64,000 bases of DNA. It comes from Selaginella tamariscina. Its lineage: Eukaryota > Streptophyta > Lycopodiopsida > Selaginellales > Selaginellaceae. Positions 1-64,000 of this stretch are shown one piece after another. The notes beneath the pieces are model-generated. The model did no database searches and had not been told where the DNA came from. It worked only from the letters and a program-made list of their open reading frames with translations. A program made the position numbers and the translations under genes. How positions within the stretch are numbered: position 1 is the stretch's first letter; every line of letters starts with the position of its first letter. Location: assembly GCA_003024785.1 (NCBI GenBank), contig PUQB01000531.1:1-64000 (forward strand), read 5' to 3'.

Positions 1-3000
1 AAAAGGATAGTACTAAACTATTTTTAGCAATATATACAAGGAAACACTTTAGTCCATATATAAATACCTTTTTAATGTGCTTTTAATTTTAATGTTATTA
101 TTAATATCTCTTTCACAGATTTTTTGAATGTCCCAACCTTGATGAAATAAATCGATCATTGCTTATATTAAGACTTAACAGGGGAAATTTTCACAAGAAA
201 AACCTCAATTATTCTTTTTTTTTCTTTTACACACTTCCATGCTATATATATTTAAATAAATAGTTATTTATTATAATTCCATTTAAATGAACAAGAGAGG
301 TTGCAACATCACCTTCGTGTCCCTTAAAATAAAAATTGCATTTTATGTTCCGATTTGATGGAAAACGGCATTTATTATAATCCCATTTATCTTAATTGCC
401 TTATGTTCATTATTTAATTTCATGTCATTTATATAAAAAAAATAAACCATTATTATCTAGTGAATAGCTCAAATTGAAGGGTTTTTTTTACTGACATTAT
501 GGCACATTATTCAGTTGGTTAATAATTCTATACCACGCTTGGAGACAGTCCTACCTTATGCATAAGGAGGATATAAACTTTGAGGTTTGCATTTCATTTA
601 ATACAATTTTAAAATATATTTGTCTTTAATTCTTAATATTATTAATTAATTATTAGGGGCCTGTGTCCAAAGTGAAACTTAAAGCGTATTCCAATATGAG
701 AAATTATAATAATGTGTGTTGTATACATACGTATATTAGTATAATTGGGTTTGTGTACAGATCCCACATGTTACATACACACGTCCATACTATTTACAGG
801 TATTTCATCATAAATATTCTCATTCTGTAATCAAAAAATTCAGTGAAAGTATAGTTTCAGACTTTTATAAGTTTTGCAATTCATAAAACTCATCTTTAAT
901 TCTTTTATTTAAAAATTTAAATCTACTAAATTTACAAAGTTAAAACAAAAATAAAATAACACCCAAAGTTCATTAAATAATCATTCACGATTGTTAAATT
1001 AGTTATTAGACGAATATTCCAGTTGGACAAACACACACCAAATTTTACAATTCATTTTGTTTATAAAACAACTAACATTAAACATATGCTCAAACACATA
1101 CATACACACACACGCACCAGGGTAATTAAGTTAATTGATGCACAGTTTACTAGATAGTTCATATTTAACCTTTTTTTTAATGGGATAAATTAAAAATTAA
1201 TTAATGGATTAAAATAATAAATATATAAAATTGATTCTTAATTGTCAACTTTTTCAGTTTTATAAAGCATTCATGTTATAAGTTAACCTAATATTTTTTT
1301 TAATGCTATGTATACCATGAGCCAAATTAAATTACAATTACTCACACACAACAAACAAACATTTTGTGTGTGGGTGTATATGTTTATAGCAATACACTGT
1401 ATGGATCTATCATACACATCAGACATGTAACTTATTGATAAATAATGCCGCATATGTATTATATATATAACATATATAATCTTCAATATGTATATAAGGC
1501 AATACTAATACGTTCAACACATACACCCCATGCGTGTAAACAACTTTCTTTGTTTGTATATAATATAAATTGTTTTTCTGTGTGCAATTATTATAAATTA
1601 AATACTTTGCTGGCAAATTTGCACTAATTGTGAGATGGTTTAAGGGATATTATGTAAAGGAGGGAGAGAGAGATTATCAAAAACGTACTGCGTGGTATAT
1701 GTATAGACATTCATCATATACGTATATTGTATACGTAAACATCATCTTCTCTGAATAGTCAATAATCATAAATTGTTAATAAACTTTTCTTTTAATCTTT
1801 TAATAGTTAAAAGTGTGTATATACTTTGCATACAAGTTTTTTAACCTATAACGTAATATACTAAAAACACTATAAGAAAGCGTATGCTTATTAATCATAT
1901 TCTACTTGTATTATGAACTTCAATGTATATATTTTTTGCTCTACTTAATATGAATAAGTCTAATATCTTTTCAAAAATAGAAATAGTTATAGTAAACTTG
2001 ATAAATATTTAAGTTAACCAGATCAAACAATATACTTACGAAATAATACCCACATAAATAAGGCTCCAATAACACAGGAAGCTAATGTGGTAGCCAACCA
2101 ATGTTGCTCTAGCTCTTGCAGATTAATACCAAATGATATAGCATAACATCTCATTTGTAATCGTTTGTTATAAAATTTGAATTTATATATTTATTAAATT
2201 TGCTAAGATTTGAATTTAAACGCTCCCGCCATTTTGTTTTCTTGCATTGTCCTGAAAACGTTATATGTATTTGAGGGTCTATATCAAACTACAGGTTGAT
2301 CAGATAGCTTGTACAATAGATTCTAAATCGAATAAATAACAATCCTTTAATTCCAGAAACTATGGAATCCTTAATTTAGAATTACCACATATTATAATTT
2401 GTGTAATACAGTTAAGTGTTCTCTTTCAAGGACCACGTACAGACGAAGGAGTGGGGTCACATGTTAATAAAAAATGTAAAGTATATGTACATATATAAAT
2501 CCAATGAAGCTACAACTTTATATAGTTTAGTATGATCTTTATATATGATATAATTAAATAGTCTATAAACTGAAATAATAACGTAATGAAAGAATAACAA
2601 TTGGGTCCATTTGTTTATTTGTGAAGAATATATGACTGAAGTCAACCGTTAGAACGGCTGTTGCAAAATGAATAATGCCCATAAAGTGTGTGTGTAATAA
2701 ATGCATTGACATTGGAACTACTCGGTAAAGAAAAAGTCTCTGTTATGTTGCTTGTAAGTAATCGGAAGTAGACCGGGTCTTATGCTCCGAGTGCGCAGAC
2801 GGGACTCTATTTTAATGCACACACACACACACACACACACCACACCACACGTTTTTATGTAAGTTAATCATATAAAGTATTTTGTATGTATAAGACAATT
2901 ACGTCCACTTTGTGTATTGGGGTCCATGCAGAAGTGGTTCAAACATCGCACCGTTGAAAAATATAGCCGTCTGATTGGAAAATTGACATCCCTGATTTTT

Positions 3001-3744
3001 CATTTAAGACCTTGACCATAGACCATATGTTAGAAATAATTCTTACTACAGTAGTGTCTTTAGTTAAATGTCTTTTCGCTGTTTTCACACCAGCGACTGT
3101 TTTTAAAATATATTAATATGAAATATATTTTAAAGATATACCTTAATTAAATAATTTAAGTTTAATTTTAACTGTTTAAAAAAATTTAAATATTCTAAAG
3201 TATATTTGGATTTGTTTGTATATTCAAAAGGTTTTTTTCTCTATTAACGATTAATATAAAATTATTGTAATAAATATTAATACTAATCAAGCTGCAAATA
3301 TTGACTTCTATTACAAGTATGACTCACAGCAACAACCAATGGTCAAATATATACTATACAGAGGATAGTTAACACGTTAACAATATTGTTTGTTAAGACG
3401 TTTACTGTAACACGCACGCACACACGCGCGCGCACACACACACACACATATGTAACTGTAGGTTCACTGGACTTTGACTTGGGTGGGTCATCATGCATAC
3501 ATCATTTCAGAAACTGAGCATCTATAAAACCAGACTCCAAAATAGCTTGAGAAGACAAGGCAAGACTTGTGTTGAAAGCTTTAAGGGTTCCTCGCACACA
3601 GGCGTGTTCGTTGCCTTCTCTATATATAATGGTAAATTAACTAGCTAATATATGGAAAATTCACTTCATTTTTTAAATTTACCACTTCAAAATTCGAATT
3701 TTTTTGAATTCATGCTGTGTTTACCCGAGTAATGCTGTTTGCAG
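1..3744. other. AT-rich intergenic DNA with microsatellites
   Basis: I see no gene here. The stretch is strongly AT-rich, and its open frames are short, lack recognisable motifs and are expected by chance. CA/TG microsatellites lie near 1096-1114, 2819-2841 and 3412-3449; the last mixes CA with CGCG. The end (about 3520-3744) probably includes the promoter and 5' exon of the NPF pseudogene that follows, but I could not place a start codon with confidence. An ATG at about 3630 directly followed by GTAAAT could be a minimal first exon. Confidence 0.6.
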
Positions 3745-6372
3745 GAGCTGGAAAGCAACGGTCATGCCCGAACTCACCTATACGCTCAAATGGAACTGTC
3801 AATTATAAAGGACAACCTGCTCTCAAGAAGAATACTGGGAAATGGGCTGGAGCTATTCCAATGCTTGTGTGTGTGTGCGCGTGCGTCGTGCCCGCCTGTG
3901 TACAGAGAGATGTATCTTAAAATCTATGTATGTGTAAAATGATACATGTATACTCACTGGGAATGTTGTGCAGGAATTCAAGTGGCATCAACAGTTATCT
4001 TCTTCGGGATAATTTCAAATGGTTACATATATGACGGGTGTGTTGCACCAGGATGTTGCTAAATCTGCAAGTATGTGAACACATGGCAAGGAACAATATT
4101 TTGTTCCGCTGTTATTGGAGGATTCCTCTCAGACACATATTGGGGGCGGTACAGAACAATGCTACATTCTTTCCTGCTCTACTGTGTGGTATGTGTATAT
4201 CTACTCAAATAATACACATCGCATACACACGTGTTACATGAATATGCATATATTTATTTATAATGCACCTTACATATTTGTCCATATGCGCCTTACATAA
4301 TTATAAATCTGCACTGCATTTTGACAACTGTGTGCTATTTCTTGACAATATAAAGTCAACTCATCATCACACATGTCCATACAGATACATACGTGTACAC
4401 ACACACACACACACATATATATAAACAGACAGTACTACATATACATGCAAATTTGTGTATCACTGAACTCATATTTTAATGTTTATTAGAGTTTGAGTTG
4501 TCTTACTATCTCGGCATCACTGAAGAGCTTAAGACCACCACCATGCACAATAGCTCCTGGATCCCAAGTTCCAATATGCAAGCCAGCAACAGAGGGCCAG
4601 TCGGCGTTCTTCTATATCGCCCTATATACTGTGGCCTTTGCCGGCGGGGGCATGAATCCGTGCCTTATGGCCTTTGGGGCAGACCAGTTTGACGAGTCTG
4701 ACGACTCTGAGAAGGTGCGGAAGTTCTCCTTCTTCAACTTACTCCTGGTGCATACACTTGGGAGGTTTCATCTCGGTCACCTTGCTGGTATATGTACAAG
4801 ACCATGTCGGGTTTGGATGGGGTTTTGGTATCCTTCTTATGGTTCTCAGTGCTTCCATGATCCTCTTCCTCCTGCAAACAAAGAGGTGTGTGTGCGTGCG
4901 TGCGTGTGTTTTCAAATTTGTTGATCACCTCTGCACAGGTATCGTTACCGACGACCTGAAGGAAGCCCATTAACTAGAATAGCACAGGTCCTCGCAGCTG
5001 CATTCCGTAAGAGAAATTTACACACCACAGGGAACGAGATGCTATACGAGGAAGAGCTTCTTTCCAAAGGCAAAAGGCGCATTCCCCACACCAGTGAGTT
5101 CCGGTAAGTCTCTCTCTCATATACACGCGCGCGCGCACACACACAGAGTATGTATAAGCCTATAATGAACGTATTTCTCCAGATTCCTGGACAAGGCAGC
5201 ATTGAATCCAGACAAGATCGCTGAATCAGCAAGCCCATGGAAGCTGAGCACAGTTACGAGGGTAGAAGAAGTAAAGATGGTAATAAGGATATTACCAGTG
5301 TGGTTTTCGACGCTCTGGTTTACAACAGCACTTCTCAGAGTGCAACCTTCTTTCTCCGTCAAGGAATGGCTATGGACAATCGCATTGGCAACTTTAAAGT
5401 CCCCCCTGCATCCATGCTCTTGTTTAGCAACGTGGCCGTCCTGTGCTTTATCCCTGTTTATGATAAACTCATCGTCCCTGCAGTGAGGTAATTTTATTAT
5501 ATATATATGTACCTTAATAACGAAATTAGATAAATAAACTTTTTGGAATATTCACACATTCCTGTGTGTATACATTACTTATACACATCGATACATATCC
5601 ATAATACATGCATACGTCTCCTATGTATGTATATATGCGTGCGTAAGTTCAAATCCAACAATTTATGATGTCAAATGTTCATATACATGCTAGTGCAGTT
5701 ACCCCTCTCTCACACGCACACACACTCTCTCGTGTTTAGACACATGTTCTACATATCTTTGGAAATATGTGATTATGTGTATAAAGTTTCTTTCTTGTAT
5801 ATTCCATGTACACTCGTGTCATGTGAGATTTCTTTCTTTACATTTATACACACAAAGACGTGCATGGAATTTATATGTTATCTTTGTTAACAGGAAGTGG
5901 ACCAAAATTGACAGAGGCATCACCCTCCTACAGAGAACTGGAACTGGGATATTCATAAGTGTGGTTGCTCTCCTGGTAGCAGCCATAGTCGAAATGAAGC
6001 GCAAAGAACACACTGAAAGAGTGAGCATATTCTGGCTAGTCCCGCAATATGCACTTCTCGGCATGGCTGAGGAGTAGCAAACACAAGTATATTTGAGTTT
6101 TTCCATGAACAGACCCCTGACACATTCCACAGCTTGGGGGTCAGTTTAGGACTGGCTAACCTTGGTGCTGGGAGTTTCTTAAGCAGTGCATTAATCAGCT
6201 GTGTTAACAAGGCTGCCCCAGCTTGGTTACAGAATAATGTTAACATGGGGCACTATGATTATTCTATTGGCTACTAGGTGGGTTAAGCTTTATTAATCTA
6301 CTGATATATATCCCATTGGCGTCGTGGTATTCTTACAAAGAAGCTGAGGACTATGTAGAAACAAATGTTTAA
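3745..6372 (+). pseudogene. Decayed NPF (NRT1/PTR) transporter gene
   Basis: Proton-coupled nitrate/peptide transporters of the NPF family are plasma-membrane or tonoplast proteins with 12 membrane helices. Exon-like blocks are about 3745-3865, 3974-4188, 4490-4885, 4939-5103, 5183-5487 and 5894-6372. They carry family hallmarks in order: GTVNYKGQPALKKNTGKW at the N terminus, [90 protein letters not shown] and VPQYALLGMAE. The frame changes near 4018, 4072, 4750, 5325, 6074 (with a TAG) and 6265, so no full protein can be made. Splice sites are mostly intact, suggesting fairly recent loss. Several introns contain CA/TG repeats. The subfamily cannot be assigned by eye. The start is unresolved. 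Confidence 0.85.
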
Positions 6373-9300
6373 ACGATTAATACAGATTTATTTATTGATA
6401 ACGTAATACACATTCATTTGAAATTATTATACTCATTCAATATATATTTGATCCCCATACAATTTCTTGAGATTTAAAAGAGAGAAAAGCTTATATATTA
6501 AGTTACTTTTACTTTTATAGTGAACTTCGCATTAAAGAAAAATGATTTTTAAAGATGTCATTACACATGGACATGAATTTGATCTAAATATATTTGAAGA
6601 GACTTGTATTTTATTATCATTCTCATTGTTTAAATATCCTGTGGACAAACCTACTTAGATTGGTACATGAACAACTGACCATGAAATTCACCAAATGAAT
6701 CAACTGAAATGATTGTAATGTTAAGATTAGCTAATAATAATTAAAAATACATCTTTTTATTTTAATTTAGCAGTTTGATCTTCATAAATCATACAGTTAT
6801 GAGACTGTACTAGGATTCGTGTGTGTGTGTGGACGTGGGTGTGCACATACGACTAGGTGTCTTTAGCACATGGAGAAGGTGGGGAATACGTGGTACCAAT
6901 CAAGGATTTGAGGCCTACGATGACGTGGACAGAGGAGCATGGGTGGAGGCTGGCTGCACCTGCCAAAACTTATTAAGCCCCTATCCACGTTCACGACCAC
7001 TGCATTGCTCTCATGAATAAACCCTGCCTTAATCAACCTTTAACCCCCTTAATTGGCCTTATGCGACGATATTTTAAAAACTTGAGTAGAACACGGTGTA
7101 CAGCTAATATTTTATTAAATTAGTTATAGTCTATTTTTAAAATTCATCAAATAAATTAATTAATGAATTAAATTTAATCATAATTAGTCTCCTGTTGGTT
7201 GCCAAGTGTGTAATATTTAGGTGTATGTATATTGAAATGCTTAGAATAATAATATAAATATTTAAGAAACTGAAATACATATTATTTATAAAAGTAAAAA
7301 GGAATAGGTGTCTCTACAGGGCATAATATAGACCTTATTTATGTTAAAAAGTTAAATATGTTTAAGTGTGGTGATGGAACATGCATAATTAATGTCAAAT
7401 CAATCCATATGCACATTTGTTTTGGATGCATTTAATGTTGATCATGACAACATGGTAGTTATAAATGCAAGAGATCTTAATTATTCCATGTGAGGATTAT
7501 CAACATAAATATATATTTTTTATATATATAATAGAAGGATTAGTTTTTGCTATGTTGTGCTGGTTGGTCTTAATGCTTTATATTATGTGCAATCTTTTTA
7601 TATTGTGTAGTATAAGTGATGGTTAGTAATGTTTAGTGCATTACATTTGTTTAGAATGAGCAATGCAATTGAGCATCTTAATGTTTTGATGTTACAAAAA
7701 AAGTAAGTCTTTCTCATTATTTTAACTAGTATTACATTACATTAACTTCATAATAATTCACAAGAGACTCAATTAATTGTTTAATTATATAGTTAGTGAT
7801 GTGTATAGTGTTAGTCATTAGGTTGTTTTGTTCAAGAACTTTGTTAATCACTAGGTTGATGTATGTGATTATCATAAGTAGAGGTGGTCACTTTATGCAT
7901 TACACAATCAGTATTGGTCATAAGTGCTCTTGATGCTTATTGATTTTTCTTATTCAAGAGCAAATTTGGTATCATCTTTTTTAACAAATACATAGAGTTA
8001 ATTGTTAAAATGTAAATGGTGACCATTCAAATACTTTAAAAATATGTCAATTATTTGTCAGTCATTATTTTTATAAAAAAATAATAAAAACTAGATGATT
8101 ATCTTGTTGAAAGGTTCTTTATATGGCCATTATTTTTAGTAAAAGCAATAGAAACTTGAGTACTTCATTAATTTTAAAAAAATAAGTACATATATATGTA
8201 ATATTCAAGAATGAACTAAGCGACATGTTTAAAACTCAAGCATTTTCAATATTGTATGGGTGAGACAAGAGACATTAACTCAATTCTTCAATCGCATGTG
8301 GTCCTTATTTGAGATAGAAACTTTATGCAATGAATTATTGTAGCCAATCTAGGTGGATGCATGCATCGTAGTACATAATGGTTGTCTCATTTAAATGAAT
8401 GAACATCTCTCTCACAATCATAAGCAATTTGCCTTCCTCATTGATGTTAAGCATCTACTTTTTTTCTTTTTCATCATCAGATATCTCCAACACCTGTACA
8501 CAGGGTATGATGTCATCCTCTTCATTATCAGAAAACTTTATTTTTGATGCAAATGTGAATAAATTGGTTATAGTGGTGTGCATGTAACAATTGTCGAATC
8601 ATTTGTGGCAAGCTGCTTCTCAAAAGTTGTATTAATGGCTTAGGAATGAGAAGCCATGATATTTTCACATCATGCCATTTCTTCAAGGTCTTGTGCATTT
8701 GATAGTTCTCATTTAGCACCCACGGATTTTTGATGGTTGTATATCCCCACATCTTAATTGAATAAACTATGTTACAACATTCTTAAATTGCACTTTGAAT
8801 CGACCTAAATATTGTCTTCGATAGCATGTCATTGCCCAGTCCCAAACAAATGTTTATTATTAAGATTTTGTCATGTACCTCATGTGAGAAAAATGTCAAC
8901 TAACACTTGGAGACTATTAATCTTCGTCACTTTGAAGCCCAACTGGCTCATGTTTTCCCAATAGGTAGAAATCTATCTTTCACAAGAAAAATAAAGGTTC
9001 TTTTCTCTATGTGCATGGTTGAGGATCAAGTCAATGTAAATGGGCTTACTACAAAACCCACTGCTCCATCTCATTGTTTAGGCAGTGTCACATAATGCAA
9101 CATAATAGCTTGAATGGACAATTCTAAATCTGTTTCATGGTATGTTTCTTGTTTGATTATGCATTAGAGTTTCTTGGGACCCACTACTCAAGAAACTTAT
9201 TTGGTGCACAACATCACATAAGAATTATTTTCCCTATTTAACGATGTTAAAATTTACCTTATCCTTTTGACACCTCTTAATAATATTGGTAACACGAGAA

Positions 9301-10560
9301 TCTTTCATATGTATAGAAATCACTATTCATATAATACATGAAATGTTTCATAATTAATATTTAAAAATTTTGTGCTTATAATAGCTCTATATATCACTTA
9401 TTATCTTGTCTTTAAAATCAAGAATAAGATTTTACTTTGGCCATTGATTCATAAGTTATTTTGCTCATAAAACAAAAATGTATTCAATATACAAAATATT
9501 ATAATCATGCACTTGCATTACCAACAAGTGTGAAGACTTACTTCAAGATTTTTCTCTTACATGCATTGCTCTCCTCTATAACTCTCCATAGCCCCTATCT
9601 TTCTCTTTCTAGCCCTCTTAGCCTTAACTAAATCCCCTCTCTTACTTTCTCATACCAAACGTTATAAGTATCTACTTTATGTCTTTATAAGATCCTTCTT
9701 ATCATCATAGGATTTTTCCTATTATTGTAAGAATTTTTCTGTACATAAGATTTTCTTACACGAGTGGAAAGCTCTATATATGCAGTGTTACATGCTACAT
9801 TTTTTACCTTTAACACTATTCCCACCTTGTGTCTTCACTACATTTATCATGTTCCTTTCTACTCTAGTTATCCTTTGAGTAGTCCATTTCACATTCTTCC
9901 TTATACTTGATGAATTTGGCCTTCAGCTTATTTCCTAAGCCATGGAAGCCATTTGCAATTGAAGGCTTTGGTTCTCCACCTGCAATTGTTAAAGTTCCTC
10001 TCCTAATATAGTTAGGAGCGCTCCCACTTAACAAAGTTCCTTTTGTGTCTTGGTAATCTTCTAAGCCATTGGCATTAGTTTGGTGACACTAATGAGCTTA
10101 CCTTTATCGGTAAAGCTCCAATCTTGTTAATTGTCACTTGCATTGTTTTATCTTCAACATTATCACTATGTCCATTGCTTATGCGATAAGCCTCTTAATT
10201 TTGCCATGTCCTTTATTGTGTACCCCATGTCCAAAAACTACCTAATTATTCAAAAATTAAAATTTAAATATACTAATAAATAATTAATTTTGTGATTGCA
10301 CATTAAGACATTTTATTGAACATTAAAATTAATGATCATTTATTTGTAACATTATAATATTAATTCAATTTTAATATTCACAACAAAATGTTGCAAATAA
10401 TAAAAGACATACATTCACTATGATAAAATTTATTAAATGTATTATCAAATTTAAAATTTGTTGGTACTTTTAAGTCCTTTTGATTAAAAATATACAAATT
10501 AAATTTAAGATGTGACACATCCTGCATCATAGAACTGGCCTTAACCAACTTATGGAGTAT
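6373..10560. other. AT-rich intergenic DNA, no gene recognised
   Basis: No supportable gene. A short GC-richer island at about 6820-7030 follows a TG microsatellite but has no recognisable protein. Around 8400-8760 the minus strand has a 74-codon frame, rich in W, L and K, that faintly resembles the gag region of Copia-type elements. The resemblance is too weak to call. The rest consists of A/T runs and short chance frames. Confidence 0.5.
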
Positions 10561-11060
10561 TTATCTGTAACAATATGCTCTATTATAACTACTCACCTGC
10601 CAAGGAAATGAGAGCTGTAATTCTTAATGGATCTGATGAAAAGTGTATGTGTTACTATGTGAAGCTGTTTGAAGAGAAGCTGGACATGCAACTGCACTAC
10701 AGATACAAGATGCGGATCCAGAAAACAAAGATAAATGTCCCTGCAATTGACTATACGGTGAAGTCAAAAGCTTTGTAGTTGGTGGGTGTCGAATCATAAT
10801 AGGGAAGAGCAGAATGACCAGAATCTACCGGTCGCACTACTGTCCGGGGCCGCTCCAATATGAAGAAAAAGCAGCTCCGTGAAGGAGTGCTAAGAAGGGC
10901 CGGCATTCAAGAGCAGAAGCTAGGGAACGGACTGGTGATTTACGCACTTGGGTTGCCCCAAGACTCAAGCATTCTGATGCGATTCTCAACTTTCTGCATT
11001 GGAATTGCTGGAGCAGATTTTCCATACTTGCATTCGAACGGGTACGATTAATAAAAAAAC
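10560..11060 (+). other. Coding-like but unrecognised segment
   Basis: Base composition becomes more balanced here and two plus-strand frames of 60-70 codons occur (10575-10778 and 10860-11051), separated by stops. I recognise neither. The block may be exons of the same host gene that is interrupted further on at 11800, or a remnant of one. No splice sites join the frames convincingly. Confidence 0.25.
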
Positions 11061-11108
11061 GCCGTTTAAAACGCGCGTATAATACGGCGTTTAAAAACGG
11101 CGTTTAAA
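11059..11108. repeat. Inverted/direct repeat of AACGCCGTTTAAA motif
   Basis: Three copies of a GCCGTTTAAA / TTTAAAAACGGCG motif, in both orientations, surround a CGCGCGTATAATACG core. The block can fold into a hairpin. It is isolated, about 740 bases before the MULE insertion, and could be the end of a small decayed DNA transposon. Confidence 0.5.
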
Positions 11109-11589
11109 CACCAAGAATATTTTAAAAAAACCTAAAGAATATGCTTTCTTTTACTTAAGATTAAGGTTCATGTAAAATCAGGGTTCACAGCACTGAGGTA
11201 AGTCTGGGAAGTCAGCCATGTTGGAGCTGGGCTCATGTCTGAAATTGAGGCCCAAGCCACAGCGTGAGTCCATGGAAGTATGATATTATGTTACATGTTT
11301 GGATGCAAGTATGATATTATGTTAAACTTTGTTTAGTAACAGTTAATTATTTTTAATTATATTAAAACTAAAAACCATTATACCCGTTCAAAAAAAACTA
11401 AACCGTATTAAACGTTCGATACCCGTTCGAATCCGGTTGCGTTCGAATGTTCGGATGCAAGTATGAGATTTTCTAACTCATGATAACCCAAAATTCTTTG
11501 GCTTCTACCCAAACTTAGTTGAAGCCCACAAAGTAGCACGTGTTTCCATGTTTCATAGAGCCTGAGTGTCTGACTATCAGGTAGCACAA

Positions 11590-11800
11590 CATGAGTATAA
11601 AGCAGGAGTCGGCATCAAGCTTCCAGTAGCTCTGGAATTCGGAGCGATGAGGAAGGACGCTGACAACTCGTTTGTGAGTCCAACAGTGGTCAGCCCTATT
11701 AACGTGGGAGATCCTTCCATGGCTTGTTTTAGTGGAAATTGAATACATGGGCAAACAAGACACCATATTCATTTGACAAGCCTCAGAAAGCCTTAAGCAA
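11590..11800 (+). pseudogene. Host coding segment interrupted by the MULE (left part)
   Basis: A plus-strand reading runs open from about 11590 to 11740 and, after a one-base frame change near 11740, to 11800. Here the transposon's target duplication ends it. If the 8902-base element and one copy of the duplication are removed, this frame joins that of 20713-20870 without a stop: the codons read KALS, then N across the join, then KLYGWPMLPF. This indicates that the element entered a real exon. I do not recognise the protein family. The frame change near 11740 may be an unmodelled intron or a later lesion. Confidence 0.45.
11791..11800. repeat. Target site duplication of the MULE, left copy
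   Basis: CCTTAAGCAA directly precedes the element's first bases (GGGTTTGACA). An identical copy directly follows the element at 20703-20712. MULEs normally duplicate about 9 bases, so one of the ten matching bases may be chance. Confidence 0.85.
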
Positions 11801-11917
11801 GGGTTTGACATTTCCTCGAGCGCAGTTTGCCGAGCGTACGGATTTCCGTCATACCGGAATATTCCATTCTGTACAGAATATTCGTTTTCATATAAAGAAT
11901 ATTCTGGTGCGGCGGCG
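11801..11917 (+). repeat. MULE left terminal inverted repeat
   Basis: The left terminal repeat begins GGGTTTGACATTTCC and continues TCGAGCGCAG. It shares TCGAGCGCAG, GATTTCCG, several GAATATTC octamers and a closing GTGCGGCGGC with the reverse complement of 20509-20702. Perfect GAATATTC palindromes start at 11857, 11876 and 11897, spaced 19 and 21 bases apart. Confidence 0.8.
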
Positions 11918-12295
11918 GGCAATCATGGCGGCACGGTAATGTGTCAAAGTTTCACAAATTGGGGGTTAATCTGACATATATATTTATATATTTATATTTA
12001 TATTTATGTTTTATTTTTTAATTATTTATATTTATAACTATAATTATATTTTTATATAAATACGCATCAAACTAAATAAAAATTACAATAAAACATAACT
12101 CAATCATGAAGACTCGTTTCCACCAGCCAGTGCCTCGTCGTTAATGAATGCATTGTTACGGTGTCGTGACGTTTCTCCAAAATCTGTCTGTCGTAAACTT
12201 CGAACTCTTCAACCATTTTCTTTGCCATCTGATTAGCGTAACTAGAAAAACTGAAAACATATTAAAGTTTAAAACCAAAGAATATAAAACAAATC
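11918..12295. other. AT-rich subterminal region of the MULE
   Basis: Between the left inverted repeat and the methyltransferase stop codon lies AT-rich sequence with TATTTATA repeats at about 11978-12060. It would contain the 3' untranslated region and polyadenylation signals of the methyltransferase gene. I see no further gene. Confidence 0.5.
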
Positions 12296-15200
12296 TCACT
12301 CATCATCTGATGACTCGTATGATCTCTCTTCTGCTGACTCATCTGATGACTCGTCGTTGTGCTCCACGGACTTCTCCGTAACAACATCCTTGTCGTTTCG
12401 AGAAGGCGGATCCTGGTCTCCATCGTTGTCGCTAGCCAAAGGCAAATCCTGTGCTTCTGTTTCCATGGCCCTCTTCCACTCATCAAAAGGAGTAATCATG
12501 GAAACAACTTGATCATCCCCACCACCTTCAGCTGCTGTAACACTTGGAATGACCTTCCTGAAGACATCTCTGGCTGCTAAAACCAGATCCTTGTTGATGT
12601 CGATTCCATAACCATGTCTCCCTGTGTGAAAAGCTGCAAGAATACTAGCACCGGTTCCCACTGTTAGATCCACAACAGTTCCACCAGGCTTTGTGAGCTT
12701 CTCCACTAGCATCGCAAACAACTTGGGAGATTTCGGGCCAATTGAAATCCTGAAAGTTACAATATTAGAACATGAGAAATAACAAACAACATTATACCAT
12801 GGGAGCTGGAAATCTTCTGGCTCATCAAAAAGAAGAGTGTAGCGAGTGTCCAAGATCTCCTTGTTCTTGGCAACCTTAGAGTAGGGGGAACCAAAAATAC
12901 ACATGGCAATGATGCTTTCCTGAAAAAATAAACATTAAAAAATGACATTCTCAAAAAGAAGAATTACCTTTCTAGAGAAACGGTATCCCCATGACTTTGT
13001 CGTGTGCACATAACTCATCTGCAGAAACTTTAGCTTGCAAGTTTCTGCAGTGTTCTTCAAAGCTAGAACATCATCCGGTAGCACAAACACTACCACATGG
13101 CCAGCTCTGTCTAATATCCCGAAAGCAAGGTTCACCAAGTTCTTCAGCAAAGCATCCGAGAACTTCGTGTATTGATCCACCATCCCTGCCTCAGCAACGC
13201 ATCCGGTAGGCGGGTCGATGACAACGAGATCAACAGCTCCCTGGATGCATTTTGGTGGAGGCTTCGCACCAAACACATGAATAGTCCAACTTGACTTGTG
13301 ACTCACGATCCAATCCTCAAGCTCCTTCAATCCTGACGGAAAAGGCCTTCCGGCTTTGAAGTACTGGACTGCAAGGTTCTCTGAATCTGCATGAATGATT
13401 TCCCAGCTTCCATTTCCCTTCTCAGGCATCACCATCCTCAACATATCATCTTCTTCCAATCCAGCCGAGATGAAGGATGGGGCTGAAGAAGAAGCTTGTC
13501 CCTTGCTGACCTTGCTCGCCGATCTAGCATACCTGATATCCATCTTCACATGGAGCTTCCTTGCAGCATTGTCGTTCTTCCATAATAGCTCTCGCCGATC
13601 ATCCTTGTGTATCTTATAGCTGGCCATCTCCCATTCGGGACAGTCACCAGGAAGGAAATCCAGCCAGAAAGGACAGTGTTCCACTTCGTAATCACTGATA
13701 TCACGTAACAACCGGCTCCACATGCTAGAATCCTTGGTAACATCCATCCACTCTTTGAAATCTTCAGGGAGTGCATCGTTCTTCCATTTTAAAAACCTGT
13801 AAAAATAGAAAAAATCTGTAAAGAAACAAAAAAAAAACTTGCCTGAATGCCATTCTTTTTGCAGATTTTTCCAGCTCAAATAGTCGAGGAGGTGGAATTG
13901 TCGCACCGAACTCCTTGTTCTCGAGCATGTTCTGGTACATATCCAACTTAATTTCATTGTGCATCTTCATATACCATGTCATGAACTCCTCTACATGCTC
14001 GACCAAAAGCTCTTTAGCTGCCTCCGCGACCTGGCACGATAAAACGAATAAAAATGAAAAATATAAATATTAAATTACCTGGAACCAGTAAGTAAAGATG
14101 TGCAAAAACTTGATGAAGTCCTTGTCAGGCCAGCCGGTGACACCTTCCTTCTTGTCTTTCTCCGTCATGTTCACCAGCTTCTCAAGAACGCCACGTTCTT
14201 GAATGTGCACAAGCTTTCCAAGGATATCAACCTTGACGTTGGAAGGAAGCTGGGACTTCGCGAGCATTTGAAGCTTCTCCAGAGTTATTTGCTTCGTTGA
14301 TGGTTTGATAGTGATATCTGTGATCGCCTTGAACCAATCTTCACCGACCGCCGGATCAGCAATGGTGAGGAATTTGTTCATCCGAACTGTGAATGTCTTG
14401 TAAACGCTGGAGAGGATCTGAGATTCTGTCTGGTTTGGTTTTCTGTTCGCAAGTTTTGTAGCGATTTGTCGCTTCAGTTGATTCTGCAAAAGAAACCGAA
14501 AATCAAAAAAAGTCAAAAGAAGAAAAATTACCTCCCAAAAAATCTTCACCAATGTCGTCTTTGGATACTCGTACCAAACGTCTTCTTTTCTGTTCGATCT
14601 CCACACTTCCACAGCTTTTCTATCTTCCTCCGGCATCCCGCGAAGAACATGATCGGTAGAAAGATCTGCAGACTTCACACAACAATTCCGTAAGAACTGC
14701 AAGGTGTGAATGATTGTTGTAGGAACCACACGAGCAGTTGCTCTGCAAAACAAAACAACATTTATTTAGTATTTAAATAATGAAACAAACAAGTCACTTA
14801 CTCATTCAACCGATTGCAAGCAGCGATTAGTCTCTTCTCCTCTTGCACTGTGGATGCTATGAGTGTTGCACGTACACGCAAAGTCCATTTCAAACCTGGC
14901 TCTTCAGCAAGCAAAGTGTTCAAAGCAACCCGACGATGATTCCCATCCCACACCAGAAACTTTGCATCTTTCAGAAATCGATACCATGCAGAAAATGCTG
15001 GCTTATGCAAATCCGCTTCAAACTCTCTATCGACCTGTGCTTCTGACTCATTCCAACTTCGGCGTTCGTCTGCACTCAGCTGTGGTCCGAAAGATAAGGT
15101 GAACACTGACGTCTCCTGGTAAAATCCTTCAGCTCTAATCCATCCAACAAGGTCTTTCACGCCGTCCTTAGTGACATTCCTCAAACGTTGGTGTGGGAGC

Positions 15201-15718
15201 AACCTGTGAACCGGGATACGCAGAGGCTCACCAAGCTCAACTGGAACGTAGTGGTCTCGTCCTTGTAGCGATGTGTCAATATCTGTGTCATACCGAATAA
15301 CAAGATCCCGAAGAAGCTTGGATGGAGCCTCAAGTGTCAGCCGCTCCGGAATTGCATATGATTCGGCAACATCCTCAGGAGCATCCAGTTTCCTCTTCTT
15401 ATTGAACATTTTACTACCAAGATCAATATCCGGTACTTCCTCTGCATTACCGTGTTCTGCAGAGCTTCCTGCAATCTCCCTATTTCTAGGCATCCATTCA
15501 CTCACCACAGTATGTTCATCAATGACTTGCGAACTATCCACAGGTTCATTGTTCGTCGGCATCATCTCTTTGTGTTGCAGTTGTTGCTTGGCGCCTCGGC
15601 CTCCTTTCTTGCCACGAGGTTTTGGAGCCATATCTGCAAGAGCTTCTTGGACGATATGTTCTTGAAGTGTCAAAGTCTTGTATTTATCTCGTAGTCTCTT
15701 ACTCTGCCTTTGTCTCAT
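12296..15718 (-). CDS. ParB-like / N6-N4 DNA methyltransferase fusion
   Basis: Seven exons (14802-15718, 14532-14742, 14079-14483, 13843-14030, 12968-13796, 12798-12919, 12296-12749) join in phase into an uninterrupted 1041-residue protein. The start ATG lies just after a 3' splice site. Introns are 46-59 bases; the fourth uses a GC donor (CAG/GCAAGT). A basic, possibly nuclear-targeting stretch (PKPRGKKGGRGAK) comes first. A ParB-like domain (about residues 165-290) follows, with IPVHRLLPHQ and WDGNHRR, equivalent to the GERR box. After a long helical linker comes a beta-class methyltransferase: motif IV as DPPT (about residue 767), then SPKLFAMLVEKL and motif I DLTVGTGAS (about 920). The tail is rich in D, E and S. 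Such fusions are known from bacteria and phages, where they methylate adenine-N6 or cytosine-N4. The usual aromatic residue of DPP(Y/F/W) is T here, so activity is uncertain. Confidence 0.85.
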
Positions 15719-15997
15719 TCTGCAATTACAACAACTGATAAGTGTGTGTGTGAGTTGTTTTAATTTATGGACACACATTTACTATATATGTATACCTATC
15801 AATATATATAGACACACACGCACACACACACATATTTATACGTGTAATGTTGTGTGTGTGTGCAATGTTGTTTGTGTTTTGTGATGTGTCTGTGTGAGAG
15901 AATATGGGTATTTCATATCTCTTCACATGTATATACAGACGAAAAGCATCATCTTATATATACAAGTCTTAAATTCATATACTTATACATACATAAG

Positions 15998-16045
<48 letters not shown>

Positions 16046-17124
16046 TCTTTTTAAGTATGTATTTAAATATATATATTTATATACACACACACATGTATAC
16101 AAGTCTAATGTTGTATAATCATACGTGTGTAAAATGTTATTTATGTGTGTGCGCAAAACACACACACACACGCACACACACACGGATTTCCTGCCCGAAT
16201 TGGGCAGGAATCTGCCGCCAGGATGGTGCGGCGCCGCACCATCCAGGCGGCAGATTCTGCCCGAATTGGCAGGAAATGTGTGTGTGTGTGTGTGTGTGTG
16301 TTGCCGAAATCGGCAATAACTCATGCGTCGGAGGTGTGTGTGTGTGTGCACACGCGCGTGCGTTTGTGAATACAAAGAAATCCTACTGAATTTGCACATA
16401 CATTCACAGAAATTACTATACACATATATAAGATTTTACCTGTAGCCATGTCGCCGTGACGCTCACACTAGCCTCTTGTCGCCGCAAAAAAAAGAACAAA
16501 AGTGCCCTCTCTCAACAATGGAGAATGGAGAAGAAGAATGGGTAGTCCTGCACCTTTACCCTAAAATCTAACACTTAACCCTTTGACCCTTAACTATAAA
16601 ACTGTGTTTAATTAAACCATACAACAGTATATATAATACTTACGATAAATAACATACTATATAAAAGGATACAAATACAAACACATATTTAAGTAAAAAT
16701 TTGTATGTTAAAAAACATATTATTATATAATTAAATAAATATTCGTGTAAAAATATGTATTTATAATTGACAATTGGTAGCGGAGCAAGTATTAATCAAC
16801 ATCTACATTTGATAAAATACTGGATCAAATAACTATATAATTATAATAAATAAATTAACAGAATATAAACAAGTCATAAATAAATATGTCAGATGAATGT
16901 AGATTAGACACACATTTATTTAAAAGACAATAAAGATTGCTCTATCTCTACGTGAAGTGCTATACTATATTAGCATCTAAGATCTATACGTTTCCTTGAA
17001 TTAAATATTCGCCCACGTTGAGTCATGATTGTGAATTTTTGAAATGGTAATATCCGATATTTACCAAAAGATGATTAAGTAATGCTGTTGTTTTTCTGTC
17101 ACGTTTGTGGTAACTGCTTGCAAA
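15719..17124. promoter_or_regulatory. Divergent intergenic/promoter region of the MULE
   Basis: This stretch separates the two divergent element genes. It holds CA/TG microsatellites (about 15800-15880, 16083-16094, 16158-16184, 16277-16300), a TA run (about 16008-16042) and a GC-rich foldback (16185-16276). A minus-strand splice donor (ATGGCTACAG followed by GTAAAA, at about 16436-16450) could pair with the acceptor at 15720-15723 to form a 5' leader intron of the methyltransferase gene. In that reading the repeats would lie within the intron. No TATA box stands out. Confidence 0.5.
16185..16276. repeat. GC-rich near-perfect foldback palindrome
   Basis: Two arms of about 45 bases meet at GCGGCGCCGC. 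Each arm contains its own smaller palindrome built on CTGCCCGAATT and its complement. The arms are extended on the outside by complementary CA and TG runs, so a transcript or single strand could form a hairpin of roughly 140 bases. A second small hairpin (TTGCCGAAATCGGCAA) follows at 16301-16316. It may be a foldback mini-transposon or a regulatory structure of the MULE. Confidence 0.75.
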
Positions 17125-20100
17125 ATGGCCAGGATTGTTTACGGCAATTTGGATCACGATGTTCCTGTGATAGATGGTGTTGGAATCATTCTTACTAATC
17201 AGATTAGAACGTTCTTTGGCATTTTTGATTGGCAAAGTGTTCGTCTTTTTAAACTTCTTCATGGGCAATCTGCTTTACAGATCGAAATAAACGAGGACCA
17301 AGATGCTGGAGGGAAGGATAATCCAGGATATGTTTTGTTACCGGATGAAGGACCATTGTTTAAGCTTGTCGTTGCTTCTGACTCTGAATACTCAACGTTG
17401 AAGAACCTTTTCACTTCTAATACCTGCAAAAAGGGAAGAATTCTTATCGAGGGTTCCACGATCATTCATACAAATGAATTGCCTATTGCGTATGATGGGG
17501 ATGTCATTTTTGAGCTCCCTCCTTCCGAATACAAATACAAAGGAATGAATCGGAAAGAGGATGGACATACCTGGACAGCAGGAACGACCAGCAACTGGAA
17601 TTTTCAAGCGAGGGTGTCCAGGAGCAAATGTGTTGGGAGCCTTTGCTGTATCAACCCGGACTGCCCTGCTTCTAAGGCAGGATTTCCGAACTGCACTAAA
17701 TGGAAAGGATGTATTGTTTCCCCACCTTCAATCGACAAACTGGCAAAAGGATTGACATGTTTTTTCTAAAAGAAAATCCATTGTGCCTTGAAGTTTGTCA
17801 TGCTGTGGCGTTTTGCGTTTTCCCAGACGACATAACCAAGACTAGATTGTTTATCCACCAGGGAAAACATTCACATCCAGTGGGTGATGGTGTTTCTGCA
17901 TCGAACAAAGAAGAAATGCATATGGCGGTCCAGAATGCAACAGAAAGAACTCCCAGAGCTAGTCCAAGAGTCATCGAAATGGCAGCATGTAAAGATGCTA
18001 TCTTTGGTTTTCTATTAGATAATTCTGAGCCTGGAAGTTGGGATAAGCTCATGGATCATTTGCAACCATTATCAAACAATCGAAGGTACAATTAGAGTTT
18101 TACTTTGTGCTGAGCATTCTTTGATAATACCTTTGATGCAGAGTTCGTCAATGGGTAGCGTCCGCAAAGAGAACTGCTGCTGAAATGCCAGAGAATATTG
18201 ATGGATTATTGGAGCTGAAACGAAGGTTGTCTATCCCATTCATCCACGTGATTCACTATCCTGGGATGAATTTCCGTGGTTCAGACGACCAGGCATTAGT
18301 TTTTAAGATGACGGTTTCAGGGCCAGGTTCTGGAATCGATTATGTAAGGATGTGCCAACCTCCTCTTGGCCCTTTGCAGAAGAGTTGGGTTCTACTTGAT
18401 CACACACACCGTGTTGTTGATAAGTGGATCACTCTGGCATTGCATGTTTACGACCCAAAGTAAGATGTTATCTTTTTGTTGTTTGCTTAACTCTTTGATT
18501 ATTTTATAGTGTGCGCCGATTATCCACCATTGCTTATGGTGACATGAAGAGACAAACGGCTGGAGCTGTGGAGAAGTTTTTTCGTGCTATGTTGGATGTC
18601 TGTTCCGAGAAGGGAATCTACAATGTGCAGTTCGCTGGGTTTATGTCCGATGAAGCAGGAGCGATCTGGCAAGCAATTAGGAATGTGTTCTTTAATGGCC
18701 AAGAAATTCCTGGACGTGAACGGAGCTGTATCTTTCACTATGAACAAGCCATACAACGTGTGACAAGGAAGTGGGTCCCTCTTGAACATCAACAACAACA
18801 TCTTCAACTTTTGAGATCATGGCCAACAGCCACATCAACAACTGATCGTGAAGAAATTGAAAATAATCTTTTCCGCTTTTGGAATGAAAATGTGAAGGAT
18901 GTTGGAGTTATGCAGACGTGGTTTTCATGGTGGGAAAGACAGAAGAATCATATTTCAAATGTTGTTCTTGAAAGCATGCCGGAGAATGCTGCAAGGGTTG
19001 TGCCCATGACAAACCAGTCGGAGTCTGTTCACGGAAGATGGAGGAGGGCTAGAGATTCAAAATACATTTCATTGTACCAAGCTACAATCCACGACCTGAC
19101 TGAATCAGTGCGACAATGTGCTCTTGTGAAGGCTTTTAGAGATGGAAGGTATAGTGGTTCCGGGCCGACTTCAGAGGAGCTCTCAGCAAGGTTCGAGAGA
19201 AGAATGTCAAATGCTAACTCAACAACACCTACAGCAAAGGTTATCATCGACTTAGTTGAAGATGTTGCTCCATCAAGCATGCAGGATACTGCTTTTGTGG
19301 CTGCCACGAATGTTGAACATCGCACTGTGCAAAGAAATATGGGGTCAGAGGCTGAACGATCCCACCGACCGGACATCTTCTATAGTGAACAGGTTATTCC
19401 AACACAGTGTAGACGGAAGCGACGATTGGATTTTCAACTTGCAGAAGAACATGAAGAATATGTTCTGGTTGAAGAACAAGATGTTACACCTGGACAATGG
19501 GCGATTAGAAGATGTGGTGAAAGAAGTTCTGTGAAATGTCTGGCAGGCTTTCCCTCTTCAGGAGGTCAGTGGAGTGCTTGTGACAAAAAGATCAGTCCTA
19601 GTGGTAATCGAGTGGCTGCTCCTTGTTTTTTTGGAAGGATCAGATACAATGACAAAGAAACTGGTGAAGAATGCTTTCGCTCACAAATGATGTATTTTTG
19701 TCCAACAAACATGCTTTGCAACAGACATCCAAGACCAACTATTGTTTCTCCGCCAGCTTCTACCTCGGTTTGGAAAGTTCAAGTGGGCACGAAGCTGATA
19801 GCAATGGAGATCAATGATCTGGCAAGATCAGGTTTTATGCTAGCTGGGCTTCCTTCAGCTCATGCAGGAGTGCCAGGTTTTTCAACACCTCATGTTCCTT
19901 CAGTTCCTGTTGGAGTCACTGGATTTTCAACACCCCCTGCACAATTTCGTGGACCTCCTGTTCCTGCAAGTGGTCGTGCAACAAGAACACCTTTAGGGAT
20001 GTCTAAGAAACAACAGGTAAGTTTTGAAGCATGTTTGACGTTGGGAGCATATGTCGCAGAAGTTGACGTGGTTGATCCTCCAACATGCATTCGCTTCAGA

Positions 20101-20342
20101 GTATGTGACAAGACCATACATCTGCTTGGGTTGTCATTTGTAGCGCACCATCTTGTTCATGCTCGGAGTTCTGCAATGGTCGTCAGTGGGTGCCTTGCAA
20201 ACATATGTATTTTGTTTACAAGCGTGTACTGGGAGCTGATCCTCGAGTTGTCAAGCATTTGCAACGTCGTACACTTGCACCCCGTGAACTAAGTTCTTTA
20301 TTGATGCTACCAAGGAACCTCCATCCTCCACCATCTATTTAG
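17125..20342 (+). CDS. MULE-like transposase with zinc finger and SWIM domain
   Basis: Exons are 17125-18085, 18142-18459, 18510-20016, 20060-20100 and 20144-20342, with introns of 43-56 bases and about 1008 residues in all. Residues 1-290 hold a Cys/His DNA-binding region (CCINPDC, CLEVCHAVAFC, then GKHSHP), like the FLYWCH/WRKY-GCM1 fingers of MULE transposases. The catalytic core shows D in LLDHTHR (about 18395), D in GFMSDEAGA (about 18645), the CIFH (CxxH) motif (about 18725) and E in TNQSESVHG (about 19013). The C terminus has a SWIM finger (CSCSEF...VPCKHMYFV). One problem exists: the reading must shift by -1 between 17700 and 17769. A T6 run (TTTTTTC directly before TAA) at 17760-17766 could be a slippery site or an indel; no well-phased short intron fits. 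Start chosen at the first ATG of the open frame. Confidence 0.82.
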
Positions 20343-20508
20343 TGTGTTTGGTTTGTTTTCAAACAGCTTCGGTTTTATATTTGTTATTTCAAACTTATAA
20401 TTTTCAATATAAATTTTAATGGTAATTTTATGTTTAGCATATTTTTAAGTAATTTAACATATATTTTCTTTAAATACAACAAAAATATACTACCATATTT
20501 TGTATGCG

Positions 20509-20702
20509 GCCGCCGCACTAGAATATTCTAGAATATTTTGAAAATTTTGGAAGGTCCAATTGTGTGTACACTTGGCAGTACGAAAAATTTCCGTACAGAA
20601 TATTCGAGAATAGACGGAAATCGTACGGAACAACGGAATATTCAAGAATATTCGGAAATCTAGGTCAAGCTCGTTGACCTGCGCTCGAATTTCGCCGTGC
20701 CC
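20509..20702 (-). repeat. MULE right terminal inverted repeat
   Basis: The reverse complement of this segment begins GGGCACGGCGAAAT followed by TCGAGCGCAG and ends with GTGCGGCGGC, matching the left end. Perfect GAATATTC octamers start at 20521, 20598, 20636 and 20646. It is about 77 bases longer than the left repeat because of extra sequence around 20530-20595. Confidence 0.8.
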
Positions 20703-20712
20703 CCTTAAGCAA
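20703..20712. repeat. Target site duplication of the MULE, right copy
   Basis: CCTTAAGCAA is identical to 11791-11800 and follows the element's terminal CCC. Confidence 0.85.
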
Positions 20713-21135
20713 CAAGCTCTATGGATGGCCAATGCTACCGTTCCGTGGCACTGGTCCATTGATAAACGTAGAGAGAATACGCTGGAGCATGGAGGATGCC
20801 CAAACCCTGGATGACTTGGAGTTTGAGGTGAAAAGAGACAAGGATGGTGCTACTCCGGAAGAAAATGATGGTAAATGTGTGTGGACTTGATGTGGCTTCT
20901 CTCTCTGGAACCTCTAAACGAATCAACGTAATGCATCAGCTCCAGGCATAACGGTTTCTAGAGTAAGGGGAAATAATTCGTGTTTTTTTTAATGACAAAT
21001 TTAATAAATGCTGCCGGAGACTACTGATTAAAATTGTATTACAGTGTGCCATGAACTTCTCTTTCCAGTCATCTGTTTCATTGCCGCCTGTAAAGCAAGA
21101 GGAATTTTCACTCCTTTATGTTGATGCACCCTAGA
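20713..21135 (+). pseudogene. Host coding segment interrupted by the MULE (right part)
   Basis: From 20713 to about 20870 a frame continues the host exon begun before the insertion (KLYGWPMLPFRG, ERIRWSMEDAQTLDDLEFEV). It ends at a plausible donor (GATG followed by GTAAAT). A possible last exon lies after a 3' splice site (ATTACAG) at about 21044, with stops in two frames near 21115-21135. The family is not recognised. With the MULE in place, this part is separated from its upstream exon by 8.9 kb. Confidence 0.4.
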
Positions 21136-22530
21136 TGTAAAAAAAACATGTGCGCATGCTACACTTGGGTATTTAGTGATCGTTTGGCTATGTGTTATTG
21201 GGTATTTAAAAAAACACTATGTAAAGTTAACACTTTTATTTAGAAAACTCTTTTATAATTTAACATTTCCAATTATGTTTCTTGGTGAGTCCAGCGTGTC
21301 AAACAAGACCCAGGGTTTCCCTAATACCCCCAAGGTAGGTTTAGGGTTAGGTTATATGATTGGGGTTGGGATTCTTTAGCCCACTTACACATAAATAAAG
21401 TAAAGTATATATAATAAAAGTTCTTGAGTTTGTTAGAGTAGTATTTAATTAACATAGGGGGAATATAATTGAAAAAAAAATACAAAAACAATATATATGA
21501 TGAAAATACAAGAGTCAAATGAATACAAAATTATGACTACAATTGTAACACGGCAGTAGTGACAGAGTAAACATTTGAATATATTAACAGAATATGCCCA
21601 AAGGAGTAGTTATTATAATAACATTGAGGAAGTTATGTAACTAATTGAATAAGGTTAAGAAGAAGTTATAATAATTGTAAGTACTATACTAGGAATAAGG
21701 GTATACATAAACAAAGATAAGAATAGAGAGGGATACCGGGAATACTGATTATTGTACTATGTGTCATTACATGAACATAATATATACTCTTTTTTTACTC
21801 TCACTACGATTTTCTATCTTGTTCTATATCTTCTTAATTTATTCCTTTCTCTTCTCTATTGCATCGGGATCCACAATATTACTTGTTATATATTTTATCA
21901 TTCTTACTTATTTCTGACCTTTTAAAGTCTGATTTCTAAGTAATTCTCTATTTCGTTCTACCCATATTATGGGTTGACGGTGATAACCACCAATACTATT
22001 AGTGTTATAGGAAACTTAGCCTTAATAGGTTCAAAAAAGAATTTATTCTCTTACTAATGCAAAGTAAACTTGTGTAATTAAGGCACAACCCTCTATCATA
22101 CTACCTCAATTTCCAAACGATAAGGGTATGTCTCACATTTAGGGTAGCTTACCCTTAATGTTGGCATGATCACGTCCTTGAACCTAGGTATGTTGCATCC
22201 AAAGAGTTAGCTAACTTTTTTTGTTCAATAACACGCTCATAAGCCTATAAAGCATTGTTTGAGTTCATGTTCTACAAGTATAATGGTTGAATCTTTGCTC
22301 TCCATGTCAAATTAGGAATAATACCTGTAGCTCGGCTAGCCCATGCATCATGACTCACGAGGTGAGCATTGTCACTATGGGTGTGAGTTCTTAAAAGACG
22401 GGTCCCTAACATGAGTTACTTTACCAGATTTTGTGGGATTTCCAAAGAAGGTTTATAGGGTTGGTATTTAATGAGCCACATTTGTGACACCAAATAAAAA
22501 TTTTGACATTTGGGGTTTTAATCTCCCTTT
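21136..22530. other. AT-rich intergenic DNA
   Basis: I see nothing beyond AT-rich sequence and short chance frames. There is no terminal repeat or protein motif. Confidence 0.5.
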
Positions 22531-24200
22531 ACAATTATGGCAGGGTTAAGAAATACCTTAGTTGTCAAGAATTATTGGCCATTGCATAAAGCGGCTAAGA
22601 ATTTGTCATGTGGGCACTTTATAGTCATGGTAATGGGGTGGGAGATAACCCCCGAGCTTAGGAAAACATTAAAGGATTTTGGGCTAGATATGTATGCCAA
22701 TATCCTATTTCATGTGAATCCTGATGCACTACAATGCTACATAATTTCTTAACATATGCAGAAAGGAGGAAGATGCTCATTAATGAGCAGGTTATGGTTG
22801 AAGGTGTTTAGAGGAAGGTGAGCTCGAAATTGATAAGAGTAATTTAGATCTATATTTGAAGGAAGAACGCCAATATAACAGTAAGCTTGTCTTCTGTTTG
22901 GGGACTTGAAAGAGAAAGTTAAGCTCATGGTTAATTTTCTTGTCAACAGATTTGAGTTTTGTCTTTCCTCTACTACATCGTCAAAGTCAATAGTGTCTCT
23001 TTATAAGGAGTTGAAGAAAGAAAAGCATGCAAGAGTGGCAAGGTATTTCTTCAGAAAATTGGGAGAATATGAGAAGGAGTCATAATGAAGGGAATCTCCT
23101 ATGATTGCTCTTGCATGAATACAACCATTGGTGTATTATGTAATGGATTTCGAGGAAGAAGTAGTTGAAGCAATTATGCCAGTAAGTCACCGAAAGCACT
23201 TACACCACAAGAAAAGCCAAAAGGATAGGAAGGATCTAATGGTAAGTAGTAGGAGAGTATGGGTAGGATTGCAAAAATGCCACCGTCTAAGAAGCAAAAG
23301 ATTTCTTGGGTGATGTCCATGAGGATGTTGGTGCACAAAGGGAAGAAGAAGCATGCTATAAAAATATTTAGATAGATGAAGAGACTTTAGAAGGTATGGA
23401 GGATGAAGAGGAGGAAAGCATTCGAGAAAGGCCTTGGTTGTGAAGTTGTACATGACTATGGAACCACATAAGGAAATGAGAAACCCTATGCAAAAAGTTC
23501 TAGAGGAACTAGTACAAAGTAGACAATAGTAAAGCAAGTGGAGCAATTTGTTGCTAAGTTGCAAGAATAGTTGCAGTATGAATCACAAAAGAAGCAGGTG
23601 GAGCAGATGCAAGAGATAGCACATGAGGTGCAAAAGATATAGGAGATGCCACAAAGGTGCAGAAAGAGGTGTAGTATCCTACATGAGAAGCTACCAGAGA
23701 TATAGCTGAAGAAGTTTACTGAGCATTCACAAGAAAAGGTATCCCAGCAATTAGGGAATTTGGAGAACATGATTCCCAAGGAGATTCTCTTAGAGACAAT
23801 TTTAGGGGTAACTACAGCTTTATTATAGTTACCTTTCACTAGGGAAGCTCTTTCACCAAGAGAAGGGATGGGTCATGTTTCATCAAGACGGCAATCATGG
23901 TTCAATTGTGAGGCAGTAAGATACCGATCATGAGGAAGAGGTACATATGCATGTGGAGGTTATCTCATGCATCAAGCAAGTGCAGTAGCAAGTTAGTGCT
24001 ATGAGTCAGTAGTGGAGAAAATTGTGACAGAGTACATGGAGCCAATGATGTCTACAGAGAGTGGAAAAGGTCGGAAGTCTTTTTGACATGATGAAGTGCC
24101 AATGGAAATTGAAGTTTAGTTGGTGCAAGAGAGCTCCATAACCTGTTCATTGGGTTCGTGAAGCAGAAAGATATCATCCCTGTTTTGCAATTAGCTTCTA
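22530..24200 (+). pseudogene. Unclassified decayed coding remnant, possibly retrotransposon gag
   Basis: The plus strand changes to a purine-rich, charged-residue composition with broken frames. A 71-codon piece at 22537-22752 contains ELRKTLKDFGLDMYANILF. Later pieces are rich in E, K, Q and M (EQMQEIA-like repeats around 23590-23720). The composition resembles a coiled-coil gag, and the block lies just before a family-B LTR, but no zinc knuckle or diagnostic motif is present. Confidence 0.3.
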
Positions 24201-24503
24201 GAGTATCTGAGCCACCTCAGTCCTCTATTCTGTTTCATCGTCCACACATACAATCTTGACTTGAATGCTGCCAAAGACTCTATAACTATTGGACTTACAC
24301 CATCTTTTGGAAGGTTATATGTGTATCCATTTGCCTCTTCTATACATGTAGACCTTAGATCCACACATTTGTAATCAATTCTGACGTGATCCAAGTCTAT
24401 GCACTAATAATTTAGATTTGATCAATTTAAAAATTTTATGGTTAGATGATCTTCAACGGTATAGATGCAAGTTATTAGTTATACACATTTTTAAATATCA
24501 CAT

Positions 24504-24655
24504 TGTAAGATCCACATGTACGCCTACATGTGCACATACTATTATTGGTTTTGATAACTGTCGAATTGATTTCAGTCTGGACCATTCACTCTTGTATATA
24601 AGTTAGGGTTTTGGGCTAATATGATATACATATTTATATATTCCGAACTTTCACA
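24504..24655 (+). repeat. Family B 5' LTR
   Basis: It starts TGTAAGATCCACATGTACG and ends GAACTTTCACA. A TATATAAG box lies at about 24594. It is unusually short for a Ty3 LTR. Confidence 0.65.
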
Positions 24656-24729
24656 TTGGTGGAGATGAGGGGCAAGAGTGTTATTCAAAAATCTTGAAGT
24701 CCTTGGGTGTGTGAACCTCATTTTGTGAT

Positions 24730-25428
24730 AAGGTTGGATGAGGGGTTCGATTCTGCATCGACTATCGCTCATTAAATGATGTAACCATTTTAGATGTGTA
24801 CCCACTTCCTCATATTGTAGGACTAGGGTGGAGCCGTTGGTTCACCAAGTTAAATCTCGTATTTGGATATTGGCAAATTTCGATGTTTGACATGGACATT
24901 CTCAAGACTGCTTTTCAAACACCATTTGGCCTGTATGAGTTCTTGGTAATGCCTTTCGATTTGAGCAATGCTCCAACAACTTTCTAGCATATGATGGACG
25001 AGGTTCTTTGCGATATGCCGGAGGTAACTGCCGACTTCATCGACGATGTTTTAATCCACTCGAATGGAACACGAAGAAGCATGTTGGTGATGTACGTAAG
25101 GTTTTGGATCGGCTGCGGGAAGTTGGTCTAAAGTTGAAGCTGTCTAAGTGTGTATTTAGATCTAAGAACACCACTTATCTTGGCTATCACATTTCCTGTG
25201 AAGGTTTGTAAGTCGATCCTGACAAACTTGTTACAGTTTTGAAGTTCCCTACGTCGAAGTGTGTGAACGACGTGCAACGCTTTCTTGGCAAGGTATAATA
25301 TCTGGGCCGTTTTGTGAATCATCTTTCAAATCATACTGCATAGTTATGTGCATTGCTGAAGTCGTCAATGTCATCTTTTGTCTGGTCTAAGGATTACAAG
25401 CAAGCGTTTGTAGATTTTAAAGAGCTGT
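24730..25428 (+). pseudogene. Family B reverse transcriptase fragment
   Basis: Broken frames carry Ty3 reverse-transcriptase signatures in order: FCIDYRSLNDVT, YPLPHI, RWFTKLNL, YWQI, TAFQTPFGLYEFLVMPF, LSNAPTTF, then DFIDDVLIHS, where the catalytic YxDD is FIDD. The block ends in WSKDYKQAFVDFKELL, the start of the RNase H region, where chromovirus A0's LTR begins. Several stops and frame changes make it non-functional. Confidence 0.75.
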
Positions 25429-28400
25429 TGTTAAGCCACAATCCAAGAACAAGGAGGCTTGACTCAAGAGCAGGACAGGAACTAGGAACAAAACAAGAAC
25501 ATGAGGCAAGGAGCAAGACAAGAATAATCGTAGAATGACTGGTGTTGATAGTAACTGATTGTACAACAATTAGGTCGGAGCTTTTATGCTCACAATTCCA
25601 AGAACTAATCTAGGCATGAGCTAAAAATCTCCAAGAGCTAATCTAACCAAGAGCTAAAAATAGTGTCCCTTATCATGTAGGCATATCCTGCAGGCATATC
25701 TTGTATCCCACATCCTGTATCCTGTATCATGTATCGTGTATCGGGTCGTGACAGCACCTCCTCCCTAAAGATGAGTTCCACGAGTCCTAGGACCTGGTTT
25801 AATAAGATAATGTCGATGGAAGGCAGCAACCTTGGAAGAAGCATGGAGTAAATTGGATACAAGTTTCCAAGTGCGATCAGTAGTCAAATAACCTTTCCAA
25901 TCCACCAAGTATTGAAGTTGGCGGCAATGAAGACGAGAATCAAGGATGGCTGCAACTTCATATTTAGGTTCGTCATCAATGATCACATGAGGAGGAGGAG
26001 AAGAAGTACGACCAAGAAGAGAAGAAGGATGGTACGGTTCCAACAAAGAGGTGTGAAACACATGATGAAGTTTCATAGTAGATGGTAGCTCTAGTCAGAA
26101 AACTACAGGATTGACTTCAGCCGCAATCCTATAAGGGCCCAATCGTTGAAAATCCAACTTAAAAGAAGGCTTGTTGGTGCGAATATGCCGACGAAGAAGC
26201 CATATGATCACCAATCTTGTATGCAGGTGTCGGTTAATGATGAGCATCAGCATTACGCTTGTACTATTCCTGTGCCTGTTGAAGATGAAATCGGAGATCA
26301 TCTTGTACTTGATGAAGATGCTGCAGACGATCCTGTACTGTAGGAGCGGAAGAAGGAGAAGCATGAGGAGCAAAGTCAAAACGTGGATAGTAGCCTGTAA
26401 AAGCGAAGAAAGGTGTTTGACATGTAGATGCGTGAACGGAGTTGTTGTAAGTAAACTCTGCCATAGGAAGAAGGTCCAACCAATTGTTCTGTTGGTAACT
26501 GATGAAGTAGCAAAGATACTATTCAAAGGTCTGAATTGTGAATTCTGACTACCCATCAGTTTGCGGATGATGTCATGAAGAAAGATCCGCTTTAACTTGT
26601 AGACTCCGAAAAATCTTTCGCCAAAATTTGGACATAAATTATGGGCCTCGATCATAAATAATGTTCTCAAGAAGACCATGATGTCGAAACACTTCGCGGA
26701 TCACCAACTCAGCAATTGTCTGGCCTGTAGCCGTTTTGTTACATGGTAGAAAATGAGACTGTTTGGTGAAACGGTCAACCACTACAAGAACTGCATCAAA
26801 TCCACGAGAAGGAGGAAGATTTGTGAGGAAATCCATAGAAATGGACTCCAAGGAGCAGGGGGAACAGGAAGAGGACGAAGAAGACAAGAGGGCATGTGAC
26901 GAGGCATCTTCGACCTGTTGCAAGTGTCACAATTTCGTACAAACTTTTCCACAAAACCTCGCGCAACCCAGGCCACCAATAGTTGCGAGTCACCAACTCA
27001 ACTATCTTGGTCACACCAAAATGTCCTGTAGTCAGGGTATCATGACAATCCTATACCACACGAGTCATGTAAACACCAACAAGAATGTACAGGAGACCTT
27101 CCCATTATAGGAGTCCGTCCTGTATGGCAAACAACTTGTAGTCTGTACGGGAACTGGAGGAAGAGGAACTTGTGATGTCAGGACTAATGTGGGAGAATAC
27201 ATTCTTTACCAAGTCGTCTATAGCCAACTGTAAATGAATGTCCTATACAAGTGTTGAATCTGCTGGAGCCTGATGAACCTGTAGTGCTACAAGTCGAAAT
27301 CGATCAGAATCCAACAACACTTGCTTTTGACAGTCATATGCAGGATCGCCCGGGGTCGGTGCAAGGTAAGAGTGCCTAGACAATGCATCCGCTTTGCCAT
27401 TTCAAAAACTAGGCTTGTAGACGATGACAAAATCAAAATGTGATAGGAATTCCACCCACCTAGCCTATCGTCGACTGAGAACTCAAGCCGTTTGAAAAAA
27501 TTCTAGGTTTTTGTGATCCGTAAGAACTTGTACATGATGCGCAGCACCTTCCAGGAAGTGCCGCCACTCCTCAAACGAAATTACAATGGCCTTGAGTTCT
27601 TTGTCATGAATTTCGTAATTGATCTTTGCCGAAAGGAACTTACGAGAGTGAAAGGTTACAGGATGAAGTAACTTGTCTTTCTCCAACTTGTGATAGGATT
27701 GAAGGCATCCTTGGGTGTGATGAATACATGTTCTGCCTTATCAAACCAAGAGAAATCTCTTGTGTGCTTGGTGAATTCCGTGAGTGGAAGTACACGCTTG
27801 GAGAAGTCCTGTATGAATTGCATGTAGAAGTTTGCAAAGCCAAGGAAACATTGTACGTCTCGTACAGACTTGGGCCGCTCCCACTTCACGATAGTCTTCA
27901 CCTTATGCATGTCCATGGAAATGTCAACATGAGAGAAGATGTAGCCTAAGAACTTCACAGTATCCTTGTCGAAAAAACACTTCTCCAACTTTGCATACAT
28001 GCCATGCTCATGAAGCTTTTGTAGAACTAGTCGTACATGCTTGTCATGTGCCACCTGGTCCTTGAAAAAAATCAAAATGTCATCAAGGTAAAATCATCAC
28101 AAATTGGTCCAAGCAGTTGTGAAAGATGTTGTTCACCATGTTTGGAACACGGCTGGGGCATTGGTAAGTCTGAAAGGCATCACTGTGTACTCAAAATGTC
28201 CATACCTTGTACGAAAGGCAGTCTTCCACTCATCGCTTAGACGAATCCATACGAGATTGTAGGCCCCTCGTAAGTTGATCTTGTGAACATCTTTGCTCCT
28301 TGTAGCCAATTAAGAAGTTCCGGGATCAATGACAATGGGTACCGGTTCCGGAGTGGCTTGATTCAAACCCCTGTAGTCCACAACCAAATGCAAACTCCCA

Positions 28401-29902
28401 TCTTTCTTCTTGATAAAGAAGATAGGTGCTCTTGCAGAGAACTTTGAGTGATGAATGAAGCCAGATGCCAAGTTGTCCTTGATGTACTGGCGAAGAACCT
28501 CTAATTCTATAGGTGACAGTGAATAAATCGGTCTAACGGTGAGTCTTCCCTTCCGCAAGATCAATAAGATAGTCGTAGGACATGTGAATAGGAAGAACTG
28601 TAGCCTTGTGCTTATCAAAAACGTCATGGAAGGAGTGATACTTGGATTGCAAGGAAGAAGAAGAAGGAGAAGAAGGGATTGAAAAACAGGAAAGTCAGAT
28701 ACAAGAGAGTAGAAGAGGACGTAGGAGTTACTTGAAAAGAAAAGAGATGAAAAGGAATAGGATTAGTGGCAAGTTCATGCATAGTAGTGGTAAGAACTCG
28801 GAGAAGAAGGAGGGAGCTATGAATGAAAAAGAGGAAAGATCTTGGGGATGGAACAGAAGTAGAGTAATAAAAAGAGGCAGGATTAGGAAAAACTTGTGCG
28901 GATGTTGACGAGTGTATAGAATTGGAAAATCCTGTACAGAAGTCTGTGAATGCAAGGAGTGAGGAGAGCCTGCGAATGTGCTGACGAATTAATAAGAGGT
29001 GGATCCTGTTGAGGAGAAACCTTTGACACTAATACAGGTTTGAAGAACCCTGTATAGGAATTTGCAAACTTACAGAAGTGGAGAGAGACTATGGATGTGC
29101 TGATGAACTGACATGAGGTGAATCCTGTCGAGGAGGAATCTTCAACACTAATACAGGAACATGCACGGTCAATCCTGTAGTTTTGTATTGCCTTGACACT
29201 AAGGTCATATCTTGCACACAGGAAGGTGTAGGATTGATCCTGGTTGCCGGAGAGAAAAACGTGAGCGTCTTAGACCTCCAATCGATCTGAGGATTTGCAA
29301 CCACGAACCATGGTATGCCCAAAACGATGGGAGTCGTTCGAATCTTGATTAACTTGAAGGAAATCAAACAGCTGAATGCGCCATGAGTGCAAGAGAGAGG
29401 TGTGGTAGCATGGGTAACTGCGCCAGAAGCAATCAAACGACCATCTGCAACCTTTATAGGAACTGCACGCTTCAACTTCACCACCAGAATGCCATGCTGA
29501 GTTGTAAAAGTGTCATCCATGAAGCATGCATTAGCACCAGTGTCTAACAGGGCAAACTCCTTGAGCTTTTAATTATTGAGGCGAATGTGTACAAAAAACT
29601 TGAGTGATGGTATGGTATGAGTAGCACCAATAGAGCCTGCACCTACGTCCAACTTTGCGGCTCCTAGATGAAGTGGATATTGAATTTCAGCTTCAACTTC
29701 ACGCGTCTTGAACTTCCTGGCTTTAACAAGACATTCTGCCACTTTGTGTCCTGGTTCATCACAATACAATAAGTTTTCATCATGACGACGTTACTTCTCA
29801 GCAGCTGAAAGTGGGCCACACTTGTATTTGTCAACCTTCATAGGAACTACTCCAGAAAGTATTGTAGGAACACGTGCTATAGCTACATAATTGGCTTACA
29901 GG
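25429..29902 (-). mobile_element. Chromovirus A0, main part (3' LTR to gag)
   Basis: This is a decayed chromovirus on the minus strand. From its 3' end it reads: LTR 25429-25753 (internally shortened), chromodomain region 25765-26076 (YLVDWKGY), integrase about 26095-27014 ([30 protein letters not shown]), RNase H/reverse transcriptase about 27480-28630, protease 29089-29570 (ALLDTGANACFMDD) and gag zinc-knuckle region 29569-29769. It is cut at 29902 by family C and resumes at 51908. Its closest relative in the window is A3 (56571-61724), not A1 or A2: both share a gag/B junction and many substitutions. Confidence 0.8.
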
Positions 29903-30550
29903 TGGTTGATAGTGCCAGCCGGCGCGGCGCGGAGGATGGGACGAAGTGCTAGATAAGGGAGGTACCTCAGGTACGAACTGATAGCGACTTATGTTAGGCG
30001 GCAGGCGTAGATCCGATCGTTCGGACCAACTACCCAGGGTACGTAGGACAGCACGCGTGAGGGAGGCGCATAAATGTGACAGGCAAGACTTTGTCACATG
30101 GCGGCAGACCAGTAGGAAGGCGCCACCTGTACCTAGGGTCTAGCGTTAGGTAATCCACTATATAAGCAGGAAGGTGGGTAGTGGGTCAGGGTCTTTTAGG
30201 AGTCAAGTCTGCATCTTATATTTTGCTCCTTTGTCGGAGATAGTTTGTACTTGAACATGTAATATAATATATCCATATTCCTTCTATTCACCATACAAGC
30301 GGGTGATCCCCGCTTGTCCTACTCCTGGGCTCAGCAACACTCTCTATCAAACCACCGTAGTAGAACTCCCCCTACCTGTACACGGGCCCTCACAACGTCT
30401 AGGTAGAGGCCATCCAATACCTTCCACTACTCCCGAGGTAAGGCCGGCTTGCCAGTTTGGACCCCGAGTTGGACACTCTCCACAGCGTCCTGGCAACCAC
30501 TGTAGCTTCCTGAGAAGCACCACATCTGGTCTGCAAAGTCCCGACGATCA
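29903..30550 (+). repeat. Family C 5' LTR
   Basis: It starts TGGTTGATAG and ends CGACGATCA. It has a TATATAAG box at 30159-30166 and AATATAATATATCC (about 30262) as a possible polyadenylation region. It matches the split 3' LTR (45247-45413 plus 51393-51907). The following bases, TTTGTGGCGATCACAAAGGG, are the primer-binding region; I do not recognise the matching tRNA. Confidence 0.75.
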
Positions 30551-31934
30551 TTTGTGGCGATCACAAAGGGATAGATAGTACACATAGATGGAGTTCACTA
30601 TAGCAAGTAGAGTTGTGGCCCGAAGAAGAGCCGGGATTAACTCATTGAACAAATAGAGATTGACGAGCAATAGCTGGCTAGAAGGATGCAACGGGCCGAG
30701 GGAGGTTGATGGAAGGCACAAGGCACCTCAGTTGCCACAATCGGCCCCTGCCTCACCTACCCAAGGGAACGATAGAAATGCCGCATGGCCGAATCTTGAG
30801 CAGCGAAAAACTCGGCACACCAGCGGCAGAGGCGGTCGCACGCCACCGACGACGAAGAAGGATATGAAGGAACTGCAGCACGTCCGGATGATAGTCTAGG
30901 CACGACAGCATGCAAGTATGAACAGCACTCGGACGGGCGACTTCGCATGACAGTAACCTACGATGTAGAGTGGGATGGATGGCAAGACGATGAAAGCCCT
31001 CCGCCTCTTGACGTAGGGGAAAGTGACGGCGACGAAGAGCCCACACACCAAAGAGCAGAACACTTGTTTGACGAGTACCCCCGAAGGAGGAAACCTCGCA
31101 CAGGACAACCTCAGGAAAGAGCAGGCCTGTGACGGAGGCAAAAATCTCAAGGGGAGAAAGCAACACGAATAGCAACAGGGGACGTGAGCCTGAAGTCCAG
31201 CGTGACCAGCGCCACAACGGACGTAAGGTAGGAAACCCAGGGTCGTCGTCACCCACCAGGGTGACGCAAGGGGCTCGTATCTGCCCGGAAAGAGGGGAGG
31301 AAGAGCCTCATCCGGAAAGCCCCCATAGGGAGGGGCATCGATTGCCAACAAGGCAACCTCTGCACTAGGAGTTCAGCCGATTGGATGATGCAGCAGGCCA
31401 GGGCGGTTACTAGGATGAGAACGGCTTTGGAAGGCCGGGTACACATGAGATGACCACTTGCGTGAAGGCGACTGGACGTCAACGAGCTGACGGAATGGGA
31501 GGAGGCACCAGAAAGAGGGGCCGCACAGTGGCCACTTTGGAGAAGGGATGAGAGGAATTCGTCCAAGGGCAGGAGAGATTTGCCCGAGCGACCCGAGGAA
31601 ATTCGCCAGGGCACACAACAGAGCCGCAACCATCACCAGACGGGGGGATACTGTCTTGGGGTGAGGAGGAATCACCCCATCGATCATGATCGTCTAGACG
31701 TTGCGGAGAGATTCCGCACACGGTCCTACAAAACTACTCAATGGAAAAGGGAATACCTTCCAGCGAAGGTAAGCTGCGCCACCAGCCGTTAGGTTGGTCC
31801 CGTGGCGGGGGTCCCCAAGGGACAGTCGAGAGGAGCCCGTCCTCGTCACCCACCCTCTACAGGAAGGTAGGGCCGCGAGGAAGGAGAAAGGTACCTGCAA
31901 AATATCGGGACGTGGACTACACGTTCGAAGCGGA
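30551..31934 (+). other. Family C leader and 5' gag region, broken
   Basis: This is GC-richer plus-strand DNA between the 5' LTR and the A1 insertion. It has several overlapping broken frames rich in R, G, P and E and no complete domain. It is probably the untranslated leader and gag N-terminal part. Long minus-strand frames here look like compositional shadows. Confidence 0.45.
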
Positions 31935-32547
31935 TGTCAAGCCACGATCCAGGAACCAAGAAGAGAACAGGATTCCAAGAAAAGGAAGGCTTGACTCAGG
32001 AGCAGGACCGAGAGCAGGACAGGAACAGAATAGGACGGATCCAGGAGCAAGACAGGATCAGATAGGATCTGGGAGCAAGACAGGAAGGCAGGACAGGATC
32101 CAGGAACAAGACAGGAACAGACTGGATCCGGAACAAGACAGGAGCAGGACAGGATCCAGGAGCAGGACAGGAAATAGGAGCGAGACAGGAGCAGGACAGG
32201 AAACAAGACAAGAACAAGACAAGACGAGATTGATCGTAGTAAGACTGGTGTTGATAGTAACTGATTGTACAACAATTAGGTCGGAGCTTTTATGCTCACA
32301 ACTCCAAGAGCTAATCTAGGCATGAGTGCTAAAAGTGGTTGCATGCATGCAAAAGTGACTGCATGCATGCAGAGGCTAAGATGAGTCCACATGTCCCTTA
32401 TCCTCTAGGCATATCCTGTGGCATATCCTGTAGGAATATCCTGCAACCGTATCCTGTGTCCGAAATCCTGGTAGGAATATCCTGTAGGAAAGTCCTGCAA
32501 CCCATATCCTGTATCCGGAATCCTGTATCCTGTATCGGGTCGTGACA
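31935..32547 (-). repeat. A1 3' LTR
   Basis: It contains a purine-rich minisatellite (about 31995-32225) built from variants of GGAACAGGACAGGATCC, then a conserved block (GGAGCTTTTATGCTCACAAC; on the minus strand a CATAAAAGC TATA-like box), then repeats of ATATCCTGTAGGAATATCC (about 32405-32540). Confidence 0.8.
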
Positions 32548-32559
32548 GCACCTCCTCCC

Positions 32560-33850
32560 TAAAGACGAGTTCCACGAGTCTTGGGACCTGGTTTAGCAGG
32601 ATAATGCCGATGGAAGGCAGCAACCTTGGAAGAAGCATGGAGTAAGTTGGATGCAGGTTCCCAAGTGCGATCAGTAGGCAATACCTTTCCAATCCACCAA
32701 GTATTGGAGTTGGCGATGAAGACGAGAATCAAGGATGGCTGCAACTTCGTACTCAGGTTCAGTGTCAATGACCACAGGAGGGGGAGGAGAAGAAACACGA
32801 CCGGGAAGAGAAGAAGGATGATACGGCTCCAACAAGGAGGTGTGAAACACAGGATGAAGTTTCACCGTGGATGGTAACTCGAGTCGGAAAGCTACAGGAT
32901 TTACCTCCGCCACGATCCTGTAAGGGCCCAATCGTTGAAAATCCAACTTAGAAGAAGGCCTGTTGGTGCGAATGTGTCGACGAAGAAGCCACACGAGATC
33001 ACCAATCTTGTATGCAGGTGCCGGCTGACGGTGAGCATCAGCATGATGCTTGTATCGTTTGTGCCTGCTGAAGATGAACCTGGAGATCATCCTGTACCTG
33101 CGAAGATGCTGAGACGATCCTGTACTGCAGGAGCGGAAGAAGGAGAAGCGGGAGGAGCAAAGTCAAAACGTGGATGGTGGCCTGTAAGAGCAAAGAAAGG
33201 TGTCTGTCCTGTAGATGCGTGAACGGAGTTGTTGTAGGCAAACTCCGCCATTGGAAGAAGGTCCAACCAGTTGTCCTGCTGGTAACTGATGAAGCAACGA
33301 AGATACTGTTCCAAGGTCTGAATTGTGCGTTCGGACTGCCCATCGGTTTGCGGGTGATATCCTGAAGAAAGATCCGCTTTAACCTGTAGACTCCGAAGAA
33401 GCTCTCGCCAAAACTTGGACATGAATTGTGGACCTCGATCGGAAACAATGCTCTCAGGAAGACCATGATGTCGGAACACTCACGGATCACCAACTCGGCA
33501 GTTGTCTGACCTGTAGCTGTCTTGTTGCAGGGTAGGAAATGAGCCTGCTTGGTGAAACGGTCAACCACCACAAGAACTGCATCGAATCCACGAGAAGGAG
33601 GAAGATCTGTGAGGAAATCCATAGAAATGGATCTCCAAGGAGCAGAAGGAACAGGAAGAGGACGAAGAAGACCAGAGGGTGCATGATGAGGCATCTTCGA
33701 CCTGTACAAGTGTCACAACTCCGTACAAACCTCTCCACAAAACCTCGCAACCCAGGCCACCAATAGTTGCGAGTCACCAACTCCACTGTCTTGGCCACAC
33801 CAAAATGTCCTGTAGCCGGGGTATCATGACAATCCTGTACCACACGAGTC
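32560..33850 (-). pseudogene. A1 integrase and chromodomain
   Basis: Integrase inserts the DNA copy; the chromodomain steers insertion towards modified histone H3. Seen: [21 protein letters not shown] (end of the HHCC finger, about 33720-33785), [20 protein letters not shown] and [12 protein letters not shown] (catalytic D region, about 33540-33640), [12 protein letters not shown] (second D, about 33405-33445), [11 protein letters not shown] (E, about 33330-33360), KLDFQRLGPYRI and a chromodomain with EPEYEVAAILDSRL and QYLVDWKG (about 32660-32790). Frame changes occur near 33480 and 32690. Confidence 0.85.
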
Positions 33851-35480
33851 CTGGAAATACCAACAGGAACGTACAGGAGACCTTCCCGGTACAGGAGTCC
33901 ATCCTGTATGGTGAACAGGTTTGTAGTCTAAGGGAACTGGAGGAAGAGGAACTTGCAACGTCAGGATGAATGTGTGAGAACACATTCTTTGCCAAGTCGT
34001 CTGTAGCCAACTGCGAACGGACGTCCTGTAGGAGTGTTGAATTTGCTGGAGCCTGATGAACCTGCAGTGCCGCAAGCCGGAATCGATCAGGACCCAACAA
34101 CACTTGCCTTTGACAGTCAAATGCAGGATCGCCCGGGCTTGGTGCAAGGTAAGAGCGCCTAGACAATGCGTCCGCCTTGCCATTCCGAAAACCGGGCCTG
34201 TAGACGATGACGAAGTCAAAACGTGATAGGAACTCTGCCCACCTAGCCTGTCGCCGACTGAGAACTCGAGCCGTTTGAAAGTACTCCAGGTTCTTGTGAT
34301 CCGTAAGAACTTGTACAGGATGCAGCACCTTCCAGGAAATGCCGCCACTCCTCAACGAATCCACAATGGCCTTGAGTTCCTTGTCATGAATCTCGTAATT
34401 GATCTCCGCCGACAGGAACTTACGAGAGTGAAAAGCTACAGGATGAAGCAACTTGTCTCTCCAACTTGTGATAGGACGGATCCTACTGCAAAATCCGAGG
34501 CATCTGCTTCAATGAAGAAAGGATGAGAAGGGTCAGGATGTGCTAAAATCGGAGCTGTCGTGAAGGCGTCCTTGAGTGTTGTGAACGCGTGTTCCGCCTT
34601 GTCGGACCAAGAGAAAAGCCCTGTGCGCTTGGTGAGTTTGTGAGTGGAAGTACACGCTTGGAGAAGTCCTGTATGAACCGCCTGTAGAAGTTTGCAAAGC
34701 CAAGGAAACATTGTACATCTCGTACCGACTTGGGCCTCTCCCACTCCACGATGGTCTTCACCTTGTGCATGTCCATGGAAACGCCAGCAGGAGAGACGAT
34801 GTAGCCCAAGAACTCCACCGAATCCCTATCGAAAAAAACTTCTCCAACTTCGCGTACAGGCCATGCTCGCGAAGCCGCTCTAGAACTAGTCGTACATGCT
34901 TGTCATGTGCCGCCTGGTCCTTGGAGAAAATCAAATGTCGTCGAGGTAGATCACCACAAACTGGTCCAAGAAGTCACGAAAGATGTCGTTCACCATGTGT
35001 TGGAACACGGCTGGGGCATTGGTAAGGCCGAAAGGCATTACCGTGTACTCAAAATGTCCATACCTTGTACGAAAGGCAGTCTTCCACTCATCGCGGACGA
35101 ATCCGTACAAGGTTGTAGGCCCCTCGTAAGTCGATCTTCGTGAACACCTTTGCTCCTCGCAGCCGATCGAGAAGTTCCGGGATCAATGGCAACGGGTACC
35201 GATTCCGAATGGTGACTTGATTCAAACCCCTGTAGTCCACAACCAAACGTAAACTCCCATCCTTCTTCTTGACAAAGAAGATAGGTCCTGCAGGGGACTT
35301 TGAGTGACGAATGAAGCCGGATGCCAAGTTGTCCTCGATGTACTGACGAAGAACCTCCAACTCTGTGGGTGACAATGCATAAATCGGTCCGAATGGTGGA
35401 GTCTTTCCTTCCGCAAGATCAATAGGACAGTCGTAGGACCTGTGAACAGGAAGAACTGCAGCCTTGTGCTTTGTCAAAAA
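33850..35480 (-). pseudogene. A1 reverse transcriptase and RNase H
   Basis: This region copies the element RNA into DNA and removes the RNA strand. Reverse transcriptase motifs from 35480 downwards: [70 protein letters not shown], and the catalytic VVIYLDD near 34940-34960. RNase H follows with [15 protein letters not shown] (about 34490-34535) and HDKELKAIV (about 34370-34395). Frames are broken at several points (for example near 34830 and 34450). Confidence 0.85.
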
Positions 35481-36059
35481 CGTCCTTAAAGTGTGATACT
35501 TGGATGGTAGGGAAGAAGGAGGAGAAGGAGAAGGAGTAGGAGAAGGAGATTGAAAAAGGAGAGTCGGATACAGGAAAGGTAGAAGAGGACGTAGGAGTTA
35601 CTTGAAAGGCAAAAGGTGGAAAGGAGCAGGATCAGTGGCGAGTTCATGCATGGTAGTGGTAAGAACTCGGAGAGGAGAAGGAGGGAGCTGTGACTGAAAA
35701 AGAGGAAGGATCTTGGGGGTGGAACAGAAGCAGTAACAGAAAGAGGCAGGATTGGAAAAAACCTGTGTGGGTGTTGACGAGTGTACAGGATTGGAAGAAT
35801 CCTGTACAGGAGTCCGTGGTTGCAGGAGTGGGAAAGCCTGCGAATGTGCTGACGAATCAACAGGAGGTGGATCCTGTTGAGGAGGAACCTTCGACACTGA
35901 TACAGGATTGGAAGAACCCTGTACAGGAACCGCAAACTTACAGGAGTGGAGAGAGCCTGCGGATGTGCTGAGGAACTGACATGAGGTGAATCCTGTCGAG
36001 GAGGAGTCTTCAACACTGGTACAGGAACAGGCACGGTCAATCCTGTAGCTTGTACTGCC

Positions 36060-36510
36060 TCAGATACTAAGGATGTATCCTGCACAAGGAAGGTACAGGA
36101 TTGATCCTAGCTGTCGGAGAGGAAAACGTGAGCGTCCTAGACCTCCAGTCGATCTGCGGATTTGCAACAACGAACCATGGCATGCCCAAAATGATGGGAG
36201 TCGACCGAGTCTTGATCAAGTTGAAGGAAATTGAACAGTTGAATGTGCCATAACTGCAGGAGAGAGGTTCGGTAGCATGGGTAACTGCGCCAGAAGCAAT
36301 CAGACGCCCATCGGCCACCTCTACAGGAACTGCACGCTTCAACTTCACCACCGAAATGCCATGTTGAGTTGCAAAAGTGTCATCCATGAAGCATGCATTT
36401 GCACCAGTGTCTAACAAGGCAAACTCCATGAGCTCTCGATTATTGATGAATGTGTACAGGAAACTTAAGTGATGGAATGGTATGAGCAGCACCAATGGAG
36501 CCTGCACCTA
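36060..36510 (-). pseudogene. A1 protease domain
   Basis: This is a retropepsin-like aspartic protease with the catalytic ALLDTGANACFMDD (about 36380-36430), GRLIASGAVTHA and the second-half ILGMPWFVVANPQIDW. It would cut the Gag-Pol precursor. Between it and the reverse transcriptase (35480-36060) lies a Pro/Ser-rich linker. Confidence 0.85.
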
Positions 36511-37499
36511 CGTCCAACTTCGCGGCTCCTAGACGAAGTGGACATTGGAGTTTTCCGACTGAACTTCAGCTTCAACTTCACGCGTCTTGAAGTTCCTGGC
36601 TTTAATAGGACAATCTGCCACCTTGTGTCCTGCTCCACCACAATACAAGCACAGGTTCTCACTGCGACGACGTTGCTTCTCAGCAGCGGAAAGAGAGCCA
36701 CGCTTGGATTTCTCAACCTCCATAGGAACTACTCCAGAAGGTGGTGCAGGAACATGTACCACAGCTGCAGGATTGGTTTGCAGGAACTGCTGACGGGATC
36801 TTTCCTGACGACGCTCGAACAAACGGTTGTCGCAACGAACAGCTTGTTGCATGATCTCCGCTAATGTTTGGGCATCCGGTAACGTAAGGAGAAGGTCCTT
36901 CACGTCATCCCTCAACCCAAAACGGAAGTGTTCGATCAATGCAGTCTCGTCCCATGGAATGTTCGTGCAAAGTTGCTGAAATTCGGATGCATAGACGGAA
37001 GCTGGTCGGGATCCTTGAGTGAGCTTCCGTAACTTCGTGCATGCAGGGTACTTATCAGGATCTCCAAAACAGGCTTCAAAGGCAGCCACGAAACCTTCAA
37101 AGTCTTCCATCAATGGGTCGTCACGCTCCAGCAAGGGGCAACCCAAGCCCGTGGAGATCCACTTAGTAAGGATGCCAAAAGACCCACCTTTTGAGCATCA
37201 GTCGAGTAGCGCGTGGTTGCATGCGGATCAAGAGCCGGATCTGATTCAGGAAACCTTGGAAATCGGCACGATTGCCACTGAACTTCTCTGGCATGCTAAC
37301 CTTCGGCTCCGAAGAAAAGTTTGATGAAGAGGGAACCACCGATGCCTGAGAGAGCCTGCGCAGCAGCCTTGGAGGATGCATCAGCAGCTGCATGTGCCGC
37401 ATTGGTGGAACCTTGCAGGTCGGTGACCACTTGGCGCAAAGTGGCCAGCTCATGAAGCAACATTTGGTGCTCGCGTTGAAAGTGCTCAAAATCAGCCAT
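36510..37499 (-). pseudogene. A1 gag
   Basis: The structural protein starts MADFEHFQREHQMLLHEL at 37499. It continues with SMPEKFSGNRADFQGFLNQ, FVAAFEACFGDP and a CCHC zinc knuckle, CLYCGGAGHKVADC (about 36620-36660), which would bind the element RNA. The frame changes near 37330 and 37150, so the protein is broken. Confidence 0.85.
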
Positions 37500-37592
37500 G
37501 ATCTAGAAAGAAAAAGGAGGAAAATGAAGGAAAAGAATCAAGGAAAAAAAAGTAGCTGGAAAACGGAGAGTATGAAGCAGTTACTATCAAAC

Positions 37593-38234
37593 TGTCAAGC
37601 CACGATCCAGGAACCAGGAAGAGAAGGATTCCAAGAACAGAAGGCTTGACTCAGGAACAGGACCGAGAGCAGGACAGGAACAGGAACAGGACGGATCGGA
37701 GCAAGACAGGATCAGATAGGATCCGGGAGCAAGACAGGAAGCGCAGGACAGGATCCAGGAACAAGACAGGAACAGGACAGGATCCGGAACAAGACAGGAG
37801 CAGGACAGGATCCAGGAGAGGACAGAAAGGAGCGAGACAGGAGCAGGACAGGAAACAAGACAAGAACAAGACAAGACGATTGATCGTAGTAAGACTGGTG
37901 TTGATAGTAACTGATTGTACAACAATTAGGTCGGAGCTTTTATGCTCACAACTCCAAGAGCTAATCTAGGCATGAGTGCTAAAAGTGGTTGCATGCATGC
38001 AAAGTGACTGCATGCATGCAGAGGCTAAGATGAGTCCACATGTCCCTTATCCTCTAGGCATATCCTGTGGCATATCCTGTAGGAATATCCTGCAACCGTA
38101 TCCTGTGTCCGGAATCCTGTAGGAATATCCTGCAACCATATCCTGTGTCCGGAATCCTGGTAAGAATATCCTGTAAAAAAGTCCTGCAACCCATATTGTA
38201 TCCGGAATCCTATATCCTGTATCGGGTCGTGACA
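37593..38234 (-). repeat. A1 5' LTR
   Basis: It is 29 bases longer than its partner. Differences include an extra ATATCCTGCAACC-type unit near 38100-38150 and changes in the purine minisatellite (37650-37870), so repeat-length variation dominates LTR divergence. On the minus strand the internal region begins GTTTGATAGTAACTGC, not the common TGGTATCAGAGC primer-binding site. Confidence 0.8.
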
Positions 38235-39360
38235 GCAGGGTCCGGATTGGAACACTTCTCAGGCACAACGGGACACCATGGGAACCGACCTGGTTACCTT
38301 ATTAGCCCGCACGCTCAATTGGATGCAGGAGAGCACCGTAACAGTGCCCTTACTTGCGTTCCGTGGAGCAAAGGGGAAAGACGCAGACCAACACGTACAC
38401 AAGTTCGAATAAGTGTTCGAACTTTGGAGTGTAATCGATAATCACAAGAAGCTGAGTGCCTTCGCATGCACTTTGGACAAGAAGGCACACGCATGGTGGA
38501 TGCAATTCCATGAGGCAAACGAAGGAGCTCGCTGGGAAACCACACAAAGGGCATTTTGGATACCTTCCGAGAGGAAAAGAGTGAAGAGGAGGTGATCCAC
38601 AAGCTAACAAGATGTTGCAAAATATGTAATGTCCATGGATCCCACAACAGAGATGATTGTTACCAGCTAACCAGGCTCCTAAGCAGCATGCTACTTCATA
38701 CCGATGCCTAGGTTGTCAGCGATAGGAGGAAGATCACCTAGGGGACCGACGGTATGGGGATCGTGGTGGTGGCCAACCCCGTCGCAGATCGCGGTCAAGA
38801 GACCGCAACTAGAAGTCGCGCTTCTGGAGCAACAACAAAATTGACCGAGGTACGACGACAGAAATAGACGGTTGGAACGCCGAGAGTTGATATGCACGCT
38901 GTGCAGCAAACACCATCCACTGTATCGATGCCTCTGGATCGCAATGCTCAAACCCATGCTAGAAGCACATGTACCAAAAGCGACAGGGTGGTCGAGGACC
39001 AGCCTTGGCCACAGCAACACTAGGTCCCACACCACAGGCCCACCATGTAGAGACGTCACCCCTCGAACTGCAATGCGGGGCAATCACGAGGTCACAAGCC
39101 CAACAGATGAGACAACCAGTTGACTTGGAGGAGGAAGACAATGGGGAGTCTAGTGAGGAGGAAGTGGCAGCCGACCTTGGGAAACTAGGTCAGTGGAGCA
39201 AAGAAGTGCTGAAGTGGAAGCGGTTGCAGAACAGGTGAGACTGGCATAGGGTGCAGAGGCCAGGGGCACAACGGGGATGCACGAGGCCCTCACTGGGAAA
39301 ATGTGAGAAACCCAAGTGTCAGTAACCTTAGGAGAATTGCTACGGTTATCCCCAGGGCTA
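38235..39360 (+). pseudogene. Family C gag with zinc knuckles
   Basis: Broken frames include FELWSVIDNHKKLSAFACTL and AHAWWMQFHEA, typical of Ty3 gag capsids (about 38405-38580). A CCHC knuckle (CKICNVHGSHNRDDC, about 38618-38662) follows, and a second CxxC...H....C cluster (CTLCSKHHPLYRC) lies near 38898. An acidic stretch (LEEEDNGESSEEE) follows near 39126-39165. Stops and frame changes are frequent. Confidence 0.7.
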
Positions 39361-39399
39361 TATGAAGTCCTCACCAGAGAACTGCACGGGCCCACATCA

Positions 39400-39910
39400 T
39401 GACCCTAAGGGTCACAACAACAGCGATAGACTTTGTGGACGATGTACCGGTCATACCCGTCCAAGTGGCAAGCCGCACAGTCCACAACGTGATCATAGAT
39501 GGGGGATCAGGCGTAAATATCATGTCCACAGAACTCCATCAACAACTGGGGATGCCACCCCGGAGCCCTCACCCTTTCTTATACACATGGTGAACCAAGC
39601 CAAGGTGGTCCCTAAGAGCATCATGAGGGAGGTAAGCATCAGGATCCAGAGCATCAAGTTCTTGATAAACGTGGTCGTCCTCGACATGCACGCAAAGGAG
39701 GGTTCGACTTACTCTTGGGCCAGCCGTGGCTCTGGGGCGCAAGGGTACAACACGATTGGGAAAGCAGCGGATTCAATTTCCCGTCGAGGGGGTCATATCC
39801 GTTACGGCGAAACAAGTCCCGGCGCCACCCTCGGAATCCCGACCCCAGGAATACCATCTCCCAGACTGGGAGAGGGGCTGGATAATGAGGAAGAAGCGGC
39901 ATCCTAGCAT
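39400..39910 (+). pseudogene. Family C protease
   Basis: VHNVIIDGGSGVNIMS (about 39478-39530) is the catalytic loop of a retroviral-type aspartic protease in Tat/Athila lineages, where DGGSS or DGGSG replaces DTGA. The frame changes near 39590. Confidence 0.75.
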
Positions 39911-40199
39911 GTTTGTCAGAGCTATTCGTCATAGGAGAGGTGGATCCTTGACAGGAAGTACAAAAGTCGGCCACTACGTACCTAATGACTCGGCTAGAAA
40001 CTAGAGCAGACGCTCCAAAGCTCAAATCCCGAGGCGGCTTGTTTTGTGGAACGAAATGCGGAGTATAGCCCCATCGCCCAGGAAGAGTACCGTAGCAAGC
40101 CGATGTATGGGTGGAACATAACTCCCGAAGCAGCGGTCAAGCAGGTCAACATAGGCAATGACGAAGACCCCTGACTAGTAAATGTTAATGTTCACATCG

Positions 40200-41570
40200 G
40201 AGCACAGCTAGGAGAGTAGATTACTGACTGTCTCCATAGATATAGGGAGGTATTCGCATGGACCTATCACGACCTAAGGGGAGTATCGCCGGAGTTGTGC
40301 CAGCAGTGAATTAAACTAAAACCTAACACTCGACCCAGCCGGCAACAACGCTACCGCATCAACCCAAACTACGCCCAAAAAGCCAAATAGGAGATCGACA
40401 AGTGGCTCAAAGCGGACTTTGTCTACCCCATCGAGAACCCGGAATGGCTATCACCAATTGTGATCATATCAAAGAAGGATGGTCGACTGAGGATCTGCAT
40501 AGATTACCAACGGTTGAATGCCGCCACGGAGAAGGACCCATTCCCTATCCCATTCATAGAGGCCATCCTAGAAGACGTAGCAGGCCACGAGATTTACTCG
40601 TTCATGGACAGCTTTAGTGGATACAACCAGGTGATGATCGCAGCGGACAACCAAGCCAAATTGCATTCATCACGGACTGGGGTGCTTACGCCTTCAGAGT
40701 TATGCTGTTTGGACTTTGCAACGCTCCAGCCACGTTTCAAAGGTTGGTCCAACAGGTATTCCTGGACAACCTCACAGATTTTGTCCAAGCATTCCTGGAC
40801 ACTTCACAGCTTATAGACCAGCGGAAGACCATGTGACATGCTTGGAATGGGTTTCTGGCACTACTAGGAATATGGAATATCTCTTAATCCCTCAAAGTGC
40901 GTATTTGGCATGACCGCGGAAAAGTTGCTAGGGCACATCATTTCCAAGGAAGGCATCATGGTGGACCCAGTTCAATACGAGCACTGGCCGAAATGCCTCC
41001 TCCATAGAACGTCATGGAACTCTGAAGATTCCTGGGGAAAGCAGGGTTCTACCGCAAGTTTTATTCGGAAGTATGCTGATAGGGCCTAACCAATGATGGA
41101 ATTACTCACCAAGGAAGCTCCATATGAATGGACCGCCCACTGATAGGCAGCCTTTGAAGACATAAAGCGCAAGCTGGTGGAAGCGCCCATCCTCATTCCA
41201 CTGGATTGGAACCGACAATTCCACCTGCAGACGGATGGCTCAAGCATAGCGGTGGGTGCGGGAGGACAACGAGAGGATGCTTTGACCCATAACATACGGA
41301 AGTCGACTCATGACGCTGGCCGAACGCAACTACTCGATGACTGACAAAGAATGCTGGCAGTCATTTACGGGGTATCCAAGTTTCACCACTACCTTCTAGG
41401 TAACTACTTCATATGATCGTAGATCACCACGCTCTGTGTACCTCGTGAACAAACCACAGCTCACCGGGAGGTCGGCGCAGTAGATACTCCTCTTGCAAGA
41501 GTTCAAGTTTACCGTAGTCCATAAGGTAGGTAAACTGCACGTATCACCAGACCTTCTCTCCGAATAATGA
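40200..41570 (+). pseudogene. Family C reverse transcriptase and RNase H
   Basis: Reverse-transcriptase motifs: FAWTYHDLRGVSPEL, NPEWLSPIVIISKKDGRLRI, CIDYQRLNAATEKDPFP, YSFMDSFSGYNQVMIA. The YxDD box (about 40780) reads FVQAFLD followed by a frame change, so the second catalytic Asp is lost. RNase H shows HLQTDGSSIAVGAGG (about 41222-41265). In-frame stops occur throughout. Confidence 0.78.
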
Positions 41571-41779
41571 GTGGTGAACCAACGGAAAGCCGCTGATTTG
41601 CTCGACATACCAGACGCTGACCTTTTTTGGGACAACTGTTGACCAAGGCACATTACCACAAACAACCAAACCAAGGATTGGCCCAGACGTCCCAAAGTGG
41701 CAATGACCGATACGACACTACCTCATTAGCGGGTTAAACGGCCTCTCCGGCACATCGGTAACACATCGACAGAGCCTGG

Positions 41780-42900
41780 CCTGGAGGTGCTTACCGTTCC
41801 AGTTGATCGGGGATCAACTATACAAGCGAGGGAGGGATCACATACTCCGGAGATGCCCACTGACATGGGAAATTCCCGAGATTGTCGAGGCAGCTCACGC
41901 AGGACCAGGGACAAGACACTTCGGAGGAGACAAAACGGCCAGGAAGATCCTACAAACCAGACTTTGGTGGCCAACAATCTTCTGGGACGCCACCAAGGTA
42001 GCAAGGAGCTGTACCGATTGTCAATGAATAGGCAAACCCACGGCAGGCCAAGGCATGGAGTACCACCCCTCGGCAGGAATGGTGGCATTTGAGAAGTGGG
42101 GCCTGGACTTTGTAGGACCTATCAACCCGAGGGCCCACACGACACACTCCAGGTACATCGTAGTGGCAACAAACTATGCCACAAAATGGGTAGAAGCGAA
42201 GGCACTCAAGGACAACGAGGTTCATCTATACAAACATTCTGACACAGTTCAGATGCCCACTGGAGCTGGTGTCAGACTAGGGGAGCCACTTCATCAACGA
42301 GACGGTCCAAGAATTGGTCAACGCATTTGTCATTAAGCACCGCACATCAATAGCCTACTATCCACAGAGGAATGGACAGGCCGAGTCCACAAACAAGGTG
42401 CTGGTCACCATCTTGAGGAAGCTCTGCCACAGGGAACCCAGGCGTTGGGAAAAAATGCTACCATCAGTGTTATGGGCGTACTGGACAACGTTCAAAATCG
42501 CAACAGGAACAACACCCTTCCAGCTAGCCTATGGTCTAGAGGCCATCATGCCATGGGAGTTCACCATACCCAGCTTACGGACGAGCCTGGACCACAGGAT
42601 CACGGACGAACCAGCGGCTGCGCAGAAAAGACTGGAACAGCTGGAACAATTGAACGAAGTACGATTTCTAGCACAGTTGACGAGAGAAAACCGACAACAG
42701 TAGACCAAACAAGCTAGAGACAGGAAAAAGAAACTCCGAGAATATAAACCAGGACAGTGGGTATGGTGGTTGAAGAAACCACAGGCACTCCAGAAAGGCA
42801 AATTCCGGCCAGGATGGAAAGGACCATATGAGGTGCTAAAAACCTTCGACAATGGCACGATTCTCCTGGGGCCAATGGGTAACCGTTACAACAAAGGTTA
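41780..42900 (+). pseudogene. Family C integrase
   Basis: The HHCC finger ends in RLWWPTIFWDATKVARSCTDC (about 41955-42025). The catalytic core has [12 protein letters not shown] (D), a degraded [10 protein letters not shown] (second D) and YYPQRNGQAESTNK (E) at about 42355-42400. A C-terminal KFRPGWKGPYEVL block follows near 42800. Stops at about 42027 and 42275 break the frame. Confidence 0.8.
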
Positions 42901-43279
42901 ACAGCAACCATCTCAAGCCATATTCACCCAACAAGAACCTTGCTTGGGGGAAACAAGAGAGAGAGGTAAACCCTACGGGCCTTCGGGGCGAAGGCACGGC
43001 CGGAGTAGCGGCGTTAAGAACCGGGGAAGGGGTACTCAATGGGAGAGCGGGGACCCATCCCACACGAGTGGCCAGCTCACAGGGTCACATGGTTCACGAG
43101 GGTGGACCACACGCGTGAGCACGTAAAACAAGGCAATAATGGCAGGAGGCACCATTAATGCCTTGATTATGGTGCGTGGAAGGACGCGCCGGGCGTATCC
43201 AGCGAGGTAGGCCGCCACATAGGCACCATCTTCGAAAAGACAACAAGGGGTGAGCCAGGGCACGCCACTTTTCACAGGA

Positions 43280-45240
43280 AAGATCGATCATTCCCCAGCA
43301 GCAAAGATGATGGAGTGGACCACGCAGAACAAGCCGGTGACCATCCAACACGCCCGGGTGCAGTACGAAGGCCAGGATAGGATCGTGGCGCTCATGGCCT
43401 CCAGGTTCTCTAGATTTTAGGAGTTGATCAGCAAACCTAACGTGCGGAGGGTGCGGAAGCAGATGTGATTGCTTGGACTTTTTGATGCCCCATAGGGAGA
43501 AGTGGAGAAGCTCGGATTCGCAGCATAGGCCAGCCATTTCATCCAAACTGTACAGTTGGAGATGGGGAAAACCAAGCGAGAGGAGCTGCGATTCAAATTA
43601 GGCAGCTCTGTGAGCTTCTGCATCGATCTCAACGAGCTGGCCGCAATGTTCTGTCTACCGGAAATGGCACACTTCTGGACAGCCTGGGAACTCAAACGCC
43701 AGTGGTTCCCCACCAACCGGGATGAAATCGCAATGTCCCAACTCTCCATACAGGAAGGGGATGGCGTGGACGAGTTCCTGGCGCTTATGGTGTTTATGTT
43801 CACCGAAAGAACAGAGAGGCGGGTTGCCACGCGACTTGCGAGCGCCCTTTGCAGCGCCTGAGAAGGAGTCGCAATGGACTGGGCGGACTGCCTTAGGCAT
43901 TACATGATACCAACCCTGACCCGCGGCATCAACGGGATCCGGACAAAGGTTCACGATGGCGGGCCACCTCAACGTGATGATCGCATGGATCGTCAGTCGA
44001 AGCCCGACTCCCCTACTGGAGCAGTTCTACTTAAACACCATTGGGGAATCGGGGGTAGGAGAACAGGCGGGCCCCAGCCAAACCGAAGAAGGGAAACAGC
44101 CGGACACCCCGGAGTCTTTGTGGAAACGTGCGAGAGAAGACTCCCCTGCGGAGCAAGCCAGGGGAAGAGGACCGCAGGGAAAGGATCGAAGGGCCTCCAC
44201 CACGGTGTCCACACCGGTAGTTCCCGGAGTAGAGGCCCCACCAATCCAAGGCCTGCGGAACACGGGGGAGTGTTCCACCGGCCCCTCGCATGCCAACGAA
44301 GTGAAGCAGCGAAGACACAGGGAACATGCTGAAGGGGACGTACAAATACTTCAACGCGAAGGGGCTATGGACCTCTACAGTACATATGGATTTGTCCAGG
44401 CCTTCGGTCAAATTCGGAAGTCTGTAGCGGTGTACAATGGGTTGGATCTCCCAGGGGTTACCGCGGAGCACAACACAATAATACAGGAGCTCACGGACAA
44501 CTATTGAACCGCTCAAAAGGAGACCCGGGAGTACTTGGACCAGCTTATCAAGGGAGTCCACCTTTGGGACATCGTGGAAGCCGGGAGGAAGCAAGAAGAG
44601 GAGACGTGTCAATAGTTAACCGACAACTTGGATCAGCTACAAATCAAGTATGACCACATCCAAAAGCTCCATGACCAACTAGGACAAGAGTTTGAGCAGG
44701 TCACGGAGAAGAAGGAGCGACAGGTTTTTGAGCTTGGATCCACACTTGAGCAGAACAAAGCAGAGTGCAGCCGGGTTCACCAAGAGCTGGCCACGGCCAA
44801 AGAAGAGCTGCATCGAGCCACTAGCCAGCTCGAAATCATCCTCGCATCTTCCTCTGAGAGACCCACGCCCGAGTCATATGGAGCTTTGGTAACCGTCTTC
44901 CCACTTGCGGAGTGCCAACCAGTCAAAGACTCGGCACGGACCATCAGGGAGCTATAGGTACACACCCAGCTACAGGCCCAACTCCTCGCGGCAAGGGAAT
45001 AGGAGCTGCAACACTCGTGAGAACGGGCGTAGGACCTGGAGGGTCAGCTCAAGCAGGTTCGAGAGCAACAGGCAAGGTCCGAGGCAAAGCTTCGAAGGGT
45101 GATCGTGCTACGGGAGGCGACCATCACCACACTAAAGACCACGCTAGTTCCAACAGAGAACAAAATTGTCATGTACCGGGAGCTCCAAGGGGCAGATGTC
45201 TAGAGCACATGGCCCGAGGACGTGCCAACAAATAAGTCCG
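43280..45240 (+). pseudogene. Family C 3' extra open-frame region with coiled coil
   Basis: Downstream of integrase, in the sense direction, lie broken frames that belong to no standard retrotransposon domain. 43556-43861 contains LNELAAMFCLPEMAHFW. 43956-44507 is a 183-codon frame rich in G, P and E. 44628-44957 is a strong heptad-rich coiled coil (LQIKYDHIQKLHDQLGQEFE, HQELATAKEELHRATSQL). Athila/Tat relatives often carry an extra 3' gene, sometimes called env-like, but I see no signal peptide or membrane segment. A diverged minus-strand copy lies at 63290-64000. Confidence 0.55.
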
Positions 45241-45246
45241 GGCATC

Positions 45247-45413
45247 TGGTTGACAGTGGTCCAACACCGTCACATGGCCAGTCGGCGCGGATGCCGAGAG
45301 CGATGGGACGAAGTGCCGAATAAAGGAGATACCTCATGTACGAACTAATAGCGACCGATGTCAGGCGGCGGCGTAACCAGGCGTAGATCCGATCGTCCGG
45401 ACCAACTACCCAA
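45247..45413 (+). repeat. Family C 3' LTR, first part
   Basis: It starts TGGTTGACAGTGG and matches 29903 onward (GCCAGTCGGCGCGG, GTAGATCCGATCGT). It is interrupted after GACCAACTACCCA by chromovirus A2 and resumes at 51393 with CAGGGTACGTAGGACA. The uninterrupted 5' LTR reads CTACCCAGGGTACGTAGG at the same point. Confidence 0.8.
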
Positions 45414-46011
45414 TGTCAAGCCACAATCCAAGAACCAGGAAGACAGCAGGATTTCAAGAACAAGAAGGCTTTGACTTAGGAGCAAGACAGAGAATAGGAT
45501 AGGAACTAGGAACTCAGGAACAAGACCAGGCGCAAGACAAGATCCAAGAGCCAGACAGGAATAGGATAGGATCCGGGAGCAAGACAGGAAGGTGCAGGAT
45601 AGAATCCAAGAACAAAACAGGAACAGGACAGGATCCAGGAGTAAGACAGGAGCAAGACAAAGAGAGAACAAGAAGCAAGGAGCAAAACAAGAACAAGACA
45701 AGACAAGATTGATCGTAGTAAGACTGGTGTTGATAGTAACTGATTGTACAACAATTAGGTCGGAGCTTTTATGCTCACAACTCCAAGAGCTAATCTAGGC
45801 ATGAGTGCTAAAAGTGGTTGCATGCATGCAAAGTGACTGCATGCATGCAGAGGCTAAGATGAGTCCACATGTCCTTTATCCTCTAGGCATATCCTGTGGC
45901 ATATCCTATAGGAATATCCTACACCGTATCCTGTATCCAGAATCCCTGTAGGAAAATCCTGCAACCCATATCCTGTATCCGGAATCCTGTATCCTGTATC
46001 GGGTCGTGACA
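45414..46011 (-). repeat. A2 3' LTR
   Basis: TGTCAAGCCAC...GGGTCGTGACA, with the purine-rich AGGACAGGATCC-type minisatellite (about 45480-45710) and a shorter ATATCCTGTAGG repeat block than A1. Confidence 0.8.
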
Positions 46012-49000
46012 GCACCTCCTCCTTAAAGACGAGTTCCACGAGTTTGGGACCTGGTTTAGCAGGATAATGCCGATGGAAGGCAGCAACTTTGGAAGAATCA
46101 TGGAGTAAGTTGGATGCAGGTTCCCAAGTGCGATCAGTAGGCAAATAACCTTTCCAATCCACCAAGTATTGGAGTTGGCGGCGATGAAGACGAGAATCAA
46201 GGATGGCTGCAACTTCGTACTCAGGTTCAGTGTCAATGACCACAGGAGGGGAGGAGAAGAAGCATGACCGGGAAGAGAAGAAGGATGATACGGCTCCAAC
46301 AAGGAAGTGTGAAACACAGGATGAAGTTTCATTGTAGATGGTAACTCGAGTTGGAAAGTTATAGGATTGACCTCCGCCACAATCCTGTAAGGGCCCAATC
46401 GTTGAAAATTCAACTTAGAAGAAGGCCTGTTGGTGCGAATATGTCGACGAAGAAGCCACACGACATCACCAATCTTGTATGCAGGTGTCGGATGACAGTG
46501 AGCAAAGAAAGGTGTCTGTCCTGTAGATGCGTGAAGGGAGTTGTTATAGGCAAATTCCGCCATTGGAAGAAGGTCCAACCAGTTGTCCTGCTGGTAACTA
46601 ATGAAGCAACGAAGATACTGTTTCCAAGGTCTGAATTGTGCATTCGGACTGCCCATCAGTTTGCAGATGATATCCTGAAGAAAGATCCGCTTTAACCTGT
46701 AGACTCCGAAGAAGCTCTCGCCAAAACTTGGACATGAATTGTGGACCTCGATCGAAAACAATGCTCTCAGGAAGACCATGATGTCGGAACACTTCACGGA
46801 TCACCAACTCAGCAGTTGTCTGACCTGTACCTGTCTGTTGCAAGGTAGGAAATGAGCCTGCTTAGTGAAACGGTCAACCACCACAAGAACTGCATCGAAT
46901 CCACAAGAAGGAGGAAGATCTATGAGTAAATCCATAAAAATGGATCTCCAAGGAGCAGAAGGAACAGGAAGAGGATGAAGAAGACCAGAGGGTGCATGAT
47001 GAGCATCTTCGACCTGTTACAAGTGTCACAGCTCCGTACAAACCTTTCCACAAAACCTCGCAACCCAGGCCATCAATAGTTGCGAGTCACCAATTCCACT
47101 ATCTTGGCCACACCAAAATGTCCTATAGCCGGGGTATCATGACAATCCTGTACCACACGAGTCCTGGAAATACCAACAGGAACGTACAGGAGACCTTCCG
47201 GTACAGGAGTCCATCCTGTATGGCGAACAATTTGTAGTCTGAACGGGAACTGGAGGAAGAGGAACTTGCAATGTCAGGATGAATGTGTGAGAACACATTC
47301 TTTGCCAAGTCGTCTGTAGCCAACTGCGAACGGATGTCCTGTAGGAGTGTTGAATTTGATGAAGCCTAATGAACCTGTAGTGCCGCAAGCCGGAAATGAT
47401 CAGGATCCAACAACACTTGTCTTTGACAGTCATATGCAGGATCGCCTGGGATCGGTGCAAGGTAAGAGCGCCTAGACAATGCGTCCGCCGTGCCATTCCA
47501 AAAACCAGGCCTGTAGATGATGACGAAATCAAAACATGATAGGAACTCCGCCCGCCTAGCCTGTCGCCGACTGAGAACTCGAGCCGTTTAGAAATACTCC
47601 AGGTTCTTGTGATTCGTAAGAACTTGTACAGGATGCGCAGCACCTTCCAGGAAATGTCGCCACTCGAACAAATTCACAATGGCCTTAAGTTCCTTGTCAT
47701 GAATCTCGTAATTGATCTCCGCCGAAAGGAACTTAGAGAGTGAAAAGCTACAGGATGAAGCAACTTGTCTTCTCCAACTTGTGATAGGACAGATCCTACT
47801 GCAAAATCCGAGGCATCTGCTTCAACGAAAAAAGGACAAGAAGGGTCAGGATGTACTAAAATGGAGCTGTCGTGAAGGCATCCTTGAGTGTGGTGAATGC
47901 ATGTTCCGCCTTGTCGGACCAAGAGAAAACCCCTGTGCGCTTGGTGAGTTCCGTGAGTGGAAGTACACGCTTGGAGAAATCCTGTATGAACCGCCTGTAG
48001 AAGTTTGCAAAGCCAAGGAAACATTGTACATCTCATACAGACTTGGGCCTCTCCCACTCCACGATGGTCATCACCTTGTGCATGTCCATGGAAACGCCAA
48101 TAGGAGAGACGATGTAGCCAAGAACTCCACAGAATCCCTGTCGAAGAAACACTTCTCCAACTTCGCATACAGGCCATGCTCGCGAAGCCGCTGTAGAACT
48201 AATCGTACGTGCTTGTCATGTGCCGCCTGGTCCTTGGAGAAAATCAAAATCGTCGAAGTAGATCACCACAAACTAGTCCAAAAAGTCACGAAAGATGTTG
48301 TTCACCATGTGTTGGAACACGGTTGGGGCATTGGTAAGGCCGAAAGGCATCACCGTGTACTCGAAGTGTCCATACCTTGTACGAAAGGCAGTCTTCCACT
48401 CATCGCCTGGACAAATCCGTACAAGGTTGTAGGCCCCTCGTAAGTCGATCTTCATGAACACCTTTGCTCCTCGCAGCCAATGAGAAGTTCCGGGATTAAA
48501 GCAACGGGTACCGATTCCGAATGGTGACTTCATTCAAACCCCTGTAGTCCACAACCAAACGTAAACTCCCATCCTTCTTCTTGATAAAGAAGATAGGCGC
48601 TTCTGCAGGGGACTTTAAGTGACGAATGAAGCCGGATGCCAAGTTGTCCTCGATGTACTGACGAAGAACCTCCAACTCTGTGGTGACAAAGCATAAATCG
48701 GTCCGAACGGTGGAGTCTTTCCTTCTGCAAGATCAATCAGACAGTCGTAGGACCTGTGAACAGGAAGAACTACAGCCTTGTGCTTATCAAAAAACGTCCT
48801 TAAAGGCGTGATACTTGGATGGTAGGGAAGGAGGAAAGGAGAAGGAGATTGAAAAACAGAAGAATCGGATACAAGAAAGGTAAAAGAGGACGTAGGAGTT
48901 ACTTGAAAGGCAAAAAGGTGGAAAGGAGCAGGATTAGTGGCGAGTTCATGTATAGTAGTGCTAAGAACTCGGAGAGGAGAAGGAGGGAGCTGTGACTAAA

Positions 49001-50799
49001 AAAAGAGAAGGATCTTGGGGGTGGAACAGAAGCAGAGTAACAGAAAGAGGCATGATTGGAAAGAACCTGTGTGGATGTTGACGAGTGTACAGGATTGGAA
49101 GAATCCTGTACAGGAGTCCATGGTTGTGCAGGAGTGGGGAAAGCCTGCGAATGTGCTGACGAATCAACAGGAGATGGATCCTGTTGAGGAGGAACCTTTG
49201 ACACTGATACATGATTGGAAGAACCCTATACATGAAAACGCAAACTTACAGGAGTAAAGAGAGCCTGCGGATGTGCTGAGGAACTGACATGAAGTGAATC
49301 CTGTGAGGAGGAGTCTTCAACACTGGTACAGGAACAAGCACGGTCAATCCTGTAGCTTGTACTGCCTTAGATACTAAGGATGTATCCTGCACACAGGAAG
49401 GTACAGGATTGATCCTAACTGTCGGAGAGGAAAACGTGAGCGTCCTAACCTCCAGTCGATCTGCAGATTTGCAACAACGAACCATGGCATGCCCAAAATG
49501 ATGGGAGTCGACCGAGTCTGGATCAAATTGAAGGAAATTGAATAGTTGAATGTGCCATGACTGCAGGAGAGAGGTTCGGTAGCATGGGTAACTGCGCCAG
49601 AAGAAATCAAACGCCCATCAGCCACCTCTACAGGAACTGCACGCTTCAACTTCACCACTAAAATGCCATGTTGAGTTGTAAAAGTGTCATCCATGAAGCA
49701 TGCATTTGCACCAGTGTCTAACAGGGCAAACTTCTTGAGCTCTCGATTATTAAAATGAATGTGTACAGGAAACTTGAGTGATAAATGGTATGAACAGCAC
49801 CAATGGAGCTTGCACCTACGTCTAACTTTGCAGCTCCTAGACGAAGTGGACATTGAAGTTTTCCGACTGAACTCCAACTTCAACTTCACGCGTCTTGAAC
49901 TTTCTGGCATTAATAGGACATCGGAAAGAGAGCCACGCTTGGATTTCTCAACCTCCATAGGAACTACTCTAGGAGGTGGGCAGGAACATGTACCACAACT
50001 ACAAGGTTTTGCAGGAACTGCTGACGGAATCTTTCTTGACGACGCTTGAACAAACGGTTATCGCAATGAACAGCTTGTTGCATGATCTCCGCTAATGTTT
50101 GGGCATCCGGTAACGTAAGGAGAAGGTCCTTCACGTCATCCCTCAACCCAAAACGGAAGTGTTCGATTAATGCAGTCTCGTCCCATAGAATGTTCGTGCA
50201 AAGCTGCTGAAATTCGGATGCATAGACGGAAGCTGGTCGGGATCCTTAAGCAAGCTTCCGTAACTTCGTGCACGCGGAATGGTACTTATCAGGATCTCCA
50301 AAGCAGGCTTCAAAGGCAGCCACGAAACCTTCAAAGTCTTCCATTAATGGGTCGTCACGCTCCAGCAAGGGGCAACCCAAGCCCATGGAGATCCACTTAG
50401 TAAGGATGCCAAAGACCCACCTTTTGAGCATCAGTTGAGTAGCGGCGTAGTTGCATGCGGATCAAGAGCTGGATCTGATTTAGGAAACCTTGGAAATTAG
50501 CATGATTGTCACTGAACTTTTCTGGCATGCTGATCTTTGGCTCCGAAGAAAAGTTCGATGAAGAGGGAACCACTGATGCCTGAGAGAGAGCCTGCGTAGC
50601 AGCCTTGGAGGATGCATCAGCAGCTGCATGCGCTGCATTGGTGGAACCTTGCAAATCATGACCACTTGGCGCAAAGTGGCCAGCTCATGCAGCAACATTT
50701 GGTGCTCGCGTTGAAAGGAAAAGGAGGAAAACGAAGGAAAAGAATCATGAAAAAAAGTAGCTGGAAAACGGAGAGCTATAAAAGCAGTTATTATCAAAC

Positions 50800-51392
50800 T
50801 GTCAAGCCACGATCCAGAAACCAGGAAGACAGCAGGATTCCAAGAACAAGAAGGCTTGACTCAGGAGCAGGACAAAGAACAGGATAGAACTAGGAACTCA
50901 GGAACAAGACCAGGCGCAGGATAGGATCCAGGAGCCAGACAGGAACAGGATAAGATCCGGGAGCAAAACAAGAAGGCGCATGTATAGGATCCAGGAACAA
51001 GACATGAACATGACAGGATCCGGGAGTAAGACAGGAGCAAGACAAGGAGAGAACAAGAAGCAAGGAGCAAGACAAGAACAAGACAAGACAAGATTGATCG
51101 TAGTAAGACTGGTGTTGATAGACTGATTGTACAACAATTAGGTCGGAGCTTTTATGCTCACAACTCCAAGAGCTAATCTATGCATGAGTGCTAAAAGTGG
51201 TTGCATGCATGCAAAGTGACTGCATGCATGCAGAGGTTAAGATGAGTCCATATGTCCTTTATCCTCTAGGCATATCCTGTGGTATATCTTGTAGGAATAT
51301 CCTGCATCGTATCTGTATCCGGAATCCTGGTAGGAATATCCTGTAGGAAAGTCCTGCAACCCGTATCCTGTATCCTGTATCGGGTCATGACA
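50800..51392 (-). repeat. A2 5' LTR
   Basis: TGTCAAGCCACGATCC...GGGTCATGACA. It matches 45414-46011 with scattered substitutions and repeat-length differences. The adjoining internal bases on the minus strand (GTTTGATAATAACTGC) match those of A1. Confidence 0.8.
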
Positions 51393-51907
51393 CAGGGTAC
51401 GTAGGACAACACATGTGAGGGAGGCGCATAAATGTGACAAGTAGGACTCTGTCACATGGCAGCAGACCAGTAGGAAGGTGCCACCTGTACCTAGGTCTAA
51501 TGTTAGGTAACCCACTATATAAACAGGAAGGCAGGTAGTGGTCGGGTCTTTTAGGAGTCAAGTCTGCGTCTTATATCTTGCTCCTCTATCGGAGATAGTT
51601 TGTACTCGGACAGGTAATATAATATATCCATATTCCTTCTATTCACCATACAAGCAGGTGTTCCCTGCTTGTCCTACTCTTGGGCTCAGCAATACTCTCT
51701 GTCAAGCCACCGTAGTAGAACTTCCCCTACCTGTACATGGGCCCTCGCAATGTCCGGGTAGAGGCCATCCAATACCTTCCACTACTCTTGAGGTAAGGCT
51801 GGCTTGCTAGTCCGGACCCCAGAGTTGGATGCTCTCCACAGCGTCCTGGCGACCACTGTAGCTTCCTAAGAAGCACCACATCTGGCCTGCAGAGTCCCTA
51901 ACGACTA
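51393..51907 (+). repeat. Family C 3' LTR, second part
   Basis: It continues from 45413 (CAGGGTACGTAGGACAACAC). It includes a TATATAAA box at 51516-51523 and the polyadenylation-like ATATAATATATCC region, and ends ACGACTA before the ACATG target duplication. Confidence 0.8.
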
Positions 51908-52231
51908 ACATGAATTGCTGACGGATTTTCCTAACGACGCTTGGCCTGTTGCATGATCTCCGCCAAGGTTTGGCCATCCGATAACGTAAGGAGAAGGTCC
52001 TTCATGTCATCCCTCAACCCAAAACGGAAGTGTTCGATCGATCTAGTCTAGTCCCATGGGATGTTCGTGCAAAGTTGTTGAAATTCGGATGCATAGACGG
52101 AAGCTAGTCGAAATCCTTGTGTGAGCTTGCTTAACTTCGTATATGCGGAACGGTACTTATCAAGATCTCCAAAATAGGCTTCAAAGCAGCCACGAATCCT
52201 TAAAGTTTTCCAAATAGGTCGTCACAAGGCA
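51908..52231 (-). pseudogene. Chromovirus A0, gag remainder
   Basis: The sequence resumes A0 gag after the family C insertion (AATTGCTGACGG continuing GCTTACAGG at 29902). It corresponds to the A1 gag segment coding FVAAFEACFGDP and upstream. It stops near 52231 at a junction with family B sequence (GACAACAACAATGC). The same junction, slightly longer, is present in the right arm at 56571. The 5' LTR and N-terminal gag are absent. Confidence 0.75.
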
Positions 52232-52590
52232 GGACAACAACAATGCTACAACTCTCACCATTGTCTTCTTGCGGAGTACAAAGTTAATGAGCTAGTGTTA
52301 GTTTGTTTTTCTCAAGCTTACGATACGTGGTTTAATTAAGAGTCTTTTTCCTTAATGGAAAGAATCGTATCAAGTGCTATGACAAGTAGGGCCGCAAGTT
52401 TATGAGATTCAGCACGACATTCAACTCAATCTTTTGGAGGTTGTGCACATGCAATGGTTGAAGCATTTGTGTAGCGGGAATAAGTTTTACCACCTATAAA
52501 TCCATCAATGCCTCTTCCTGGTGTTACTGAATCTATGCCCATTTATCAAAGAACCCTAACCACCTTACATCCTTTTGAAAGAGGGGATGA
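52232..52590 (+). pseudogene. Family B integrase C-terminal remnant and 3' leader
   Basis: YKVNELVLV (integrase C-terminal barrel, about 52280-52310) is followed by broken sequence. It ends in the purine tract GAAAGAGGGGATGA before the 3' LTR. The inverted copy lies at 56211-56570 and another plus-strand copy at 61870-62219. Confidence 0.6.
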
Positions 52591-52752
52591 TGTAAAATCC
52601 ACATGTACAACTGCATGTGTACATATTATTATTAACATAGTAATTTTGATACCCATCAGATTGATTGATTTAATATGGACCACTGGAGGATTGTATATAA
52701 GTTAGGATTTTACTAATATAATATATACATTTTTATATTCCGAACTCTCACA
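52591..52752 (+). repeat. Family B 3' LTR
   Basis: TGTAAAATCCACATGTAC...GAACTCTCACA, followed by ACAT. It lies 40 bases past the stop codon of the left SDR gene. Confidence 0.7.
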
Positions 52753-52792
52753 ACATTAAAATAAAAACAAATGCACAAATTTATGTAGATTA

Positions 52793-54041
<1,249 letters not shown>

Positions 54042-54189
54042 CGATCTAATACATTCACACATCACACATGAATTTAAGTTAAAAGTCCACTAAAACTGGT
54101 CAACGGTCAACCACAGTCAACAATTAATTAACATGTATAGCTACATAAGTTAAACTATCTTATGCTTCTTTCACAGCTATTTCTACAAA

Positions 54190-54233
<44 letters not shown>

Positions 54234-54734
54234 ATATTTATTTATTTATATATAATTTTTAAAGTAAATCAGAATAGAAATCATTTTAAAAAGAAAATAT
54301 GAAATAGAATGTTTTGATATAACGATTCTGAAATCTAATACGGAGTTCTATATATATGATATATAAGGAAAATAAATAGCTGAATCCTCACGATAACCGA
54401 GCAACTAGTGTAAAGCTATTTATTTTCCTTATATATATCATATATATAGAACTCCGTATTAGATTTCAGAATCGTTATATCAAAACATTCTATTTCATAT
54501 TTTCTTTTTAATAATGATTTCTATTCTGATTTATTTTAAAAATTATATATAAATAAATAAATAAATATATATATATATATATATTAGTTTGTAGAAATAG
54601 CTGTGAAAGAAGCATAAGATAGTTTAACTTATGTAGCTATACATGTTAATTAATTGTTGACTGTGGTTGACCGTTGACCAGTTTTAGTGGACTTTTAACT
54701 TAATTCATGTGTGATGTGTGAATGTATTAGATCG
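54042..54734. promoter_or_regulatory. Shared divergent SDR promoter, palindromic
   Basis: The two SDR start codons face away from each other across 693 bases that are themselves an inverted repeat around the 32-base spacer. Each side has three W-box cores (TTGACT/TTGACC): 54657-54679 upstream of the right gene, and as reverse complements at 54098-54120 upstream of the left one. WRKY factors, which respond to stress and defence, are known to bind such clusters. A TA-rich tract lies on each side (about 54190-54245 and 54545-54585). Confidence 0.6.
54382..54413. other. Palindrome spacer
   Basis: This 32-base sequence beginning GAATCCTCACG separates the arms, which end ...AAATAGCT and restart AGCTATTT.... 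It has no inverted counterpart and is too short to hold a gene. Confidence 0.8.
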
Positions 54735-56018
<1,284 letters not shown>

Positions 56019-56050
56019 TAATCTACATAAATTTGTTTTTATTTTAATGT

Positions 56051-56570
56051 TGTGAGAGTTTAGAATATAAAAATGTGTATATTATATTAGTTAAAATCCT
56101 AACTTATATACAATCCTCAGTGGTCCATATTGAAATCAATCCGGTGAGTATCAAAATCCACTATGTTAATAATAATATGTGCACATGCAGTTGTACATGT
56201 GAATCTTACATCATCCCCTTCTCTTAAAAGGATGTAAGGTGGTTAGGGTTCTTTGATAGATGGGCATAGATCCAGAGTAACATCAGGAAGAGGCACTGAT
56301 GGATTTATATGTGGCAAAACTTATTCCCGCTACACAAAATGCTTCAACCATTGCAAGTGTACAACCTCCAAAAGATCAAGTTGAATGTCGCGTTGAATCT
56401 CATAAACTTGCGGCCCTACTTGTTGTAGCACTTGATATGATTCTTTTCACTAAGGAAGAAGACTCTTAACTAAACCACGTACCGTAAGCTTAGGAAAATG
56501 AACCAACACTAGCTCATTAACTTTGTACTCCGCAAGAGGACAATGGTGAGAGTTGTAGCATTGTTTTGTC
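56051..56570 (-). pseudogene. Family B 3' end, inverted copy (LTR and integrase remnant)
   Basis: The LTR is at 56051-56210 on the minus strand (TGTAAGATTC...TCTCACA read in reverse), with the purine tract beyond it and the integrase C-terminal remnant to 56570. It pairs with 52232-52752. Divergence from that partner is clearly greater than between the SDR exons. Confidence 0.7.
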
Positions 56571-59500
56571 CTACCCCTTTACTAGAGCGTGATGACCTAT
56601 TAATGGAAAACTTTAAAGGATTCATGGCTGCCTTTGAAGCCTATTTTGGAGATCTCAATAAGTACTGTTCCGCATGCACGAAGTTAAGGAAGCTCACACA
56701 AGGATTCCGACCAACTTTCGTTATGCATCCGAATTTTAACAACTTTGCACGAACATCCTATAGGACGAGACTACATTGATCGAACACTTCCCTTTTGGTT
56801 GAAGGATGACGTGAAGGACCTTCTCCTTACGTTACAAATGCTCAAACCTTAGCAGAGATCATGCAACATGCCAAGCGTTGTTAGGAAAAATCCCATCAAT
56901 AATTTCTGTAAGCCAATTCTGTAGCTATAGCACATATTCTTACGACACCTTCTGGAGTAGTTCCTATGAAGGTTGACAAATACAAGTGTGCCCACTTTCA
57001 ACTGCTGAGAAGCAACGTCGTCATGGTGAAAACTTATGCTTGTATTGTGGTGAAGCAGGACACAAAGTGGCAGAATGTCCTGTTAAAGCCAGGAAGTTCA
57101 AGACGCGTGAAGTTAAAGCTAAAATTCAATATCTACTTCGTCTAGGACCGCAAAGTTGGATATAGGTGCAGGCTCTATTGGTGCTGCTCATACCATACCA
57201 TCACTCAAGTTTTTTGTACACATTCGCCTCAATGATTAAGAGCTCAAGGAGTTTGTCCTGTTAGACACTAGTGCTAATGCATGCTTCATGGATGACACTT
57301 TACCAACTCAGCATGGCATTCTGGTGGTGAAGTTGAAGTATGCAATTCCTATAAAGGTTGTAGATGGTCGTCTAATTGCTTCTGGCGCAGTTACCCATGC
57401 TACCACACCTCTCTCTTACACTCATGGCACATTCAGCTGTTTGATTTCCTTCAACTTGATCAAGACTCGGACGACTCCCATCGTTTTGAGCATGCCATGG
57501 TTCGTGTTGCAAATCCTCAGATCAACTGGAGGTTTAGGACGCTCACGTTTTTCTCTCTGGTAGCCAAGATTAATCCTGTACCTTCCTACATGCAGAAATA
57601 TGACCTTAGTGTCAAGGCAATACAAACTACAGGATTGACCGTGCATGTTCATGTATTAGTGTTGGAAGATTCTTCCTCGACAGGATTCACCTCACCATAT
57701 TAACAGCACATCCATAGTTTCTCTCCACTCCTGTAAGTTTGCGGATTCCTGTACAAGGTTCTTCCAAACTTGTATTAGTGTCAAAGGTTCCTCCTCAACA
57801 GGATCCACCTCCTGTTAATTCGTCGCACAGGCTCTCCTCACTCCTATTTACAGACTTCTATACAGGATTTTTCCAATTCTATACACTCGTCAACATCCGC
57901 ACAGGTTTTTCTTAATTCTACCTCTTTTCATTACTCTGCTTCTATTCCATCCCTTAAGATCCTTCCTCTTTTTCATTCACAGCTCCATTCTTCTCCTCTC
58001 CGAATTCTTACTACTACTATGCATGAACTTGCCACTGATCTTGTTCCTTTTCATCTCTTTTCTTTTTCAAGTAACTCCTACGTCCTCTTCTACCTCTCCT
58101 GTATCTGCTCCTTTTTCAATCCCCTTCTTCTCCTTCTTCTTCTTCCTTGCCATCCAAGTATCACTCATTCCATGATGTTTTTGATAAGCACAAGGCTACA
58201 GTTCTTCCTATTCACATATCCTACGACTATTCTATTGATCTTGCGGAAGGGAAGACTTCACCGTTTAAACCGATTTATGCATTGTCACATACAGAATTGG
58301 AGGTTTTTCACCAGTACATCAAGGACAACTTGGCATTTGGCTTCATTCATCACTCAAAGTCTCTGCAAGAGCACCTATCTTCTTTGTCAAGAAGAAAGAT
58401 GGAGTTTGCATTTGGTTGTGGACTACAGGGGTTTGAATCAAGTCACCATTCAGAACCGGTACCCATTGTCATTGATCCCGGAACTTCTTGATTGGCTATA
58501 AGGAGCAAAGATGTTCACAAAGATCGACTTACGAAGGGCCTACAATCTTGTACGGATTCGTCTAGATGATGAGTGGAAGATTGCCTTTCGTACAAGGTAT
58601 GGACATTTTGAATACACGGTGATGCCTTTCGGACTTACCAATGCCCCAGCTGTTTCCAACACATGGTGAACAACATCTTTCGCAACTTCTTTGACTAGTT
58701 TTGTGGTGATTTACCTCGATGACATTTTAATTTTCTCCAAGGACCAGGTGGCACATGACAAGCATGTATGACTAATTCTATAAAAGCTTCGCGAGCATGG
58801 CATGTATGTGAAGTTGGAGAAGTGTTTTTTCGACAGGATACTGTGGAGTTCTTGGGCTGCATCTTCTCTCATGTTGGCATTTCCATGGACATGCACAAGG
58901 TGAAGACTATCGTGAAGTGGGATGGCCCAAGTCTGTACGACGTACAATGTTTCCTTGGCTTTGCAAACTTCTATAAGCGATTCATACAGGACTTCTCCAA
59001 GCGTGTACTTCCACTCACGAAACTCACTAAGCGCACAAGAGATTTCTCTTGGTCCGTAAGGTGGAACATGCAATTCACCGCACTCAAGAGCCTTCATGAC
59101 AGCTCCAATTTTAGCACATCCTGATCCTTCTTTTCCTTCTTGTTGAAGCAGATGCTTTGGACTTTGCAGTAGGTTTCTATCCTATCACAATTGGAGAAGA
59201 CAAGTTACTTCATCTTGTAACCTTTCACTCTCATAAGTTCCTTTCAGCGAAGATCAATTACAAAATTCATGACAAGGAACTCAAGGCCATTGTGATTCTT
59301 CGAGGAGTGGCACTTCCTGAAGGTGCTGCGCATCCTGTACAAGTTCTTACAGATCACAAGAACCTGGAGTATTTTCAAACGGCTCGAGTTCTCAGTCGGC
59401 GACGGCTAGGTGGGCGGAGTTCTATCACGTTTTGATTTTGTCATCATCTACAGGCCTGGTTTTCGAAATGCAAGGCGGATGCATTGTTTAGGCGCTCTTA

Positions 59501-60267
59501 CCTGCACCGACCCCGGGCGATCCTGCATATGACTGTCAAAAGCAAGTGTTGTTGGGTCCTAATCCACTTCGGCTTGCAGCACTACAAGTTCATCAGCTCT
59601 AGCAAAATTTCACACTCTTACAGGAATCCATTGCAGTTGGCTACAGACGACTTGGCAAGGAATGTGTTTTCACATATTAGTCCTGACATCACAAGTTCCT
59701 CTTCCTCCAGTTCCCGTACAGACTACAAGGTGTTTCCATACAGGACAGACTCATGTACCGGAAGGTCTCATGTAATTCCTATTGGTGTTTGCAGGACTCA
59801 TGTGGTACAGGATTGTCATGATACCCCGGCTACAGACATTTTGTGTGGCCAAGACAGTTGAGTTGGTGACTCACAACTATTGGTGGCCTGGGTTGCGAGG
59901 TTTTGTGGACAAGTTTGTACGGAGTTGTGACACCTGCAATAGGTCAAAAATGCCTCGTCACACGCCCTCTGGTCTTCTTCGTCCTCTTCCTATTTCTTCT
60001 GCTTCTTGGAGATTCATTTCTATGGATTTCCTCACAGATCTTCCTTTTCTCTGGATTTGATGCAGTTCTTGTGGTGGTTGACCATTTCACCAAACATGCT
60101 TATTTCCTACCATGTCACAAGACTGCTACATGCCAGACAACCGCTGAGTTGGTGATCCACAAAGTATTCCGACACTATGGTCTTCCTGAGAGCATTGTTT
60201 CTGATCGAGGCCACAATTCATGTCAAGTTTTGGCAAGAATTTCTCCGGAGTCTACAGGTTAAAGCGA

Positions 60268-60516
60268 CCTTTCTTCAGGATACCATCCACAAACTAATGG
60301 GCAGTCAGAATGCACGATTCAGACCTTGGAACAATATCTTTGTTACTTCATTAGTTACCAACAGGACAACTAGTTGAACCTTCTTCCAATGGCCTTTCTT
60401 CAGGATACCATCTACAAACTGATGGGCAGTCAGAATGCACGATTCAGACCTGGAACAATATCTTTGCTACTTCATCAGTTACCAACAGGAAAACTAGTTG
60501 AACATTCTTCCAATGG
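60268..60516 (+). repeat. 125-base tandem duplication in A3 integrase
   Basis: Two consecutive units (60268-60392 and 60393-60516), each starting CCTTTCTTCAGGATACCATC and ending CTTCCAATGG, duplicate the segment around the catalytic Glu. They differ at several bases, so the duplication is not recent. A0 has a single unit. Confidence 0.85.
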
Positions 60517-61211
60517 CGGAGTTTGCCTACAACAACTCCATTCACGCATCTACAGGCTAGACACCTTTATTTGCTCTTACAGGCTACCATTCACATTTTG
60601 ATTTTGCTCCTCCTACTTCGCCTTCTTCCGCTCCTGCAGTACAGGATTGTCTCCAACATCTTCGTCAGGTACATGAGGATCTTCAGGTTCATCTTTAGCA
60701 TGCACATGAACGGTACAAGCGTATGTTGATGCTCATTGTCAACCGGCACCTGCATACAAGATTGGTGATCTTGTGTGGCTTCTTCGTCGGCATATTCGCA
60801 CCAACAGGCCTTCTTCTAAGTTGGATTTTCAACAATTGGGCCCTTACAGGATTGAAGCTGAGGTCAATCCTGTAGCTTTCCGACTCAAATTACCATTTAC
60901 AGTGAAACTTCATCTTGTGTTTCGGAGCCCGTATCATCCTTCTTCTCTTCATGGTCGTGCTTCTTCTACTCCCCTCCTATGGTCATTGACGGTGAACCTA
61001 AGTACAAAGTTGTAGCCATCCTTGATTCTCATCTTTATCGCCGCCAACTTCAATACTTGGTGGATTGAGAAGGTTATTTGTCTACCAATCACACTTGGGA
61101 ACCTGCATCCAACTTACTTCATGCTTCTTCCAAAGTTGTTACTTTTCATCGGCGTTATCCTGCTAAACCAAGTCCCAAGACTCGTGGAACTCGTCCTTAA
61201 GGAGGAGGTGT

Positions 61212-61724
61212 TGTCACGACCCAATACAGGATGCAGGATACAGAATACGGATTTAGGATATGCCTACAGAATATTCCTACAAGATATACCTATAGGATAT
61301 TCCTACAGGATATGCCTATATGATATACCTACAGGATATGCCTGCAGGATATTCCTACAGAATATGCCTATAAGATATTCCTACATGATATGCCTAGAGG
61401 ATATACTACAAGATATACCTAGAGGATAAGGGTCACTATTTTTAACTCATGACCAGATTAGCTTGGAGTTGTGAGCATAAAAGCTCCAACCAATATTGTT
61501 GTACAATTAGTTATTATCAAGACCAGTCTTTCTACGATCAATCTTGTCTTGTCTTGTCTTGTCTGCTCCTTGTCTCCTGCTCTTGTCTTGTTCCTGGTTT
61601 CGAGTTCTTGTCCTACTCCAGTTCTTGTCTTGCTGCCTGTCCTGCTCCTTATCCTATTTTTGAGTCAAGCTTCCTTGTTCTCGGAATCCTGCTCACTTCC
61701 TTATTCCTGGATCGTGACTTGACA
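61212..61724 (+). repeat. A3 3' LTR
   Basis: TGTCACGACCC...GTGACTTGACA. It has a block of GATATTCCTACAGGATATGCC repeats (about 61250-61425), the conserved GAGCATAAAAGCTCC box, and a shortened TCTTGTCCTG-type minisatellite (about 61545-61650). The preceding purine tract is AAGGAGGAGGTGT. Confidence 0.8.
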
Positions 61725-62344
61725 CATATAAGCTCTTATATGATCATAACCATAGTGTTACCGATGAAGTTGGGCCTACCTTCGTACTTGCCACGAGCTG
61801 TTGCTGGGATAGGTATTTGAAGAGCATTCTTCCATGGTCCAAATGGAGTATGCAAAACACTTGGGCCACATACAAGGGGACAACAATGATGCTACAATTT
61901 TCATAATTATTCACTTACAAAATATAAAGTGGATGATCTAGTGTTGATTCGTTTTACCAAGCTTATAATATGTGATGCGATCGAGAGTCTTTTTGCTCAA
62001 TGAGGAACCATATCAAGTGTTGTAACATAAGTTTATAAAGTTTAACACAACATTCAACCTGATCCTCAAGAGATCATGCATGTGCAACACTTGAAGACTT
62101 AAAAACAAGTTGTGCAGTATATGGATTCACCCATGCCTCCCCTTAATGTTCCTCCATAGTCAAGTCCATATAGTAGAAGAACCATAACCACCTTTTATCC
62201 TTCTTTATAGAAGGGATGATGTAAGGTCGAATTGCATATATTAATAAGATTTTAATAACCGTTGGATTGGTTTTAATTTGAACCATTACCTTTTATAATA
62301 TAATACAGGGTTATAACACATTCCTATACTCCGAGGCTTTCACA
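61725..62344 (+). pseudogene. Family B fragment with LTR
   Basis: Begins CATATAAGCTC right after the A3 LTR. It contains an integrase-region remnant (YKVDDLVLI, about 61918-61945), then AGAAGGGATGA and an LTR at 62220-62344 (TGTAAGGTCG...GCTTTCACA). Its first 140 bases are repeated in reverse at about 62510-62650. Confidence 0.6.
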
Positions 62345-62509
62345 AATATATTCATTCTTTGTTCCGAACTCTCACAAATAAAGATGAATAGTTATTTAAA
62401 CGCATGTCTTATATTACTTAAATTATAAACGCTAAAGAAAGGGTTTGAGCCTCCGACCTTTGTTAATTTTACACTGTTTAACTTTCTAGATAGGTCTTGT
62501 CGCCCAAGT

Positions 62510-63250
62510 GTTTTGTAAACTCCATTTGGACCATGGAAGAATGCTCTTCAAATACCTATCCCAGCAGCAGCTCATGGCAAGTACAAAGGTAGGCCCAACT
62601 TCATCGATAACACTGGGGTTTAACCATATAAGAGCTTATATGGTGAAGTACAAATGGAACTATGTACTTTAGTGACATAAACATACTGGAGAGACGTCAA
62701 ATAACCATCCCAATTCAAATGTTAAAAGTTTACATACTTCACGATTAAAGTTTCGATGAGTTGCACCAAACCATTTGTTTAAGGATGATAAGCATTTGTA
62801 AAAGTGTGACGTATCCCCAGTCGAAACATTAAGACATGAAATGCCTAAGCCGTAAATGCAGGACCATTAAATCCATATGCTGGAACACTATCCAATTCAG
62901 GAGGAAGTGGCCAACAATAGAAGCAACCGCACTAGCAAGAGCACAAATTTCTATTCAACAAGTTAGGTATCAAATGCAATAATAATGTACTTGTTGCTAA
63001 TAGTTGACTATGGAAAGGTTCCATTAAATCAAATGCCATCAACTCAAATAAAGGAGAAACTGCAATTGACCCCAACAGTCCTTCTAAAGTATAAGGGGGT
63101 ATTGCGAGTTTGGTACCACACACAACTATGCACATACTGAATTACATCTCCTCGTAATTCTGGCCAATAAAAAAATGTGTAACTTCTCAATCACACAATG
63201 ATGTCCCATGTGCCCACCAAGAACATGAGATTCATGGTAAATGTGGAGGA
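62510..63250 (-). pseudogene. Family B integrase fragment, minus strand
   Basis: Minus-strand frames read LLGSIAVSPLFELMAFDLMEPF and NKYIIIAF (integrase core, first catalytic Asp, about 62985-63090), then broken sequence down to 62510 that pairs with 61725-61865. It probably belongs to a second family B copy in inverted orientation. Confidence 0.6.
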
Positions 63251-63289
63251 TAGCTAATGTATGCAATGGGATGATGTTGACCAAGCACA

Positions 63290-64000
63290 CTCATACTCTC
63301 TTAAATCAACATGCACATTCTCGGCCATTCCCTTAGCCGTCAACCCCACAATATATGTGACCTCGCTCTCTATTGCGGTCAGCTTCTGCTTCAGGGTGGC
63401 GATGGTTGCATCCCTTAACGTGGTCACTCTCCGTAGCCTCGCCTCAAACCCTGCATGTTGCTCTTGAATTGCTTAAGCTAGACCTCTAGCTCCTGAGTCC
63501 GCTCTTGCGAGCATTGCAACTCCTATTCCCTTACTGCGAGGAGTTGTGCTGTAGTTGGGTGTGCACTTCTAACTCCATGGTGGTCTGTGGTGAGCCTTGC
63601 AGGGCCTCGACCGGCCGGCATTCCTCGAAGTGGCTGAAGTGGCCTCTGATGTGGGTTTCGTCGAGGTGACGTAAGAGTAGCTTTGAGCTAGCTGGTGGAC
63701 CGGTACAGCTCTTCTTTGGTCGTTGCCAGCTCTTGTGGACCAATACAGCTCTTCTTTGGTCGTTGCCAACTCTTGGTGGACCTTCGTGAGCTTTGCCTCA
63801 CGTCGCTCGAGTTCGAAGCCAAGCTCGAAAACTTGCCATTCTCTTTCCGTTGTGGCTTGCTCATGGTCTCGTTCGAGTTGATTGTGGAGCCTCTGGAGGC
63901 TGTCGTACTTGCTCTGTAGTTGGTCTAAGCGGTTGGTTATCTGTTGGCATGCTTCTTTTGCTTGCTTCCTCCCGGTCTCCGCAACCTCCCATAGTCGAAC
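63290..64000 (-). pseudogene. Fragment of a second family C element (coiled-coil 3' region)
   Basis: On the minus strand this matches the 3' extra region of family C (44620-45200): repeats of HQELATAKEELY-type sequence, then VHTQLQ and a block ending in transposon-like VNPTIYV when read on the opposite strand. It runs off the window. A 40-base unit (GACC..TACAGCTCTTCTTTGG) is tandemly repeated at 63698-63778. Confidence 0.6.

Follow-up and report, generated by a model that had tools for sequence, protein, structure and literature searches.

A MULE-like transposon family of Selaginella tamariscina with a ParB/methyltransferase-like gene and a terminal palindrome array

Accessory proteins of DNA transposons

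ParB-methyltransferase proteins of transposons have already been published for brown, green and red algae (PMC12477816). That report describes Sola1-1_Ec32, a giant transposon of Ectocarpus encoding a 1104-aa protein with ParB-like and N4C/N6A methyltransferase parts, proposed by the authors to be an accessory protein that binds to, and modifies, the very transposon encoding it; similar proteins of green and red algal transposons are attributed there to Iyer 2011 and Petroll 2025. The element analysed here lies in the window, the whole 64,000-nucleotide stretch of Selaginella tamariscina DNA under study. Likened by description, it and Sola1-1_Ec32 are both DNA transposons in which a gene of the ParB-methyltransferase type is found on the strand opposite to the transposase (PMC12477816), yet Sola1-1_Ec32 belongs to the Sola-1 superfamily, measures 21.5 kb and resides in a brown alga, whereas the window element is MULE-like, measures 8.9 kb and resides in a plant. 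The green and red algal proteins are of a similar ParB-methyltransferase type, but their hosts are algae (PMC12477816). The initial annotation called such fusions typical of bacteria and phages; the pairing is not new to eukaryotes, as the algal transposons carry it too (PMC12477816). The phage proteins, as excerpted from PMC12704722, join the same two kinds of domain, a ParB-CTPase fold and an N6_N4 methyltransferase. Unlike them, the window protein has a DPPT motif IV and introns in its gene, and its two parts are separated by several hundred residues.

Accessory proteins are known from other elements too. VANDAL elements of Arabidopsis, described as MuDR-type (PMC12730594), encode VANC proteins, of which VANC21 acts in anti-silencing and has as its binding site a short motif repeated in its own element (PMC5735166, in excerpt). 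VANC is an accessory protein of a MuDR-type element, similar to the role proposed here, where the function is putative. DNA transposons carrying TET/JBP and SET enzymes, including a MuDR element with SET in an oomycete, likewise bring chromatin- or DNA-modifying enzymes, but both enzymes and hosts differ from ours (PMC12730594, in excerpt). As far as our searches show, the novelty lies in the host, a land plant, in the terminal array, in the altered motif IV and in the MULE-like nature of the element. We know of no methyltransferase domain in VANC proteins.

The element and its two genes

The element is a single mobile unit of 8.9 kb at positions 11801-20702 of the window (Table 1). The initial annotation of one unit with inverted repeats and a 10-base duplication holds: the duplication is present at both borders, and the inverted alignment of both ends reaches a local score of 69, against 40 for the best of 300 shuffles of the bases of one end. 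The inverted repeats are imperfect, having a TCGAGCGCAG core followed by a gapped match of ~175 bp. Inside the unit, also as annotated, a transposase and a divergent methyltransferase-like gene are found on opposite strands, the latter with an uninterrupted frame.

Table 1. Features of the element, in window coordinates
Feature	Position	Strand	Remarks
Target site duplication CCTTAAGCAA, 10 bp	11791-11800 (left), 20703-20712 (right)		
Left terminal inverted repeat region	11801-11960	+	end-vs-end alignment; GAATATTC at 11857, 11876, 11897
Right terminal inverted repeat region	20500-20702	-	end-vs-end alignment; GAATATTC at 20521, 20598, 20636, 20646
ParB-like / N6-N4-methyltransferase-like gene	12296-15718	-	7 exons, 1041 aa; Pfam N6_N4_Mtase 2.3e-8
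Exons of the methyltransferase-like gene	15718-14802, 14742-14532, 14483-14079, 14030-13843, 13796-12968, 12919-12798, 12749-12296	-	
ParB/DndB-like region, WDGNHRRVAL motif	14802-15250	-	limits and motif read by eye
Motif IV region, VVIDPPTG	13190-13240	-	
SAM-binding motif I (VVDLTVGTGAS), exon part	12560-12749	-	Pfam N6_N4_Mtase profile positions 165-218
MULE-like transposase gene	17125-20292 (about)	+	proposed introns 17711-17793, 18086-18141, 18460-18509

The MULE assignment of the element is tentative. The target site duplications of 8-11 bp and the terminal inverted repeats agree with MULE/MuDR elements and make the initially annotated MULE type plausible, but support from the protein is weak: the Pfam MULE profile PF10551 matches a cut-out piece of the transposase over profile positions 2-96 of 99 with an E-value of 0.019 and 15.8 bits, below the cut-off of 27.6, and is not listed for the full transposase protein. 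We therefore use the term MULE-like only. A protein database search with transposase residues 150-650 gave nothing at a threshold of 0.001. In five other copies of the element the transposase frame is open over at least 1006 aa and includes a SWIM-like CxCx..CxH motif, CSCSEFCNGRQWVPCKH, which was read by eye and has no Pfam SWIM match. A base near 20111 that is found in 14 of 16 aligned copies is missing in the window copy; its loss shortens the window transposase, which as a result is without the C-terminal SWIM-like part. An extra intron before this part was considered and dropped, because the other copies have the extra base there.

The methyltransferase-like gene has six proposed introns of 46-59 nt, five GT-AG and one GC-AG, and splicing as proposed yields a frame without interruption in the window copy. 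The spliced protein, when read from an upstream ATG (1061 aa), matches Pfam N6_N4_Mtase (PF01555) with 34.7 bits against a cut-off of 26.7, and it matches the PHROG 67 DNA methyltransferase profile at 3.2e-9. The ParB-like region gives DndB at 0.0057 in Pfam, below cut-off, and at 0.037 in NCBIfam; no ParB-type family matches the protein in the Pfam or PHROG profiles. Folding the ParB-like exon from its sequence alone (mean pLDDT 32.2) produced no ParB fold, and the single PDB match of this exon, with an E-value of 0.72, was judged meaningless. Searches for relatives gave nothing in the protein database with residues 150-990 of the product (threshold 0.001) or with a 303-aa methyltransferase piece (threshold 0.01); the latter matched nothing in a phage collection by tblastn, no relatives of the protein were found in viral contigs, and one prokaryotic genome contig gave a single weak match of 52% over 31 residues.

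The motif IV pattern of amino-methyltransferases is [DNS]PP[YFW]. The window family has DPPT in place of DPP[YFW], the aromatic residue being missing. Of 28 aligned copies, 27 keep the DPPT codons unchanged and one has a gap there. In two weak PDB alignments (whole-sequence E-values of 0.021 and 0.052) the T stands opposite a Y, VIDPPY of MboIIA being weakly aligned.

Both ends of the element hold arrays of the palindrome GAATATTC, typically with three sites on the left and five on the right, and with three and four in the window copy. All seven sites of the window element are in its termini, none is internal, and 72,098 bases of other DNA hold three; in 2000 simulations no 8-mer occurred more than five times. 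The array is a candidate binding or modification site.

Copies of the family and related families

A 451-base piece of the methyltransferase gene is matched at 100% identity in all 40 scored genome matches (the best 40 of 135 candidates), and the left end at 98% identity or more in all 40 scored (the best 40 of 137 candidates). The element family is young and multi-copy, and its spread is recent. Among 20 other copies that were read, 13 hold both ends and both genes, and ten of these 13 complete copies are flanked by their own, differing duplications of 8-11 bp, the other three being without; these ten are also the total with such duplications among all 20 copies. Nine low-identity matches that resembled divergent families were read as DNA and proved to be copies of the window family with frameshifts, 93-98% identical over long aligned pieces.

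The gene travels with the element. Methyltransferase-gene sequence is present in every one of the best 40 of 137 left-end matches, 26 of them assigned by overlap with the matches of the methyltransferase piece (compared by eye) and 14 read directly, and all 14 contain transposase sequence too. Both genes are linked in nearly every copy read. The methyltransferase gene is thus a regular part of the element, which upholds the initial statement that a ParB/methyltransferase-like gene of its own comes with the element; a search for copies that lack it gave none among these 40, and the copies are found at many places, inside transposon ends.

At least two further families of the same genome have homologous methyltransferase genes in which two intron positions are shared; these families surfaced solely through the PF01555 profile search and are known here from the methyltransferase gene alone. 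Motif I is kept in the window family and in both related families, and motif IV reads DLPN in the two related families. With motif IV reading DPPT or DLPN, catalysis is putative and methylation may not occur.

Variants of the methyltransferase gene common to at least two copies comprise 21 silent and 24 changing, and single-copy variants 66 silent and 170 changing. Relative to a neutral silent fraction of 0.292, the silent excess has a one-sided p of 0.0097 for shared and 0.68 for single-copy variants (Fisher p = 0.021). The signal from these silent changes is modest and draws on variants related by descent.

Possible roles of the ParB/methyltransferase-like protein

We propose, with confidence evenly divided, that the window holds a copy of a recently active MULE-like family whose ParB/methyltransferase-like accessory protein acts on the DNA of its own element through the GAATATTC arrays. 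The second gene would supply a standing accessory protein in which a ParB-like region is fused to an N6/N4 amino-methyltransferase-like domain; this protein would recognise the arrays near both ends and might modify adenines at GAATATTC, and as an outcome transposition could be influenced or the element shielded from silencing. The marking of the ends with 6mA or 4mC that the initial annotation suggested is likewise hypothetical. If the protein works on the element's own ends, the plant transposon would possess a system of its own for marking DNA or reading such marks. The small, recently noticed class of algal transposon accessory proteins is extended to a land plant and a MULE-like element, with GAATATTC as a concrete candidate target. 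Whether plants make any use of 6mA or 4mC is an open question, and a sequence-defined candidate writer together with a candidate site makes one such case testable. Both frames are open in copies L010 and L013, and young copies of this kind in the genome render self-marking directly testable. A wider reading, which we regard as doubtful, is that several transposon families of this vascular plant have long kept a protein of the ParB-methyltransferase type as writer or reader of a mark other than 5mC (6mA or 4mC) at the terminal GAATATTC array, a self-marking parallel to host cytosine methylation.

Where motifs are arrayed near the ends of an element, they often serve the transposase as binding sites. 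It is by position alone that the palindrome is linked to either protein, and the transposase could be the binder instead; the methyltransferase-like protein would then act elsewhere, with host DNA or other proteins as possible targets. We consider this a substantial possibility, though one on the lesser side of even, against which stands, indirectly, the precedent of the anti-silencing VANC21, which binds a short repeated motif of its own element (PMC5735166, in excerpt).

Somewhat unlikely is a methyltransferase domain that is non-catalytic and serves as a SAM- or nucleotide-binding, DNA-binding regulator, be it a repressor, an anti-silencer or a transposition co-factor. The loss of the catalytic aromatic residue, with an almost invariant DPPT in the window family and DLPN in its two relatives, is consistent with such a regulator, as is the retention of motif I in all three families. 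The Asp and one Pro of motif IV remain, however, and we know of no result in which exactly such a change abolished activity.

MULEs capture genes, and of the 19 aligned copies (window included) 5 have an uninterrupted methyltransferase frame and 14 a broken one, as might befit a passenger taken up by a MULE with no role for the element. Pack-MULEs, which would be the model for such a capture, are cited in PMC12477816. The transposase, however, is broken equally often (uninterrupted in 5 and broken in 11 of 16 aligned copies), and some of the indels may be long-read errors. The gene's presence in all of the best left-end matches, the silent-change excess among shared variants and the homologous genes with conserved introns in further families also argue against a mere passenger, which we hold to be improbable.

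That the gene is no transposon gene at all, and is instead a host or contaminating bacterial gene lying between unrelated repeats, has in its favour that the domains look bacterial. This reading can be virtually dismissed, given six introns of spliceosomal type and the recurrence of the gene at many sites, between the same ends each time, with target duplications around ten of the 13 complete copies.

A mobile unit with two divergent genes

The unit at 11801-20702 of the window belongs to a mobile family. The initial annotation had described it as one mobile unit with inverted ends, a ten-base duplication, a transposase and a divergent methyltransferase-like gene, and this description is right: the ten bases CCTTAAGCAA lie on both sides of the unit, and its inverted ends, which are imperfect, align with a local score of 69, whereas 300 base shuffles of one end scored no higher than 40. 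Its assignment as MULE-type holds in part. A MULE-like element is indicated by target duplications of 8-11 bases, by the inverted ends, by a SWIM-like motif recognised by eye in the transposase and by a match to the MULE transposase domain; since this match (E 0.019) is under its cut-off, we write MULE-like rather than MULE. A protein database search returned no homologue of the transposase, which may therefore come from a divergent lineage or one that has been poorly sampled.

The product predicted from the methyltransferase-like gene has 1041 amino acids. Its introns, predicted from reading frames and splice sites, have GT-AG ends in five of six cases and GC-AG in one; Selaginella introns are short. 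One region of the protein is ParB/DndB-like, with a Pfam DndB match (0.0057) under the cut-off; its end resembles N6/N4 amino-methyltransferases (Pfam N6_N4_Mtase, 2.3e-8, 34.7 bits versus a cut-off of 26.7), and the protein also matches PHROG 67 'DNA methyltransferase' (3.2e-9).

Genes of the element and loci of the two related gene families
Feature	Position	Strand	Remarks
Methyltransferase-like gene	15718 to 12296	-	seven exons, six proposed introns of 46-59 nt
Transposase gene	within 11801-20702	+	divergent from methyltransferase-like gene
L073-L076 loci (families A and B)	e.g. C726:698392, C885:163325, C565:331665, C1293:521691		PF01555 search

Linkage of the methyltransferase-like gene to the element family

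The window's own assembly (300,702,823 bases in 1391 contigs) encodes light-harvesting proteins (26 matches), one of which resembles, by eye, a green-lineage Lhcb protein, and its host is probably the lycophyte Selaginella tamariscina. When this assembly was searched with a 451-base piece from the methyltransferase gene, all 40 places scored, out of 135 candidates, matched it at 100% identity. Twenty of the 39 other places listed for this piece were read, each as a 9901-base stretch. Other copies with both genes inside the same ends, for which the initial annotation had proposed a search, do exist: both ends and both genes are found in 13 of the 20. L012 and L019 have both genes and a damaged left end, and L011, L017, L024, L026 and L027 are interrupted, deleted or incomplete within the stretch read. 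Ten of the 20, all within the 13 complete copies, have their own, differing target duplications of 8-11 bases; none was found, with shifts of up to two bases allowed, in the complete copies L018, L023 and L025. Because some pairs have one flank in common (the left in L017 with L027 and in L001 with L025, the right in L016 with L018), the copies are not all independent insertions; such pairs may reflect segmental duplication, unmerged haplotypes or recombination between copies. L024 is an internally deleted derivative of 2986 bases in which the right end is present.

We find that the methyltransferase gene is part of the element. A search with just the left end as query retrieves copies that are not picked by the methyltransferase gene. 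All 40 scored matches (the best 40 of 137 candidates, those nearest the window copy) are at least 98% identical. By contig and position, compared by eye, 26 had already been retrieved with the methyltransferase piece; the other 14, read at the expected places, contain methyltransferase-gene sequence (14/14) and transposase sequence (14/14). Copies consistently lacking the methyltransferase, which would have counted against the initial annotation, are not what we see, gene sequence being present in 40 of these 40 best matches of 137, and the linkage is stronger than could be known from the window sequence.

Reading frames, motif IV and related families

Of 19 aligned copies, 5 have an unbroken methyltransferase frame (the window copy, L010, L013, L023 and L028). 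For the transposase, 5 of 16 (L009, L010, L013, L014 and L022) stay open over the whole aligned stretch of 1006 amino acids, and both genes are open in L010 and L013. The window transposase is cut short because it lacks one base, ahead of the SWIM-like end, that 14 of the 16 copies in this alignment have. A Selaginella tamariscina assembly is listed as PacBio and Falcon in PMC8558194; if the present assembly is that one, sequencing errors may account for some of the single-base indels.

Are the open frames a trace of selection? Variants were compared among 28 aligned copies, the window copy, 18 of the first set and 9 further ones. From these variants themselves the neutral silent fraction is estimated at 0.292. 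Methyltransferase variants common to at least two copies (21 silent, 24 changing) depart from this value, with an excess of silent ones (one-sided p = 0.0097, for variants that share ancestry), whereas single-copy variants (66 silent, 170 changing) are in line with it (p = 0.68); a Fisher test of the two classes gives p = 0.021. This pattern, a modest signal, fits a history in which the gene would have been constrained during family spread and would have decayed after insertion. The transposase has just 16 variants among 16 copies, too few for a selection test.

The defining pattern of motif IV, in the catalytic region of amino-methyltransferases, includes an aromatic residue. In the window copy motif IV reads DPPT, its codons unchanged in 27 of the 28 copies with a gap in the remaining one, and weak alignments (E 0.021 and 0.052) place its T against the Y of MboIIA and of chain 9c3u_A. 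Searching the genome with PF01555 gave 739 candidates, of which 150 were scored; all 150 exceed the cut-off, most have a 106-amino-acid frame and, by eye, none coincides with a listed locus of the window family. Four of the 150 were read and represent two further gene families, A (L073) and B (L074-L076), known here from the methyltransferase part. Both show homology to the window protein, with scores of 164 and 136 where 500 shuffles reached at most 44 and 43, and have introns, placed by eye, at the same two positions. Their SAM-binding motif I is intact (WDIGSGTGSS) and their motif IV reads DLPN. Given DPPT in the one family and DLPN in the others, the aromatic residue is absent from all three families seen, and for this reason catalysis is unproven and may have been lost. 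Since all 150 of the 739 candidates that were scored exceed the PF01555 cut-off, families A, B and relatives together probably outnumber the window family.

Known systems and the terminal palindrome array

A transposon with a ParB-methyltransferase-like gene is a kind of element already known from algae; new here are the probable host, the element type, a terminal array of the palindrome GAATATTC and the altered catalytic motif. Among the papers listed in our searches of an open-access library, none describes a ParB-methyltransferase-type protein in an element of a land plant or of MULE type. PMC12704722 describes fusions of ParB-CTPase folds with N6_N4 methyltransferases as frequent in phages. 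According to PMC5735166, VANC21 binds a repeated nine-base motif of its own VANDAL elements, and PMC12730594 describes fungal transposons with TET/JBP genes and also notes SET genes in other transposons. Candidate roles for the protein are self-marking, non-catalytic regulation or a function away from the ends.

In the two 200-base ends the most frequent 8-mer is GAATATTC, picked after inspection of the sequence; it occurs 7 times in the window copy, three times on the left and four on the right. Among the 14 copies listed, L024 aside, 11 have 3 left and 5 right, the exceptions being L015, L022 and the window copy, and it was not found inside the element in any of these 14. Other DNA of the same genome holds 3 in 72,098 bases, and when the ends were simulated 2000 times with a first-order model, no 8-mer exceeded 5 occurrences.

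Between the divergent genes, window 16162-16301 contains an inverted repeat (arms 16198-16233 and 16232-16267, 86%) with CA/TG microsatellites around it, and element copies vary in length around the matching stretch. Outside the element, 33774-37146 and 45919-49958 on the minus strand are pieces of Ty3/gypsy-type retrotransposons, with RNase H, gag, protease and SH3_Tf2-1 matches.
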